This document shows positions 1 through 64,000 of a stretch of 64,000 nt of DNA, piece after piece. Positions within the stretch are counted from its first letter, which is position 1. Each line of letters opens with the position of its first letter. The position numbers and the translations under genes are program-made. The DNA comes from Tistrella mobilis. Lineage in GTDB: Bacteria; Pseudomonadota; Alphaproteobacteria; Tistrellales; Tistrellaceae. The notes beneath the pieces were generated by a model. That model did not search any database. It worked only from the letters and a program-made list of their open reading frames with translations, and had not been told where the DNA came from. The stretch covers positions 682,001 through 746,000 of the forward strand of contig NZ_CP121017.1 of NCBI RefSeq assembly GCF_041468085.1, read 5' to 3'.

Positions 1-1155
1 CTCGTAGGTCGCGACCAGATTGCGGCGGCGGAGATCATAGAGCCGGTCGTCGGCCGGGCGGTTGGTCAGCCGGCCGATATTGGCGCGGAAGGGGCGAACC
101 GAATCGTCCTGCACCTGCTCGCCCGAGAGTTCGAAGCGGTGGCCGTCGGCGCTTTCCCAGGCACCTTTCGCAAGGATGCTCTGCAGGGCGGCGCCGGTAC
201 CCGAGACCTCGCGGCCATTGCCGGCTTCGTAATTGTCGCCATCGGCCTGTTTGAAGAAGGCGAGCCCTTCGAAGCCGTCGGTGGTACGGCCATAGACCGA
301 CCCGCCCTTGGTGAAGGTGTTGCCGTTGCTGTCCCAACTGGTCGAGACATAGCCGCCGGCCATCTCGCCCGGATCGAGCAGGTCGGCGGCATCCGCCGTT
401 TCATAGACGATGGCGCCGCCGAGCGCGCCCGGCCCGGCATCGGCGGGTGCGACGCCCGGATCCACCCGCACGGCCTTGAGCAGGGCCGGATCGATCAGCG
501 TGGTGGCGTTGTGGTGGAAGACCTTGTTGTTCTGGCGGGCGCCGTCGATGGTGACCGCCAGATTGGTTTCCTCGATGCCCTGGACATAGATCTTCTGGGC
601 GACCGGCTGGCCGCCGCCGACGGAGACCGTGGCCTCGCCCGCGAAGACGTCCTTGAGGGTCGCCGGGTTGCGCCGTTCCAGATCCTCACGGGTGACGGTC
701 AGCGATCCGGCGCGGTCGGCGGCATTGCCAAAGGCATCGGCGCTGCGGGCACCCTGGACCATCAACGGGTCGAGGGTGGTGCTGCCGCCGGCGCTGTTGC
801 CTGCGGCGGCCTCGAAGATCACCACGCCGCCGGCATCGAGCCGATGGGCGAGCCCCGTGCCCGCGAGCAGACGGTCGAGTGCCGCCGCCACGCTCAGCCG
901 GCCGGAGACACCGCCGGTCGTGGCCTCGCGCACCAGATCGCCATGGGCCGAGACCTGGAGGCCCGCCTGACGACCGAAGACCGGCAGCGCATCGGCCAGT
1001 CTCTGGGCCGGGATGTCGAAATCATGCAGGGCGGCCTGTGTGGCCGTCTGTGCCCGTGCCGCGGTGGTCCAGGCTGCCCCCGTCGTCAGCGCCGTTCCCA
1101 GCATCAGTGCAGCCGCGACGGCCCGCCCGGCCGTATTGTTCTTCACCGTATTCAT
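1..1155 (-). CDS. TonB-dependent haem/haemoglobin-type receptor with STN signalling domain (3' end outside window)
   Basis: The frame is open from the ATG at 1155 to the window edge, giving 385 codons of an outer-membrane receptor. A signal peptide of about 36 residues ends near Ala-Arg-Ala. It is followed by an STN domain (about residues 40-110), the periplasmic part that talks to a FecR anti-sigma factor, and then by the start of the plug domain. The plug contains IYVQGIEETNLAVTIDG and a VDPGVAPADAGPGALGG segment, typical of haem/haemoglobin-type TonB receptors. The barrel lies beyond the edge. It follows the FecI-FecR genes in the usual order, so surface signalling on substrate binding is expected. 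The exact ligand is inferred from family resemblance only. Confidence 0.85.
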   Translation of the reverse strand, partial: MNTVKNNTAGRAVAAALMLGTALTTGAAWTTAARAQTATQAALHDFDIPAQRLADALPVFGRQAGLQVSAHGDLVREATTGGVSGRLSVAAALDRLLAGTGLAHRLDAGGVVIFEAAAGNSAGGSTTLDPLMVQGARSADAFGNAADRAGSLTVTREDLERRNPATLKDVFAGEATVSVGGGQPVAQKIYVQGIEETNLAVTIDGARQNNKVFHHNATTLIDPALLKAVRVDPGVAPADAGPGALGGAIVYETADAADLLDPGEMAGGYVSTSWDSNGNTFTKGGSVYGRTTDGFEGLAFFKQADGDNYEAGNGREVSGTGAALQSILAKGAWESADGHRFELSGEQVQDDSVRPFRANIGRLTNRPADDRLYDLRRRNLVATYE

Positions 1156-1254
1156 ACCCCGACCCTTCGGATGCGTTCTTCGGCGTCGCCCGCCATATGC
1201 GTCATGGATTTTGCGCGTGCGACGCAGTTGCAGATGTCGATCCGTTGACGACGG

Positions 1255-1268
1255 CACCGGGGCCGGTG
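1255..1268. repeat. Short hairpin between fecR and the receptor gene
   Basis: CACCGG-GG-CCGGTG is a 6-bp inverted repeat directly after the fecR stop codon. It lies in the 114-bp gap before the receptor start. It could damp readthrough or stabilise transcript ends. There is no T-run. Confidence 0.35.
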
Positions 1269-1269
1269 T

Positions 1270-2232
1270 TCAGATTTTTTTCGAGAGCAGCAGGATCCAG
1301 GGCGTGACCTCGATGACGCGGGCCCCCTGGGCAGCGGCGATGGCGTCGAGCGCGGCCCTGGGCCGGCGGAGGTCGTAGATGCCGGTCAGCGGCTGGCGGG
1401 CGAGCCCGTCATCGGTGAGCAGGATCATTTCGCGCGCATAGGGGCGCAGCGCGTCGACGACCCGGGTGACGGGCTGGTCGCGCACGATCAGCTGGCCTTC
1501 CGTCCAGGCGGCGACCTCGTCCGGGCGCAGACCGTCCTGGGCGAGATGACCGTCCGCCGCGACGATCAGCCGGTCGCCGGCGCCGAGCAGGCGCGGTTCA
1601 GGCCCGCCCGTCACCTCCACCCGGCCATGGCGTACCGCAACCGACACGCCCTGTCTGGTCTCCGCCACCTCGAAACCGGTGCCGTGGACGGTGACCGTCG
1701 CCCGACCGGCCGAGACCACGAAGGGGCGGGCAGGGTCGGGGGCCACGTCGAAATACGCCCGGCCCTGGATCAGATGGATTCGTCGGCCGGTGGCGTCGAT
1801 GATGATGTCGACGGCGCTGTGCGGTGCCAGATCCATGCGGCTGCCATCGGCGAGCGCGATCTGGCGGGTTTCGGCAGTGCCGGTCGACTGATCGGCGAGA
1901 TAACCCGGCAGCCATCCCGGCAGCACGGCAAGTGCGATGCCGGCCGCCAGGGCAAGACCGGCTGCCGCCATCCGTATCCTCCGGCGCGGACGGAGGCCGT
2001 GCACCGCTGCGCTGCGGGCCGGGCTTCCGGCGGGCACCGGCAGAACCTGTCCCATCAGCGCATAGGTCTGCACAATCTCTTCCCAGTCGCGCCGATGATC
2101 CGGATCGGCGGCAAGCCAGGCGTCGAACCGTCTCTGCAATCCGGTATCGCCGGGCGCATCGAGCAGGCGCACCAGCCAGTCCGAGGCCCGGACCGGCCTC
2201 TCTTCTCCGCGCATCGGCGCCTTCCCGTTCAT
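1270..2232 (-). CDS. fecR: FecR-family anti-sigma factor / sigma regulator
   Basis: This 320-aa protein has the FecR/PupR layout. The N-terminal DUF4880-like cytoplasmic part (about residues 15-60) contains DWLVRLLDAPGDTG and FDAWLAADPDHRRDWEEI. One transmembrane helix follows (about 88-108, after an Arg-rich stretch), then a periplasmic FecR domain (about 118-215) and a C-terminal STN-interacting segment ending LLLSKKI. The start is supported by GGGAG 7 nt upstream. In the family it senses the receptor's STN domain and controls the partner sigma factor. It sits between the sigma gene (58-bp gap) and the receptor gene. Confidence 0.9.
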   Translation of the reverse strand: MNGKAPMRGEERPVRASDWLVRLLDAPGDTGLQRRFDAWLAADPDHRRDWEEIVQTYALMGQVLPVPAGSPARSAAVHGLRPRRRIRMAAAGLALAAGIALAVLPGWLPGYLADQSTGTAETRQIALADGSRMDLAPHSAVDIIIDATGRRIHLIQGRAYFDVAPDPARPFVVSAGRATVTVHGTGFEVAETRQGVSVAVRHGRVEVTGGPEPRLLGAGDRLIVAADGHLAQDGLRPDEVAAWTEGQLIVRDQPVTRVVDALRPYAREMILLTDDGLARQPLTGIYDLRRPRAALDAIAAAQGARVIEVTPWILLLSKKI

Positions 2233-2290
2233 CTGCGGCTCCCGAAACAGAAGACGTTCGGCGACCGGTTTTTGTTCAGATGAAAGGTCA

Positions 2291-2836
2291 TCATTCCCGT
2301 CCCCGCAGGCGATGCCGGCAATGTTCGAGCCCGTCGGTCACCAGGGCATGGGCGAGGCCGGTGGAGATGCCGAGGCGCGCCGCGATCTCGCGGATGGTCA
2401 GCCCCTGCATGCGGTGAAGCTCCAGCGCCTCGCGGGTGCGGGCCGGCAGTTCCGCCATCGCCTCCGACAGGCGCCGGAGGTCCGATCGCGTCTCGGCCTC
2501 CGTTTCGGGCGAGGGATCATCCGCGGCAAGCCGGGCCATGGCCTCGCCCGGGTCGGCTGCACGGCGCAGGTGGTCGCGGCCGATGCGCCGGCGCAGATCC
2601 AGCGCCAGATTGCGGACGATCCGGAACAGATAGGCCCGGGGCTCGTCGAGCCGCCGCTCGGGCTCGGCCGCCTCGAAGCGCAGATAGGCGTCCTGGACGA
2701 CATCCTCGGCATCGGCGCGCTCGCCGACGATGCGCGTGGCATAGCTCACCAGCGCGCCGCGATGGGCCAGGAAGGTGTCGAGCCGGTCGGGTTTCTGATC
2801 CAAGCCGAAGCCTGTGGCAAGAAGGATGATCGGCAT
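2291..2836 (-). CDS. fecI: ECF sigma factor, FecI type
   Basis: This 181-aa protein has sigma region 2 (about residues 22-88, with EDVVQDAYLRF and a basic RNLALDLRRR stretch) and sigma region 4 (about 118-170, with LPARTREALELHRMQGLTIR and an HTH around EIAARLGIS). It would direct RNA polymerase to the downstream receptor gene when released by FecR. The first few residues are uncertain because no strong ribosome site precedes ATG 2836. A Fur-box-like palindrome lies 24 bp upstream, so iron-repressed transcription is likely. Confidence 0.88.
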   Translation of the reverse strand: MPIILLATGFGLDQKPDRLDTFLAHRGALVSYATRIVGERADAEDVVQDAYLRFEAAEPERRLDEPRAYLFRIVRNLALDLRRRIGRDHLRRAADPGEAMARLAADDPSPETEAETRSDLRRLSEAMAELPARTREALELHRMQGLTIREIAARLGISTGLAHALVTDGLEHCRHRLRGRE

Positions 2837-2859
2837 CCCATAGCACGACCCGCAGCCAT

Positions 2860-2878
2860 ATTGCGACTAATTCTCAAT
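2860..2878. promoter_or_regulatory. Fur-box-like operator upstream of fecI
   Basis: ATTGCGACTAATTCTCAAT is a 19-bp imperfect palindrome with 7 of 9 arm positions paired. Read on the minus strand it closely resembles the classic TGAGAAT/ATTCTCA Fur target. It lies 24 bp before the sigma-factor start, between that gene and the 3' end of the MFS gene. Confidence 0.65.
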
Positions 2879-2886
2879 GTTATGCC

Positions 2887-4071
2887 TCAGCGCGGGATCA
2901 GCTTCAGGCAGGCAAGGGCGGCAAGGGCACAGGCGGCGAGGGCGAGGCCGAGGCCGGCGGCATCGTCATGGGGCAGCAGGGCGGCGGTGGCCGCGATCAC
3001 CGCCGATCCGCCCAGCTGAAAGAGGCCGAGCAGCGAGGATGCAGTGCCCGCGAGCATCGGTTCCAACTGCACCGCCCGGGTCATGACATTGGGCACCTGG
3101 ATGCCGAGCCCGGCGCCGAACAGCGCCATCGGCGCCATGAGGGCGATGGCGGAGAGTGGCAGCAGCAGGGCGGCGGCGGCCATGGCGATACCGGCTGCGA
3201 CCAGCACCAGCGTGCCGATCCGGATCATCCGGCGGCCGCCCAGGCGCAGCCCTGCGCGGCGCACCACCTGGGTCCCGGCCAGGAAACCCAGCGAGGGCAG
3301 CAGCGACCAGAAGCCGTAATGATCGGCGCGGATCCCAAGCGTGCCGATCAGCAGCACGGGGGCGAGGCCGACGAAAATGAACAGTCCGCCGAAGGTGAAG
3401 GTCAGCATCAGCCCATAGCCCCAGAAGGCGGGCATGCGCAGGAAGACACCATAGCCGGAGAGTACGCCGGTATGGCGGGCGCGGCTGCGGTCGGCAGCCG
3501 AGAGGGTCTCCGGCAGATGCAGCCGGCAGGTGATCCAGGCGGCGACGGCGGCAAGGGCGATCAGGCCGAAACTCCATCGCCAGCCGCCCAGGCGCTCGAT
3601 CACCCCGCCGATCACCGGGGCGCTGCCGGGGGCGAGTGCCAGCGCCAGGCCCAGCGACGACATCGCCACCACCAGGCGCTCGGGCGGTACGGCATCGCGC
3701 AGCACGCCGCGGCCGACCACCGGCCCGGCGGCGGCGCCCAGCCCCTGGACGAAGCGGCAGACGAGCAGCTGGCCGGCATCGGCGGCGAAAGTGGCACCGA
3801 TCGAGCCCAGCGTCAGCAGGCCGAGGCCGATCAGCAATGCCGGCCGCCGCCCGGCCCGGTCGGCGATCGGGCCGTAGAGCAGCTGGCCGGCACCATTGCC
3901 GATCAGGCAGATGGCGAGGGTCAGCTGGGCGGTGGCGGTGTCGGTGCCGAGATCGGCCGCGAGGGCTGCGAGCGACGGGAGATGGATCGTGCCGGCGCCC
4001 TGGCCGACGATCACGGCACCGATCACGATCCAGAAGGCCCAGCTGGCGGCGCGGTCGGGGGAGGGCGGCAT
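2887..4071 (-). CDS. MFS drug-resistance exporter, Bcr/CflA type
   Basis: A 12-helix major facilitator. The hydrophobic segments start at SWAFWIVIGAVIVGQGAG, and the A motif between helices 2 and 3 reads YGPIADRAGRRPALL. A motif-C-like LALALAPGSAPVIGG follows. These features match the Bcr/CflA drug:H+ antiporter branch. The ATG at 4071 is preferred because GGAG lies 6 nt before it; an in-frame ATG at 4137 would add 22 unconserved residues. It lies just downstream of the DJ-1-family gene on the same strand and may be cotranscribed with it. The substrate cannot be told from sequence. Confidence 0.85.
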   Translation of the reverse strand: MPPSPDRAASWAFWIVIGAVIVGQGAGTIHLPSLAALAADLGTDTATAQLTLAICLIGNGAGQLLYGPIADRAGRRPALLIGLGLLTLGSIGATFAADAGQLLVCRFVQGLGAAAGPVVGRGVLRDAVPPERLVVAMSSLGLALALAPGSAPVIGGVIERLGGWRWSFGLIALAAVAAWITCRLHLPETLSAADRSRARHTGVLSGYGVFLRMPAFWGYGLMLTFTFGGLFIFVGLAPVLLIGTLGIRADHYGFWSLLPSLGFLAGTQVVRRAGLRLGGRRMIRIGTLVLVAAGIAMAAAALLLPLSAIALMAPMALFGAGLGIQVPNVMTRAVQLEPMLAGTASSLLGLFQLGGSAVIAATAALLPHDDAAGLGLALAACALAALACLKLIPR

Positions 4072-4167
4072 CGGGGCTCCGGCAATCAGATCCGGTGGGG
4101 CGATCCCGCCGGGGCCCTCGACGATAGCCGCAGGCATCCCCGGCCGACAAGCCGGAGGGTTGCATGC

Positions 4168-4866
4168 TCAGGCAAGGCGGGCGGCGGCTGCGTCCACCAG
4201 GCGGCGGCGGGCGGCGATCCGGCCGGCAAAGGCGGTCTCGACCATGGTCAGCACGGCGGGCGGGGCCAGTTCCGGGCGACCTGATCCCATCGGCGGCTCC
4301 GGTGCGTATTCGATGGCAAGCTCGGCCGCGGCGGCGATCTCGGGGCCGGCGATGCGGGCGGCGAGGGCGAGAGCGATGTCGATGCCGGCGGTGACGCCGC
4401 CGCCGGTCGCGACCGGCCCGTCGATCACCACACGATCGGCCGACGGCTCGGCACCCAGCGCCGCCAGCAGCGGCCGCGAGGCCCAGTGGGTGGCGGCCCG
4501 CCGGCCACGAAGCAGGCCGGCCGCCCCCAGCACCAGGGCGCCGGTGCAGACCGAGGCCACGCCGAATTCAGCGGCCTGGGCGCGGCTGCGGACGAAATCC
4601 AGCACATCCGGGCGGTCGAGCAGGGCGTCGACGCCGCCGCCGCCGGGGATGATCAGCAGGTCGAGCGGCGGACAGTCGGCGATGCTGGCCTGCGGGGTGA
4701 TCATCAGCCCGCCATCGGCTGCGACCGGCTGATCATCCAGCCCGATGGCGACCGGCGCCCAGCCGGGCAGGCGCAGAAACACCTCCCACGGACCGATCAT
4801 GTCGAGCGCGGTGAGGCCGGGGAAGATCAGCAGCCCGGCGCGGTGGCGGATGGCGGTGTCGGTCAT
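4168..4866 (-). CDS. DJ-1/PfpI family protein, isonitrile-hydratase-like
   Basis: This 232-aa single-domain protein of the DJ-1/ThiJ/PfpI superfamily has the FPGLTALDMIGPWEVF opening, a LLIIPGGGGVDALL loop, and the nucleophile elbow ASVCTGALVLGAAGLL with the catalytic-type Cys at about residue 104. A following ATHW motif is shared with cyclohexyl-isocyanide hydratases. AAGGAG precedes the ATG by 10 nt. It is divergent from a GlxA-type regulator whose N-terminal domain is a relative of this protein, and upstream of an MFS exporter. An isonitrile hydratase role is plausible but not proven. Confidence 0.75.
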   Translation of the reverse strand: MTDTAIRHRAGLLIFPGLTALDMIGPWEVFLRLPGWAPVAIGLDDQPVAADGGLMITPQASIADCPPLDLLIIPGGGGVDALLDRPDVLDFVRSRAQAAEFGVASVCTGALVLGAAGLLRGRRAATHWASRPLLAALGAEPSADRVVIDGPVATGGGVTAGIDIALALAARIAGPEIAAAAELAIEYAPEPPMGSGRPELAPPAVLTMVETAFAGRIAARRRLVDAAAARLA

Positions 4867-5000
4867 GGACGGGGCACTCCTTCAGGGATGGGTGCCGCTA
4901 TGCTGCCGCGCCGACCCCTTGGCCGAAAGGTCATCAACTCCTCTTTTTCGGCACGGCGATGATGTAGGATCGGGGGGTGGCGCGATCCCGGAGGGCATCC

Positions 5001-6011
5001 ATGCGCGAGATCCTGTTCCTGAGCTTTCCCGGTGCCCAGCTGCTGGACGTGACCGGGCCGTTCCAGGTCTTTGCGACCGCCAATGATCTGGCCCGGCTGG
5101 GCGGGCGGCCGGCACCCTATCGGCTGCGTCATGCGGCGGGGGCCGGCGGGCCGGTGGAGACGACCTCGGGCATGCAGCTGCTGGCCGAACCGGCGGCGGT
5201 GCTGAGAGAGGCCCGGCCGCATACCCTGATCGTTGCCGGTGGCGACGGGGTGAACGCCGCCGGGCGGGATGCGGCCTTCCTCGATCTTCTGACCACGGGG
5301 GCGGGGCGGGCGGAGCGGGTGGCGTCGGTCTGTTCGGGGGCGCTGCTGCTGGCGGCGGCCGGCCTGCTGGAGGGGCGCCGGGCCACCACACATTGGTGCC
5401 GGACGGATGAATTCCGACGGCGCTTTCCCGCGGTACGGCTGGAGCCGGACCAGATCTGGGTCCGGGACGGACCGGTCTGGACCTCGGCCGGCATCACCGC
5501 CGGGATCGATCTGGCGCTGGCGCTGGTGGAGGCGGATGAAGGCCAGGCCCTGGCCCGGGCGGTGGCCCGCCAGCTGGTGGTGTTCCTGCGCCGGCCGGGT
5601 GGTCAGTCGCAGTTCAGCCCGCTGGTGCCGGAACCCGTGACGGCGCCTGAAGGCGGTTTCCTGCAGCTGCGCATAGACGCGACCGCCGACCCGACCGCCG
5701 ATCTCACGGTGCCGGCGCTCGCCGAACGGGCGGGGATGAGCCTCAGGGCCTTTTCCCGCGCCTTCCATGCGGAAGTGGGCGAGACGCCGGCGCGCTGGGT
5801 GGAGGGTATGCGGCTGGATGCGGCCCGCCGGGCGCTGGAGGCGGGCGCCGCCTCGATCAAATCCGTGGCGGTCCGCAGCGGTTTCGGCGATGACGAGCGG
5901 ATGCGCCGGGCCTTCCTTCGGCGGCTGGGGGTGACACCGGAGTCTTACAGGTCACGTTTCGGGAACCGCCCTGAAAATCCTGCGATGGCGGCCGATCAGG
6001 CAAGGTTGTAA
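5001..6011 (+). CDS. GlxA-type AraC-family regulator with N-terminal DJ-1 domain
   Basis: This 336-aa protein has an N-terminal DJ-1/PfpI-like sensory domain (about residues 1-185, with LSFPGAQLLDVTGPF and SVCSGALLLAAAGLL). The C-terminal AraC DNA-binding domain (about 225-325) reads LTVPALAERAGMSLRAFSRAF, with a second HTH at AVRSGFGDDERMRRAFLRRL. The ATG at 5001 has GGAG 7 nt upstream and is preferred over a GTG at 4977. It is transcribed divergently from the DJ-1/MFS pair across about 130 bp, so those genes are its likely targets. Confidence 0.88.
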   Translation: MREILFLSFPGAQLLDVTGPFQVFATANDLARLGGRPAPYRLRHAAGAGGPVETTSGMQLLAEPAAVLREARPHTLIVAGGDGVNAAGRDAAFLDLLTTGAGRAERVASVCSGALLLAAAGLLEGRRATTHWCRTDEFRRRFPAVRLEPDQIWVRDGPVWTSAGITAGIDLALALVEADEGQALARAVARQLVVFLRRPGGQSQFSPLVPEPVTAPEGGFLQLRIDATADPTADLTVPALAERAGMSLRAFSRAFHAEVGETPARWVEGMRLDAARRALEAGAASIKSVAVRSGFGDDERMRRAFLRRLGVTPESYRSRFGNRPENPAMAADQARL

Positions 6012-6079
6012 TGTGCGGCATGCGGCACCGCATATCGGCGCCGCGCTCCGAAACCTCGTGATGCAGAATCGAGGACCAG

Positions 6080-6409
6080 ATGAAGACCGTGCTGCGCATT
6101 GCGGCGCTGATCGCCCTGACCGCCTGGAGCGGGACGGCAGCGGCCAACACCTTCTCGCTGACCATTGTGAACAAGACCGGATCGGTGCTGGAGGCGTTCT
6201 ATACCTCGCCGGTGGGCGAGGATGACTGGGAGGAAGACATGCTCGGCGACGAGGTGATCGCCCCGGGCAAGCAGAAGACCATCCGCTTCAAGGACGACCG
6301 CAATGTCTGCAAATACGACATGCGGTTCGAGTTCGGCGGCGGTGATCTGGAACCGCTGGAAGACACGCAGAATCTCTGCGACCTCGGCACCTATACGATC
6401 ACGGAATAA
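6080..6409 (+). CDS. Small secreted protein of unknown function
   Basis: A 109-aa protein with a Sec signal peptide (MKTVLRIAALIALTAWSGTAAA, cleavage near residue 22) and a mature part of about 87 residues. The mature part contains LTIVNKTGSVLEAFYTSPVG, a DDWEEDMLGDEV stretch and two cysteines (NVCKYD and NLCDLG) that could form a disulfide in the periplasm. A ribosome site (GAGGA) lies about 4-8 nt before the ATG. I recognise the general pattern from other small secreted alphaproteobacterial proteins (V-N-x-TG, SP, D-W, DxLG, G, two Cys) but know no function. The neighbouring GlxA-type and LysR-type regulators do not define its role. Confidence 0.7.
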   Translation: MKTVLRIAALIALTAWSGTAAANTFSLTIVNKTGSVLEAFYTSPVGEDDWEEDMLGDEVIAPGKQKTIRFKDDRNVCKYDMRFEFGGGDLEPLEDTQNLCDLGTYTITE

Positions 6410-6428
6410 GGGCTGTCCGGGTGGGGCG

Positions 6429-7334
6429 TCAGCGCATCCACCCGGCCGCCACCTGCGGCACCGGGCTGGTGCTGCCGGCATGCCAGTCATGGGATGCGGC
6501 GAAGGCGCGGAACAGCGTGGTCGCCTCGTCGGGCGCGCCATGCCAGGCGAGGCCGATCAGCCGGGTCGGCTCGTAATCGACGATCGGGATCATGGCGATG
6601 CCCGGCCGCTCGAAGCTCTGCGGCATCAGGGCGAGCCCCAGATCGGCGGCGACCAGGGCCACGGTCCATTCATCCTGGGTGGAGCGGTGGACGATGCGCG
6701 GACGGGCGCCGCCGGCCAGGAAATTGCGCCGGATGTCGCCCATCAACTCGCAATGCCGCCTCAGGATGAAGGGCAGGCCGTCGAGTTCCGGGATGCGCAG
6801 CTGGCTGCGCCGGGCGAGGGGGTTGCGTTCCGAGACGGCAATGCGATAGCGGTCGCGGAACAGGGGCGCCGCCTGGGCGCGGTCGGCATCGTCGGCGATG
6901 CGGGTGATGGCGGCATCGATCCGGCCGGCGGTGAGCGCCTCGTCGATCTCGGGCACCGTGCCCTCGAACAGGTCGACATCGACATCGCGCTGACCATCGG
7001 CGAACTGGGTGAGCAGGGCCGCGATCCGCTCCACCGGCAGGGTCTTGAGCACGCCCAGCCGGAAACCCTGCCGATCGGCACCACGCCGCGCCGCCTGCTC
7101 GGCAATGGCGGCTTCCTGCAGGATCACCCGCGCATGGGGCTGAAACCGCTGCCCCGCCTCGGTCAGCTCCACCCGCCGCGCCCGCCGGATGAAGAGCGGC
7201 GTGCCGAGCCCGTCCTCAAGCTTGCGGATGCCGGCCGACAAGGTCGGCTGGGTCACGAACACCCGCTCTGCCGCCTTGGTGAAGCTGCCGGTCTCCGCCA
7301 CCGCCAGAAAATATCGGATCTGATACAGGTCCAC
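6429..7334 (-). CDS. LysR-family transcriptional regulator
   Basis: This 301-aa protein has an N-terminal winged HTH (about residues 1-60: YQIRYFLAVAETGSFTKAAE, TQPTLSAGIRKLEDGLG) and a LysR substrate-binding domain to the end. I place the start at the GTG at 7334, which gives the canonical (V/M)DLYQIRYFL opening; an ATG at 7451 would add 39 residues of Pro/Arg-rich sequence without family support. It is divergent from the leucine/isovalerate operon across 335 bp, which makes that operon its likely target. The effector is unknown. Confidence 0.88.
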   Translation of the reverse strand: MDLYQIRYFLAVAETGSFTKAAERVFVTQPTLSAGIRKLEDGLGTPLFIRRARRVELTEAGQRFQPHARVILQEAAIAEQAARRGADRQGFRLGVLKTLPVERIAALLTQFADGQRDVDVDLFEGTVPEIDEALTAGRIDAAITRIADDADRAQAAPLFRDRYRIAVSERNPLARRSQLRIPELDGLPFILRRHCELMGDIRRNFLAGGARPRIVHRSTQDEWTVALVAADLGLALMPQSFERPGIAMIPIVDYEPTRLIGLAWHGAPDEATTLFRAFAASHDWHAGSTSPVPQVAAGWMR

Positions 7335-7669
7335 GCTACCGGTCCGATGGAGATGGTGATGTTGCCAGGTGGCCGGGGAGGCGCGAGCCTCCCCAAGCCG
7401 CCATTGCGGCGGCGGCCAAGGGCGCGGCAGCGCCCGCCCGGCGAGGGCCATACATATAGACGCTATCGATGCGTCGCATGAAAAGATACAATTTCGTCTA
7501 TGGGCGAGCCACTGCTATGGTTCGACCCGAACCGGAGCTGCCGCACCTAAGACGGACGCCCGGGAAGCCTCGATGGACACGAACCCCCATGCCGGGAACA
7601 CGCGGTCGCACCAGCGGGTGCCGGCCGGGCATGTCGGAACGATCCCGAGGGAAGAGGGAGTGACCGCCC
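7335..7669. promoter_or_regulatory. Divergent regulatory gap between the LysR gene and the leucine operon
   Basis: This 335-bp stretch has no gene I can support. It holds a perfect hairpin at 7375-7394 (GGGGAGGC-GCGA-GCCTCCCC), which would sit in the LysR mRNA leader. An AT-richer segment at 7450-7510 contains GACGC-N7-GCGTC (7459-7475) and the widely spaced ATAGACG (7456-7462) / CGTCTAT (7495-7501). These inverted repeats are candidate LysR-type binding sites. The remaining 170 bp before the thioesterase gene is featureless apart from its GGGAAGAGGGA ribosome site. Confidence 0.4.
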
Positions 7670-8158
7670 ATGACCATCACCCTGGCCGAGGCCGAGCGCC
7701 TTTTGCCGGCACATGAGCTGCCGGAGTTCCGGGTCCAGGATCCCGATTTCGAGGCGCGCGTCCGGGCGAGCTTCGACGCGCAGGCGATCATGCGCACCAT
7801 CGGTGCCGTCATGACCGTCTGTGCCCCGGGGATCTGCGAGATCGAACTGCCCTGGTCCGAGATGGTGACCCAGCAGGACGGTTTCTATCACGGCGGCATC
7901 GTCGGCGCGGTTGCCGACAGTGCCTGCGGCTATGCCTGCCACACCTTGATGCGGCCCCAGACCCGCGTGCTGACGGTCGAATACAAGCTGAACCTGATGG
8001 CACCGGCGGTCGGCCGCAAGCTGATCGCGCGTGCCCGGGTGCTCCGGTCGGGGCGGACGCTGTCGGTCGCGCAATGCGACGTGTTCGGCGATCGCGACGG
8101 CCGGCCGGTTTTCTGTGCCGCCTCTCAATCGACGCTGATCGAGGTTGGCGAAGCCTGA
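7670..8158 (+). CDS. PaaI-type hotdog-fold thioesterase
   Basis: A 162-aa hotdog-fold protein. The core HGGIVGAVADSACGYACHTL, preceded by QQDGFYHG, matches the PaaI/YbgC-like acyl-CoA thioesterase pattern in which the long helix carries an acidic catalytic residue. The later strands include LTVEYKLNLMAPAVG. A strong purine-rich ribosome site precedes the ATG. It is the first gene of the leucine/isovalerate operon. It may hydrolyse stalled acyl-CoA intermediates and recycle CoA; the substrate is inferred from position only. Confidence 0.82.
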   Translation: MTITLAEAERLLPAHELPEFRVQDPDFEARVRASFDAQAIMRTIGAVMTVCAPGICEIELPWSEMVTQQDGFYHGGIVGAVADSACGYACHTLMRPQTRVLTVEYKLNLMAPAVGRKLIARARVLRSGRTLSVAQCDVFGDRDGRPVFCAASQSTLIEVGEA

Positions 8159-8215
8159 GTCACCCCGGCCGTGCCGCCCAGGGCGCCCGGTCGGGATCCA
8201 AGGGAGACGATCCAG

Positions 8216-9385
8216 ATGCTGTCGAACTATCCGACGCTGAACTTCGATCTGGGCGAGACCGCCGACATGCTGCGTCAGACCGTGACCAGCTTCTCGGCCC
8301 AGGAGATCGCGCCGCGCGCGGCGGAGATCGACCAGACCAACGACTTCCCGGCCGATCTGTGGAAGAAGATGGGCGATCTGGGCCTGCTCGGCATGACCGC
8401 CGAAGAGGAATACGGCGGCACCGGTCTCGGCTATCTGGAACATGTGATCGCGATGGAAGAGATCAGCCGCGGCTCGGCCTCGGTGGGTCTCTCTTACGGG
8501 GCGCACAGCAATCTCTGCGTCAACCAGATCAGCCGCAACGGCAATGAGGAGCAGAAGCGGCGCTATCTGCCCAAGCTGATCTCGGGCGATCATGTGGGCG
8601 CGCTGGCGATGAGCGAGCCCGGCGCCGGCTCCGACGTCGTCTCGATGCGGCTGAAGGCCGAGAAGAAGGGCGACCGCTATATCCTGAACGGCACCAAGAT
8701 GTGGATCACCAACGGCCCCGATGCCGATACGCTGGTGGTCTATGCCAAGACCGATCCGGAAGCGGGCCCGCGCGGCATCACCGCCTTCCTGATCGAAAAG
8801 GGTTTCAAGGGCTTCTCGGTCGCCCAGAAGCTCGACAAGCTGGGCATGCGCGGCTCCAACACCGGCGAGCTGGTGTTCGAGGATTGCGAGGTGCCGGAAG
8901 AGAACGTGCTGGGGGGCGTGAACAAGGGCGTCCATGTGCTGATGAGCGGGCTCGACTACGAGCGCGCGGTGCTGGCCGCCGGCCCGCTCGGCATCATGCA
9001 GTCCTGCATGGACGTGGTGCTGCCCTATGTCCACGAGCGCAAGCAGTTCGGCCGCCCGATCGGCGAATTCCAGCTGATGCAGGGCAAGCTCGCGGACATG
9101 TATGTGACGCTGAGCGCCACCCGCGCCTATGTCTACTCTGTGGCCAAAGCCTGCGACCGGGGTGAGACCACGCGCAAGGATGCCGCCGGCGCCATCCTCT
9201 ACGCGGCGGAAAAGGCGACCTGGATGGCGCTGGAAGCGATCCAGGCCCTGGGCGGCAACGGCTATATCAACGATTATCCCACGGGGCGCCTGCTGCGCGA
9301 CGCCAAGCTCTACGAGATCGGCGCCGGCACGTCCGAGATCCGCCGCATGCTGATCGGCCGCGAGCTGTTCGGCGAGACGGCGTGA
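8216..9385 (+). CDS. ivd: Isovaleryl-CoA dehydrogenase
   Basis: This 389-aa acyl-CoA dehydrogenase oxidises isovaleryl-CoA to 3-methylcrotonyl-CoA with FAD, passing electrons to ETF. It shows the N-terminal helical domain ([15 protein letters not shown]), the FAD/substrate segment ([20 protein letters not shown]) and C-terminal [20 protein letters not shown]. The catalytic Glu in the isovaleryl-type position is in [15 protein letters not shown], unlike the short-chain type. The ATG at 8216 follows AGGGAGA by about 8 nt. It lies between a thioesterase and a thiolase in the leucine operon. Length and motifs are full. Confidence 0.93.
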
Positions 9386-9392
9386 CCGATGG

Positions 9393-9437
9393 GGGCAGCC
9401 CGCGCCGGCCGATGACGGCCGGCGGGGCGCGCTGCCC
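9393..9437 (+). repeat. Two-tier intercistronic hairpin between ivd and the thiolase gene
   Basis: The inner stem is GCCGGCCG-ATGA-CGGCCGGC (9404-9423), perfect over 8 bp. The outer stem pairs GGGCAGC (9393-9399) with GCTGCCC (9431-9437). It lies wholly between stop and start codons. There is no T-run, so partial termination, mRNA processing or 3'-end protection are all possible. Confidence 0.55.
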
Positions 9438-9480
9438 GTGCAGGGGCCCGCGATAAGAGAGATCGAGGAGAGCAGACGTC

Positions 9481-10674
9481 ATGACCACCGCCACCGATCC
9501 GATCGTCATCGTCGGCGCCGCCCGCACGCCCATGGGCGGCTTCCAGGGCGAGCTTAAGGACCTGACCGCTTCCGAACTGGGTGCCGCGGCGATCCGCGCG
9601 GCCCTGACCCGCGCCGGCGTCGATGCCGCCGATGTCGAGGAAGTGGTGATGGGCTGCGTGCTGCCCGCCGGCCAGGGCCAGGCGCCCGCCCGTCAGGCCT
9701 CGCTCGGCGCCGGCCTGCCGCTGGATGCCGGCTGCACCACCATCAACAAGATGTGCGGCTCTGGCATGAAGGCCGCCATGTTCGCCCATGACCAGCTGCT
9801 GGCCGGGTCCAACACCGTGATGGTGGCCGGCGGCATGGAGAGCATGACCAACGCCCCCTATCTGCTCGACAAGGCCCGCGGCGGCTATCGCATGGGCCAT
9901 GGCCGGGTGATGGATCACATGTTCCTGGACGGGCTGGAGGATGCCTACGACAAGGGCCGCCTGATGGGCACCTTCGCCGAGGACACCGCCCGCCATTACC
10001 AGTTCACCCGCGAATCGCAGGACGACTTCGCGATCACCTCGCTGAAGCGCGCCCAGAAGGCGGGCGAGGACGGCAGCGCCGCCGTCGAGATCACCCCGGT
10101 CAGCGTCAAGACCCGCGGCGGCACGGTCGAGATCGGCATCGACGAGCAGCCGCGCAAGGCCAATCTCGACAAGATCCCGACCCTGCGCCCGGCCTTCGCC
10201 AAGGACGGCACGGTGACGGCCGCGAATTCGTCGTCGATTTCCGACGGGGCCGCGGCGCTGGTGCTGATGCGGGCCTCGGAAGCCGAGCGTCGCGGCCTGA
10301 CCCCGCTCGCCCGGATCCTCGGCCATGCGACCCATGCCCAGGAGCCGGCCTGGTTCACCACCGCGCCGATCGGTGCCATGAACAAGCTCTTCGCCAGGAC
10401 CGGCTGGTCGGCGAAGGATGTCGACCTCTACGAGATCAACGAGGCCTTCGCGGTCGTCACCATGGCGGCGATGAAGGAGCTGGATCTCGACCACGAGCGG
10501 GTGAACATCTATGGCGGCGCCTGCGCCCTGGGCCACCCGATCGGGGCCTCGGGCGCGCGCATCCTGGTGACCCTGCTCAACGGCCTGAAGCGCAACGGCA
10601 TGACCCGTGGCGTGGCCAGCCTGTGCATCGGCGGCGGCGAAGCGACAGCCATGGCCGTCGAGCTGATGAACTGA
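9481..10674 (+). CDS. Acetyl-CoA acetyltransferase (thiolase)
   Basis: A 397-aa biosynthetic/degradative thiolase that interconverts two acetyl-CoA and acetoacetyl-CoA. The nucleophilic Cys92 is in KMCGSGMKA, the catalytic His at about 352 is in [10 protein letters not shown], and the second Cys at about 382 is in SLCIGGGEA. The N-terminal [12 protein letters not shown] is typical of the AtoB/PhaA group. In this operon it would process acetoacetyl-CoA after acetoacetate activation, or other 3-ketoacyl-CoAs. No CoA-transferase is visible in the window. Confidence 0.92.
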
Positions 10675-10687
10675 CCAGACGCCATGC

Positions 10688-10717
10688 CCGGCCGGCCGCA
10701 GGGATGCGGCCGGCCGG
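10688..10717 (+). repeat. Perfect 13-bp stem hairpin after the thiolase gene
   Basis: Left arm CCGGCCGGCCGCA (10688-10700), GGGA tetraloop (GNRA type), and the exact complement at 10705-10717. It starts 14 nt after the thiolase stop codon in the 191-bp gap before the next dehydrogenase gene. There is no downstream T-run. It probably marks an mRNA 3' end or processing point inside the operon. Confidence 0.6.
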
Positions 10718-10865
10718 ATCCGATCGCGGCGACAGGCATCCCCACCCCCTCTCCAGCCTGTCGCCGCCGGCCCCGCCGCCGCCGTCCGATGCGGCCCGAC
10801 CCCCGGTCCCCACTGGCCGGTGGCGGCGGTCAAGCCCGACGAGACCATCTGCCGGAGCGCTTTCG

Positions 10866-11999
10866 ATGATCCTCACCGAAGAGCAGAAGATGATCCGCGA
10901 CATGGCGCGGGACTTCGCCCGGAGCGAATTGCTCCCCCATGCCGCCGAGTGGAGCCGCGAACACGCCTTCCCGCGCGAGGCGCTGGCCAAGATGGGCGAA
11001 CTTGGCCTGCTCGGCATGATCGTGCCCGAGGAATGGGGCGGGGCCGGCGCCGACAACGTGTCCTATGCGCTGGCGATCGAAGAGATCGCCGCCGGTGACG
11101 GCGCCACCTCGACCATCATGAGCGTGCATACCTCGGTCGGCTGCATGCCGATCCTGAAATTCGGCACCGACGAGCAGAAGCGCCGCTTCCTGCCCGATAT
11201 GGCCCAGGGGCGCAAGATCGGCGCCTTCTGCCTGACCGAGCCCCAGGCCGGATCGGATGCAAGCGCGCTCAAGACCCGGGCGGTGTTCGAAAACGGCGTC
11301 TGGTCGCTGAACGGAACCAAGCAGTTCATCACCTCGGGCGCCAATGCCGATGTCGCCATCGTGTTTGCGGTGACCGACCCGGCGGCGGGCAAGAAGGGCA
11401 TCTCGGCCTTCATCGTGCCGACCGACACCCCCGGCTACAAGGTCGGACGGGTGGAGGAAAAGCTGGGCCAGCACGCCTCCGACACCTGCCAGATCATCTT
11501 CGAGGATCTGAAGCTCACCCCCGATCTGATGCTCGGCAAGCCGGGCGAGGGGTACAAGATCGCGCTGTCGAACCTGGAAGGCGGCCGCATCGGCATCGCG
11601 TCCCAGTCGGTCGGCATGGCGCGGGCGGCGCTGGACTATGCGGTGCAGTACGCCCAGGAGCGCGAGAGCTTCGGCGTGAAGATTTTCGAGCATCAGGCGG
11701 TGTCGTTCCGCCTGGCCGACATGGCGACCCAGGTGGAAGCGGCGCGGCTGATGGTGGTGCGCGCGGCCCAGATGCGCGATGCCGGCCTGCCCTGCCTGAA
11801 GGAAGCCTCGATGGCCAAGCTCTTCGCGTCAGAGATGGCGGAGCGGGTGTGCTCGTCGGCGATCCAGACGCTGGGCGGCTATGGCTATCTGGCCGAGTAT
11901 CCGGTGGAGCGGATTTACCGTGATGTCCGCGTCTGCCAGATTTACGAGGGCACCAGCGACATTCAGCGGCTGGTGATTGCCCGCGCGCTCGCCGCCTGA
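10866..11999 (+). CDS. Acyl-CoA dehydrogenase, short/branched-chain type
   Basis: A 377-aa FAD-dependent acyl-CoA dehydrogenase. It starts [19 protein letters not shown] and has [17 protein letters not shown] and [14 protein letters not shown]. The catalytic Glu is in the common C-terminal position, [17 protein letters not shown], unlike the neighbouring isovaleryl-CoA enzyme. It resembles short-chain and isobutyryl-CoA dehydrogenases, so it may serve valine/isoleucine or butyryl-CoA oxidation alongside leucine. The ATG at 10866 fits the family N-terminus; the frame extends about 240 bp upstream but that part is Pro/Arg-rich and probably non-coding. Confidence 0.9.
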
Positions 12000-12078
12000 G
12001 TGCCGGACTGATCGAAACGAGGGGGCGACCGGGCCGCACAAGACCCGGCGCCACCGGTGCGGAGGAGACGCCCCGACC

Positions 12079-12681
12079 ATGGCCGAGCCGATCGACTTCT
12101 ATTTCGACTTCACCTCGCCCTATGGCTATATCGCCGCCCACCGGATCGAGGACGTGGCCGGCCGCCACGGCCGGGCGGTGCGCTGGCACCCCTTCCTGGT
12201 GGGCGCGGTGTTCAAGCTGACCGGCACCCGCGCTGCGATCGAGGATCCGCTGAAGGGCCCCTATGCCCGGCGCGATTTCATGCGCTCCGCCAGGCTGGCC
12301 GGGCTGCCGCTCAACATGCCGTCGACCTTCCCGTTCAATCCGGTCGCCGCCTCGCGCGCCTTCTATTGGGCCGATGCGATCGATCAGGAGGGCGCGAAGC
12401 GTCTGGCGCTGAAGATCTACGACAAGGTCTTCGTGACCGACACCGGCCCGGTGACGCCGGAAGCCGTTGCCGATACCGCCGCCGAGGCCGGGTTCGACCG
12501 CGAGGCCTGCCTTTCAGCCCTCGGCTCCGACGAGATCAAGGCGAAGCTCCGTGCTGCCGGCGATGCCGCGGTGGCGCGCGGGGTTTTCGGCAGCCCCTTC
12601 TTCCTGGTCGATGGCGAGCCCTTCTTCGGGGCCGACCGTCTGCCGCAGGTGGATCGCTGGCTGGAAACCGGCGGCTGGTGA
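12079..12681 (+). CDS. 2-hydroxychromene-2-carboxylate isomerase-like DsbA-family protein
   Basis: This 200-aa DsbA-fold protein has FYFDFTSPYGYIAAHRIE at the N-terminus, where the kappa-class GST/HCCA isomerases carry a catalytic Ser in place of CxxC. The conserved GVFGSPFFLVDGEPFFGADRL is near the end. Relatives isomerise 2-hydroxychromene-2-carboxylate using glutathione. Its place inside a leucine operon is unexplained, though such genes often travel with acyl-CoA catabolism. A GGAGGAG ribosome site lies 12-18 nt upstream of the ATG. Confidence 0.82.
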   Translation: MAEPIDFYFDFTSPYGYIAAHRIEDVAGRHGRAVRWHPFLVGAVFKLTGTRAAIEDPLKGPYARRDFMRSARLAGLPLNMPSTFPFNPVAASRAFYWADAIDQEGAKRLALKIYDKVFVTDTGPVTPEAVADTAAEAGFDREACLSALGSDEIKAKLRAAGDAAVARGVFGSPFFLVDGEPFFGADRLPQVDRWLETGGW

Positions 12682-12721
12682 GCATGCCCGACCACCGCCA
12701 TCCGGCCACGGCTGCCTGATT

Positions 12722-12784
12722 CCGTCTTCAGTCTGGCTCCGTCTTCAGTCGGACCCTGTCTTCAGTCCGTCTCCGTCCTCAGTC
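12722..12784. repeat. Four imperfect direct repeats of CCGTCTTCAGTC
   Basis: Copies start at 12722, 12739, 12755 and 12773, spaced 17, 16 and 18 bp apart. The first two are identical; the third reads CTGTCTTCAGTC and the fourth CCGTCCTCAGTC. They fill most of the 128-bp gap between the isomerase gene and mccB and stop 26 bp before the mccB ATG. They may be protein-binding sites or a small slippage-generated array. Confidence 0.6.
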
Positions 12785-12809
12785 CTAGACGTCCGGGAAC
12801 CTGCCTGCC

Positions 12810-14417
<1,608 letters not shown>

Positions 14418-14481
14418 CGGACGCCCTCTCTCCCCGCCAGCCTCCGTCCCTGCCAGACAGCCAATCGAGGATGCCCGGACG

Positions 14482-15279
14482 ATGACCGATACCTCTCCCG
14501 TTGCCGTGGTCGTCTCGACCGATGACCGGGGTGTCGCACGCGTCACCATGGCGCGGCCCGAGATCCATAACGCCTTCGACGACAAGCTGATCGCGGAGCT
14601 GACCCGGATCTTCCGGGCGCTGGATGCCGATCCCGCGGTGCGGGTGGTGGTGCTGGCCGCCGAGGGCAAGAGCTTCTCGGCCGGTGCCGACCTGAACTGG
14701 ATGCGGCGCATGGCCGGGTACAGCCGGGACGAGAACCTGACCGATGCCGGCGCGCTGGGGGACATGGTCCGGGCGCTGAACGATCTGTCGAAGCCGACTC
14801 TGGCCCTGGTACAGGGGGCGGCCTATGGCGGCGGCGTCGGGCTGGTTGCGGCCTGCGACATCGCGATCGCCACCCCGCGGGCCAAATTTGCCCTGACCGA
14901 GGTGAAGCTCGGCATCATCCCGGCGGTGATCAGCCCCTATGTGATCAACGCAATCGGCCTGCGCTGGGCCCGGCGGCTGTTCGTGACCGCCGAGGCGATC
15001 GATGCCGACCGGGCGTGCGAAATCGGGCTGATCCACGAGGTGGTCGCGGCCGAGGAGCTGGAAGCGGCGGGTGAGCGGCTGGTGCAGCTGATGCTGGCCA
15101 ACGGCCCCGAGGCCATGGCCGCCGCCAAGGACCTTGCCTTCGCCGTGGCCGGCCGGCCGATCGACGACAGGCTGGTGGCCGATACCGCCGCCCGCATCGC
15201 CGACCGCCGCGCCTCCGACGAGGGGCGCGAGGGGCTCTCGGCCTTCCTTGAGAAGCGCACGCCCTCCTGGCGTGGCTGA
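14482..15279 (+). CDS. liuC: Enoyl-CoA hydratase family, probable methylglutaconyl-CoA hydratase
   Basis: This 265-aa crotonase has the oxyanion-hole segment SFSAGADLNWMRRM and AYGGGVGLVAACDIAIA, followed by FALTEVKLGIIPAVISPYV. The DLNWM sequence and the location between mccB and mccA identify it as the probable 3-methylglutaconyl-CoA hydratase that makes HMG-CoA. Substrate assignment rests on operon position, as crotonases are hard to separate by sequence. The ATG at 14482 opens a family-like N-terminus (VVVSTDDRGVARVTMARPE). Confidence 0.88.
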   Translation: MTDTSPVAVVVSTDDRGVARVTMARPEIHNAFDDKLIAELTRIFRALDADPAVRVVVLAAEGKSFSAGADLNWMRRMAGYSRDENLTDAGALGDMVRALNDLSKPTLALVQGAAYGGGVGLVAACDIAIATPRAKFALTEVKLGIIPAVISPYVINAIGLRWARRLFVTAEAIDADRACEIGLIHEVVAAEELEAAGERLVQLMLANGPEAMAAAKDLAFAVAGRPIDDRLVADTAARIADRRASDEGREGLSAFLEKRTPSWRG

Positions 15280-15342
15280 CGCCCGGCCCAGACAGATTTT
15301 CCGTCCTTCACGCCAAGACTTCAGAACCGGGGACCGACACGC

Positions 15343-17364
15343 ATGTTCGGCAAAGTCCTGATCGCCAACCGCGGTGAGATCGCCTGCCGCGTGATCCGCA
15401 CCTGCCGCCGGCTCGGCATCGCCACCGTGGCGGTCTGTTCCGAGGCCGACCGCACCGCCGCCCATGTCGAAATGGCCGACGAGGCGGTGCTGCTGGGGCC
15501 CGCACCGGCGCGCGACAGCTATCTGAAGGCGGATCTGATCCTGAAGGCGGCCCGCGACACCGGCGCCCAGGCGATCCACCCGGGCTATGGCTTCCTGTCC
15601 GAAAACGACGCCTTCGCCGAGGCCTGCGCCGCGGCCGGGGTGGTGTTCATCGGCCCGCCCGCCGATGCGATCCGGGCGATGGGGTCGAAGAGCGCCGCCA
15701 AGCGGATCATGGAAAAGGCCGGGGTGCCGCTGGTGCCCGGCTATCACGGCGAGGATCAGGATCCGGAGCTGCTGCTGTCGGAAGCCCGCCGGATCGGCTG
15801 GCCGGTGCTGATCAAGGCCACCGCCGGCGGCGGCGGCAAGGGCATGCGCGCGGTGCATTCCGAGGCGGAATTCCCCGCGGCGCTGGCCGGCGCCAAGCGC
15901 GAGGCGGCGGCGAGCTTCGGCGACGACCGGGTGCTGATCGAGAAATACCTGGTGACGCCGCGCCATATCGAGATCCAGGTCTTCGCCGATCAGGCCGGCA
16001 ATGCCGTCTATCTGTTCGAGCGCGACTGCTCGATCCAGCGCCGGCATCAGAAGGTGGTGGAAGAGGCCCCGGCGCCGGGTATGGACGAGGCGACCCGACG
16101 CGCCATGGGTGAGGCGGCGGTGAAGGCCGCCCAGGCGATCGGCTATGTCGGTGCCGGCACGGTCGAGTTCATCGTCGACGCCTCGCCCGAGGGCAAGGGC
16201 GCCTTCTACTTCATGGAGATGAACACGCGGCTGCAGGTGGAGCATCCGGTGACCGAGGCGATCACCGGCCAGGATCTGGTCGAGTGGCAGCTGCAGGTGG
16301 CCGATGGCCGGCCGCTGCCGCTGGCCCAGGACGAGCTGACCATCAACGGCCATGCGATCGAAGTCCGGCTCTATGCCGAGGATCCCGATGGCGACTTCCT
16401 GCCGGCGACCGGCCGGCTGGCCCATCTGGTGCCGCCGGTGGGGCCGGGGGTCCGGGTCGACAGCGGCGTCCGCGCCGGTGACGAGGTCTCGATCCATTAC
16501 GACCCGATGATCGCCAAGCTGATCGTCCACGGCGCCGACCGGGCCGAGGCGATCCGGCGGTTGCAGGCGGCGCTGGCCGATTACGAGGTGGCCGGCCTCA
16601 AGACCAATCTCGCCTTCCTGCGCCGGGTGGCGGCCCATCCGGCCTTCGCCGCCGCGGAGCTCGACACCCGCTTCATCGAGCGCCACCGCGCCGATCTGCT
16701 GCCCGGGCCGGTGCCGGTATCCGACCGGGTGCTGGCGACCGCAGCCCTCTACCGGCTGCTGGTGCTGGCCGGTGCCACGGCGGAACGGGCGGCGGCATCG
16801 AGCGATCCTTACAGCCCCTGGGCGATCGCCGATGGCTGGCGGATGAATGCGGTCAGCCATGTCGATGACCACTTCCGCGACGGCGAGCGCGAGATTGCGG
16901 TACGCGTGCACTTCCATGCCTCAGGCTATGGCGTGTCGGTGAGCGAGGGGCCGGAGCGGCCGGTCCGCGCGACCATCGAGGCCGATGGCCGGATGATCGT
17001 CGATCTGGACGGTCACCGCTTCACCGCCCGGGTCGCCGAGGCCGGTGCCCGGGTCCATGTCTGGGCGGCGGGGGAGCATGCCGCGGTCGAACGCTTCGAC
17101 CCCTTCGCCTTCACCGGCGACGAAGGGGCGGGCGGCGGCCGGCTGGTCGCGCCGATGCCGGGCAAGGTGGTGCAGGTGCTGACCGAGGCGGGTGCCGCGG
17201 TCACCAAGGGCACGCCGCTGATCGTGCTGGAGGCGATGAAGATGGAACACACCATCGCAGCCCCGGTCGACGGCACGGTCGAGGCGGTCCATTATGCCGC
17301 GGGCGATCTGGTCGAGGACGGGGCGGAGCTGATCGCCTTCACCCCGGCCGAGAGCAAAGCCTGA
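15343..17364 (+). CDS. mccA: Methylcrotonyl-CoA carboxylase biotin-containing subunit (alpha)
   Basis: A 673-aa protein. Biotin carboxylase spans about residues 1-445 ([54 protein letters not shown]). A linker (BT) domain follows, and a C-terminal biotinyl domain has its modified Lys at about 633 in EAMKMEH. With MccB it forms the ATP- and biotin-dependent carboxylase of leucine breakdown. Full length for the family. It lies 63 bp after the hydratase gene and 25 bp before the HMG-CoA lyase gene. Confidence 0.95.
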
Positions 17365-17389
17365 GCAATTCCAGACGGAGGACGAGATC

Positions 17390-18301
17390 ATGGCCCTGCC
17401 TTCCGAGGTCCGGATCGTCGAGGTCGGCGCGCGCGACGGCCTGCAGAACGAGAAGGAGGTCGTGCCCACGGCCGTGAAGATCGAGCTGATCGAGCGTCTG
17501 GCCGCGGCCGGCCTGCCGGCGGTGGAGGCGACCGCCTTCGTCAGCCCGAAATGGGTGCCGCAGATGGCCGACCATGCCGAGGTGATGCGTGGCCTGACCC
17601 GGCGGCCGGGCACCCGTTACCCTGTGCTGACCCCCAATCTGAAGGGGCTCGAATCGGCACTGGAGGTGGGGGCCGACGAGGTTGCGGTCTTCGGTGCCGC
17701 ATCCGAAGCCTTCAGCAAGCGCAATATCAACTGCACCATCGCCGAAAGCCTGGAACGTTTCCGCCCGGTGGTGGAGCGGGCCCGCGAGGCGGGTGCCCAG
17801 GTGCGCGGATATGTCTCCTGCGTGCTCGGCTGCCCCTATGAGGGCGAGATCGACCCGGCGAAGGTGGCCGAGGTGTCGAAGGCGCTCTACGAGATGGGCT
17901 GCTACGAGGTCTCGCTGGGCGACACGATCGGCACCGGCACCGCCGGCAAGGTGAAGAGGCTGATCGACACCGTCTCGGCCGTGGTGCCGCGCGACCGGCT
18001 GGCGGTGCATTTCCACGACACCTATGGCCAGGCCCTGGCCAATATCCTGGCGGCGCTGGAAGAAGGCATCGCCGTGGTCGATGCCTCGGTCGCAGGCCTC
18101 GGCGGCTGCCCCTATGCAAAGGGGGCGACCGGCAATGTGGCGACAGAGGACGTGCTCTATATGCTGAACGGCATGGGCATCCGCACCGGCGTCGATTTCG
18201 ATGCGGTGCTGCAGGTCGGCTGGTTCATCTCGGACCAGCTGGGCCGGCCGCCGGCAGGGCGGGTGTCGCGCGCGCTGCGTGCGAAATGCGAGGCTGCCTG
18301 A
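17390..18301 (+). CDS. mvaB: Hydroxymethylglutaryl-CoA lyase
   Basis: A 303-aa TIM-barrel lyase that cleaves HMG-CoA to acetoacetate and acetyl-CoA, the last step of leucine catabolism. Motifs seen are [18 protein letters not shown] near the N-terminus, [13 protein letters not shown] (metal ligands) and the family signature [20 protein letters not shown] with its catalytic Cys. A GACGGAGGACGA ribosome region precedes the ATG. It is followed closely by a transporter gene. Confidence 0.95.
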
Positions 18302-18307
18302 CCGGCC

Positions 18308-19714
18308 GTGCCCTCCGCCCCCCGCGCCATGTCGACCCTGATTTCAGTCGCCCTGCCGCCGATCGTCTCGGCGGCAGGGCTTCTGCTTGCCGTGATCGCC
18401 CCCGGGATCTTCGGGGCGGCGGCCCCGGCCTGGCAGGCGGGCGGGCTTGCCCTCGCCATGCTGGTGCTGGTCGCGACCGCGGCAGCACCCGAGGCCTATG
18501 CCGCGATCCTGTTCTTCGCCGGTGCCGCCATTCTGGGTGTGGCGCCACCCGACACGGTGTTCTCGGGCTTCCATTCCGGGGCCTTCTGGCTGGTGCTCTC
18601 GGGCCTCGTCTTCGGGGCGGCGGCGCGTCATGCCGGGCTGGCCGACCGTCTGGCCCGCCAGGCGGCGGGTGTGTTCGGCACGTCTTACGCGGCGCTGATC
18701 GCCGGCATGGTGGCGGCGGGCGTGCTGCTCGCCTTTCTGGTGCCGGCAGCGGTGGGGCGGGTGGCGCTGCTGGTGCCGATCGCGCTGGCCCTGGCCGAGC
18801 GTGCGGGATATGACGCCGGCCATCCCGGCCGCACCGGGCTGGTGATGGCGGCGGCGCTGGGTACCTTCTTTCCGCCCTTCGGGATCCTGCCGGCCAATGT
18901 GCCGAACATGATCCTGACCGGTGCGGCGGAAACGCTCTACGACCATCATTTCAGCTATGGCGGCTGGCTGGCCCTGCATTTCCCGGTGCTGGGCATCCTG
19001 AAGGCGGTGCTGCTGGTGGTGCTGCTGGTGCGGTTGTTTCCGGCCCCGCCGCCGCGGGAGGCCGGCGCGATGGCGCCGGGTGCGGCGGCCGATCCGCGGG
19101 CGCTGGGCCGGCTGGCGCTGATCCTGGGCGCAACGCTGGTGCTCTGGGCGACCGACTGGCTGCACGGGTTGAAGCCGGCCTGGGTCGGCCTTTCGGCTGC
19201 GGCCCTGATCCTGACCCCCGGCCTGCGTCTGGTGCCGGCGGACTTCATCCGCACCGGCCTGCCGGTCGGCACGCTGATCTTCATCGCCGCCATGCTGTCG
19301 CTCGGCGCCGTGATTTCGGCGGCGGGGCTGGGCGATGCCATGGGCGGTGTGATGATTGATCTCGCCGGTTTCGAACCGGGGGCGGATGCGATCAATGTCT
19401 ACAAGCTGGGGCTGATTTCGACGGCGGTCGGGCTGCTGGGCTCGCTGCACGGAACGCCGGCGATCCTGACACCGCTGGCCGGCCGTCTGGCGGAGGCGAC
19501 CGGGCTGTCGCTCGATACCGTGCTGATGACCCAGGCGCTGGGTTTTTCCACCGCCCTGCTGCCCTATCAGTCGCCGCCGGTGATCGTGGCACTCGGCCTG
19601 GCAGGCATCGGCCAGGGCCCGGCGGCACGGGCGATGATTGCGCTGGGTCTTGCCACCATGCTGCTGCTCTGGCCGCTTGATCTCGTATGGTGGACCATTA
19701 TCGGCCGGATCTGA
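18308..19714 (+). CDS. SLC13/DASS-type anion transporter
   Basis: A roughly 460-aa membrane protein with about 11-12 hydrophobic helices. It has the ion-transporter-superfamily pattern: two-fold repeats with re-entrant motifs (ALGTFFPPFGILPANVPNMI and LLGSLHGTPAILTPLAGRL) and a late PYQSPPVIVALGLAGIG. It resembles SLC13/CitT/ArsB-like carriers of carboxylates. A GTG at 18308 begins 6 nt after the HMG-CoA lyase stop; an in-frame ATG at 18329 is an alternative start. As the last gene of the operon it may import a branched-chain or dicarboxylic acid; the substrate is not visible. Confidence 0.78.
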   Translation: MPSAPRAMSTLISVALPPIVSAAGLLLAVIAPGIFGAAAPAWQAGGLALAMLVLVATAAAPEAYAAILFFAGAAILGVAPPDTVFSGFHSGAFWLVLSGLVFGAAARHAGLADRLARQAAGVFGTSYAALIAGMVAAGVLLAFLVPAAVGRVALLVPIALALAERAGYDAGHPGRTGLVMAAALGTFFPPFGILPANVPNMILTGAAETLYDHHFSYGGWLALHFPVLGILKAVLLVVLLVRLFPAPPPREAGAMAPGAAADPRALGRLALILGATLVLWATDWLHGLKPAWVGLSAAALILTPGLRLVPADFIRTGLPVGTLIFIAAMLSLGAVISAAGLGDAMGGVMIDLAGFEPGADAINVYKLGLISTAVGLLGSLHGTPAILTPLAGRLAEATGLSLDTVLMTQALGFSTALLPYQSPPVIVALGLAGIGQGPAARAMIALGLATMLLLWPLDLVWWTIIGRI

Positions 19715-19785
19715 GAAAGGCCGCCATCCGACTGCAGAATGGACGTGCCCGGACTCTTGGCGGGCGCGATAGCCGTGTTATGATT

Positions 19786-19814
19786 CAATCGTAATGCGAC
19801 ATTGTTTACGATTG
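19786..19814. promoter_or_regulatory. 9-bp perfect inverted repeat, probable MarR operator
   Basis: CAATCGTAA (19786-19794) and its exact complement TTACGATTG (19806-19814) are separated by 11 bp. The centres are 20 bp apart (two helical turns). The repeat ends 10 bp before the MarR-family start codon, so autoregulation is likely. Confidence 0.65.
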
Positions 19815-19824
19815 GAAGCAACTA

Positions 19825-20394
19825 ATGGTGTCGTCGGATCTGCGAAGACCCGGTCATGGCGCTCGACCGGCCGCCGAAGTCTATGAGCAGGCCATGGCCG
19901 GCGCGGATTTCCCGCTGTTCGAGAGCATCGGCTATCTGGTGCGCGACGCCCATCGGGCCTATCTGCGGGCTATGCAGATGCGGGTGGCGGATACCGAAGT
20001 CACCATGGGCATGTGGTTCTTCCTGCGCATCCTGTGGCAGGAAGAGGGGATCACCCAGCGCGACCTCAGCCGGCGCATCCGGATGATGGAGCCGACGACG
20101 GTCACGGCGCTCCGGCTGATGGAGCGCCGCGGTCTGGTGCGCCGCGAGCGCGACGTGCATGACCGCCGCCGCAGCCTGGTCTATCTGACCGATCGCGGCC
20201 GGGCGCTGCGCCACGAATTGCTGCCCTGTGCCGCCGAAACCAATATCGCCGCCATCGACGGCCTGGCCAGCTGCGAGATCGATGCCCTGCGCGAGCTGCT
20301 GGTGCGGGTGATCGCCAATCTGGATCGCGACATCGCCGAACGTGGCGCCGACCCCGAGGTGGTCGAGGACGAGATCGCCGATCGCGGGAGCTGA
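19825..20394 (+). CDS. MarR-family transcriptional regulator
   Basis: This 189-aa protein has a MarR winged-helix core at about residues 40-145 (FFLRILWQEEGITQRDLSRR, EPTTVTALRLMERRGLV, then the wing RERDVHDRRRSLVYLT). The first 30 residues are poorly conserved, so an internal start (for example ATG at 19894) is possible. It stands alone between the leucine operon and a leucine-dehydrogenase gene, both on the same strand. The operator-like repeat just upstream supports autoregulation. The ligand is unknown, possibly an aromatic or acyl compound. Confidence 0.88.
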   Translation: MVSSDLRRPGHGARPAAEVYEQAMAGADFPLFESIGYLVRDAHRAYLRAMQMRVADTEVTMGMWFFLRILWQEEGITQRDLSRRIRMMEPTTVTALRLMERRGLVRRERDVHDRRRSLVYLTDRGRALRHELLPCAAETNIAAIDGLASCEIDALRELLVRVIANLDRDIAERGADPEVVEDEIADRGS

Positions 20395-20420
20395 GCGCCC
20401 GGAATCCCCCTGTCACGGCA

Positions 20421-20435
20421 GGTAATTTTATTACC
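20421..20435. promoter_or_regulatory. 15-bp AT-rich palindrome upstream of the leucine dehydrogenase gene
   Basis: GGTAAT-TTT-ATTACC is a perfect 6-bp inverted repeat with a 3-nt centre, 27 bp after the marR stop and about 195 bp before the dehydrogenase start. Its size and AT-rich centre are like Lrp/AsnC-family sites. It stands out against the GC-rich background. A second small stem, TTCGC-TTCG-GCGAA, lies at 20574-20587 in the leader. Confidence 0.4.
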
Positions 20436-20629
20436 CATTCTTCCGGACGCTTTCGAAGGGAAAATGACGCCGAATTGGCGGCCGGCAACTTTCCCTCTAT
20501 TTCAGACAGGCATGCGGAGGGCGATTGAAAGCCCTGCGGCGCGGTGACAGATTGACTCCCAACAGCAACAGAATTCGCTTCGGCGAAGACAGTCGGCTAT
20601 CTTGGGAAGATGGCCGGAGGGGAGAAAAC

Positions 20630-21697
20630 ATGTCCGTATTTTCTTGTGCCGCGTTCGACGGTCACGAGCAGGTGGTCTTCGGCCATGATCCCGAAACCGG
20701 GCTGAAGGCAATCGTCGCCATCCATTCCACCGTGCTGGGGCCCGGCGTCGGCGGCTGCCGGATGTGGGCCTATCCGGACGACGCGTCTGCCGTGACCGAT
20801 GTGCTGCGGCTCGCACGGGGCATGACCTATAAGAATGCCATGGCGGGGCTGGATTTCGGTGGGGCGAAGGCCGTTATCCTGGGCGATGCCCGCCGCGACA
20901 AGACGCCGGCGATGATGCGCGCCTTCGGCCGCTTCGTCGACAGCCTGGCCGGCCGCTACATCACGGCCGAGGATGTCGGCATCGGCACCGACGACATGGC
21001 CCATGTGCGGCGGGAAACCGGCCATGTTCTGGGCCTGGCCGAGACCAGCGGCGACCCGTCGCCCTTCACGGCACTGGGCGTGTTTCTGGGCATCCGCGCG
21101 GCGCTGGCCCATGCTCGCGGCAGCGACGACCTGACCGGGGTGACCGTGGCGGTCCAGGGGCTGGGCCATGTGGGGGCCGATCTGGCCCGGCGGCTGCACG
21201 AGGCCGGCGCCCGGCTGGTGGTGGCCGATATTCACCGCGATGCCACCGACCGCGTGGCGGCCGCCACCGGCGCCCGCGTCGTCGATCCGGCGGTGATCCA
21301 TGCCGAGCCGGTCGATGTTTATGCCCCCTGCGCCCTGGGCGCCGTGCTGAACGACCGCACCATTCCCGAGATCAGGGCGGGGATCATTGCCGGTGCCGCC
21401 AATAACCAGCTGGCGGAACCGCGCCATGCCAGGATGCTGGCCGATCGGGGCGTGCTTTATGCCCCTGATTACGTGATCAATGCCGGCGGCGTGATCAATA
21501 TCGCGGTCGAGCACGGACCGACGGGGTATGACGCGGCGCGGGCCACGGCCCTGGTTCATGGCATCGGCGACACCATGTCGCGGATCTTCGCCGAGGCGGC
21601 CAGAACCGGCCGCACCACCGCCGAGGTGGCGGATGCCATGGCCGAGGCGCGCATCCGGGCGGCTGCCGCGAAGAAGAAGGCGGCCGACGCGGCCTGA
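20630..21697 (+). CDS. ldh: Leucine dehydrogenase-type Glu/Leu/Phe/Val dehydrogenase
   Basis: A 355-aa amino-acid dehydrogenase. The N-terminal catalytic part has [14 protein letters not shown] and [20 protein letters not shown], containing the two catalytic-type lysines. The NAD-binding Rossmann part has [30 protein letters not shown] and GAANNQL follow. It fits the leucine/valine dehydrogenase group that deaminates branched-chain amino acids to 2-oxo acids, feeding the adjacent leucine operon. The ATG at 20630 follows GGAGGGGA. The C-terminus is Ala/Lys-rich. Confidence 0.88.
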
Positions 21698-21831
21698 ATG
21701 CGGGCTGGGGGTGTGCCGATCGGTCGCGGGGGTAAAACTCGCGGTCGCAATCGTCATGCATTCCGGCGAGGATGGTGCAAAGCAACAAGCCAAGCGTCCG
21801 TCCACACAAGGCCCGGAAACCTACCGTTCCC

Positions 21832-23235
21832 ATGCTCAGGATCGTCAACCGACCCTTCGAGGACATCCGCCCCGGCGACAGTGCCTGCCTGGTTCACGAG
21901 GCAGGCCAGCCGCTTGCCGACCGGCTGGGCGAGATCGCCCGCGAGATCGACCCCGCCCATATCGACCCGGCGCTTGCGGCCGATGCCGGCTTTCGTGGTG
22001 TCGCCGCCTTCGCCGCCCTGCCGGGGCTGATGATCGACCTGCTGATCGCAGCCGAACTGCCCGGCCCCGGCGCCGAGATTCTGGGCTCGCGGCTGGACCG
22101 CACCGGCCCGGTCGCGGCAGGCGACCGGCTGACGGCGAAGCTGGTCGTCCGCGCGCTGGGCGCGGATCGCCGGCTGACGCTGGATGCGACCGTGGTTACC
22201 GCCGACGGCCGCATGGTTGCAACCGGCACCGCCGAGGTCCGTGCCGCCGAGGTGCGGGTCGACCGCCCCTTCGTCGTCACCCCGCAGGCGACCGTCGCCG
22301 CCGAGGCGGCGGCGCCCGAAAACCGGCCGGTCTATCGCCGCCTGCTGGCCGCCACCGCCGAGCTGCCGCCGATCGCGACCGCCGTTGTCCATCCGGTCGA
22401 TGCCAATTCGATCGAAGGCGCCCTGGATGCGGCGGCAGCCGGGCTGATCCAGCCGATCCTGATCGGGCCCGAGGCCAAGATCCGGGCGGCGGCAGAGGCC
22501 GCCGGCCGCAGCCTTTCGGGCATCCGCATCGTCGATCAGCCGCACAGCCATGCTGCCGCGGAGCGGGCGGTGGCGCTGGTGCGCGAGGGCGAGGCGGCCG
22601 CGATCATGAAGGGCGCGCTGCACACCGACGAAGTGATGGCCGCCGCCGTCGACAAGGTGACGGGGCTGCGCACCGGCCGGCGGATGAGCCATGTTTTCGC
22701 GCTGGACGTGCCGGCCTATCCCAAGCCGCTTTTCGTGACCGATGCGGCGATCAACATCTATCCCGACCTCGCCGCCAAGCGCGACATCGTCCAGAACGCC
22801 ATCGACCTGGTCCGGGCGCTGGGGACGGACCGGCCCAAAGTCGCCATCCTCTCGGCGGTCGAGACGGTCTATCCGGCGATTGCCTCGACGGTTGAAGCTG
22901 CGGCCCTGTGCAAGATGGCCGATCGCGGCCAGATCACCGGCGGCCTGCTCGACGGCCCGCTCGCTTTCGACAATGCGGTCTCGAAGGCCGCAGCCCGCGC
23001 CAAGGGCATCGTGTCCGAGGTGGCAGGCGATGCCGACATCCTGGTCACCCCGGATCTTGAGGCCGGCAACATGGTCGCCAAGCAGCTGATCCATCTGGCC
23101 GGCGCCGAGGCAGCAGGCCTGGTGCTGGGCGCGCGCGTGCCGATCATGCTGACCAGCCGGGCCGACGGCCCCGCCGCCCGCCTCGCCTCGGCGGCCTTGG
23201 CGCAGATCTTCGTCCATCGCGGGGCCCGGCCATGA
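21832..23235 (+). CDS. Bifunctional MaoC-like enoyl-CoA hydratase / phosphate acetyl(acyl)transferase
   Basis: A two-domain fusion. A MaoC-like hotdog part (about residues 1-150, LRIVNRPFEDIRPGDSACLV) is followed by a phosphotransacetylase/phosphotransbutyrylase domain (about 165-467) with GPEAKIRAAAEAAG, IMKGALHTDEVMAA and DILVTPDLEAGNMVAKQLIH. The Pta part makes acyl phosphate from acyl-CoA. The MaoC part may hydrate enoyl-CoA, though its catalytic Asp/His are not obvious to me. The ATG at 21832 matches family starts; an in-frame ATG at 21772 is possible. Its stop overlaps the acetate kinase start by 4 bp (ATGA), so the two are translationally coupled. Confidence 0.85.
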   Translation: MLRIVNRPFEDIRPGDSACLVHEAGQPLADRLGEIAREIDPAHIDPALAADAGFRGVAAFAALPGLMIDLLIAAELPGPGAEILGSRLDRTGPVAAGDRLTAKLVVRALGADRRLTLDATVVTADGRMVATGTAEVRAAEVRVDRPFVVTPQATVAAEAAAPENRPVYRRLLAATAELPPIATAVVHPVDANSIEGALDAAAAGLIQPILIGPEAKIRAAAEAAGRSLSGIRIVDQPHSHAAAERAVALVREGEAAAIMKGALHTDEVMAAAVDKVTGLRTGRRMSHVFALDVPAYPKPLFVTDAAINIYPDLAAKRDIVQNAIDLVRALGTDRPKVAILSAVETVYPAIASTVEAAALCKMADRGQITGGLLDGPLAFDNAVSKAAARAKGIVSEVAGDADILVTPDLEAGNMVAKQLIHLAGAEAAGLVLGARVPIMLTSRADGPAARLASAALAQIFVHRGARP

Positions 23236-24410
23236 CCGAGCAGCTGATCATCACCGTCAATGCCGGCTCGTCGAGCCTGAAATTCGGCGTCGTCCGCGTG
23301 TCGGACATGGAAGAAATCGGCCGGGCCGAGGTTGAGTCCATCGGCACGCTGAAGGGGCCGTCGGCCAATGGCCGCGGCGCGCATCTGGAGGATATCGGCC
23401 AGCCGCCCGAAGGGCTGGCCGATCATGCCGGGCTGACCGCCTGGGCGCTGGACCGGATCGCCGCGGTCGTCCACAACCTGGGCGAGGTGGCGGCGGTCGG
23501 CCACCGCGTGGTTCATGGTGGCGCCCGTTTCGATGCGCCGGTTCTGGTCGACGATGCGGTGATCGCGGCGCTGGAGGGGTTTGTGGCGCTGGCGCCCAAT
23601 CACCAGCCGCATAATCTCTCCGGGATCGCGGCCACCCGCCGGCTGTGGCCGACCCTGCCGCAGGTGGCCTGCTTCGATACCGCCTTTCACCGCAGCCAGC
23701 CCCGGATCGCCCAGACCATGCCGATCCCGCGTGAGCTGAGCGACGAGGGCGTGCTGCGCTACGGCTTCCATGGCCTCTCTTACGCCCATATCGCCCATGT
23801 GCTGCCGGCTCATGCGGGCCCGCGCGCCGACGGGCGGGTGATCGTGGCGCATCTGGGCCATGGCGCCAGCCTTTGCGGTATGCTGGACCGGCGGTCGGTG
23901 GCCACCACCATGGGCTTCACCGCACTCGACGGGCTGATGATGGGCAAGCGTTCGGGGGCGATCGACCCGGGCGTGGTTCTGCATCTGATCCGTGATCGGG
24001 GCATGAGCGCGGCCGAGGTCGACCGGCTGCTCAATGCCCGGTCCGGCCTGCTTGGCGTCTCGGGCATTTCCGGGGACATGCGCGTCCTTGAAGCATCGGA
24101 TGACCCGAAGGCCGAAGAGGCGATGGCGCTGTTCGCCTATCGTGCGGGGCGCGAGGCGGGGTCGGTGGCGGTGGCGATCGGCGGGCTGGACGTGCTGGTC
24201 TTCACCGCCGGTATCGGGCGGCATTCGGCCGCCATGCGGGCGCGGATCGCCGCCCATCTGGGCTTTCTGGGGGTGAGGCTCGATCCGGCCGCCAATGCCG
24301 CCCATGGACCGGTGATTTCGGCCGCCGACAGCTCTGTGCTGGTGCTGGCACTCGACACCGATGAAGAGGCGGTGATCGCGCGTGAGACGGCACGGCTGAT
24401 CTTCGGATAG
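23232..24410 (+). CDS. ackA: Acetate kinase (acetate/propionate/butyrate family)
   Basis: A 392-aa ASKHA-fold kinase that makes ATP and acetate (or another short acid) from the acyl phosphate. Motifs seen: LIITVNAGSSSLKFGVV at the N-terminus, VGHRVVHGGARF, CFDTAFHRSQP, RYGFHGLSYAHI, VAHLGHGASLCGML and VFTAGIGRHSAAMR. Usual length. It is translationally coupled to the upstream MaoC-Pta fusion. Together they could turn excess acetyl-CoA or isovaleryl-CoA into acid plus ATP. Confidence 0.94.
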   Translation: MTEQLIITVNAGSSSLKFGVVRVSDMEEIGRAEVESIGTLKGPSANGRGAHLEDIGQPPEGLADHAGLTAWALDRIAAVVHNLGEVAAVGHRVVHGGARFDAPVLVDDAVIAALEGFVALAPNHQPHNLSGIAATRRLWPTLPQVACFDTAFHRSQPRIAQTMPIPRELSDEGVLRYGFHGLSYAHIAHVLPAHAGPRADGRVIVAHLGHGASLCGMLDRRSVATTMGFTALDGLMMGKRSGAIDPGVVLHLIRDRGMSAAEVDRLLNARSGLLGVSGISGDMRVLEASDDPKAEEAMALFAYRAGREAGSVAVAIGGLDVLVFTAGIGRHSAAMRARIAAHLGFLGVRLDPAANAAHGPVISAADSSVLVLALDTDEEAVIARETARLIFG

Positions 24411-24436
24411 GGGATCGGCAGTCGCAGGGGCGAGGA

Positions 24437-24472
24437 GGGGGAAGGTGCGCTGCGGATTGCACCTTTTCCCCC
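24437..24472 (+). terminator. Hairpin after ackA, probable terminator
   Basis: GGGGGAAGGTGC (24437-24448) pairs with GCACCTTTTCCCCC (24459-24472) around a 10-nt loop, with a 2-nt bulge. It lies 26 bp after the ackA stop. The rest of the 293-bp gap up to the next gene (24411-24703) shows no further structure that I can support. Confidence 0.55.
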
Positions 24473-24703
24473 ACACGCGCTAGGATGGGGCTTGGGACAC
24501 GACCAGACGTGCCGCCGGCAATGACCGGAACACCCGACTCCGGCTGCACGCCATCCGCACCAGCGACGACCGATCCCCCTTCCGCCGGAGATTGCGGCCC
24601 GATATGCCGGGCGTTGACGGCCCGGCCATGTCCGGCGGGCCATGCCATGCCCGGGCAGGATCGCCCCGACCGCATCCCGGCGCCCCGGAGCGGAGACGCC
24701 TTC

Positions 24704-25780
24704 ATGTCCGAGATTTCAACCCATCCGGGTGCCCCGCCGCATCCGTCCTGCCATCTGCCGGCTCCCGATCAGCCGGCACGGCTTTGGCTCGCCGTCTGGC
24801 CGTCGGCGGCCGACGGGATCCGTGATCCACGCGATGCCGGCCTTGCCATCGCCGAGGCCGCCCGGATCCTGGCCCGGGATACCCGGGTTGCCATGCTTGC
24901 CCGTGCCGGCGACCTTGCCGATGCCTCGATGCGCTGCGGCGCCGGTGTAGGGGTGTCGTCCTGGGAGGGAAGCCTTGCCTGTTTCGCCGACCGGCGCCCA
25001 TCGATGGGGCGAACCGCCGATGGTGCGCCCTGTGCGGTGGAATGGCCGGTCGACCGCAGCCACCACCATGACGACTGCGATGTCGCCGGCCGTCTGCTTG
25101 CACTTGCCGGTGACGGGACCGTGGGCCGGGTGATCGTCGATATCGACGGCCGCGCCGGCATGGTCGCGGCCGATGGCGGCGGGGTGCTGGTGGCCAGCGA
25201 TGCGCTGCTCGGCGGGCAGGAAGCCGCGCGCGAAGCCATGGCTGCCCGCCTGGCCGCGACCTTCGGGGCCGGGCAGGTGGTCTGGGTACCGGGCGGTCTG
25301 GCCGATGACGAACGCCCCGGCAATCTGGACGGCGTGGTCCGCTTCCTGGCGCCGGGTGTGGTGGCCGTGGCCGTGGCGGCCGAGGGTGACCCCGATCATG
25401 CCGTTCTGGCCGAGACCCGGCGCCGGCTGGAGGTGGTGACACTGGCCGACGGCATGCCGATGAGCGTCGTGCCGGTGCCTCTGCCGAAGCGCCGGCCGCG
25501 GGACGAGGCCGGGCGGCTGCTGCCCGCAAGCTATCTGAGCCTGCTGCGCGACGGCCGCCGGCTGGTGGTGCCGGGCTTCGAGGACGGCAATGACGCCGCG
25601 GCGCTCAAAGCCTTGTCCCGTGCCCTGCCCACTGCCGCGATCGAACAGGTGCCCTGCCCGGCGCTTGCCCCCTTCGGCGGCTTTGCCCGCCTGGCCGTGG
25701 CCCTGCCGCAACCCGCCCCGACGTCCCGGGCTGACGATGCAGGCCTGATCGAGACCGCCTCTGCCGACGACCTCCGTTGA
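24704..25780 (+). CDS. Agmatine-deiminase-family protein lacking catalytic residues (probable pseudoenzyme)
   Basis: The 358-aa chain follows the Porphyromonas-type arginine/agmatine deiminase fold over nearly its whole length: LWLAVWPS near the start, ADGGGVLVASDALL, VVWVPGGLADDE, RFLAPG, SYLSLLRDGRRLVVPGF and ALSRALP. The catalytic positions are changed. The family GHVD reads GNLD (Asn207 for His), and the C-terminal GGxHC nucleophile motif reads GGFAR (Ala328, Arg329 for His, Cys). The N-terminal RDxGP motif is also absent. GGAG lies 8 nt before ATG 24704. The frame is intact and the length normal, so this looks like a retained non-catalytic protein, not decay. Its function is unknown. Confidence 0.72.
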   Translation: MSEISTHPGAPPHPSCHLPAPDQPARLWLAVWPSAADGIRDPRDAGLAIAEAARILARDTRVAMLARAGDLADASMRCGAGVGVSSWEGSLACFADRRPSMGRTADGAPCAVEWPVDRSHHHDDCDVAGRLLALAGDGTVGRVIVDIDGRAGMVAADGGGVLVASDALLGGQEAAREAMAARLAATFGAGQVVWVPGGLADDERPGNLDGVVRFLAPGVVAVAVAAEGDPDHAVLAETRRRLEVVTLADGMPMSVVPVPLPKRRPRDEAGRLLPASYLSLLRDGRRLVVPGFEDGNDAAALKALSRALPTAAIEQVPCPALAPFGGFARLAVALPQPAPTSRADDAGLIETASADDLR

Positions 25781-25790
25781 GGGGAGGTCG
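25768..25790. terminator. Shared hairpin between convergent genes
   Basis: CGACCTCC (25768-25775) and GGAGGTCG (25783-25790) form an 8-bp perfect stem with a 7-nt loop. The stop codon of the agmatine-deiminase homologue lies in the loop. It lies 16 bp from the fadL stop on the other strand. It may end both transcripts; there is no T-run. Confidence 0.45.
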
Positions 25791-25805
25791 CCGGCGGGCG
25801 GGGGA

Positions 25806-27167
25806 TCAGAATTTCAGCCGGGCCTGCAGGCTGACGATATCGATGCTGCTTTCGACATCGGCACGCACATTGACCTGGCCGGTACCGCCGATCCCCGGCT
25901 CGATCAGGTCGATCCGGGTGTCGTCGACGAAGATATGGGCATAGGCCATGTCGACGCCGATCCACTCCGAGATTTCCCAGCTGGCCCCCGCCGCCAGCCA
26001 CAGCCGGTCGGCATCGGGGGTACGGGTGGTGCGGTATTCATCCACCGTGGGCGTCTGGTCCCACTGCATGCCGCCGCGCAGCGTCCAGGCCGGATCCAGC
26101 CGGTATTCGGCGCCCAGGCTGACGCCCCAGCTGTCTTCGTAGTTCTGGGTCTTCACCGAATCCGGCAGGCCATTGGAGAACTGCACCCGGATCTCGTCGA
26201 ACCGGCTCCATTCATAGAAGTTCACCTGGCCGAGCAGCGTCAGCCGGTCGGTGACGTCCACCGCCACCGCGGCCGAGGCCACGGCCGGCAGGTCGAGCGC
26301 CGCCTGACCGTCGGAGCGGAAATTGGCGGCGGCCAGCGGGCCGGTGAGATCGGAGAGTGAAGCCGTGCCTTTGAGGTCGTGGGAAATGGCCGAGCGGTAG
26401 TGCAGGCCGATTCGCGCCTCGGGCACGGGCGTGAAGATCACACCCAGATTATAGCCGACGCTCCAGTCATCACCCTCGACCCGGGCATGGCCGTCGGTGG
26501 CCGGGTTGGGCCCGCCGGGGGTGAGCCCGTTGGCGACCGCGTTCTCCAGCGTCGCTTCGGCATACTGGATGTCGAGGCCGCCGCCCACCGACAGCCAGTC
26601 GCTGGCCTTGAAGGCGATGCTGGGGGCGATGTCGATGGTTTTGAGTTCGGTTTTGGTCGAATCATAGCGGCCGAACCAGTCGTCGCCGTAATCGGCGACC
26701 AGGCCGAAGGGGGCCGAGATGCCCACACCCAGCCAGACCCGGTTGTCGTCGTCCACCGGCATAGCGGCGTAGAAATTCGGCACCGGCGTGGTGTCGAAGG
26801 GGTCGCCATTGGCGCCGCCATAGCGCACCGCGGCACCGCCGGTGCCGAGGGTGGTGGCGGTGGAGCCGGCATCGGTCAGATCCGCTTTCAGGATCAGCAC
26901 ATGGCCGCCCAGCTGGACCTGACGGCCGTCGAGCCGGGTCATGCCCGCGGGGTTGCTGAAGATGGTAGAGGCGTCGGAGCCGAGTGCGGCTTCACCGGCG
27001 AAGGCGCGACCGACGCCCTTGACGCTCTGTTCCTGGATGAAGAAGCCGGCGGCGGCGGCGGGGCCGGCGGCGAGCAGGGCCGCCGCAAGCGCAGGCAGGC
27101 CGAGGAGGGTCGGCAGGCTGGCCGCGGCGGCGCGGCCCGGATGACGTCTGGGCGGACGGGCGTGCAT
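25806..27167 (-). CDS. fadL: FadL/OmpP1/TodX-family outer-membrane transporter
   Basis: A 453-aa outer-membrane barrel for hydrophobic compounds such as long-chain fatty acids. A cleavable N-terminal signal is followed by mature AGFFIQEQSVKGVGRAFAGE and ASTIFSNPAGMTRL, the N-terminal hatch motif of FadL. The C-terminus ends in a beta-strand with terminal Phe (VSLQARLKF), the outer-membrane insertion signal. The ATG at 27167 has GGGGAAA upstream; a TTG at 27182 is less likely. A LiuR-like palindrome about 125 bp upstream suggests coregulation with acyl-CoA catabolism. Confidence 0.92.
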   Translation of the reverse strand: MHARPPRRHPGRAAAASLPTLLGLPALAAALLAAGPAAAAGFFIQEQSVKGVGRAFAGEAALGSDASTIFSNPAGMTRLDGRQVQLGGHVLILKADLTDAGSTATTLGTGGAAVRYGGANGDPFDTTPVPNFYAAMPVDDDNRVWLGVGISAPFGLVADYGDDWFGRYDSTKTELKTIDIAPSIAFKASDWLSVGGGLDIQYAEATLENAVANGLTPGGPNPATDGHARVEGDDWSVGYNLGVIFTPVPEARIGLHYRSAISHDLKGTASLSDLTGPLAAANFRSDGQAALDLPAVASAAVAVDVTDRLTLLGQVNFYEWSRFDEIRVQFSNGLPDSVKTQNYEDSWGVSLGAEYRLDPAWTLRGGMQWDQTPTVDEYRTTRTPDADRLWLAAGASWEISEWIGVDMAYAHIFVDDTRIDLIEPGIGGTGQVNVRADVESSIDIVSLQARLKF

Positions 27168-27493
27168 CGGACGTTTCCCCAATAAGATTCTTTTGATCCG
27201 GAAAGATTCCCTTTCAGGATGTGTCTTTGGTATCCAAAGCGGGCATACGGCCCGGATTGAATTCCCTCTGACGACTCGATGGTTAAGTAACGTTTACGTT
27301 AACGTCAATTGCAGAAAGCACTGCCCATCGATCAATAGGGGAATTATGTCCAGGATTGGAAACCCTCTGTTGCGAAAACGCCACGGCGCCGCAGCCTTGT
27401 CACAAGGGCTTCGGTTGCGGCGAGAGGCCGGCGCCGGATAGGCTGAAGGGATCATATGCCCCGGATTTCAGATGCCGCTGACGGAGTTCCGAC
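27168..27493. promoter_or_regulatory. AT-rich divergent regulatory gap between fadL and aguB
   Basis: This 326-bp stretch is less GC-rich than its surroundings and holds no gene I can support. Its main feature is the ACGT-containing palindrome at 27293-27308. The rest contains AT-rich tracts (27180-27240 and 27330-27370) that probably hold the promoters for fadL (minus) and the amidase gene (plus), without clear hexamers. Confidence 0.5.
27293..27308. promoter_or_regulatory. LiuR-like palindrome TTTACGTT-AACGTCAA
   Basis: A 16-bp palindrome with one mismatched pair, centred on GTTAAC. From memory it resembles the ACGT-N-ACGT motif described for LiuR, the MerR-type regulator of branched-chain amino acid breakdown in proteobacteria. 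It is 126 bp upstream of fadL and 186 bp upstream of the amidase gene. I saw no copy in front of the leucine operon and no MerR gene in this window. Confidence 0.5.
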
Positions 27494-28375
27494 ATGACCG
27501 ACGGCCTGCTGACGGTTGCCGCCCTGCAGATGGAGGTATCCGACGACCGTGACCGGAATCTCGACCGGGTCGAGGAGATGATCCGCACGGCCGCTGCCGC
27601 CGGTGCCCGGCTGGTGCTGCCGCAGGAACTGTTCGAACTGCCCTATTTCTGCAAGGACCAGGACCCCGCCTGGTTCGATACGGCGCGGCCCTATGAAGGC
27701 AACCCGGCGATCGCCCGGCTGTCGGCGCTGGCCGCGGAACTGGGCGTGGTGATCCCGGTCAGCTTCTTTGAACGTGCCGGCCAGGCGTTCTTCAACAGCC
27801 TGGCGATGATCGATGCCGACGGGCGGGTGCTGGGTCTCTATCGCAAGAGCCATATTCCCGACGGGCCCGGCTATCAGGAAAAATTCTACTTCTCCCCCGG
27901 CGATACCGGCTTCAAGGTGTTCGACACGAAGGTCGGGCGGATCGGCGCTGCCATCTGCTGGGACCAGTGGTTCCCCGAAGCGGCGCGGACAATGGCGCTG
28001 GCCGGTGCCGAGCTGCTGCTCTACCCGACGGCCATCGGATCGGAACCGCAGGCGCCCGACTGGGACAGCCGCGACCATTGGCGGCGGGTGATGCAGGGCC
28101 ATGCCGGCGCCAATATCGTGCCGGTGATCGCCGCCAACCGGGTGGGGACCGAGGCGGGGCGCGATGCGACGCTCACCTTCTACGGATCCAGCTTCGTCGC
28201 CGACCCGACCGGTGCGATCCTTGCCGAAGCCGGGCGCAGCGGCGATGCAGTGGTGATGGCAGAGATCGATCTGGCGATGGCGCGCCGGCTGAGAGCCTCG
28301 TGGGGGCTGTTCCGTGACCGCCGGCCGGATCTTTACGGCGCTGTTGCAACACTTGATGGCGGGATCCGCCGCTGA
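27494..28375 (+). CDS. aguB: N-carbamoylputrescine amidase
   Basis: A 293-aa nitrilase-superfamily enzyme that hydrolyses N-carbamoylputrescine to putrescine, CO2 and ammonia. The Glu-Lys-Cys triad is visible: Glu in LVLPQELFELPYF, Lys in YRKSHIPDGPGYQEKFYF, Cys in AAICWDQWFPEAAR. These flanking sequences are specific for the AguB subgroup. All catalytic residues are intact, unlike the neighbouring AguA-like protein, with fadL between them. The next gene, eipB, follows after 126 bp. Confidence 0.93.
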   Translation: MTDGLLTVAALQMEVSDDRDRNLDRVEEMIRTAAAAGARLVLPQELFELPYFCKDQDPAWFDTARPYEGNPAIARLSALAAELGVVIPVSFFERAGQAFFNSLAMIDADGRVLGLYRKSHIPDGPGYQEKFYFSPGDTGFKVFDTKVGRIGAAICWDQWFPEAARTMALAGAELLLYPTAIGSEPQAPDWDSRDHWRRVMQGHAGANIVPVIAANRVGTEAGRDATLTFYGSSFVADPTGAILAEAGRSGDAVVMAEIDLAMARRLRASWGLFRDRRPDLYGAVATLDGGIRR

Positions 28376-28501
28376 GAGAAGCCGGCCGCACGGGCAGGCC
28401 TTCCGGGCCGATGGCGCCCGTGGCACACTCTTGCGCCCGCGGCGCCGACGGCCTGCGTCCCGCAGACGTCTTCCCGACCGCAGTTCCCGGAGCTTTCGCC
28501 C

Positions 28502-29413
28502 ATGCCTCTGCCCAGCCGTTCCGCCGCCGCCCGTCATCTCGTGATGCCGCGTCTGATCGCAGCCCGGGGGCGGTTCCGGATCGGGCAAGGGGTCCTGGGG
28601 GGCATGGTGGTGGCCGGAGCCGTCCTGGCGTTGATGCCTGCGGCCCTGGCGGCGCCCCATTCGGTGCCGCACCGCGCGCATTACGCGATGAGCCTGCTTA
28701 AAGCCGAGCCCGATGCCGCGATCACCGGCGTTGCGGGCGATATGGCCGTGATCTTCGACCGGGCCTGCGACGGCTGGTCGGTGCTGCAGGCCAGCCGGAT
28801 GGAGATCGATTTCGACGAGGCCGAACCGGTCGTCTCGGACATCCTGTTCGATTCCGAGGAGTCCGACGATGGCACACGCTTTCGCTTTCGTTACGAAGAG
28901 CGGGAAAACGGCGAGAGCGTCGAACTGGCCATCGCCCATCTCGATCGTGGGTCACCGGATCGACCTTCGAAACTTCGTTTTGCCAATCCGCCGGGCGTGA
29001 CCGAAAACGTGCCGGCCGGTGCCCTGCTGCCGACGGCCCATACCGAGCGGCTGCTTCAGGCGGCGGAGGCGGGGGACGCGTTCCTGCGGGCCCAGGTTCT
29101 GACCGGGTCGGGCCAGGACAGCCTGTCCTTCGTGAGTGCCCATATCGGGCGGCCGGCGGAGATCGCACCCGACCAGGACTGGCCGGCACAGGCCGGTGAG
29201 GCGGCGGACGCGCTGCGCACGGCGACCGTCATTCCCATGCGGCTGGCCTTCTTCAAGCCGGACGACCAGTCCGAGACACCGATCTACGAACTTCTTTACC
29301 AGATCCAGCCGAACGGAGTCGTCCGGCGATTCGATATAGATTATGGTGAATTTGCGATATCTGCTCGTCTCGTCTCGGTAGAAAACCGACCGGCGGCGGA
29401 GTCGTGCGACTGA
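28502..29413 (+). CDS. eipB: EipB/DUF1849-family periplasmic envelope-integrity protein
   Basis: A 303-aa protein with a long N-terminal region ending in a hydrophobic signal (GVLGGMVVAGAVLALMPAAL, then ALAAP). The mature part starts HSVPHRAHYAMSLL, as in the DUF1849 family. The two cysteines expected for the family's single disulfide are present (RACDGW near residue 90 and ESCD at the end). In Brucella the EipB protein forms a periplasmic beta-spiral needed for envelope integrity. GGAG lies 10 nt before ATG 28502. A thioesterase gene follows 44 bp later. Confidence 0.82.
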   Translation: MPLPSRSAAARHLVMPRLIAARGRFRIGQGVLGGMVVAGAVLALMPAALAAPHSVPHRAHYAMSLLKAEPDAAITGVAGDMAVIFDRACDGWSVLQASRMEIDFDEAEPVVSDILFDSEESDDGTRFRFRYEERENGESVELAIAHLDRGSPDRPSKLRFANPPGVTENVPAGALLPTAHTERLLQAAEAGDAFLRAQVLTGSGQDSLSFVSAHIGRPAEIAPDQDWPAQAGEAADALRTATVIPMRLAFFKPDDQSETPIYELLYQIQPNGVVRRFDIDYGEFAISARLVSVENRPAAESCD

Positions 29414-29457
29414 CACAGCCCATCCCCCGGGGCGTTCCGCACAGAGAGACGCCATTC

Positions 29458-29895
29458 ATGACTGTTATGGTCGAACCCGGTATCGACCGGATCCGTCCGG
29501 ACGCCTTTAACCAGATCATCCGCGACGAACTGCCCATGGCCGAGCTTCTGGGCATTCGGGTGGAACGCATCGGCGACGGTGTCGCCCGTGGCCGCCTGCC
29601 GGCCACGGTGCAGCTGATCCGCCCCGGCGGTACGTTGAGCGGCCCGGCGCTGGCGACGCTTGCCGATGTCACCTTTTATGCCGCGATCATGGGTCGGCTG
29701 GGCCCGGCGCGGATGGCGGTGACCAGCAATCTGAACATCAACTTCCTGCGCCGGCCGGCCATGGTCGACGTGCTGTCCGAAGCCCGGCTGATCCGTTGCG
29801 GTCGCAGGCTGGCCTATGGCGAGGTGTCGCTCTATTCCGATGGCGATGACGAGCCGGTGGCACATACCACACTGACCTTCGCGCTGCCGGGCTGA
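29458..29895 (+). CDS. PaaI-family hotdog thioesterase
   Basis: This 145-aa hotdog protein has GIRVERIGDGVARGRLPAT, a helix region GGTLSGPALATLADVTFYAA and SNLNINFLRRPAMVDV. In the PaaI pattern the helix Asp (LADVTFY) is the likely catalytic acid. The ATG at 29458 follows AGAGAGAC. It may share a transcript with eipB. The natural acyl-CoA substrate is unknown. It is convergent with dinB, whose stop lies 4 bp away. Confidence 0.82.
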   Translation: MTVMVEPGIDRIRPDAFNQIIRDELPMAELLGIRVERIGDGVARGRLPATVQLIRPGGTLSGPALATLADVTFYAAIMGRLGPARMAVTSNLNINFLRRPAMVDVLSEARLIRCGRRLAYGEVSLYSDGDDEPVAHTTLTFALPG

Positions 29896-29899
29896 TCCC

Positions 29900-31222
29900 T
29901 CAACCGGATGCGGCGCCGAACAGATCCGGCGCAGCGGGGTCACCCTCCCGGTTGCGGACGGGCTGCGCGCCCAGCCCGATCAGCCTGAAGGCGGTATGGC
30001 CGGTCGCCTCGGCGGTGAGCAGATCCTGCGCCGCGGCGATCAGGGGAGCCGATTGATCTGTCGGCACTTTCAGCCGACGGCTGCGGGTGAGGGTCTGGAA
30101 ATCGGCGGTTTTCAGCTTCAACACCACGCCTTCGGCCACCAGACGGCTGCCGGCCAGACGGGCTGCCACCCGTTCGGCCAGCGGCGGGAGCAATTCGGCC
30201 AGGCGATCGGCGGCGCGTTCATCGCGGGCCAGGGTGGTTTCGGCCGATACGCTTTTGGCCGGGCGTGACGGCGTGACCCGACGCGGGTCGCGCCCGCTGG
30301 CAAAGCCTGCGATCTGGGCGCCGATCCGGCCATAGCGGCGGGCCAGCGCCTGCGGCCCCAGCGACTGCAGCTGGCCGATCCGGGTGATGCCGTCGGTGGC
30401 CAGCCGGCGTTCGAAGGCCGGGCCCACCCCCCACAGCATGCGCACCGGCTTGTCGGCCAGGAAGGCGGTGGCTTCGGCTGCGCCGATCACCGCGAAGCCA
30501 CGCGGCTTGTCCAGTTCCGATGCCAGCTTGGCCAGGAATTTGTTGGGGCCGAGCCCGACCGAGACCGTGACCCCCACCTCGCGCTCCACCCGCCGGGCCA
30601 GGGCGGCGAGGCGCTGGGCGGGGCTGGCCCGGCTGTCGGGCGCCCCAGATTCCGGCCCCAGATCCAGATAGGCCTCGTCGATCGACAGCGGTTCGACCAG
30701 CGGGGTAAGGGCGCGCATCAGCCGGCGGATCTTAAGCCCTGCCTCGCGATAGCGCGCCATGTCGGGCGGCAGCACCACCGCATCCGGGCACAGCTCGCGC
30801 GCCTTGAACATCGGCATGGCCGAGCGAACGCCTTTCATCCGGGCCAGATAGCAACAGGTGGAGACGACACCGCGATGACCACCGCCCACGATCACCGGCC
30901 GTTGTGCCAGTTCGGGCCGGTCGCGCTTTTCGACCGAGGCATAGAAGGCATCGCAATCGACATGGGCAATTGTCAGCCGGTGCAGTTCGGCATGGATCAC
31001 GATCCGCGTCGAACCACAGGCCGGGCAGCGCCGGCTGTCGTCTTCAGCCGCGCGGGTGGATCCGCAATCGCGGCACAGCCATCCCGCGGCCGATGCAGGC
31101 GTGCAGCCTGCGGGCGGGGAGATGACGGGCGGGGAGGCCTGATCTGTGCCGCCGTCATCGGCGGCAGGGGCTGCGGACATGGATTGTGGAACTCGCCAGG
31201 AACGGCCGGATGTTCCGGTCAT
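29900..31222 (-). CDS. dinB: DNA polymerase IV (Y family) with N-terminal zinc ribbon
   Basis: A 440-aa translesion polymerase. The N-terminal addition has a CxxC...CxxC zinc ribbon (CRDCGS and CPACGS) ahead of the catalytic palm (IAHVDCDAFYASVEKRDRPE, SIDEAYLDLG, both with catalytic acids). Fingers/thumb follow, with the HhH-like region FLAKLASELDKPRGFAV and the little-finger domain. The zinc-ribbon form is familiar from alphaproteobacteria. The start may instead be the ATG at 31180. The ISAs1 element ends 46 bp upstream and now separates dinB from the ROK kinase gene. Confidence 0.92.
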   Translation of the reverse strand: MTGTSGRSWRVPQSMSAAPAADDGGTDQASPPVISPPAGCTPASAAGWLCRDCGSTRAAEDDSRRCPACGSTRIVIHAELHRLTIAHVDCDAFYASVEKRDRPELAQRPVIVGGGHRGVVSTCCYLARMKGVRSAMPMFKARELCPDAVVLPPDMARYREAGLKIRRLMRALTPLVEPLSIDEAYLDLGPESGAPDSRASPAQRLAALARRVEREVGVTVSVGLGPNKFLAKLASELDKPRGFAVIGAAEATAFLADKPVRMLWGVGPAFERRLATDGITRIGQLQSLGPQALARRYGRIGAQIAGFASGRDPRRVTPSRPAKSVSAETTLARDERAADRLAELLPPLAERVAARLAGSRLVAEGVVLKLKTADFQTLTRSRRLKVPTDQSAPLIAAAQDLLTAEATGHTAFRLIGLGAQPVRNREGDPAAPDLFGAASG

Positions 31223-31258
31223 GTTCCCATGCGGCGGCGAGCGCGTCCAGTGCGGAGC

Positions 31259-31268
31259 CGCAGCCCGT
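31259..31268. repeat. Target site duplication, left copy
   Basis: CGCAGCCCGT lies directly outside the left end of the insertion sequence and is repeated exactly at 32468-32477 outside the right end. Ten bases fits the duplication size expected for ISAs1-type elements. Confidence 0.9.
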
Positions 31269-32467
31269 CAGGGCTATCGCATTTGCCCGATGACGGATCG
31301 GGCGAATGCGTCGGACCATCCGGATCGCTTTCGCTTGCGACGGATGGAGATGGTTGGCCTGGCAGTTTTGAGGACGTTGAGGGCGAGTTTTCGGATGATG
31401 GCGAGGTTTTCCGGGCCGTGGTCCTTGCGAGCGCGGGCCTCGTCCTCGCGGAAGGTGGTGTCGAGAACCCAGTGCAGGCCGTTCTCGATGGCCCAGTGGC
31501 CGCGGACGGCCTTGGCGAAGGCGGCGGCGGACAAGCGGGCGGAGGAGAGGTAATAGCGGGTAGATGTGCTTGTCTTTCCGTCCCGCTCGACGGTGGCGAC
31601 GACCCGGGCGATGGTGGCGAGCGCCGGCATGGCAGGCCGGTCGGGGTCCCGCTTTTCCGGGAACAGCCAGTCGACGTCATGAACCACCTCGTGCCGACGG
31701 ATCTCCAGACGGCCGTGGTCTGCGTCGGTGGTTTGCAGCGTCTCGGCCGGCGCCGTCGCCGGATCGGCGAACCAGGTCTCGACGTCGGCAAGGGTGGCGG
31801 GGCGGTTTTTCTTCAGCGCGAAGAGGTAGTCGCCGCCGCGCTCCAGCACGAGGCGCGCCGTCTCGCCCTGGCAGTGGATCGCGTCAGCGGTGACGAGCAT
31901 GCCCTTCAGATCGATGATGGCGAGGAGGGCGCGGGCGGCGGTGATCTCGTTGCCGCCCTCTGGAACCGCCGCCTGGCCGAGCACCAGCCCGGCCTCGCCG
32001 GCAAAGGCGCTCACCACGTGCAGCGCGCTCTTACCCGCAGCCCGGTCAAACGAACGCCGGAGCGTTTTGCCATCAATGGCGATTACGCCGGGACCATCGG
32101 CTCCGAGATCGTCGAGGAACTGTGAGAAGCACGCCGACAACGCTGCGGGATCGATCAGGCGGAACAGCCGCGAGAACGTGTCATGGCTTGGCAAGCCGTT
32201 GGGAAGGCTGAGAAACTCCCGGAAGAGCTCCTCGCGGTCCTCTGCGAAGTCGGCAAAATCGACGCAGCTCTCGCAGCCGCAGATCGAAGCCGTCAGCGCG
32301 ATCACCAGGAGGTCCAGAAGCTCATGGCGTCTCGCGTTACCCGTGCGCGGGTCGGGCACCTGGCGCAGGATGGTGATCAGAGATGGCATCGGTTCCTCCT
32401 TGGAACCGAATAAAGAATCCATCTCTGACCATTCCGCTACCCGGGATTTTCAAATGCGATTCCCCTG
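31269..32467 (-). mobile_element. ISAs1-family insertion sequence, complete
   Basis: A 1199-bp element bounded by imperfect terminal inverted repeats. The left end is CAGGGCTATCGCATTTG (31269-31285); the right end, read inward on the minus strand, is CAGGGGAATCGCATTTG. They match at 15 of 17 positions. It contains one full-length transposase gene and is flanked by a perfect 10-bp target duplication. It lies between the 3' end of the ROK gene and the 5' end of dinB, so no coding region is broken. Confidence 0.95.
31274..32389 (-). CDS. ISAs1-family transposase
   Basis: A 371-aa DDE-type transposase. The N-terminal region has LITILRQVPDPRTGNARRHE and LLDLLVIALTASICGCES. The catalytic core has VIAIDGKTLRRSFD (first Asp), VTADAIHCQ (second Asp) and HWAIENGLHWVLDTTFREDE (Glu), all standard for ISAs1. 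The ATG at 32389 has AGGAGG 5 nt upstream and is preferred over ATG 32422. The stop codon lies inside the left terminal repeat. The frame is intact, so the element may be active. Confidence 0.95.
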   Translation of the reverse strand: MPSLITILRQVPDPRTGNARRHELLDLLVIALTASICGCESCVDFADFAEDREELFREFLSLPNGLPSHDTFSRLFRLIDPAALSACFSQFLDDLGADGPGVIAIDGKTLRRSFDRAAGKSALHVVSAFAGEAGLVLGQAAVPEGGNEITAARALLAIIDLKGMLVTADAIHCQGETARLVLERGGDYLFALKKNRPATLADVETWFADPATAPAETLQTTDADHGRLEIRRHEVVHDVDWLFPEKRDPDRPAMPALATIARVVATVERDGKTSTSTRYYLSSARLSAAAFAKAVRGHWAIENGLHWVLDTTFREDEARARKDHGPENLAIIRKLALNVLKTARPTISIRRKRKRSGWSDAFARSVIGQMR

Positions 32468-32477
32468 CGCAGCCCGT
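32468..32477. repeat. Target site duplication, right copy
   Basis: CGCAGCCCGT, identical to 31259-31268. Removing the element and one copy restores a junction in which the ROK stop codon lies about 57 bp before the dinB start. Confidence 0.9.
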
Positions 32478-32488
32478 GGAGCCTGCGG

Positions 32489-33514
32489 TCAGGGGGTGTC
32501 CCACAGTCGGGCGGCGCCGCGCACGCCGCTGTCGTCGCCATGGCGTGCAATGCGTATCGGCGTGCGCATCCGGTCGGAAAACAGCCAGGGCGCGACCAGG
32601 GGCTCGGGATCCGCCACCAGCGCCGGCACCTGCGACAGGCCGCCGCCCAGCACGATCACATCGGGATCCAGGATGTTGACGATCATGGCCAGCGCCCGGC
32701 CGAAGCGGTGACGCCAGCGGGCGACAGCGGCGACGGCCCAGGGCGTACCGGTATCAGCCGCGGCCAGAACGGCCTCTGCGCTGCGTTCCCGGGCCGCAGC
32801 ATCGTCATCCAGGCCGCGCAGCCGGGCGGCATCCCGGGCGAGGCCGGGACCCGACAGCAGCGTCTCGATACAGCCGGTCCGGCCGCAATAGCAGGCAGGC
32901 CCCGGCAGTTCGGGCAGCTCTGCGGCATGCGGCGGCGGGATCTCGCCCGGTGCCCGGCTCCAGGGTTGTGCCCAGGGCATCGGGGTATGGCCCCATTCGC
33001 CGGCGATGGCATCGGCGCCGTCATGCACATGGCCGCCGATGGCGATACCGCCGCCGATGCCCGTGCCCAGGATCGCGGCGAAGACCAGATGGGAGCCGGC
33101 CGCCGCACCGTCGACTGCCTCGGACACGGCAAGACAGTTGGCGTCGTTGGCAAGTCGTATGGCCCTACCCGTGCGCGCCGTGAGGTCGCGGTCGAGCGGT
33201 CGCCCGTTCAGCCAGGTGGAGTTGGCGTTCTTCACCAGACCCGTTTTGGGGCTGATGGCGCCGGGCATGCCGATGCCCAGCGGCAGGCGCTCCGTCACCC
33301 CGGCCGCCTGTTCGGCACGGGTGGCAATCTCGTCGATGGTCCGTATCGTGGCATCATAGTCGCCGCGCGGCGTCGGCATGCGCAAATGTGCAAGTGTTCG
33401 TCCCGTTGCCCGTTCGATGGCGACTGCCGCGATCTTCGTGCCGCCCAGATCGATGCCGACGAGCACCCGGGACTGCATGCGGGAGCCATCATCTGCGGCA
33501 GCCGGGTCCAACAT
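32489..33514 (-). CDS. ROK-family sugar kinase (fructokinase/glucokinase-like)
   Basis: This 341-aa ROK kinase has the ATP-binding LVGIDLGGTKIAAVAIE, the catalytic-loop region IRLANDANCLAVSEA, ILGTGIGGGIAI, GEWGH and the zinc-binding CYCGRTGCIETLLSGPGL. The segment GMPGAISPKTGLVKNANSTW is typical of the fructokinase/Mak group. The ATG at 33514 has AGGAGG about 10 nt upstream; the frame extends further but without family support. The exact sugar is inferred. The IS insertion 11-20 bp after its stop cuts any readthrough into dinB. Confidence 0.88.
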   Translation of the reverse strand: MLDPAAADDGSRMQSRVLVGIDLGGTKIAAVAIERATGRTLAHLRMPTPRGDYDATIRTIDEIATRAEQAAGVTERLPLGIGMPGAISPKTGLVKNANSTWLNGRPLDRDLTARTGRAIRLANDANCLAVSEAVDGAAAGSHLVFAAILGTGIGGGIAIGGHVHDGADAIAGEWGHTPMPWAQPWSRAPGEIPPPHAAELPELPGPACYCGRTGCIETLLSGPGLARDAARLRGLDDDAAARERSAEAVLAAADTGTPWAVAAVARWRHRFGRALAMIVNILDPDVIVLGGGLSQVPALVADPEPLVAPWLFSDRMRTPIRIARHGDDSGVRGAARLWDTP

Positions 33515-33748
33515 GTGTGGTCGTCCTCCTCCTGTTTGACCGGGCCGTGGATATGATCGGAAACGGCCCACCGGGCACGCATGATGTTGCACCGCTTGAC
33601 GGATGGCCACAAAATGATTGCTGCGGTCATCGGAACCGGGCATCGTGCGCCGGTACGAGGCGAACCGCCGGTCGCGGGCCGTTCGACGTGAGGTCGGGCC
33701 GCTGCGGCGACCGAGGGGACCTCCTGATGGCGCGGGGCGGAATTGGCT

Positions 33749-34114
33749 ATGCCGAAGACGGTTCTGATCGTCGAAGACAACGAATTGAACATGAAGCTGT
33801 TCAATGACCTCCTTGAGGCGAACGGCTACGTGACTCTGCAGACCCGTGACGGTATGGAGGCTCTGAAGATCGCACGGGATCAGCGTCCCGATCTGATTCT
33901 GATGGACATTCAGTTGCCGGAAGTGTCAGGACTGGACGTGACCAAGTGGATCAAGGCCGACGACGACCTCCGCACGATCCCGATCATCGCGGTCACGGCC
34001 TTCGCGATGAAGGGCGACGAGGAGAAGATCCTGGATGCCGGCTGCGAGGGTTACATCTCGAAGCCGATCTCGGTGACCCCCTTCCTCGAAACGGTGCGCA
34101 AGTTTCTGGATTGA
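33749..34114 (+). CDS. divK: Single-domain response regulator DivK
   Basis: A 121-aa stand-alone receiver with the phospho-acceptor Asp53 in [16 protein letters not shown], acidic pocket [11 protein letters not shown] and conserved Lys in GYISKPISV. Sequence, size and the pleD neighbour identify DivK, the cell-cycle regulator that acts through PleC/DivJ-type kinases in alphaproteobacteria. The ATG at 33749 gives the usual [12 protein letters not shown] start. The pleD start is 6 bp after its stop, so they form an operon. The 234-bp upstream gap (33515-33748) holds TTGACG at about 33597 but no clear -10 or CtrA site. Confidence 0.95.
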
Positions 34115-34120
34115 GGGGCG

Positions 34121-35497
34121 ATGCCCGGTCGCGTTCTGGTGGTCGACGATCTCCTGCCCAACCTCAAGCTCTTCGAAGCGAAGCTTGCGGCGGAGTATTA
34201 CGACGTCGATCTGGCACAGAACGGCGAGATGGCGCTTGCCCGTGCCCTTGCCCATCCGCCGGACATCGTTCTGCTCGACATCATGATGCCGGGCATGGAT
34301 GGCTACGAAGTCTGCCGGCGCCTGAAGAGCAATCCCGAGACCGCCCATATCCCCGTCGTAATGGTCACGGCTCTCAGTGACAGCGTGGAACGGGTGCGGG
34401 CGCTGGAAGCCGGCGCCGATGATTTCCTGACCAAGCCGATCAACGATCTGGCCCTGTTTGCGCGCGTGCGCTCGCTCACCCGGCTCAAGATGATGCTCGA
34501 CGAGCTTCGGCTGCGCGAGCAGACCATCTCTGATTTCGGGGTCGGTGCCGCGGCGCCGCTGCCGCTGGATGAAAGCGGCGACAATGCCCGGGTGCTGGTG
34601 GTCGACGACAGCGAGATCGAGCGCGACTTCCTGGCCGACCGGCTGAAGCGCAACCACAGCGTCGCGGCGGTGGGCACGGCGGCGGAGGCGCTGGATCTGG
34701 CGCGCACCGCCGGCTTCGACCTGATCGTGATCAACCTGCTGATCGAGAGCTTCGATCCGCTGCGTCTGTGCAGCCAGCTGCGGGCGATCGACGAGACCCG
34801 CCAGACCCCGATCCTGGTGATCGTGGGGCATGACGATGTCGAGCGCATGGCCAAGGCGCTGGATCTGGGCGTGAACGACTATCTGATGATGCCGCTGGAC
34901 GTGAACGAGCTGGGCGCGCGTGTGCGCACCCAGGTCCGTCGCAAGCGCTATCAGGATCGGCTGCGGCAGAACTATCAGCGCTCGATCGCACTGGCGGCCA
35001 CCGACGGCCTCACGGGCTTGTACAACCGTCGCTATCTGTCGGCGCATCTGCACCGCATGTTCATGCGTGCCGGCAGTGACGGCCGCCCGCTGGCGGTGCT
35101 GATGCTGGACATAGACCGCTTCAAGCAGTTGAACGACACCTATGGCCATGACGCCGGCGACCGGGTGCTGCAGGCGATCGCCGACCGGATGAGCCGCCAT
35201 GTCCGCGGTGTTGATCTGGTGGCCCGCTATGGCGGCGAGGAATTCGTGATGGTGCTGCCCGACAGCGACCATCGTTCGGCGCGGGAAGTGGCCGAGCGGG
35301 TCCGGGCGGTGATCTCGGGCCAGCCGATCGTGATCGACGACGAGGGCACCAAGGTCACCGTCACCGCGAGCCTGGGCGGGGCCGAGCGCATACCGGCCGA
35401 TCAGGATGCCGACGACATGCTCCGCCGCGCCGACCAGGCGCTCTACCGGGCCAAGGCCGCCGGGCGCGACTGCTTCATCTTCGACCGGCCCGCCTGA
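34121..35497 (+). CDS. pleD: Diguanylate cyclase response regulator PleD
   Basis: A 458-aa protein laid out REC-REC-GGDEF. Receiver 1 has Asp53 (IVLLDIMMPGMDG). Receiver 2 (about residues 155-275) has Asn205 where the phospho-Asp would be (LIVINLLIES), matching its known role as a dimerisation adaptor. The cyclase domain has an intact active site GGEEF at 371-375 and an inhibitory I-site RGVD at 362-365, so product feedback inhibition is expected. It makes cyclic di-GMP at the pole during differentiation in relatives. Cotranscribed with divK. Confidence 0.95.
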   Translation: MPGRVLVVDDLLPNLKLFEAKLAAEYYDVDLAQNGEMALARALAHPPDIVLLDIMMPGMDGYEVCRRLKSNPETAHIPVVMVTALSDSVERVRALEAGADDFLTKPINDLALFARVRSLTRLKMMLDELRLREQTISDFGVGAAAPLPLDESGDNARVLVVDDSEIERDFLADRLKRNHSVAAVGTAAEALDLARTAGFDLIVINLLIESFDPLRLCSQLRAIDETRQTPILVIVGHDDVERMAKALDLGVNDYLMMPLDVNELGARVRTQVRRKRYQDRLRQNYQRSIALAATDGLTGLYNRRYLSAHLHRMFMRAGSDGRPLAVLMLDIDRFKQLNDTYGHDAGDRVLQAIADRMSRHVRGVDLVARYGGEEFVMVLPDSDHRSAREVAERVRAVISGQPIVIDDEGTKVTVTASLGGAERIPADQDADDMLRRADQALYRAKAAGRDCFIFDRPA

Positions 35498-35568
35498 TCG
35501 GCGCCCGCCTGATCTGCTTCCGGGCCGCCAGGGCGATCCGGATCTGCCGAACGACATGTCTGCCAAAT

Positions 35569-35607
35569 GAAAAGGCCGCGTACCCGGAGCGGGCATGCGG
35601 CCTTTTT
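35569..35607. terminator. Bidirectional rho-independent terminator between pleD and rpmG
   Basis: AAAGGCCGC (35571-35579) pairs with GCGGCCTTT (35597-35605) around a 17-nt loop. An A-run lies on the left and a T-run on the right, so it can stop pleD transcripts on the plus strand and rpmG transcripts on the minus strand. Confidence 0.85.
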
Positions 35608-35659
35608 CGCGTCGTCGGTCGCCTGAGCGATCCGCTTCCTCCCCGAAAGGAGGCCGCGA

Positions 35660-35827
35660 TCACTTGATCTTGGCTTCCTTGAACAGCACGTGCTTGCGCA
35701 GCTTCGGGTCGTACTTGCGCAGCTGGAGCTTCTCGGTCTGGGTGCGCGGGTTCTTCTTGGTCACGTAGAAGAAGCCGGTCCCCTCGGAGCTGACCAGCTT
35801 GATCTGCACGGTGGCGGGCTTGGCCAT
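35660..35827 (-). CDS. rpmG: 50S ribosomal protein L33
   Basis: A 55-aa basic protein, [20 protein letters not shown] at the start and FKEAKIK at the end. The [20 protein letters not shown] core is that of the cysteine-free (non-zinc) L33 form. It binds 23S rRNA near the E site. It lies alone on the minus strand, convergent with pleD across a bidirectional terminator, an arrangement common in alphaproteobacteria. Confidence 0.95.
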
Positions 35828-36148
35828 CGCTCAATCCTCGTATCGCTATCCGGTTGCCCCGGAGGGCGGCGGCTTCAGGGCCACCGGCGCCCCGCCGTCC
35901 CCCGGTCTCCCGGGGGCGGGCGACCGGCTGGCGGCCGATCGCGCGGGTGTTCGTTGACGGCGCCGTGACGTCGGCGCCGGACGTAGAGACGTGCACCTTA
36001 TTCATGGGCGCAGCCTTGTCAAGCGCCGTGTCTGGTTGTTGCGGTTTCAGCAGAGCCCCTGCTCATTTCGAGCCGCTGAGGCTAAGCTCTGCCGGGCATG
36101 CGAAGGCAGGCCGACAGGGGCCGTCTGGACAGAACCGGAGAAGAGAGG
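35828..36148. promoter_or_regulatory. Gap between rpmG and the PAS_5 pseudogene
   Basis: About 320 bp with no gene I can support. On the minus strand a perfect -35 TTGACA (complement of 36017-36022) is followed after 16 bp by the weak -10 TAAGGT (about 36000-35995), a possible rpmG promoter. An inverted repeat GGCGCC-N8-GGCGCC lies at 35959-35978, downstream of that promoter, and may form a hairpin in the rpmG leader. Confidence 0.4.
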
Positions 36149-36736
36149 GTGGAGTACGAGGTCGACGAAGAGGGCTTCCGGCGGCTGCTGGGGCGCCGCG
36201 GCATGTTTGCGTCTCTGTTTGACCTCTGGCGCGGCTGGCGGCCGTCTCCGGCGGTGCTGCCGCCCCCGACAGCCGTCGATCCGCTGGCGCTGCGCCGGAT
36301 GCTGCCCCGGCTGATGCTGCTGGATGTGCTCGCGCCCGACCGCTAGCGAGTGCGGACGGCTGGTGAGCACCTGCGGGAGATGTTCGATCGGGATCTCACC
36401 GGGCAGGAGCTGCCCGATGCACTGCCGGAAGAATTGCGGGAGCGCGCCACCCGGACCTACGGGCCGTCCACGGCTGAAGGGCTCTGCTGGCTGGCGCTGG
36501 CGCTCTACATCCGTCCCCGCAGCCGGCGCCGGCTGTATTACGGGCGCATGGTGCTGCCGCTGGGCCATGGCGGTGCGGAGGGCGTGCAGCCGGTGGTGAC
36601 CCGGCTGCTGGTCGCCGTCCACTGGCGGGCGGTGCCGCCCCTCTCCCTGCCGCTCTGGGAGCTGTTGGACGAGGCCGCGCTGCCGGCACGGCGGCGCGAC
36701 GTCATCTACAGGCCGTTCTCCACCCCCGAAGGGTGA
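36149..36736 (+). pseudogene. PAS_5-domain protein interrupted by an in-frame amber codon
   Basis: From GTG 36149 (preceded by GGAGAAGAGAGG) the frame reads 65 codons, meets TAG at 36344-36346, then stays open in the same frame to 36736. Read across the stop, LLDVLAPDR-X-RVRTAGEHL followed by FDRDLTGQEL fits the PAS_5 family, where a Tyr is expected at X (TAC to TAG is one change). The 5' half has LWRGWRPSP and VDPLALRRMLPRLMLLDVL. The intact protein would be about 195 aa. An ATG at 36098 is another possible start. Either a recent nonsense mutation or a base error in the sequence. Confidence 0.8.
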
Positions 36737-36742
36737 TTGCCT

Positions 36743-36759
36743 GCCGGCCGCAGGCCGGC
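36743..36759. terminator. GC-rich hairpin between convergent genes
   Basis: GCCGGCC-GCA-GGCCGGC forms a 7-bp stem with a 3-nt loop, between the stop of the PAS_5 pseudogene and the fpr stop on the other strand. There is no T-run. The core resembles the hairpins inside the leucine operon. Confidence 0.4.
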
Positions 36760-36766
36760 CAGCCGC

Positions 36767-37540
36767 TCAACGGTCGACGAAAGCCTTCTCGATCACGTAC
36801 TCGCCGGGGCGGCTGCTGTTGCCCTCGGTGAAGCCGCGGGCCTCGGCCCGCTTCTGCAGGTCGGCGAGCATTTCCGGGCTGCCGCAGATCATGATCCGGT
36901 CATGCTCCGGCGTGAATTCCGGCAGGCCGATATCGGTGAACAGCTTGCCGCTGTCGATCAGGTCGGTGATCCGGCCCTGATTGCGGAACGGTTCCCGGGT
37001 TACCGAGGGGTAGTAGATCAGCTGTTCGCGCACCGCGTCGCCGAAATACTCGTGCGCCGGCATCTCCTTCGAGATGTAGTCGTGATAGGCCAGCTCGGCG
37101 ACCTCGCGGCAGGTATGGGTCAGCACGACCTTCTCGAACCGATCGTAGACGTCGGGATCGCGGATCAGGCTCATGAACGGGGCAAGGCCGGTGCCGGTCG
37201 ACAGCATATAGAGCGTGCGGCCCGGGCGCAGATTGTCCTTCACCAGCGTGCCGACCGGCTTGGCGCCGACCAGCAGCGCGTCGCCCCGCTTGATGTGCTG
37301 CAGGCGCGATGTCAGCGGGCCGTCCTGCACTTTGATGCTGAGGAATTCCAGCGTCTCTTCATAGTTCGGGCTGGCGACGCTGTAGGCGCGGAGCAGCGGC
37401 TTGCCGTTGACCTCAAGGCCGATCATGGTGAACTGGCCGTTTTCGAAGCGGAAAGCCGGATCACGCGTCGTCGTGAAGCTGAACAGCCGGTCTGTCCAGT
37501 GGTGAACGTCGATCACGCGCTCGGTACGGATGTTGCTCAT
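36767..37540 (-). CDS. fpr: Ferredoxin/flavodoxin-NADP+ reductase
   Basis: A 257-aa bacterial subclass-I FPR. The FAD-binding half contains RAYSVASPNYEETLEFLSIK and DGPLTSRLQHIKRGD. The NADP half contains TLYMLSTGTGLAPFMSLIRD, ICGSPEMLADLQ and the C-terminal EYVIEKAFVDR. It transfers electrons between NADPH and ferredoxin/flavodoxin and often takes part in oxidative-stress or iron-sulfur metabolism. A 10-bp perfect inverted repeat 40-72 bp upstream is a likely control site. Confidence 0.93.
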   Translation of the reverse strand: MSNIRTERVIDVHHWTDRLFSFTTTRDPAFRFENGQFTMIGLEVNGKPLLRAYSVASPNYEETLEFLSIKVQDGPLTSRLQHIKRGDALLVGAKPVGTLVKDNLRPGRTLYMLSTGTGLAPFMSLIRDPDVYDRFEKVVLTHTCREVAELAYHDYISKEMPAHEYFGDAVREQLIYYPSVTREPFRNQGRITDLIDSGKLFTDIGLPEFTPEHDRIMICGSPEMLADLQKRAEARGFTEGNSSRPGEYVIEKAFVDR

Positions 37541-37579
37541 CGCTCAAGCTTCCAAGGTCTGGCGTGGAGAGGGCCGCAT

Positions 37580-37612
37580 CGCGAAACGAGAAAAACACAA
37601 GTTCGTTTCGCG
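37580..37612. promoter_or_regulatory. 10-bp perfect inverted repeat upstream of fpr
   Basis: CGCGAAACGA (37580-37589) and TCGTTTCGCG (37603-37612) are exact complements separated by the A-rich 13-bp spacer GAAAAACACAAGT. The element is 40 bp upstream of the fpr start, where an operator or activator site is expected. I do not recognise the binding protein. Confidence 0.6.
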
Positions 37613-37666
37613 TCTTAAGATGGTCGCGCTTCTTCGATTAGTAGTGGTTTCATCCGGGCATGGCAA

Positions 37667-38914
37667 TCATCGCCTCATCCCTTGGGGCGCAGGTGCGGCA
37701 AGACGTGCCGCGATCGCTCCGGCGATGCCCATGCCCGCGATGACCGCCGCCATCGGCCAGGCCGTGCCGTCGTCGAGCGCGCCGACGATGGCGGCCGAGA
37801 CAGCCCCGGTCCCGAACTGGATCAGCCCCAGCAGGGCGGCCGCGCTGCCGGCCCGGGCGCCGAACGGCGCCATGGCCACGGCGGTCGCATTGGGATTGAT
37901 CAGCCCGTTCATGGCGATGCACAGGAAAAGCGGCAGCATGATGGCGACCAGTGCCAGGCCGGTACCTGGCGTCGAAACGGCGCTGATCGCCACCACCACC
38001 AGGGCGAGCCCCGCCAGGGCCTGGACCAGATTGGCGCGGCGCATGATCTGTGCCGGACTGGAGCCCCGCACCAGCCGGGCGTTGAACTGCGAGGCCAGGA
38101 TCAGGCCGGCGGCATTGACGCCGAACAGCCAGCCATAAGCGGCCGGCGGCACCTGATGCAGTTCAATGAAGACAAAGGGCGACCCGGAGATATAGGCGAA
38201 CATCGCCCCCATCGCGGCTCCGCTGGCCAGGGCCGGGGCGATGAAGCGCCGGTCGATGGCGAAGCGCAGATAGGTGAGGGCGATCTCCCCCGGCCCCTGC
38301 CGGCGACGGCGTTCGGCCGGCAGGCTTTCGGGCAGGAACAGGGCCACCACCACCAGCGCCAGCACGCCGATCCCCGACAGCAGCCAGAAGATCGATCGCC
38401 AGCCGGCAATCTCCAGCAGCTGTCCGCCGATCAGCGGTGCCAGGATGGGGGCCGCCCCCATCACCAGCATCAGCCGGGCCAGCATCACCGCCGACTGGCG
38501 TTCGTCGAACAGGTCGCGGATCACCGCCCGCGACATCACCATGCCGGCACAGCCGCCCAGCGCCTGGACCAGGCGGAAGGCGATCAGCTGGTCGACATCG
38601 GTGGCGAGCGCGCAGCCGATGCTGCCGGTCGCATAAAGCAGACAGCCCGCCAGCAGCGGTCCCCGCCGGCCGAAGCGGTCGGCCAGCGGCCCGTAGATCA
38701 GCTGGCCGCCGGCGATGCCCACGAAGAACAGGGCCAGCGTCGCCTGTACGGCGGCGGGTTCGGCCTTCAGATCGGCCCCGATCGCCGGGAAAGCCGGCAG
38801 ATACATGTCGATCGACAGAGGCCCGAAGGCCGCAAGCAGCCCCAGGATCAGGGCAAGCTTCATCATCGGCGGCTGGCTCGCACCGGCGGCGGCATGCTCG
38901 GGACGTACGGACAT
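37667..38914 (-). CDS. MFS multidrug exporter, Bcr/CflA type
   Basis: A 415-aa, 12-helix transporter. It has LSIDMYLPAFPAIGADL after helix 1, motif A YGPLADRFGRRGPLLAG and a motif C-like LVMGAAPILAPLIGGQLLE, all characteristic of Bcr/CflA drug exporters. It is the second member of this family in the window, but the two are clearly diverged. It lies 47 bp downstream of the HpaI-type aldolase gene and may be the last gene of that transcript. Substrate unknown. Confidence 0.9.
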   Translation of the reverse strand: MSVRPEHAAAGASQPPMMKLALILGLLAAFGPLSIDMYLPAFPAIGADLKAEPAAVQATLALFFVGIAGGQLIYGPLADRFGRRGPLLAGCLLYATGSIGCALATDVDQLIAFRLVQALGGCAGMVMSRAVIRDLFDERQSAVMLARLMLVMGAAPILAPLIGGQLLEIAGWRSIFWLLSGIGVLALVVVALFLPESLPAERRRRQGPGEIALTYLRFAIDRRFIAPALASGAAMGAMFAYISGSPFVFIELHQVPPAAYGWLFGVNAAGLILASQFNARLVRGSSPAQIMRRANLVQALAGLALVVVAISAVSTPGTGLALVAIMLPLFLCIAMNGLINPNATAVAMAPFGARAGSAAALLGLIQFGTGAVSAAIVGALDDGTAWPMAAVIAGMGIAGAIAARLAAPAPQGMRR

Positions 38915-38961
38915 GAGAGCGGCAGACCTTCGTGGTCGGACGGGTGGCTATGGGTGGCTGG

Positions 38962-39732
38962 TCAGGGGGTGCGGGACTGGTCGGCGCTGGTAGCGGCCGC
39001 CTGGGCCATCAGCCCCAGATCGCTGCCGACCGTGGCGAAGCGGTAGCCCAGGCCGCGCATGGCCCGGGCCATCGCCGGATCGGTACAATGGATGCCGGCG
39101 GGGATGCCGGCACCGCGGGCGCGGGTGACGATGCCGGTGACGGCTTCGGCCAGAGCCGGCTGATTGTCGGTCCGCCCGCCGGTGAAGCCGAGGCCGAGTG
39201 CAAGCCCCAGATCATTGGGGCCGACGAAGATCGCATCCAGCCCGGGGGCGGCCAGGATGTCGTCCAGCGCCTCCAGCCCGGCCCGGGTCTCGATCATCGC
39301 GATCGCGAGCACGCTGTCGTCGATGGCCTTCAGATAGCTGCGGCCAAGGATCGGGGCCGCGCGTACCGGGCCGAAACTGCGCCCGCCGCGGGGCGGAAAC
39401 CGGCAGGCGGCGGCGAGTGTCGCGGCACCGGCGGCATCGTCGATCAGCGGTGCGATCACACCCAGCGCGCCATGGTCCAGCGCGCGCATGGCATCCTCGG
39501 GCCGGTTGGCCGGGATGCGCACGATCGGCGTGGTGCCGTGACGGCCGCATTCGGCCAGCAGGCGCAGACAGGCGGCATCGTCGATCACGCCATGCTGGCG
39601 GTCGATGGCCAGGAAGTCGTAGCCTGCGGCATCCATCAGCGCCGCCGAGGTGGCGCTGTCGGACATCAGGAAGGTGCCGACGGCGAAGCCGTCCGCTTCC
39701 TGAATGATGCGGCGCAGCCGGTTCTCGATCAT
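38962..39732 (-). CDS. HpcH/HpaI-type aldolase
   Basis: This 256-aa class II (metal-dependent) aldolase has GTFLMSDSATSAALMDAAGY, FLAIDRQHGVIDD, a metal-binding-type IETRAGLEALDDILAAPGLD and FVGPNDLGLALGL. It belongs with 2,4-dihydroxyhept-2-ene-1,7-dioate and 2-keto-3-deoxy-sugar-acid aldolases that give pyruvate plus an aldehyde. Its ATG shares one base with the rnr stop (TGATG), so it is translationally coupled to rnr. There is no metabolic link visible to RNase R. Confidence 0.88.
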   Translation of the reverse strand: MIENRLRRIIQEADGFAVGTFLMSDSATSAALMDAAGYDFLAIDRQHGVIDDAACLRLLAECGRHGTTPIVRIPANRPEDAMRALDHGALGVIAPLIDDAAGAATLAAACRFPPRGGRSFGPVRAAPILGRSYLKAIDDSVLAIAMIETRAGLEALDDILAAPGLDAIFVGPNDLGLALGLGFTGGRTDNQPALAEAVTGIVTRARGAGIPAGIHCTDPAMARAMRGLGYRFATVGSDLGLMAQAAATSADQSRTP

Positions 39733-42179
39733 CAGCGTCTCCTCGATCCCCCATGCCGGCCGTTCTGGTTGCGGCCGGTTTTCGGCCCCCGACCGCCGCC
39801 GCCGTCATGGCGGTTCCGGGCACGTTCGGCCGCAGCTTCGCGGGCAATGGCCTTCAGGCGCTTGACCTGGCCCGGGGTGGGCGGCTTGCCGGCACGGCCG
39901 CCCTCGATCAGTTCGAACAGCAGCCCGCCCGCCACGATATCCGCCTCGCGCAGCCGCACCTCGACCCGGTCGCCCAGGGTGAAGCGCATGCCCGAACGCT
40001 CACCGATCAGAGCCTGCTCCGACGGATCCAGGATGAAGAATTCGCGGCCGAGGGTTGAGATCGGCACGAAGCCGTCGGCCCCGGTCTCGTCGAGTTCCAC
40101 GAACAGGCCGACGCCATGGACGCCGGTGATCCGGCCGCCGAAGGTGGCGCCCACCCGGTCGGCCAGGAAGACCACCAGCAGGCGGTTGGTCACCTCGCGC
40201 TCGGCCAGGTCGGCGCGGCGCTCGGTGATCGAGAGATGCTCTCCCAATGCATGCAGCCCGTCGGCGGCCGCGCCGTCCAGCCCGTCGGGGCCGAGGTTCA
40301 GTGCCTTGATCAGTGAGCGGTGCACGATCAGGTCGGCATAGCGCCGGATCGGCGAGGTGAAATGGGCGTAGCGTTCCAGCGACAGGCCGAAATGGCCGAT
40401 ATTGTCGGGGCTGTAGGTCGCCTGTGACTGGCTGCGGAGCACGGTGGTGTTCACCTGATGCTCCAGCGGCGTGTTTGCCACCGCCTTCAGCAGGCGGTTG
40501 AAGTCGCGCGGGTCGACATGCACCGAATTGGTGAAGCTGAGGCCCAGAGACTTCACGTAATCGCGCAGCACCGAGACCTTGTCGGCCGGCGGCTGGTCGT
40601 GGACCCGGAACAGGCAGGGCCGGTTGCGGCGAAGCAGCGTGTCGGCCGCAGCCACATTCGCCAGAATCATGAACTCTTCGATCAGCTTATGGGCATCGAA
40701 GCGCTGGCGGGTGCGGATATCGGTCACCCGGCCGGTCTCGTCCATGACCACCCGGCGTTCGGGCATGTCGATCTCAAGCGCCCCGCGTCGGCGGCGCGCG
40801 GCATCCAGCACCTGGAAGGCGGCATAAAGCGGCCGGATGACCGGCGCCATCAGCGGCTCGATCTCGGCGTCGGGCCGGCCCTCATGCGCGGCCTGGACCC
40901 GGGTATAGGTCAGCCGCGCGGCCGAGCGCATCAGCCCGCGCACGAAGCGGTGTTCCAGCAGGGTGCCCTGGCCGTCGATGCGCATCATCGCTGCCAGACA
41001 GTAGCGATCCTCGTGCGGGCGCAGCGAGCACAGCCCGTTGGAGAGCGCTTCCGGCAGCATCGGCACCACCCGGTCGGGGAAATAGACCGAATTGCCGCGC
41101 TCTTCGGCCGACCGGTCGAGCGCGCTGCCGGCGGTGACGTAATGGGCGACGTCGGCGATCGCGACCCGGATGATATGGCCGTCGGGGTTGGTCGGGTCTG
41201 TATCGGGCTCGGCATGGACCGCGTCGTCGAAATCGCGGGCGTCCTCGCCGTCGATGGTGACGAAGGGGATGGAGCGCAGATCCTCACGACCGGCGGAGAG
41301 TTTCGGTGCCGTCGCCGCCTCGGCCTCGCGCACGGCGGCGGCCGGGAAGTGATCGGGAATACCGTGGGCCTCGATCGCAAGGTCGATGATCGCGGCCGCC
41401 GTCTGCTCCTGTCCCAGCCGCTTCACCACCCGGGCGCGGGGCAGGCCCAGCCGCCGGCCGGGCAGGGTCTCGGCCACGACGAACTCGCCGTCCTCGGCGC
41501 CGCCCAGATCGGCCTCTTCGATCGAATAATCGGTCTTGGCGCGGCGATCGGCCGGAATCAGCCGCCAGCCGTAATCGATCGAGCGGATGGCCCCGGTCAC
41601 CCGGCGCGACCGGGTTTCCAGCCGGCGGATCACCCGGGCTTCATAGGCATCGGCATCGCCGCGATGCAGGCGGACCAGCAGCCGGTCGCCGAAACCCGGC
41701 GCCGCCTCGTCGCGCGGGCGCAGGCCGCCCTCGCGCAGCACCACGATCGGCGGCGGGGGCCCGCGCTCCTCGTCGTCCCAGACCGCCGGCCGGGCTTCGG
41801 CCTCGCCGGTTTCGTCGTCGATCGAGACCACGTCGACCACCAGCACCGAGGGCAGCACGCCCGGTTCGGCAACGCGGCGCGCCCCGGCACGCTTCAGCGT
41901 GCCGTCCTCCTTCAGCTCGCGCAGGATCCGCTTCAGCGCGATGCGGGCGCCGCCGGTGATGTTGAAGGCGCGTGCGATCTCGCGCTTGCCGACCGGTCGG
42001 TCGCTCTCGGCGATGAAGGCCAGGATCTGTTCGCGGGTGGGCAGGCGGTCGGTGCCGTCATCCGAGGAGGAGGTCAAGGCTGCTGGTTGCTTTCTTTGCG
42101 GGCGCCGCCGTGGACACACGACCGGCATCATCCTGCGGCACGGTACGCCGCCCGCGTCCGCCCCGCAAGCCGCGGGCAC
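39732..42179 (-). CDS. rnr: Ribonuclease R
   Basis: A 3'-5' exoribonuclease of up to 815 aa. A winged-helix N-terminus (TREQILAFIAESDRPVGKRE, RIALKRILRELKEDGTLKR) and cold-shock-type domains precede the RNB catalytic domain (FVTIDGEDARDFDDAVHAEP with the metal-binding acids, YFPDRVVPMLPEALSNGLCS). An S1 domain (VGATFGGRITGVHGVGLFVE) and a basic Arg/Gly tail follow. It degrades structured RNA. The true start is unclear: residues before LTSSSDDGTDRLPTR (TTG at about 42077) look non-conserved. Downstream of topA on the same strand, as in many alphaproteobacteria. Confidence 0.93.
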   Translation of the reverse strand: MPAACGADAGGVPCRRMMPVVCPRRRPQRKQPAALTSSSDDGTDRLPTREQILAFIAESDRPVGKREIARAFNITGGARIALKRILRELKEDGTLKRAGARRVAEPGVLPSVLVVDVVSIDDETGEAEARPAVWDDEERGPPPPIVVLREGGLRPRDEAAPGFGDRLLVRLHRGDADAYEARVIRRLETRSRRVTGAIRSIDYGWRLIPADRRAKTDYSIEEADLGGAEDGEFVVAETLPGRRLGLPRARVVKRLGQEQTAAAIIDLAIEAHGIPDHFPAAAVREAEAATAPKLSAGREDLRSIPFVTIDGEDARDFDDAVHAEPDTDPTNPDGHIIRVAIADVAHYVTAGSALDRSAEERGNSVYFPDRVVPMLPEALSNGLCSLRPHEDRYCLAAMMRIDGQGTLLEHRFVRGLMRSAARLTYTRVQAAHEGRPDAEIEPLMAPVIRPLYAAFQVLDAARRRRGALEIDMPERRVVMDETGRVTDIRTRQRFDAHKLIEEFMILANVAAADTLLRRNRPCLFRVHDQPPADKVSVLRDYVKSLGLSFTNSVHVDPRDFNRLLKAVANTPLEHQVNTTVLRSQSQATYSPDNIGHFGLSLERYAHFTSPIRRYADLIVHRSLIKALNLGPDGLDGAAADGLHALGEHLSITERRADLAEREVTNRLLVVFLADRVGATFGGRITGVHGVGLFVELDETGADGFVPISTLGREFFILDPSEQALIGERSGMRFTLGDRVEVRLREADIVAGGLLFELIEGGRAGKPPTPGQVKRLKAIAREAAAERARNRHDGGGGRGPKTGRNQNGRHGGSRRR

Positions 42180-42233
42180 GCAAACCTGCCGTGTTCGATC
42201 AAGTGCTTGGGGCGCGAAAGGTTGCCGCCGGCC

Positions 42234-45101
42234 TCAGCCGGCGGCACTCGTCTTCGCGGCCGCCTTCTTCGGTGCCGCCTTCTTCGGCGCGGGCTTCTTC
42301 GCAGCGGCCGCCTTGGGGGCGGCTGCCTTCTTCGGTGCCGCCTTGCTCGCAGCCGGCTTGCTCGCAGCTGCCGTCTTCGCAGCCGCCTTCGCCGGCACGG
42401 CATCGTCGAAGGGCACCTCGTCGGGCTCGGCAGCTGCGGCGGCCTTGCGCTTCGGCGCGGCCTTGGCCTTGGTGGCGGTGGCGGCCTTGGCGGTGGACGC
42501 CTTCGTCGCCTTGGCCGCGGGCTTCTCGGCCTTGGCCTTCGACGCTGCCGCCTTCTTCGCCGGCTTTGCCGTCTTGCCGGTCGCTGCTGCGCGGGCATCG
42601 ACCAGAGCCACGGCCTCGTCCAGCGTCAGCGCCTCGGGATCGGTCGCGCGGGGCAGGGTGGCGTTCACCGACCCGTGCTTCACGTAAGGTCCGTAGCGGC
42701 CCTTGTAGAGCGCGATCTCCCCGCCCGAGGGATGCTCACCCAGCACGCGCAGCGGCGCGACCGAGCCGCCGCGCCCCTTGGGCGCCTCGGCGAGCAGGGC
42801 GACCGCCCGGTTGATGCCGATGGTCAGCACGTCGTCGTCGGGGGTGAGCGACTTGAAGGCGCCGTTATGCTTCAGATAGGGCCCGAAGCGGCCGATGCCG
42901 GCGGTGATCACTTCGCCGGTTTCGGGATGGCGCCCGATTTCGCGCGGCAGGGCCAGCAGGCCGAGGGCGATGTCGAGCGTGATCGCCTCGGGCGTCAGCC
43001 CCTTGGGCAGCGAGGCGCGCTTGGGCTTTTCTTCTCCCTTGCCGCCATCGCCCAGCTGGACATAAACGCCATAGGGCCCCTTGCGCAGGGTAACCGGCAG
43101 TCCCGTTGCCGGATCGTCGCCCAGATGCTTCGGGCCCACATCCAGCCCGGTGGCACCGGCTTCCGACGCGCCATCACCGGTGCCGGCAGCACCGCCGACC
43201 GGCCGGGTGAACTTGCACTCGGGATAGTTCGAGCAGGCGACGAACGAGCCGAACTTGCCGAGGCGCAGCGACAGCCGGCCATTGGCGCAGGCCGGGCAGG
43301 CACGCGGGTCGGTGCCGTCGCCCTTGTCGGGGAAGACATGGGATTCGAGCCGCGCCTCGACCGCCGTCAGCACGTCGGAAATCTTCAGGTCGCTGGTGCC
43401 GTCGATCGCCATGTGGAAGGCATCCCAGAAGGCGCGCAGCACGGCCTTCCAGTCCACCTCGCCCTCTGCCACCTGGTCGAGTTCGTTTTCGAGCCGGGCG
43501 GTGAAATCATATTCGACATAGCGGTCGAAGAAGCTGACCAGGAAGGCGGTGACCAGCCAGCCGCGGTCTTCGGGTACGAAGCGCTTCTTGTCCAGCACCA
43601 CGTAATTGCGGTCCTGAAGCACCGAGATGATCGAGGCATAGGTCGACGGCCGGCCGATGCCCAGCTCTTCCAGCTTCTTCACCAGCGTCGCTTCGGTGTA
43701 GCGCGGCGGCGGTTCGGTGAAATGCTGGTCGGATTTGAGCGGCCCGCGGTCGAGCGGTTCGGCCCGTTCGAAATTCGGCAGGCGCTTTTCCTCGTCCTCT
43801 TCCTCGTCGTCGCGGCCTTCCTGGTAAAGCGCCAGGAAGCCGTCGAAGGCGATGACGCTGCCGGTGGCGCGGAAGGTCGCGACCTTCGCACCATCCGTCA
43901 CCTCGATCGCGACCTGATCCAGGATCGCCGCCGCCATCTGGCTGGCCACCGTGCGCTTCCAGATCAGTTCGTAGAGCCGGAACTGATCGTCGTCGAGATG
44001 GGAGCGGACCTCTTTCGGCCGGCGGAACACGTCGGTCGGGCGCACAGCCTCGTGTGCCTCCTGGGCGTTCTTGGCCTTGTTGGCGAAGCTGCGCGGCCGG
44101 TCGGGCAGGTAGCGGGGCCCGTGGACCTGGTCGACCATGTCGCGGATCGCGGCCACCGCCTCGTTCGACAGGTTGACGCTGTCGGTTCGCATATAGGTGA
44201 TCAGACCCACGGTCTCGCGGCCGAGCGAGATGCCCTCGTAGAGCTTCTGGGCAACCTGCATGGTCTTCTTGGCCGAGAAGCCGAGCTTGCGGCTGGCTTC
44301 CTGCTGCAGGGTCGAGGTCGTGAACGGGGGGGCCGGGTTGCGGCGGCCCTGCTTGCGCTCGACGTCCGAGACCCGCCAGTCGGACAGCGCCTCCAGCCGC
44401 GCCAGCACCGCCCTGGTCTCGTCCTCGGAGCCGAGGGCGAATTTGTCGAGCTTCTTGCCGTCGAGTGCGTGAAGTCGGGCGAGCAGCCGGCGTTCACCGG
44501 CCGCGAACTCGGCATCGATCGTCCAGTATTCCCGGCTGCGGAAGGCCTCGATCTCGGCCTCGCGCTCGCAGATCAGCCGCAGTGCCACTGACTGGACCCG
44601 ACCGGCCGAGCGCGAGCCGGGCAGCTTGCGCCACAGCACCGGCGACAGGTTGAAGCCGACCAGATAGTCCAGTGCCCGGCGCGCCTGCTGGGCGTTGACC
44701 AGGTTCATGTCGATGTCGCGCGGGTTGGCGATCGCCTTCTGCACCGCGCTTTTGGTGATCTCGTGGAACACCACCCGCTTGACCGGCACGCCCTTGAGCG
44801 CGCCACGCCTGTTCAGGGCGTTGTGGACGTGCCAGCTGATCGCCTCGCCCTCGCGATCCGGGTCGGTGGCGAGGAAGAGCTGATCGGCGCCTTTGAGCGC
44901 ACTGGCGATGGCCTTCAGATGCTGTTCAGACTTCGGATCGACCTCGTAGGTCATCGCGAAGTCTTCATCCGGGCGCACCGATCCGTCCTTGGCCGGCAGA
45001 TCGCTGACATGGCCGTAGCTCGCGAGGACCTTGAAGTCATCGCCGAGATACTTGTTGATCGTCTTGGCTTTCGCAGGCGATTCGACGACGACGACCTTCA
45101 T
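42234..45101 (-). CDS. topA: DNA topoisomerase I with Lys/Ala-rich C-terminal tail
   Basis: A 955-aa type IA topoisomerase. The Toprim domain starts MKVVVVESPAKAKTINKYLG, with FLATDPDREGEAISWHV. The catalytic Tyr is in GLITYMRTDSVNLS. A zinc finger is visible (CPACANGRLSLRLGKFGSFV then CSNYPEC), followed by two weaker GxFGxY-type repeats (IGRFGPYLKHN, KGRYGPYVKHG). The last roughly 115 residues are Lys/Ala/Pro repeats (KKAAAPKAAAAKKPAPKK), like histone H1 tails, probably for DNA binding. The ATG at 45101 gives the canonical start. Confidence 0.95.
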   Translation of the reverse strand: MKVVVVESPAKAKTINKYLGDDFKVLASYGHVSDLPAKDGSVRPDEDFAMTYEVDPKSEQHLKAIASALKGADQLFLATDPDREGEAISWHVHNALNRRGALKGVPVKRVVFHEITKSAVQKAIANPRDIDMNLVNAQQARRALDYLVGFNLSPVLWRKLPGSRSAGRVQSVALRLICEREAEIEAFRSREYWTIDAEFAAGERRLLARLHALDGKKLDKFALGSEDETRAVLARLEALSDWRVSDVERKQGRRNPAPPFTTSTLQQEASRKLGFSAKKTMQVAQKLYEGISLGRETVGLITYMRTDSVNLSNEAVAAIRDMVDQVHGPRYLPDRPRSFANKAKNAQEAHEAVRPTDVFRRPKEVRSHLDDDQFRLYELIWKRTVASQMAAAILDQVAIEVTDGAKVATFRATGSVIAFDGFLALYQEGRDDEEEDEEKRLPNFERAEPLDRGPLKSDQHFTEPPPRYTEATLVKKLEELGIGRPSTYASIISVLQDRNYVVLDKKRFVPEDRGWLVTAFLVSFFDRYVEYDFTARLENELDQVAEGEVDWKAVLRAFWDAFHMAIDGTSDLKISDVLTAVEARLESHVFPDKGDGTDPRACPACANGRLSLRLGKFGSFVACSNYPECKFTRPVGGAAGTGDGASEAGATGLDVGPKHLGDDPATGLPVTLRKGPYGVYVQLGDGGKGEEKPKRASLPKGLTPEAITLDIALGLLALPREIGRHPETGEVITAGIGRFGPYLKHNGAFKSLTPDDDVLTIGINRAVALLAEAPKGRGGSVAPLRVLGEHPSGGEIALYKGRYGPYVKHGSVNATLPRATDPEALTLDEAVALVDARAAATGKTAKPAKKAAASKAKAEKPAAKATKASTAKAATATKAKAAPKRKAAAAAEPDEVPFDDAVPAKAAAKTAAASKPAASKAAPKKAAAPKAAAAKKPAPKKAAPKKAAAKTSAAG

Positions 45102-45200
45102 GAGCTGCCTTGCTGGTCTCCGCGCTTCAACGGACCCGCCGGTACCCATCTGACGAAGGGAGCGTCGGGCCTTCCTCGCGCCGCGGCCGGGGCGCGGGGA

Positions 45201-46346
45201 TCAGCCCATGCTCAGCGACACTTTCTGTCCGGGCAGGCGATCGAGCCGCCCGGCAAGTTCCAGTTCCAACAAAATCGTGAGAATGGTCGCCGCCGTCAAG
45301 CCGGACTCATGGACCAGATCGTCGAGACGTGCGGCAGACGCGCCGATCCGGCGGGGAATTTCGCGTCGGGCATGGTCGAGTTCCGCCGGATCCGGGGCCA
45401 TGGGCGGCGGGGCGACGGCCGTCTCCATGACCGGTTCGGCAAGCGGCCGGTCGATCAGCGGGCGGATCGCCTCCAGCACGTCGGCGGCATCGCGGACCAG
45501 GGTCGCGCCGTCGCGGATCAGCCGGTTGGCCCCTTCCGAGCGGGGATCGGCGGGGGAGCCCGGCACCGCCAGCACCTCGCGGCCGTATTCGCCCGCAAGC
45601 CTGGCGGTGATCAGCGAGCCCGAGCGCGGCGCTGCCTCTATCACCACGGTGGCGAGCGTGGCGCCGGCGACGATCCGGTTGCGGCGGGGAAAATGACGCG
45701 CCTGCGGCTCGGTGCCCGGCGGCTGCTCTGCGACCAGCAGCCCTTCACCCGCAATGCGGGCCTGGAGTGCCGCGTGTTCCGGCGGGTAGACGACATCGAT
45801 CCCGCCCGCCACCACCGCCATCGTCCCGGCACCGCCGGGGCCGGCTCTCAGGGCGCCGTCATGCGCGGCGGCGTCGATGCCACGGGCAAGGCCCGAGACC
45901 ACCACCACACCGGCGGCGGCCAGATCCGCGGCCATGCGGCCGGCGAGCCGCATGGCGGGCAGGGCGGCGGATCTGGAGCCGACCAGGGCCACGGCGGGTG
46001 CGGCAGCGACGGCATCATGGCCGCGGATCTGGAGCAGGGGCGGCGGGTCCGGGATGCTGGCCAGCGGCGCCGGATAGCCGGGCTCTCCCGGTGCCACCAG
46101 CCGGGCGCCCGCGGCGCTGATCCGGCGCAGTTCCGCCTCTGCCGCACTGCGTGAAGGCGGGGTCAGCGGCCGGGTGCGGCCGCCGCGTTGCGCCAGCTCC
46201 GGAATGGCCTCCAGCGCCGCTGCGGCACTGCCATAGCGGTCGAGCAGGTCGAAAAAGGTGATGGGGCCGACCTGTTCGGTCCGGATCAACCTCAACCAGT
46301 CGAGGCGCTCCGCCCGCGTCAGCCCGCCGACGCGGGTTCTGGACAT
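45201..46346 (-). CDS. dprA: DNA-processing protein DprA
   Basis: A 381-aa natural-transformation/recombination mediator. Its Rossmann core shows VALVGSRSAALPAMRLAGRM, VVVSGLARGIDAAAHDGAL, PRRNRIVAGATLATVVIEA and SLITARLAGEYGREVLAVPG. A C-terminal winged-helix (LDDLVHESGLTAATILTIL) is present. It loads RecA on incoming single-stranded DNA in the family. It is the first gene of the dprA-topA-rnr-hpaI run and is divergent from the adenylation cassette across 207 bp. No other competence gene is visible. Confidence 0.93.
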   Translation of the reverse strand: MSRTRVGGLTRAERLDWLRLIRTEQVGPITFFDLLDRYGSAAAALEAIPELAQRGGRTRPLTPPSRSAAEAELRRISAAGARLVAPGEPGYPAPLASIPDPPPLLQIRGHDAVAAAPAVALVGSRSAALPAMRLAGRMAADLAAAGVVVVSGLARGIDAAAHDGALRAGPGGAGTMAVVAGGIDVVYPPEHAALQARIAGEGLLVAEQPPGTEPQARHFPRRNRIVAGATLATVVIEAAPRSGSLITARLAGEYGREVLAVPGSPADPRSEGANRLIRDGATLVRDAADVLEAIRPLIDRPLAEPVMETAVAPPPMAPDPAELDHARREIPRRIGASAARLDDLVHESGLTAATILTILLELELAGRLDRLPGQKVSLSMG

Positions 46347-46396
46347 GGGCCACAGGATGCATGCTCATCCCGTAAGGCGTCAATGATCCAGGAATT

Positions 46397-46406
46397 ATAC
46401 GCGTAT
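46397..46406. promoter_or_regulatory. ATACGCGTAT palindrome in the dprA/cassette divergent gap
   Basis: A perfect 10-bp palindrome in the AT-richest part of the 207-bp gap between dprA (minus) and the adenylation cassette (plus), 51 bp upstream of dprA. A TATAAA at 46534-46539 lies just before the ribosome site of the cassette. No convincing -35 box was found for either direction. Confidence 0.3.
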
Positions 46407-46553
46407 GTCTCTTTTCGGTTGTAGCTTCCACTCCGGGATCTACGGAAAGCGCCCCTGTGATCTGGCCGCGGGGGGGCGGCTCGGGGTAGGGTGCCATGGT
46501 CATCATACCGGGCAGATCCGTGTACACGATCCATATAAAAGTGAGGTGAGACC

Positions 46554-47114
46554 GTGCCTGGCAGACCCGAGACAGGATGGCGGGCATATGGTCATCGGAC
46601 GAAGGTCGCGCTCTGGCGCCATCATCCGCGGCGTGACGTCACCGCGTCGGCCCTGCACACCATTCTGCACCGGCCGGTCGCGACCGTGTCGGACTGGGCG
46701 AGGGTCGAACAGGCTGCGGCAGCTGCACCCTGGCATCCGCGCGAGCGGGCGGTTCGGGAGGCGACCGCCGATGTGGCGGCGACCCGCACCCGACCGGTGC
46801 CGCTGCTGACCCGGCTGGCGGCCGCGATCGATGAAACCGACCGCCGTGTGATGCTCGCGGTGGTCGGGCTGGGGTTCAACATGCGGCATCTTCACGAGGC
46901 AGATGCCGCGGGCTGGTGGCCTCTGCCGGCCGTGGGGCTGGACCACCGGCTGATCGGTCGGGGCGGCCGCGATCTGACCGCGGTGGTGGACCGGCTGCGC
47001 GCCGAGCCCGGTGCCGGGGGGATGATCCTGGCCAGTGCCTGCGTGCTGCCGCTGTCGGTGGATCTGCGGGCTGCGGCGCGGATGATACGGCAGCTGCGCC
47101 GGGTGGCGACATGA
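46554..47114 (+). CDS. Unrecognised 186-aa protein coupled to an adenylation-carrier-thioesterase gene
   Basis: I do not recognise this protein. It is Ala/Arg-rich, with probable helices at about residues 45-95 (SDWARVEQAAAAAPWHPRER, LLTRLAAAIDETDRRVM) and a more hydrophobic C-terminal half (LAVVGLGFNMRHLHEADAAG, GGMILASACVLPLSVDLRAA). No signal peptide and no clear membrane segment are seen. The start is GTG 46554 after GTGAGGTGAG. Its stop overlaps the next ATG (ATGA at 47111-47114), so the two proteins are probably made together. High third-position GC agrees with a real gene. It may be an accessory or tailoring partner of the downstream enzyme; this is inference from coupling only. Confidence 0.6.
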   Translation: MPGRPETGWRAYGHRTKVALWRHHPRRDVTASALHTILHRPVATVSDWARVEQAAAAAPWHPRERAVREATADVAATRTRPVPLLTRLAAAIDETDRRVMLAVVGLGFNMRHLHEADAAGWWPLPAVGLDHRLIGRGGRDLTAVVDRLRAEPGAGGMILASACVLPLSVDLRAAARMIRQLRRVAT

Positions 47115-49819
47115 CCGGGCGACCTGCCGCGACGCCCGAGGCGCTGCTGGTGCCGATCGCGCCCGATCGTCTGGAACGGCCGGTCTTCGCGGTCTTTGCC
47201 GATCAGGCCATCCGCAACCCCCGCGCCCCTGCGGTTCTGGGGGCCGGGCTGGCGACGAGCTATGGCGATCTGCTGGAACAGGCGCTGCGGATCGCCGCGG
47301 CGATCGACGGCCGGACGGCGGCGGCCGGAGAGGGGCGGGGTCCTGAGGAGGGGGAGCCTGTGGCGGTGGCGATCCCCGCCTCGGCCGGCTGCCTCGCGGC
47401 CCTGTTGGGGGCGCTTGCGGCCGGGCGGCCCTATGTGCCGCTCGATCCCTCCTTTCCCGCGGCCCGCAACGAGCTGATCCTGGGCCATGCCGGGGTGCGG
47501 CTGGTGCTGACCGATCAGGCGACCGCAGCCGGGCGGCCGGAGCTGATGGCGGCGGCCACGGCCGCAGGGGCCACGGTGCTTGCCATTGACGATCTGGCGG
47601 CGCCGCCGGCCGCCTGGTCGCCCCGGGGCGGGCCGGATGATGCGGCCTATGTTCAGTACACCTCCGGCTCCACCGGCCGCCCCAAGGGGGTCTGGCAGAC
47701 CCAGAGGGGGCTGCTGCACGACGTTCTTCAGTATCGGGATGTTCTTGACATCTCTGCCGCTGATCGCCTGACCTGGCTCTATTCTCCGGCGGTCAGCGGT
47801 GCCATTCGCGACATGTACGGCGCGCTGCTTGCTGGCGCTGCCGTCATTCCGGTGGATCTGAGAACCGAAGGCGTCGCCGCCGCCGGCCGGCGCTTCGCCA
47901 CCACCCGCCCGACGATCTTTCACGCCATGCCGACGGTGCTGCGGGTGCTGACCGATGGCGGGGCCGGCGCGGCGGCGCTGGGCGGCATCCGTGTCGCCTA
48001 TCTGGCGGGAGAGCGGATTTTCGCGGCCGATCTGGCGCGGGTCTTCGCCGATGCGCCGGCCGAGGCCCGGATCTATGTCGGCATCGGCTCCACCGAGAAC
48101 GCCACCATCTACCGGCACTGGCTGATCGATCGGGAGGCCTGCCCCACCGAGGGTGTGGTGTCGGTCGGCTGGCCGGTTGCGGACCGGCATATGCGGCTGG
48201 TGGATGCAGAGGGCCGGCCGGTTCCGGATGGCGGGATCGGCGAGATCGAGGTCGAAAGCCGCTATATGGCCGCAGGCTATTGGCGGGATCCGGAGCTGAC
48301 CGCCGCCACCTTTCTGACCGGCGGCGATGTGGCGCCGGGGGCGCGGCGGCTGCGGCCGGGCGATCTGGGCCGGATCCGCGCCGACGGGCAACTCGAATTC
48401 CTGGGCCGGGCCGATGGTCAGCTCAAGATCCGCGGCCATCGGGTGGAACCGGCCGAGGTGGAGGCTGCCCTGCGCGCCCTGCCGGGGGTGGGGGATGCCG
48501 CGGTTCTGCCGGACCGGACACCGCAGGGCGAGACGGCCCTGGCCGGGGTGGTGGTGCCGGCACCGGGCCGGCTGATCGACCCCGCGGCCCTGCGCAGCCG
48601 GCTGGCTGCGGAGCTGCCGCCCCATCTGGTGCCGCGGCGTCTGCTGGTGATGGCGGAACTGCCGCGGCTGGCCAATTTCAAGCTGGATGGTCGCGCCCTT
48701 GCCGGCTGCCTGGCCGATCTGCCGGCAGCACCTTTGGCACCCCCGGGGCCGGAACCGGCCGGCGAGACGGGCGACCCCGCACTGGCCGATGTCGTCGACC
48801 GGGCCTGGGCCGAGATGTTCGGCACCGCCGCCCCAAAAGCCGGCGTCACCTTCTCTGAACTGGGGGGCGACAGCCTGGAATTGATGCGCTTCGCCGCACG
48901 GGTGGAGGCGCTGGCCGGCCGACCGCTGCCGGTTACCCTGCTGACCGGCGCGATGACCCCGGCCGATCTGCGTCAGGCGCTGAGCGGCCCAATGACTGCG
49001 ACGACGGCGCGGATGCTGTTCTTCGTGCCGGGGGTGATGGGCATGGCCCGGCATCTGATCATCCTGGCCGCGCGCTGCGCAGGGATGGCGACGGTGCGTC
49101 TGGTGGCCCTGCCGGACCTGGATGCGGAACTGTCCCGGCGGCGGGGCATCGACGATCTGGCGGCGGAGGTGGCCGACAGGGTCGCCACCCATCTGACCGG
49201 CGCAGCCGGACCTGGCGGCGTTACACCCGATTTCGGTCTGGTTGGTCTGTCCTTCGGCGGCCGGCTGGTGGTCGCCGCGGCGCAGATCCTGGCCGATCGC
49301 GGTCTGGCGGCCGGAATGGTGGTGGTCGGCGACATCGTTGCCAGCCATGACGATGCGGCATCGCTGCTGCAGGCGGGCAGGATCCCCGATCCGTCGCCGA
49401 GCTTTCGACGCCGGCTGGTTCGCGGGATCGGCCAGCCGATGTCGAAGCTGTTCTTCACCCTGGCGCAGAGGCCCGACCATCGGGCGCTCAGGCTGGTCGC
49501 GGCCCTGGCGCGGCGGGCGGCACCGGGACGCCGGAACCGGATCCGGGTGGAACGGGCGCTGATTTCGGCCATCCGCCGGGCCATGATCATGGGATGGCGG
49601 CCGGGCCGGCTTCACTGCCGTCTGCTGCTGATCGTGACATCGCATACCCGGTCGTTATATGCCGGACATGGCCATCTTCTGGGCTGGGACAGGGTGTCGC
49701 CGGATGTCCGGCTGGTGGAGGTTGCAGGCGATCATGCAGCGCTCGCGACCGACGAGGCCAATCTTGCGCGCATCGTGGCTTCGATCGGGGACGCCTGGCC
49801 GGATCAGCCCTCCGCCTGA
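47111..49819 (+). CDS. Stand-alone NRPS-like enzyme: adenylation, carrier and thioesterase domains
   Basis: A 902-aa A-T-TE protein. The adenylation domain (about residues 20-535) has [11 protein letters not shown] at 183, [12 protein letters not shown] and the catalytic Lys524 in NFKLDG. The position matching the amino-acid-binding Asp235 of GrsA is Ser by my eye alignment, so the substrate may not be a normal alpha-amino acid. The carrier domain (about 560-635) has GGDS with phosphopantetheine Ser588. The thioesterase (about 640-900) has Ser714 in GLSFGG, a candidate Asp in VVGDIVAS and His875 in GDHAAL. There is no condensation domain. It sits on the plus strand between plsY and dprA, and its end overlaps plsY by 16 bp. 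Confidence 0.88.
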
Positions 49820-49823
49820 TCCG
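49800..49823. terminator. Hairpin carrying both stop codons of the overlapping convergent genes
   Basis: CGGATCAG (49800-49807) and CTGATCCG (49816-49823) form a perfect 8-bp stem with an 8-nt loop. The plsY stop (49804-49806, minus) lies in the left arm; the cassette stop (49817-49819, plus) begins in the right arm. There is no T-run. It may terminate transcription from both sides. Confidence 0.5.
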
Positions 49824-50439
49824 TCCCGGCCCTGTCCTTCTTCTTCCCGATCTTCGGCTCGGTTCCGGCCAGCAGCCGGGCGATGTTGGTCTTGTGACGG
49901 ATGAAGACCAGCACGGCGATGAACAGCGTGACGCCGGCCAGCTCCGGCGTGGCCAGGAACCACGACAGCACCGGGGCGGCGGCAAAGGCGACCAGCGCCG
50001 CCAGCGACGAGAAGCGGGTGAGGAAGGCGATGGCGAGCCAGACGGCGCAGGCGGCAAGGCCGATCCGCCAGTCGGCGGCCAGCAGCACGCCAAGCCCGGT
50101 GGCGACGCCCTTGCCGCCCTTGAAGCCCAGCCAGACCGGGAAGAGATGGCCCAGAACCGAGCCGGCGGCGGCGGCCAGCGCCGCGTCGGGGCCAGGCAGG
50201 GTAAGGGCGATGAGGGTGGCGGCGGCCCCCTTGCCGCTGTCCAGGATCAGCGTCGCCAGCGCCAGGGGCTTGTTGCCGGTGCGCAGCACATTGGTGGCGC
50301 CGATATTGCCCGAGCCGATCTTGCGCACATCGCCGAGCCCGGCCATGCGGGTCAGCACCAGACCGAAGGGGATGGAGCCCAGCAGATAGCCGCCCAGGGC
50401 GGCGATGACGAGCAGCCAGGGGGCGGTCTCTGCGGCCAT
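49804..50439 (-). CDS. plsY: Glycerol-3-phosphate acyltransferase PlsY
   Basis: A 211-aa inner-membrane enzyme that moves the acyl group from acyl phosphate to glycerol-3-phosphate. It has five or more hydrophobic helices and the three PlsY motifs: [20 protein letters not shown] followed by [32 protein letters not shown], and a late [20 protein letters not shown]. It lies 39 bp after pyrC. In many alphaproteobacteria dprA follows directly; here an inverted cassette intervenes. Confidence 0.94.
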
Positions 50440-50478
50440 GGGCGGGGGCTCCTGCCGGGAGTGAGGGGGCCTGTCGGA

Positions 50479-51822
50479 TCAGGCGAGCTGGAAGACGGTG
50501 CGGCCGCGGACGACGGTCCGCAGCGCCCGGCCGCGCAGGGTGCGGCCGTCGAAGGGCGTGTTCTTGGACTTCGAATGCAGCAGGGCCGCATTCAACACCC
50601 ATTCATGTTCGGTGGAAAACAGCACCAGATCGGCGGGCGCACCCTTTGCAAGCCGGCCGGCGGCAATGCCGAGCAGATCGGCCGGCTTCAGCGTCATCGC
50701 CGCCACCGCGTCGATCAGCGACAGATGGCCGTCGCGAACCAGTTCCAGGGTCAGCGGCAGCATGGTTTCCAGCCCGACCACGCCATTGGCGGCATGGGCG
50801 AAGGGCACGCGCTTGCTGTCCTGGTCGTGGGGGGCGTGGTCGGTGGCGACCGCGTCGATCGTGCCGTCGGCCAGGCCTTCGATCATCGCGTCGACATCGC
50901 GGGCGGCGCGCAGCGGCGGCGCCATCTTGGCAAAGGTGCGGTAGTCGCCGACCGCGCGGTCGTCGAGCGTGAAGTGATGCGGCGTCACCTCTGCCGTCAC
51001 CGGCAGGCCGCGGCGCTTGGCCTGGCGCACCGCCTCCACCGCCTCGGCGGTGGAGATATGGGCGACGTGATAGCGGGCCTTGCCGCCGGTCAGCTCCAGC
51101 AGGCGGATGTCGCGCTCCACGATCACGGTTTCGGCCGCCGACGGGATGCCCGGCAGGCCGAGCCGGGTGGCGGTCTCGCCTTCGTTCATGCAGCCGCAGC
51201 CGGCCAGGCTGTGATCCTCGGCATGCTGGGCGATCAGCAGGCCCATGCCGCCGGCGTAAGAAAGCGCCCGGCGCATCACCAGCGTGTCGCGGACCGGCAG
51301 GCCGTCATCGCTGAAATAGGCGGCGCCCGCCTCGGCCAACAGGCCCATTTCGACCAGCTGTTCGCCCTTCAGCCCCTTGGTGATCGCGGCCACCGGCAGC
51401 ACGTTGACGAGGCCCGTCTCGCGTGCCCGGCGGCGGATGAAATCCACCAGCGCGATGTCGTCGATCACCGGCGCGGTGTTGGCCATGCAGGCGATGGTGG
51501 TGACACCGCCCGCCGCCGCCGCCCGGCTGCCGGTTTCGATGGTTTCCTTGTGCTCGTGGCCGGGCTCGCGCAGATGGACATGCATGTCGACCAGACCCGG
51601 CGCCAGTACCAGGCCAGTGCAGTCCACCACCTGCACGCCCTCGGGCACGCCGTCGGCGAAGAGGCCCTGGCCGATATCGACGATGGTCTCCCCCTCGGTC
51701 AGCAGCGTGCCGATGCGGTCGGTGCCGGTCGCCGGATCGATCAGCCGGGCGTTGACATAGGCGACCCGGCCGGGCAGAGGGCTGCGGTCGGGCGTCGTTT
51801 CGGCGAAGACGGGCGTGGGCAT
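50479..51822 (-). CDS. pyrC: Dihydroorotase
   Basis: A 447-aa amidohydrolase of the class I dihydroorotase group. It has the metal-binding motif GLVDMHVHLREPGHEHKETI, KGLKGEQLVEMGLLAEAG, VEVTPHHFTLDD-type TAEVTPHHFTL, and the catalytic Asp in AVATDHAPHDQDSKRVPF. It converts carbamoyl-aspartate to dihydroorotate. It may also act as a partner of the PyrB encoded just upstream (106-bp gap). Confidence 0.94.
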   Translation of the reverse strand: MPTPVFAETTPDRSPLPGRVAYVNARLIDPATGTDRIGTLLTEGETIVDIGQGLFADGVPEGVQVVDCTGLVLAPGLVDMHVHLREPGHEHKETIETGSRAAAAGGVTTIACMANTAPVIDDIALVDFIRRRARETGLVNVLPVAAITKGLKGEQLVEMGLLAEAGAAYFSDDGLPVRDTLVMRRALSYAGGMGLLIAQHAEDHSLAGCGCMNEGETATRLGLPGIPSAAETVIVERDIRLLELTGGKARYHVAHISTAEAVEAVRQAKRRGLPVTAEVTPHHFTLDDRAVGDYRTFAKMAPPLRAARDVDAMIEGLADGTIDAVATDHAPHDQDSKRVPFAHAANGVVGLETMLPLTLELVRDGHLSLIDAVAAMTLKPADLLGIAAGRLAKGAPADLVLFSTEHEWVLNAALLHSKSKNTPFDGRTLRGRALRTVVRGRTVFQLA

Positions 51823-51928
51823 GACGCAGATGTCCCTTGGGGGAGAAGCGGCGGGCAGGTGCGGGACCGGCCCTGAAAAACCTCGGCTGTCCGGCTGTCG
51901 GGGGCCGGCTGTCGGATCTGGCGGCGGA

Positions 51929-52864
51929 TCAGGCTGGCAGGTTGCGGCAGAGCACGTCCAGGCAGGCCTGGCGCACGGCGACGCCCAGCTCCACCTGATC
52001 CAGGATCACGCTGCGGTCGATGTCGTCGGCCAGCTCGCTGTCGATCTCGACGCCGCGATTCATCGGCCCCGGATGCATGACCAGCGCATCGGGGGCGGCC
52101 ACCGCCAGCTTCTGATAGGACAGGCCGTAGAAGTGGAAGTATTCGCGGATCGAGGGAATGAAGGCGCCGTGCATGCGCTCCAGCTGCAGGCGGAGCATCA
52201 TCACGATGTCGACGCCCTCCAGCCCCTCTTCCATGCGGTTGTAGACCTTGACGCCCATGCGCTCGATCGCCGTCGGCACCAGGGTCGGCGGCGCGATCAG
52301 CCGCACCTCGGCACCGATGGCGTTCAGCAGATGGATATTCGAGCGCGCGACCCGGCTGTGCAGGATGTCGCCGCAGATCGCAACCTTGAGCCCGGCGATC
52401 CGGCCGCGGCGGCGGCGGATGGTCAGGGCATCGAGCAGGGCCTGGGTCGGGTGCTCGTGATTGCCGTCGCCGGCATTGATCACCCCGGCATGGACCTTTT
52501 CCGAGAGCAGCTTTACGGCGCCGCTGTCGCCATGGCGCACCACCAGGATGTCGGGATGCATGGCGTTCAGCGTCTGGGCGGTATCGATCAGGGTCTCGCC
52601 CTTCTTCACGCTCGACGTTGCGACCGACATGTTGATCGCGTCGGCCCCAAGCCGCTTCGCCGCCAGCTCGAACGAGGTGCGGGTGCGGGTCGAGTTCTCG
52701 AAGAACAGGTTGATGACCGTCCGGCCCTTCAGCGTCGACCGCTTCTTTTCGGCCTGCCGGTTCAAGTCGACATAGCCGTCGGCCAGGTCGAGAAGATAGC
52801 CGATCTCGTCGGCGGTCAGCCCCTCGATGCCGAGCAGGTGGCGGTGTGCGTAGCCGGTGTCCAT
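51929..52864 (-). CDS. pyrB: Aspartate carbamoyltransferase catalytic subunit
   Basis: A 311-aa enzyme condensing carbamoyl phosphate with aspartate, the first committed step of pyrimidine synthesis. It has the carbamoyl-phosphate loop [47 protein letters not shown], and [18 protein letters not shown] near the end. The ATG at 52864 has AAGGGA upstream; the longer frame adds residues without family support. It heads the pyrB-pyrC-plsY operon. No pyrI is visible. Confidence 0.95.
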
Positions 52865-53025
52865 ATGGCAGTCCCTTGACCCGACGGCCCGGCAAACGGC
52901 TGTCGCCGGCCGTGCGCGTGCGACGGCGGGCGCGGAAGGACCCTTCCGCACCTCGGCGGCGGACTATACGGGAGCGGGGACCGCCTCTGCAAGTCCGCTG
53001 CAAGCCCTGATGAGCGTATGGCCGA

Positions 53026-53826
53026 TCAGGCGAAGCGCCGGCCGCGGTCCCGGCGATAGGCCATCAGCGTCACCCAGGCGAAGACGATGCCCCAGCCCAG
53101 CAGCCAGGCCCAGTGCACGAGCGGCAGCGGCCCGTCGGCGATGGCGCTCCAGGCCAGTTCGGCGTAGTGCCGGGTGGGGGTGAGCAGCGAGATCTGGTTG
53201 ACGATCGAGGGCAGCATCTCCGGCGGCAGCCAGAGCCCGCCCAGGAAGGCCAGCGGGAAATAGACCAGATGGGCGATCGGCACGCTGGCCCGGGCCGTGA
53301 CGCTGAAGCCGATGGCGAGGCCGAGCAGGGCGAAGGGCACGCCGCCCAGCACCAGCACCACCAGCAGTTTCAGGCAGGCGAGAAAGGTGAGCGTGGCGCC
53401 GTTGATCAGCACCGCGAGCAGGATCACCGGGGCCACGGCCGCGAGCGAGAAGGCAAGGGCGGTCGCCACCTGGGCGGCGATGCGCGGGCCGCCGCCGGCC
53501 GGCAGGGTGCGCAGATAGGTGAACCAGGGCCGTTCCCGCGACTGGGCGACGCCGACGCCGAACTGGAAGAAGGCGACCCCCAGCACGCCGAACAGCCCCC
53601 AGGCGGCGGCCAGGCGCCCCGCCTCGGCCGGGTTGGAGGCGTTGGTGGCGCCGAAGAACAGGTAGAGCAGCGAGGGCATCGCCACGGTCGACATGGCGAA
53701 GGAACTGGACCGGCCGAGTTCCTTGAGATTGGCCGCCAGATGCGCACCGAACAGCCGGCCGAAGCCGGGCGCGGGCTGTGCGGGGCCCGTCTGCTGCGGA
53801 CGCGTGGTTCCGGTTCCGGCCATCAC
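53026..53826 (-). CDS. ABC-2 type transporter permease
   Basis: A 266-aa membrane protein with six hydrophobic segments in the ABC-2 permease pattern, including AMPSLLYLFFGATN, the long hydrophobic run around LAAVAPVILLAVLINGATLT and ALLGLAIGFSVTARASVPIA, and LAFLGGLWLPPEMLP. It would form the channel for the ATPase encoded just upstream, whose stop overlaps this start by 4 bp. Export of a drug, lipid or polysaccharide is typical; the cargo is unknown. The 161-bp gap to pyrB holds nothing notable. Confidence 0.88.
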   Translation of the reverse strand: MMAGTGTTRPQQTGPAQPAPGFGRLFGAHLAANLKELGRSSSFAMSTVAMPSLLYLFFGATNASNPAEAGRLAAAWGLFGVLGVAFFQFGVGVAQSRERPWFTYLRTLPAGGGPRIAAQVATALAFSLAAVAPVILLAVLINGATLTFLACLKLLVVLVLGGVPFALLGLAIGFSVTARASVPIAHLVYFPLAFLGGLWLPPEMLPSIVNQISLLTPTRHYAELAWSAIADGPLPLVHWAWLLGWGIVFAWVTLMAYRRDRGRRFA

Positions 53827-54782
53827 GCAGCCTCCCCGCGGCCGGAGCGCACGATCGACATCAGAGCCTCCTCGAGCGTCGCCGCCCGGACTTCGAGATC
53901 GGAGAAGGGCGCCCCGCTCATCACCAGGGCGCGGACCGTATCGTCGGCGCGGGCGGTGACCAGGACGATTTCGGTGCCCGAGCGTTCGACCCGCTCGATC
54001 CCGAGCGCCTTGGCGTCGAGCGGCGGCAGATGGGCGGCGGTGAAGCGGACGCGGCGCAGGCTGACCCGGCCGCGGATGTCGTCGAGCGCACCTTCCGCGA
54101 CCACGCGGCCCTGATCGATCACCGCGATCCGCCGGGCCAGGGCCTCGGCCTCTTCCAGGTAATGCGTGGTCAGCAGCACCGTGCCGCCGCCGGCGACATA
54201 GCCGTCGACGGCCGCCCAGAGCATGCGCCGTGCCTCGACGTCGAGGCCGGTGGTCGGCTCGTCGAGGAAGACCGCGGCCGGGCGGCCCGCGAAAGCCAGC
54301 GCCACCGCCAGCCGGCGCTTCTGCCCGCCCGACAGCCCGCCGGTCTGACGGCCGGCGAGCGGGGTGAGCCCGAAGCGGTCGAGCAATTCGGCCTTGGCCA
54401 CCGGGTTCGGATAATGGGCCGAGACCAGATCGATGACCTCGCCCACCTTCAGCGTCTCGGGGAAGCCGGTATCCTGGGGGGTGGCGCCGACCATGGCACG
54501 TGCCGCCGGATCGTCGGGGCTGCGGCCGAACAGCTCCACCCGGCCCTGATCGGGCTTGCGCAGGCCGAGCAGCAGAGAGAGTGCGGTGCTCTTGCCGGCG
54601 CCGTTCGGGCCGAGCAGGGCCAGCACCTCGCCGCGATGAAGCGTGAGGTCGATCCCGTCCAGTGCGGCCATCGCGCCATAGCGCTTGGTCACACCGACCA
54701 GGGCCGCGGCCACATCGGCTGTGGCGCTGCGGCGGGCGGGATCGGTGGCGGCGACGGACCTGGGCTGTCTCGGCTGGCTCAC
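53823..54782 (-). CDS. ABC-2 type transporter ATP-binding protein
   Basis: This 319-aa ATPase has Walker A LLGPNGAGKSTALSLLLGL, signature TGGLSGGQKRRLAVALAF, Walker B AAVFLDEPTTGLDVEARRML and the H-loop VLLTTHYLEEAEAL. A C-terminal extension after residue 240 is typical of CcmA/drug-export types. The GTG at 54782 follows CAGGAAACC and is preferred over ATG 54866. It overlaps the permease start (ATGA), so the two are coupled. Confidence 0.93.
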   Translation of the reverse strand: MSQPRQPRSVAATDPARRSATADVAAALVGVTKRYGAMAALDGIDLTLHRGEVLALLGPNGAGKSTALSLLLGLRKPDQGRVELFGRSPDDPAARAMVGATPQDTGFPETLKVGEVIDLVSAHYPNPVAKAELLDRFGLTPLAGRQTGGLSGGQKRRLAVALAFAGRPAAVFLDEPTTGLDVEARRMLWAAVDGYVAGGGTVLLTTHYLEEAEALARRIAVIDQGRVVAEGALDDIRGRVSLRRVRFTAAHLPPLDAKALGIERVERSGTEIVLVTARADDTVRALVMSGAPFSDLEVRAATLEEALMSIVRSGRGEAA

Positions 54783-54894
54783 GGTTTCCTGTCCCTGCGG
54801 CGGATGATCGTCTCGTTCCGGCACGCGGCGGCGCCTTTGGGCTTGGCGGTAACGCCTTGGAAGCACGAGGTCAAGCCGAAAGCTGTGCGGGCCG

Positions 54895-55821
54895 TCACGG
54901 CACGACCAGGGCCAGCATCAGCGGCATGGTGATCAGCGCCGCAAAGGTGCTGACGGTGATGACCGCTGCGGCGAGCGGCGCATCGCCTCCAAGCTGGCGG
55001 GCGAGAATATAGGCCGATGTCGCCGTCGGACATGCGGCAAAGAGTACCGACACGATCCGGGTGGTGTCGTCGGCGCCGAAGGGCCAGAGGATCAGCAGGG
55101 CGATCAGCGGCATGCCGAGCAGTTTGACCGCGGTCGAGAATCCGATCGCGAAGGCGGCCCGGCCATCCAGGCGCAGCGACAGCCCGGCCCCCACCGACAA
55201 AAGCGCGAGCGGCAGCGAGCCGCGGGCCAGGATGTCGAGCACGCCATCCACCACCGGCGGCAGGCCCAGCCCCGAGACGCCGAGCGGAATGCCGATCGCG
55301 CAGGCGATGATCAGCGGGTTGGTGACGATCAGCCGGAGCAGAGGCGGGCGCGGCGGCGCATCCTCGCCCGGTGGCGCGGCGCAGGCCGCCACGCAGATCA
55401 CCGAAATCAGGTTCAGCAGCGGCACCATCGCCGCCACCGCAAGACCGGCGAGCGCCATACCCTGCTTGCCGGCGATGGCCGTGGTGGCCGCGAAGGCGAC
55501 ATAGGTGTTGTAGCGCAACGCCCCCTGGAAGACCGAACTGAAGCCCGGCCCGTCCACCGGCAGCAGCCGGCGGATCAGCACCAGCGCGCCCGCCATGATC
55601 AGGATGCCGCCGGTCAGCGCCGCCGCCATCGGCACGGCACTGGCGGCGGGAAAGGTGCCGCGGGCGGTGCTGGTGATCAGCAGGGCCGGGAACAGCACCA
55701 GATAGGTCAGCCGGTCGATCATCGGCCAGAAGGCATCGCCCGGGATCTTCGCCTGCCTGAGTCCGGCGCCAAGCAGGATGACGGCAAAGACGGGCAGAAG
55801 GGCAAGGAAGGTCTCGGTCAT
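54895..55821 (-). CDS. AEC-family carrier (auxin efflux carrier type)
   Basis: A 308-aa membrane protein with about ten helices in two five-helix halves. It starts ETFLALLPVFAVILLGAGLR and contains SSVFQGALRYNTYVAFAATT, NPLIIACAIGIPLG and AACPTATSAYILARQLGGD, common in bacterial AEC permeases for organic acids such as malonate. The ATG at 55821 matches the family start. Substrate unknown. It is divergent from the alanine symporter gene across 253 bp that shows no clear regulatory element. Confidence 0.88.
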   Translation of the reverse strand: MTETFLALLPVFAVILLGAGLRQAKIPGDAFWPMIDRLTYLVLFPALLITSTARGTFPAASAVPMAAALTGGILIMAGALVLIRRLLPVDGPGFSSVFQGALRYNTYVAFAATTAIAGKQGMALAGLAVAAMVPLLNLISVICVAACAAPPGEDAPPRPPLLRLIVTNPLIIACAIGIPLGVSGLGLPPVVDGVLDILARGSLPLALLSVGAGLSLRLDGRAAFAIGFSTAVKLLGMPLIALLILWPFGADDTTRIVSVLFAACPTATSAYILARQLGGDAPLAAAVITVSTFAALITMPLMLALVVP

Positions 55822-56074
55822 CGGTCGATCCGGCGGGAGCGGGCGGAGGTGGGGCGGGCGGGAGCCCAAGCATGATCGGCGGCAGCGAGCTGCGCAATCC
55901 CCGCGGCCACAGGTCGGGCATGCGGGCTTGCATGATCCTGCGGAATTGAACGGTGTTCGGGTGCGGAAAGGTTGCGTCATCACCGGTCAGCGGCCAATCT
56001 TGGCGGCAAGACGAACCTCGCGGGGGGCTGTACGACCCGCGCCGGCCGCCCCCGCGCCGGAAGAAGAGGTGGAG

Positions 56075-57424
56075 ATGACCGAGTTGAACGAACTGCTGGG
56101 CGACGTTTCGAGCGTCGTCTGGGGGCCGGTGACGCTTGTGCTGCTGCTGGGCACCGGCATCTATCTGATGCTGGGGCTGGGCTTTCTGCCGCTTCGGCGC
56201 ATCGGCACCGGCTTCGCGCTGGCCTTCGGGCGCCGCAGGGCGGGCGATGCCGCGCATGCGGGCGAGATCAGCCCGTTCCAGGCGCTTGCGACCGCGCTGT
56301 CCGCCACGATCGGTACCGGCAATATCGCAGGTGTCGCCACCGCCATCGCCCTTGGCGGCCCGGGGGCGGTGTTCTGGATGTGGATCACGGCACTCTTCGG
56401 CATGGCGACCAAGTTCTCGGAAGCCGTGCTGGCGGTGAAGTATCGCGAGACCGACCTGTCCGGTGCCCATGTCGGCGGGCCGATGTATTACATCCGTAAC
56501 GGGCTGGGCGCGAAATGGGCCTGGCTCGGCCTGCTCTTTGCCCTGTTCGGCATGCTGGCGGGGTTCGGCATCGGCAATACGGTACAGGCCAATTCCATTT
56601 CCACTGCCATGGAGCACAGTTTCGGCGTGCCGCTATGGGTCAGCGGGCTGGTGATGGTCGTGCTGGTCTTCGTGGTGGTGATCGGCGGCGTGCGCCGGAT
56701 CGGCGCCGTGGCCGAGAAGCTGGTGCCGGCGATGGCGGTGTTCTACATCGGCGGTGCATTGCTGGTCATCCTGGCGGGGATCGATCGGGTGCCCGCCGCC
56801 TTCGCCACCATCATCGACGGCGCCTTCAACGGCACCGCGGCCGCCGGCGGCTTTGCCGGGGCGACCGTGATGGCCGCGATCCGCTTTGGTGTCGCCCGCG
56901 GCATCTTCTCGAACGAGGCGGGCCTGGGCAGTGCCCCCATCGCCCATGCCGCCGCCCGGACCAATGATCCGGTCCGTCAGGGCCTGATCGCGATGCTCGG
57001 CACCTTCATCGACACGATCATCGTCTGCACCATGACGGCGCTGGTGATCGTGATGTCGGGCCTGTGGACCGAGGGCACCAGCGGCGCCCCGCTCAGTTCC
57101 GCGGCCTTCGAGGCGGGGCTGCCCGGTTTCGGCGGCTGGATCGTCACCATCGGCCTGGTGCTCTTCGCCTTCACCACCATTCTGGGCTGGAGCTATTACG
57201 GTGAGCGCTGTGCCCAGTTCCTGTTCGGCCCCAGGGTCATCCTGCCCTACCGGCTGGCCTGGGTGGCGGCGCTCTTCGTCGGCGCCATCGCCGATCTGGG
57301 GCTGGTCTGGACGGTCGCCGATATCCTGAACGCGCTGATGGCGGTGCCCAACCTGATCGCCCTGCTCGCGCTGTCGGGCACGGTGTTCGCGACCGTGAAG
57401 GCCTGGAAGGCGGACCAGGCCTGA
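56075..57424 (+). CDS. Alanine/glycine:cation symporter (AGCS family)
   Basis: A 449-aa sodium/proton-coupled amino-acid importer with 11 or so helices. Family motifs seen: FQALATALSATIGTGNIAGV, GGPGAVFWMWITALFGMATK, VGGPMYYIRNGLGAKW, FGVARGIFSNEAGLGSAPIA and a late TTILGWSYYGERCAQFLFG. The ATG at 56075 is preceded by AAGAAGAGGTGGAG. Its stop codon abuts the glmU stop codon on the other strand without a gap. Confidence 0.93.
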   Translation: MTELNELLGDVSSVVWGPVTLVLLLGTGIYLMLGLGFLPLRRIGTGFALAFGRRRAGDAAHAGEISPFQALATALSATIGTGNIAGVATAIALGGPGAVFWMWITALFGMATKFSEAVLAVKYRETDLSGAHVGGPMYYIRNGLGAKWAWLGLLFALFGMLAGFGIGNTVQANSISTAMEHSFGVPLWVSGLVMVVLVFVVVIGGVRRIGAVAEKLVPAMAVFYIGGALLVILAGIDRVPAAFATIIDGAFNGTAAAGGFAGATVMAAIRFGVARGIFSNEAGLGSAPIAHAAARTNDPVRQGLIAMLGTFIDTIIVCTMTALVIVMSGLWTEGTSGAPLSSAAFEAGLPGFGGWIVTIGLVLFAFTTILGWSYYGERCAQFLFGPRVILPYRLAWVAALFVGAIADLGLVWTVADILNALMAVPNLIALLALSGTVFATVKAWKADQA

Positions 57425-58789
57425 TCAACCCTTGCCGGCACGGCTTCTGAACCGGGCGCGCAGCTCTGCGGCACGCCCGGGCTTTTCCACCTGGCGGCCG
57501 CGCGCGATGGCCAGCGCATCCGGGGCGACATCTTCGGTGATCACCGAGCCGGTGGCGATATAGGCGCCGTCGCCGATCGTGACCGGTGCCACCAGGCAGC
57601 TGTCGGACCCGATGAAGGCATCGGCGCCGATCACCGTCTGCCATTTGCCGAAGCCGTCGTAATTGCAGGTGATCGTACCGGCGCCGACATTGCTGCGGGC
57701 GCCGATCCTGGCATCGCCGATATAGGACAGGTGGTTGACCTTGGCGCCGTCGCCGAGCGTCGCATTCTTGATCTCGACGAAATTGCCGACATGGGCGCCC
57801 TGCCCGAGCTGTGCCCCCGGCCGCAGCCGGGCGAAGGGGCCGACCGTTGCGCCGCTGTCGATGGCGCAGCCTTCCAGATGGCTGAAGGCGCGGATCACGA
57901 CCCCGTCGGCAATGCTGACGCCGGGGCCGATCACCACATTCGGCTCGATGATCACGTCGCGGCCGATACGGGTGTCGGCCGAGAGGAAGACCGTCTCAGG
58001 GGCGGTCAGTGTCGCCCCCTCGTCCATGGCGCGCAGCCGGAGACGGGTCTGGAGTGCAGCCTCGGCGGCGGCCAGCTCGCTGCGGGCATTGACCCCCAGA
58101 ACCTCGTCGGCATCCGCGGCCTCGACCACCACGGCGCTGCGGCCATCGGCCCGGGCAATGGCGACCGCATCGGTCAGGTAGTATTCGCCCTTGGCATTGT
58201 CGTTGCCGATCCGGTCGAGGATCGACAGCGCGGCCGCGGCCTCCAGGCACATCACCCCCGAATTGCACAGGCCGATGGCGCGTTCCTCCGCCGTCGCGTC
58301 CTTGAACTCGACGATCGCCTCCAGCCGGCCGTCGGCATCGAGCTTGAGCCGGCCATAGGCACCCGGATCGGCCGGGCGGAAGCCCAGAACCGCAACCGCG
58401 GCATCCCGCACGCGCCGGGCCTCTGCCAGTGCCGCCAGCGTCTCGGGTCGGATCAGCGGCGTATCGCCATAGAGAACCATCACGTCGCCGCCGTCGGCGG
58501 CCGCCGCTTCCAGCGCCGGCCGGGCGGCCAGCACCGCATGGGCCGTGCCCAGCTGTTCGGTCTGGTCGTGGACGGTGACGTCGGGTGCGGCCTTTGCCAG
58601 CACCGCCCGCACCCGGTCGCCGCCGGCGCCCGCCACGACCGCGATCCGGACGGGCGACAGGCTTCGCGCGCCGTCGATCACATGCAGCACCATCGCGCGC
58701 CCGGCCACGGCGTGCAGCACCTTGGGCAGGTCGGAGCGCATACGGGTGCCCTTGCCGGCGGCGAGGACGATGCAGGTGATCGCGGTCAT
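57425..58789 (-). CDS. glmU: Bifunctional UDP-GlcNAc pyrophosphorylase / glucosamine-1-P acetyltransferase
   Basis: A 454-aa enzyme making UDP-GlcNAc for peptidoglycan and LPS. The N-terminal uridyltransferase has [20 protein letters not shown] and [15 protein letters not shown]. The C-terminal left-handed beta-helix acetyltransferase (about residue 255 on) has hexapeptide repeats, [33 protein letters not shown] and [17 protein letters not shown]. Full length. The 195-bp gap to the glycosyltransferase holds two 14-bp direct copies of CCGCTGCGGGCGGC (58866 and 58889). Confidence 0.96.
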
Positions 58790-58984
58790 GGATGTGGCCT
58801 CGGACGAAGATAAGCGGGTCGGACGGCGGGCCGGAAGAGGGCGGCGCTGCCCGAAGGACGATAGCCCGCTGCGGGCGGCGCTGCCAGTCCGCTGCGGGCG
58901 GCATTGACGCGGAGCGGCGCGCGACCGAAGATCCCGCCGCCATTCTTGCGTTGCCGCATCCCGCCGTATCAGAAAGCCGCCCCG

Positions 58985-60142
58985 ATGACCGGTGTTCGTT
59001 TCGACCGCCCCTTGCGCATCCTGCAGGTGATTGAGGCGACCCTGGGGGGCGCCGGGCGCAATGTCATCGATCTGGCCGACGGCATGGCGGCCCGCGGCCA
59101 TGACGTCACCCTGGTCTGGTCGGCAGAACGTGCCGACGGCCCCTTTCTGGCCGGGCTCCGCCAGCTGGGCGGGCGGGTTGAGACGGTGGAACTGTCGATG
59201 CGGCCCGATCTCCATCCGGGTGATCGTCGGGATCTGGCGGCATTGAGGGCGATCATCGCCGCCTCGGGGCCGCTGGACGTGCTGCATCTTCACGGGGCCA
59301 AGGCGGGGCTGCTGGGCCTGCTGGCGGCCCGGCGGCAGCGGATCCGGGCGACGGTCTACACCCCCCATGGGCTGGCGACGCTCGATCCCGACCGGGGCAT
59401 GATCGGGCGGATGGCCGCCGGCCTGCGGGAACGGCTGCTCGCCGCCCGAGCGACCAGGATCATCGCGGTTTCGGAGGATGAGCGTGTCCACGCCCGCGAA
59501 CATCTGAAGATCGACCGCCGCCGGCTGGAGCGGGTGGCGAACGGCATCGCGACCCCGGAACCGGTGACCCGCGCCCAGGCCCGCACAGAACTCGGCCTGC
59601 CGCAGGAGGCGCTGGTGGTGGGCTTCGTCGGCCGGCTGGTTGCCGAAAAGGGCGCCGACCGGCTGCCGGCGCTGGCAGAGGCGGTCCGGCAGATGGGGCT
59701 GGATCCCGTCTGGGCGGTGGTCGGCGACGGCCGTGATGCCGGCCGGATCCGTGCCGAGGCGAAGCGGCGCGGCATCGACCGGATGGCCTGGCTGGGCGTG
59801 CAGAACGGCGCCCGGGCCATGGCCGCCTTCGACCTGCTGGTCATGCCCAGCCGCTGGCAGGGCCTGCCCTATACCCTGATCGAGGCGCTGCACCGCCGGC
59901 TGCCGGTGGTGGTGATGGATGCAGGCGGTGCCCGCGAGGTTCATGCCGGGGGTCAGGCCGGCATCGTGACCCCCGCGGGCGACGTTCAGGCCATGGCGGC
60001 GGCGGTGGCCGGCCTGCTCGCCGACGAGCCCGCCCGCCGCCGGATGGCCGAGGCGGCGGGCCTGCTCGCCCGCGAATATTCGGTCGAGGCGATGGTGGAG
60101 CGCACGCTCGGCGTCTATGCCCGGGCCCTGGCCCAGGGCTGA
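58985..60142 (+). CDS. Glycosyltransferase family 4 protein
   Basis: A 385-aa GT-B fold retaining glycosyltransferase. It has the acceptor-side opening [20 protein letters not shown], a VNGI-like [52 protein letters not shown], and the donor-binding [20 protein letters not shown] carrying the EX7E-type acid. It probably adds a sugar to a surface glycan or exopolysaccharide. It stands alone: divergent from glmU and convergent with the SDR gene (3-bp gap). Confidence 0.87.
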
Positions 60143-60145
60143 GCG

Positions 60146-60994
60146 TCAACCGGCGGCAAAGCCGGTCGATCGGGACAGGGGCTCCCAGGTCGCGATCTCA
60201 TCCCGCATGGCCTCCAGCTTCTGCGTCACCAAGCCCAGCGCATCCGCGCCCAGGAACAGCCGCACGGGTGGTGCATCCGCCGCGACCAGGGCAAGGAGCG
60301 CCTGTGCCGCCTTGTCCGGATCGCCCGGCTGATGGCCGCTCTTGGCCTGGCGGGCGGCGCGGATCGGATCCATCACCCCGTCATAGTCGGGGATGCTGCG
60401 CGGGGTACGGTCCATGGAACGACCGGCCCAGTCGGTGCGGAACTGCCCCGGGGCCAGCGCCGTGACCCGGATCCCGAAGGGGGCCACTTCCTTGCCCAGC
60501 GCTTCCGACACGCCTTCGAGCGCGAATTTGCTGCCGCAATAGAAGCTGATCCCGGGCATGGTGATGAACCCGCCCATCGAGGTGACGTTGACGATATGGC
60601 CGCGGCGCCGCGCACGCATGCCCGGCAGCACCGCCTTGATCATCGCCACCGGCCCGAACAGGTTGGCGGCGAACTGACGCCGGAGATCGTCGAGGCTCGA
60701 TTCTTCCAGCACACCTTCATGACCATAACCGGCATTGTTGACCAGCACGTCGATCGGGCCGGCCGCAGCCTCGGCCCTTGCAACCGCCTCCGGTATGGCG
60801 TCGTAATCCGTGACGTCGAGCACCAGCGGACAGGCGCGATCCGGCGCCAGGGCGGCAAAACGCCCGGCATCTTCCGCCCGGCGCACGGTGCCGATCACCC
60901 GGTGGCCGGCGGCGAGCGCCCCGGCCGCAAAGGCGCGGCCGAGGCCCGAGCTGACACCGGTGATCAGAAAGGTTTTCGAGAGGTCGTCCATCAT
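60146..60994 (-). CDS. Short-chain dehydrogenase/reductase
   Basis: A 282-aa classical SDR. The Rossmann motif is FLITGVSSGLGRAFAAGALA (TGxxxGxG), followed by VLVNNAGYG (NNAG), the catalytic Ser in VTSMGG, and YCGSKFALEGVSEAL with the YxxxK pair. This is the group of oxidoreductases often paired with a TetR repressor. The divergent TetR gene and a 20-bp palindrome 24 bp upstream support repression by it. The substrate is unknown. Confidence 0.92.
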   Translation of the reverse strand: MMDDLSKTFLITGVSSGLGRAFAAGALAAGHRVIGTVRRAEDAGRFAALAPDRACPLVLDVTDYDAIPEAVARAEAAAGPIDVLVNNAGYGHEGVLEESSLDDLRRQFAANLFGPVAMIKAVLPGMRARRRGHIVNVTSMGGFITMPGISFYCGSKFALEGVSEALGKEVAPFGIRVTALAPGQFRTDWAGRSMDRTPRSIPDYDGVMDPIRAARQAKSGHQPGDPDKAAQALLALVAADAPPVRLFLGADALGLVTQKLEAMRDEIATWEPLSRSTGFAAG

Positions 60995-61017
60995 GCAGGC
61001 TCCGCCGCTGTTGCTAA

Positions 61018-61037
61018 ATTTATATCATGATATAAAT
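61018..61037. promoter_or_regulatory. 20-bp perfect palindrome, TetR operator
   Basis: ATTTATATCATGATATAAAT is perfectly self-complementary and strikingly AT-rich for this genome. It lies 24 bp upstream of the SDR start and 72 bp upstream of the TetR-family start, where it could control both. Confidence 0.85.
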
Positions 61038-61108
61038 CACGGGCGCTGCCTTGCAAGCGCGATCCTGTCCGGCGCCGGTCCGGTCAGCCTGGCCCGGCGG
61101 GCGGCATC

Positions 61109-61705
61109 ATGAGCACGCGCGCGCGGATCCTGGCCGCGGCAGAACGCCTGCTGGGCACGGGACGGCCGGAGTTTTCCATGCGGGAGCTGGCGGCAGAGGC
61201 GGGCGTCAGCTTCGCGACACCGTTCAATCAGTTCGGCAGCAAGCTGGCGATCATGCATGCGCTGTCTCAGGCCTTGATCGCGGAGATGCGCGGGCGTGTC
61301 GCAGCAGGGCCGAAGCCCACGGATGCGGCCCTGCGCGTGCTGGCCGCGGTTGCGATCGCGGCAGAGGTGATGCTGGAACAGCCGGCGGTGAACCGGGCGG
61401 TGATGGGCGCCCTGGGTGCCCCCGGGGCGGAGCCCGGTGCCGTTCTGGCCGCGTCGCGCGCGCTCTGGGCGGCGGCGATCGGGGACGGTGCCGGGCTTGC
61501 GGCGCCGACATATGCCGCGACGATCCTGCCCGACCAGCTGGCCTTCGGCTTTCGTGGCGTGCTGTCCTTCTGGACGGCGGGCGAGCTGACCGATGCCGAT
61601 CTGCCGGTCCAGGCCCGAAAGGCCGCGGCCGTGGCGCTGCTGGGCTTCGTTGTGCCGGAGCGGCGCGATGCGCTGATGGCGATCCTGACCGGGGCACCGG
61701 ACTGA
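61109..61705 (+). CDS. TetR-family transcriptional regulator
   Basis: A 198-aa repressor with an N-terminal HTH (about residues 5-50: RILAAAERLLGTGRPEFSMR, ELAAEAGVSFATPFNQFGSK) and a helical C-terminal ligand-binding part. It is divergent from the SDR gene and shares the 20-bp palindrome with it, so autoregulation and SDR repression are likely. The inducer is unknown. Its stop codon lies inside a long hairpin. Confidence 0.9.
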   Translation: MSTRARILAAAERLLGTGRPEFSMRELAAEAGVSFATPFNQFGSKLAIMHALSQALIAEMRGRVAAGPKPTDAALRVLAAVAIAAEVMLEQPAVNRAVMGALGAPGAEPGAVLAASRALWAAAIGDGAGLAAPTYAATILPDQLAFGFRGVLSFWTAGELTDADLPVQARKAAAVALLGFVVPERRDALMAILTGAPD

Positions 61706-61739
61706 CGCCGCGCGTGCGGGCGTCGGTCCGGTGCCCCGG
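61689..61739. terminator. Long hairpin shared by convergent tetR and aldehyde dehydrogenase genes
   Basis: A 21-bp stem (61689-61709 with 61719-61739), one T-G wobble and a 9-nt loop. The core pairs GGGGCACCGGACTGACGCC with GGCGTCGGTCCGGTGCCCC. The tetR stop codon lies in the left arm; the dehydrogenase stop is 10 bp beyond the right arm. There is no T-run. Probably a two-way terminator. Confidence 0.65.
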
Positions 61740-61748
61740 GGGGAGTGG

Positions 61749-63194
61749 TCAGACCGTCTTGACCATCACATGGCGGACGACGGTGTAGTCTTCCAGCGCA
61801 TACATGCTCATGTCCTTGCCATAGCCGGACTGCTTGATGCCGCCATGGGGCATCTCGTTGGTCAGCATGAAATGGCAGTTGACCCAGGTGCAGCCGTATT
61901 GCAGGCGCGATGCGGTCGCCAGCGCCTTCTTCACATCGCTGGACCAGACCGAGGAGGCGAGGCCGTAATCGCTGTCATTGGCCCAGGCCACCGCCTCGTC
62001 GACATCCGAGAAGCGGGTGACCGAGACCACCGGCCCGAAGACCTCGCGGCGGACGATCTCGTCGGACTGGAGCGCACCTGCGACCACCGTCGGTTCGTAG
62101 AAGAAGCCGCGGCCCGGCGCCTGCCGGCCGCCGGTGGTGATCTCGATATGATCCAGCTCGCTCGCCCGCTCCACGAAGGAGGCGACGCGGGCGCGCTGGC
62201 GGGCGGAGATCAGCGGACCGATATCGTTCCGGCTGTCATCGGCCTCTGCGAAACGAAGCCCCTGCACGGCCGAGGACAGGTCGGCGACCAGCCGGTCGTA
62301 AATCTTCGGCCCGGCATAGATCCGGCAGGCGGCGGTGCAATCCTGGCCGGCATTGTAATAGCCGAAGATCTTCACGCCTTCGACCACCGCCTCCAGATCG
62401 GCATCGTCGAACACGATCACCGGCGCCTTGCCGCCCAGTTCCAGATGGGTGCGCTTCACCGAGCGCGCCGCCGCGGTCAGCACCTTCTTGCCGGTCGCGA
62501 TGTCGCCGGTGAGCGAGACCATGGAGACGCCCGGATGGTCGATCAGCCGCTGGCCGACGCTTTCACCGCGCCCGACCACCACATTGACCACGCCTTCGGG
62601 GAAGATGTCGGCGATCAGCCCTGCCAGCTTCAGCATGGTGAGCGGGGTCTGTTCCGAAGGCTTGATCACCACGGTGTTGCCGCCGGCCAGCGCCGGGGCG
62701 AGCTTCCAGGCCGCCATCATCAGCGGATAGTTCCAGGGCGCGATCGAGGCGACCACGCCCACCGGGTCGCGGCGGATCATCGAGGTGTGGCCGGCAAGAT
62801 ATTCGCCCGCCACCGCGCCGTGCATGCAGCGCGCCGCCCCCGCGAAGAAGCGGAAGCAGTCGACGATCGCCGGGATCTCGTCGGCGAGCACCGCATGGCG
62901 CGGCTTGCCGCAGTTCAGCGCTTCCAGCGCCGCGAAGCCTTCGGCCTCGTCCTCGATGCGCTGGGCGAGTTTCAGCAGCAGGGCGGCACGTTCGGCCGGC
63001 GTGGTGCGCGACCAGCTGCCGAAGGCCCGGCCTGCGGCTGCGACCGCCGCATCCACCTGGTCGGGGGAGGCTTCGGGCAGGTCGAGCAGCACCTCTTCGG
63101 TCTTGGGGTTCAGGATCGTCTCGGGCGTGTCGGTGCCTGCAACGAAATCGGCGCCGATCAGCATGCGCGTGTCCAGGGGCGTGTTCGCATCCAT
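61749..63194 (-). CDS. Aldehyde dehydrogenase, gamma-aminobutyraldehyde dehydrogenase type
   Basis: This 481-aa NAD(P)-dependent aldehyde dehydrogenase has [33 protein letters not shown], the catalytic Glu in [18 protein letters not shown] and the nucleophile Cys in [14 protein letters not shown]. The ending [20 protein letters not shown] is characteristic of aminobutyraldehyde dehydrogenases (PatD/PrrC). It would oxidise 4-aminobutanal from putrescine to GABA. The ATG at 63194 gives the family-like start. It lies 11 bp downstream of the Pot-type permease gene, which supports polyamine use. Confidence 0.9.
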
Positions 63195-63205
63195 CGGACG
63201 GTCTC

Positions 63206-64000
63206 CTATTTTCCGGAGCCTTCGACCGCTTCGCCGCCGCGGGTGAGGTAGTAGGCGGCGAGGATCGGCAGGAAGGTGACGATGATGACCAGCACCGCGA
63301 CCACATTGGTCACCGGCCGCTGCCGCGGCCGCACCAGTTCCGACAGCATCCAGATCGGCAGGGTCGACTGCTGACCGGCGGTGAAGGTGGTGACGATGAC
63401 CTCGTCGAAGGACAGCGCGAAGGCGAGCATGCCGCCCGCGAGCAGGGCCGTTGCGGTGTTGGGCAGGATCACGTGGAAGAAGGTCTGGAAGGCGTTGCCG
63501 CCCAGGTCCATCGACGCCTCGATCAGCGACGGGTTGAGCCGGCGCAGCCGTGCCACGGCATTGTTGTAGACGACCACGATGCAGAAGGTCGCGTGGCCGA
63601 GCACGATGGTCCAGAACGAGAAGGGGATGTCGGCAACCCCGAAGGCGGTGCGCATCGCCATGCCGGTGACGATGCCGGGCAGGGCGATCGGCAGGATCAG
63701 CAGCAGGGTCACCGGCTCGCGCCCGAAGAAGGAGAAGCGGGCGAGGGCGCCAGCCGCCAGCGTGCCCAGCACCAGGGCCAGCGCGGTCGCCATGGCGGCC
63801 GCCTTCAGCGACAGGCCGACGGCATCCCAGATGTCCTGACGTTCCCAGACCACCGCGAACCATCTGAGCGTCAGCCCCGGCGGCGGGAAGGCGTAGGACT
63901 TCTCTTCGGTGGTGAAGGCATAGAGGATGATGAAGGCGAGCGGCAGGTGCATGAACAGGATGCCGAAGCCGGCCGCGAGCTTCAGCCCGCGCGAGGGGCG
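63206..64000 (-). CDS. ABC transporter permease, PotC/PotI (spermidine/putrescine) type (5' end outside window)
   Basis: The frame is open to the window edge (264 codons seen) and a start is probably just beyond it. It has six predicted helices. The family opening is [20 protein letters not shown]. Further motifs are [11 protein letters not shown] and the EAA-type cytoplasmic loop [20 protein letters not shown] followed by LP, where the permease docks its ATPase. [16 protein letters not shown] is typical of PotC-like permeases. Substrate polyamine is inferred from this and from the downstream aminobutyraldehyde dehydrogenase gene. Confidence 0.88.

Follow-up and report, generated by a model that had tools for sequence, protein, structure and literature searches.

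The window analysed here is a 64,000-nucleotide stretch of the Tistrella mobilis genome. On its forward strand, an open reading frame at 24704–25780 encodes pseudo-AguA, a predicted catalytically dead protein of the agmatine-deiminase fold, identified by its PF04371 match, predicted model, PDB match and dN/dS. The frame starts with ATG, and a GGAG ribosome-binding site, read directly from the sequence at 24692–24695 (+), lies eight bases 5' of the start codon, in agreement with an earlier note on this DNA that had described an intact frame at exactly these positions with a good ribosome site. The region 5' of the gene gave no Rfam match to a riboswitch, guanidine or other, and no promoter or terminator consensus was found at the gene.

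The agmatine-deiminase fold, recognised in the earlier note from the translation, is borne out by both profile and structure. PF04371 (PAD_porph) matches pseudo-AguA with 109 bits against a curated cut-off of 25 bits, covering residues 24–326 and profile positions 8–311 of 321. The AlphaFold model, built on a 68-sequence alignment, has a mean pLDDT of 86.8 and a pTM of 0.87, and its best PDB match in Foldseek is the Enterococcus faecalis agmatine deiminase (2jer_D; TM 0.79, E 2.9e-21), which places the predicted structure in the pentein fold. The agmatine deiminase equivalog model TIGR03380 gives 68.3 bits, below its cut-off of 381.8 bits; some intact short-type AguA orthologs also score slightly under this cut-off (365 and 329).

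The aguA neighbourhood and the second AguA

Downstream of pseudo-aguA lies a FadL/OmpP1 outer-membrane transporter gene on the opposite strand (25806–27182, −; PF03349, 335 bits), followed by the gene of an intact N-carbamoylputrescine amidase, AguB (27494–28375, +). The latter matches TIGR03381 with 461 bits, above the cut-off of 410, and corresponds to the working enzyme that had been noted 1.7 kb away. Further along are an EipB-like gene (28502–29413, +; PF08904, 233 bits), a DinB-type polymerase gene (29900–31222, −; PF00817/PF11799) and a ROK-family kinase gene (32489–33643, −; PF00480), all three of which belong by synteny to a conserved ancestral aguA neighbourhood. An insertion sequence (31274–32422, −), with a DDE_Tnp_1 transposase and a DDE_Tnp_1_assoc domain, sits between dinB and the ROK gene and breaks a gene order conserved in other families.

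In genomes of family f5, a short-type aguA is followed by aguB and eipB, with dinB and the ROK gene on the opposite strand (locus L072), and portions of this order recur in families f10, f34, f116, f121, f126 and f155. The Tistrella locus has the f5 order and orientations, with the addition of the opposite-strand fadL between pseudo-aguA and aguB; fadL was not detected beside the other aguA loci compared. (In neighbouring loci, the labels RidA, GDPD, GNAT, HIT, AspS and Pot were assigned by sequence reading and not by profile match.) Since the locus is the ancestral aguA-aguB-eipB-dinB-ROK block, the link between pseudo-aguA and aguB is more than chance, and pseudo-aguA is therefore best read as the ancestral alphaproteobacterial short-type aguA, a positional ortholog inactivated in place.

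A second, intact aguA, whose presence the earlier note had proposed to check, does exist in the genome (G000:C4:1971498-1972559; TIGR03380, 505.7 bits). It belongs to the long-type subfamily and is located about 1.26 Mb from pseudo-aguA in a genome of 6.3 Mb. Pseudo-AguA scores 115 bits against the best short-type sequence and 32 bits against this long-type Tistrella AguA. Intact AguA and AguB accompany pseudo-AguA in all three Tistrella species (G000, G001 and G002). Meanwhile, neither TIGR01273 nor PF01276 detected an arginine decarboxylase in these three genomes, despite their intact AguA and AguB; the Tistrella pair may therefore have a catabolic role, or another enzyme may supply the agmatine.

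Catalytic positions and retention of pseudo-AguA

Residues were mapped in the 68-sequence alignment, anchored on the invariant Pro337 and offering 66 other rows for comparison, with residue roles taken from the comparison of PPAD and AgDI (PMC4487231). The nucleophilic cysteine (AgDI C357) is occupied by Ala331 (25694–25696, +), where 52/66 other rows have Cys and the remainder are other altered homologues, and the residue before it, normally His, is Leu330. The catalytic histidine (AgDI H218) is Asn207, in a GNLD motif that stands in place of GHVD (25319–25330, +) and keeps Asp209, and the catalytic-triad asparagine (AgDI N306; Asn in 56/66 other rows) is Ser279 (25538–25540, +). All three residues C357, H218 and N306 of AgDI are thus represented by others: A331, N207 and S279. 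Furthermore, the channel tryptophan (AgDI W93; Trp in 64/66 other rows) is Cys93, in a CFAD motif that replaces WxRD (24980–24991, +) and retains the guanidinium-binding Asp96, which is Asp in 66/66 other rows. The EGG motif has Arg150 (25151–25153, +) in place of its Glu, which all 66 other rows have, and the aspartate at the amine end (Asp89 in MtAIH, PMC6447857) is Leu91. In the alignment, both guanidinium-binding aspartates are kept, D96 and D209 corresponding to AgDI D96 and D220. The segment following the FNxWG position, corresponding to the lid region of the plant enzyme's active site, is shortened and rebuilt as PVDRSHHHDDCD; it contains the stretch HHHDDCD (residues 120–126; 25061–25081, +), found in Tistrella only.

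In PPAD, the single mutants C351A/S, H236A/N and N297A have their activity abolished, and D130 and D238, the counterparts of D96 and D209 in pseudo-AguA, form salt bridges with the guanidinium group (PMC4487231). Since single changes equivalent to those in pseudo-AguA abolish activity in PPAD, loss of deiminase activity may safely be inferred from the alignment. The earlier note's list of replacements needs amendment at several points. Its claim that all catalytic positions are replaced stands for Cys, His, Asn, Trp and Glu, but not for Asp96 and Asp209; the change of GHVD to GNLD is seen in the alignment as described, whereas GGFAR is not the equivalent of GGxHC, the Pro337-anchored alignment pairing the nucleophile with Ala331 instead of Arg. 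RDxGP, given as missing, is present as ADRRP with its aspartate D96 kept, and the changes of Trp93 to Cys, of the EGG Glu to Arg150 and of the triad Asn to Ser279 come in addition to those listed. As for a Cys/His pair placed correctly elsewhere in the chain, no cysteine of pseudo-AguA aligns with the nucleophile; C93, however, occupies the channel Trp position, where it might serve an unrelated chemistry. Compared with AguA/AgDI (TIGR03380; 2jer, 3h7k, 6nib), pseudo-AguA shares the five-bladed pentein fold along almost its entire length, the ancestral position beside aguB and the two guanidinium-binding aspartates, but has other residues for the Cys, the His, the Asn of the triad, the Trp of the channel and the Glu of EGG, and scores 68 bits with TIGR03380 against the cut-off of 382.

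The same catalytic losses occur in all three Tistrella species, in which pseudo-AguA has a fixed length of 358 residues and an identity of 92–99%. The closest named match, from Tistrella mobilis KA081020-065, is 92% identical in protein sequence, and the changes are not those of a single strain, a possibility that the earlier note had named as fatal to the pseudoenzyme idea. By the Nei–Gojobori method, the dN/dS of pseudo-aguA is 0.096 (G000–G002) and 0.047 (G001–G002), against 0.13–0.18 for intact AguA and 0.05–0.15 for neighbouring genes in the same species; the two most distant species differ by about 0.5 synonymous changes per site. At the protein level, the three species differ at 31 positions, none of them in residues 62–137 or 269–339, which nonetheless carry many synonymous changes and cover most segments of the former channel; the contrast between segments (3/31 vs 29/103) gives a Fisher p of 0.025 with segments chosen post hoc. 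Pseudo-AguA is under purifying selection after catalytic loss. With the frame intact in three species, a dN/dS of 0.05–0.10 and the triad positions lost, the earlier view of a pseudoenzyme that is retained and not decaying holds, and that pseudo-AguA is both dead and retained is well supported.

Inactivated AguA copies in other Alphaproteobacteria

The survey sampled 385 genomes of Alphaproteobacteria and took in two families completely; 100 PF04371 loci were extracted from the class survey. The genome of Caulobacter vibrioides also has a PF04371 match. Outside Tistrella, losses of catalytic residues are found in f37, f67, f10 (genus g10), f116, f82 and f34/f125, and one f15 genome has a single D-to-N change in AguA. 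In f37, 15/17 genomes carry a Cys-less AguA (one of them a fragment) and two carry an intact copy. In f67, AguA is altered in 12/14 cases, mostly to Gln/Asn with the Cys kept. Within this family (loci L183–L196), a graded series extends from intact AguA, through Gln/Asn with Cys kept, to the change of Cys to Ser, and constitutes natural steps toward a dead enzyme.

The losses differ from lineage to lineage: Cys is replaced by S, A, R or H, His by Q, R or L, and Asp by E, N, G or S, and the second Asp is often lost in lineages other than Tistrella. Parsimony requires 5–7 changes to dead AguA, and a tree uniting all dead AguA in one clade is rejected (p-AU 0.005); dead copies thus appear to have arisen in about 5–7 lineages, with a single origin rejected on the sequence tree. 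The dN/dS values of the other inactivated lineages (0.04–0.17) overlap those of intact orthologs (0.04–0.21). In several families, the dead copies lie at the eipB-dinB-ROK locus, like the intact copies of related genomes; those of f37 adjoin what reads as aspS, as do intact copies in f29, f71, f76, f112, f147 and f155. The other dead AguA proteins therefore resemble pseudo-AguA in their short-type fold, in the catalytic positions hit, often in their locus and, wherever measurable, in purifying selection, but each lineage has its own combination of residues, and Tistrella is the most diverged.

The earlier note had looked to a clade that shares the replacements and has aguB or fadL close by. 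No such clade was found outside Tistrella: a contig search for the exact replacements gave only T. mobilis, class-wide matches are 30–35% identical, and the other lineages lost different combinations. The LPQP end and the N-to-S change that Tistrella has in common with the dead group of f37 had suggested a kinship; the resemblance was treated as convergence, because several dead lineages have LP-type endings and the tree gives Tistrella no defined place. The stem branch of the Tistrella protein measures about 3 changes per site, a length that leaves its placement in the tree unsettled.

In most dead-only genomes, intact AguA and AguB are both missing. Where the canonical AguA is intact, AguB scores above its cut-off in 49/66 genomes; among dead-only genomes, it does so in 3/13 (Fisher p 0.0008, with phylogeny ignored). 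Catalytic loss of AguA accompanies pathway loss; in Tistrella, by contrast, the pathway is kept and served by another AguA. The majority of dead-only genomes have no intact paralog, which led to rejection of the idea that a dead copy depends on one.

Three f37 loci (L197, L198 and L199, in G339, G262 and G038, respectively) place AguB beside genes resembling a Pot-type spermidine/putrescine ABC transporter, and G262 and G339 have this transporter-adjacent AguB without an intact agmatine deiminase. In addition, several genomes have, beside other PF04371 copies, members of a divergent subfamily whose end motif is GGGVRCMSW and whose Cys is kept (L027, L114, L158 and L159; about 90–111 bits). In f121 (L075 and L087), short-type AguA keeps every catalytic residue in genomes without AguB, and the substrate of short-type AguA may accordingly not always be agmatine.

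A proposed non-catalytic role for a former deiminase

Set beside its positional orthology, its lost catalytic residues, its selective retention and the parallel losses elsewhere, all of them observed, pseudo-AguA has about an even chance of being an aguA inactivated in place that now has a non-catalytic role in binding or regulation. The ancestral alphaproteobacterial aguA-aguB-eipB block would have contained a short-type aguA. In Tistrella, the long-type AguA from the other locus would carry out the deiminase step, and the short-type copy at the old locus would have lost its triad while purifying selection kept the fold. Its former channel keeps the two aspartates that grip the guanidinium group but has lost the triad, the Trp of the channel and the Asp at the amine end. 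On the simplest reading, pseudo-AguA would bind but not turn over a guanidinium or amine ligand, which may be agmatine or a relative, and the effect of the ligand would be relayed through contact with a protein partner. Against ligand binding, the retained aspartates may be structural, D96 being invariant in all rows. The pocket may not bind agmatine, because the EGG Glu and the lid segment have changed, and guanidinium binding cannot be the common function of all dead AguA, because other lineages often lose the second Asp. A role confined to polyamine metabolism, along the lines suggested by the earlier note, is made doubtful by the presence of AguB in only 3/13 dead-only genomes. Among open-licence papers, none relevant to an agmatine deiminase pseudoenzyme or moonlighting role was found.

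An unlikely explanation that nonetheless has a precedent is a prozyme-like subunit, in which pseudo-AguA would hetero-oligomerise with intact AguA, or with AguB, and set its activity. Dead paralogs activate two trypanosome polyamine-pathway enzymes (PMC3663545, PMC6221367), several bacterial agmatine deiminases are dimers or tetramers (PMC6447857), and the candidate partners coexist with pseudo-AguA in every Tistrella species compared. The trypanosome prozymes, dead paralogs of AdoMetDC and deoxyhypusine synthase, are likewise dead polyamine-pathway homologues selected beside an active one. However, they bind and activate their own paralog, whereas the active Tistrella AguA is of the other subfamily and scores only about 32 bits against pseudo-AguA. 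Co-transcription is unlikely, with the opposite-strand fadL standing between pseudo-aguA and aguB and the intact aguA about 1.26 Mb away. Inactivated AguA orthologs also occur without an active partner, and a general prozyme role fits poorly, because most dead-only genomes have nothing left to activate. Decay of a redundant copy, merely unbroken so far beside intact AguA, is highly improbable: the long stem branch to Tistrella would suit such a relic, but a low dN/dS (near 0.1) after inactivation contradicts decay, as do the intact frame and the fixed length maintained over the synonymous divergence of the most distant pair.

Quite unlikely, too, is a channel rebuilt for another reaction or for metal binding, with HHHDDCD at its mouth and Cys93 beside Asp96. 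The position of HHHDDCD in the altered lid segment, the Cys at the channel Trp position and the absence of amino-acid change in residues 62–137 among Tistrella species are consistent with it, but no family model supports another activity, and the HHHDDCD stretch is confined to Tistrella, its conservation being judged over three close species. Similarly improbable is a scaffold or complex-associated structural protein without a small-molecule ligand. Its model is PAD6 (PADI6) of the oocyte, an inactive guanidine-modifying member of the same superfamily kept for a non-enzymatic role as a structural component of cytoplasmic lattices (PMC12732937). The recurrent dead orthologs keep different pocket residues, which favours surface over pocket; in Tistrella, however, the most conserved segments line the former channel (p=0.025, with self-chosen segments). 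PAD6 also belongs to the vertebrate calcium-dependent PAD lineage and is inactive through lost Ca sites and a misplaced Cys. We know of no bacterial counterpart of its structural lattice role.

Beyond Tistrella, there is a tentative wider proposal, which we hold somewhat less probable than not: that AguA in Alphaproteobacteria has a second, non-catalytic function separable from polyamine synthesis. When the deiminase step becomes dispensable, through loss of the pathway or provision of another AguA, catalysis would erode and the protein would be kept, giving rise to about 5–7 parallel pseudo-agmatine-deiminases with Tistrella as the most extreme. The pattern of AguB loss fits a protein whose non-catalytic function outlasts its catalytic one.

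Selectively maintained dead enzymes have received much study in eukaryotes and have more rarely been followed in the metabolism of bacteria. In the present family, catalytic residues have been lost repeatedly, often at the same chromosomal locus, with the protein still under selection, and such repeated silencing with retention suggests a second, non-enzymatic job for AguA. The natural series of intact, partly altered (e.g., Gln/Asn with Cys kept) and fully dead proteins offers a basis for searching for this hidden second function. Meanwhile, alphaproteobacterial lookalikes of agmatine deiminase are often not expected to catalyse the step, which affects pathway reconstructions.
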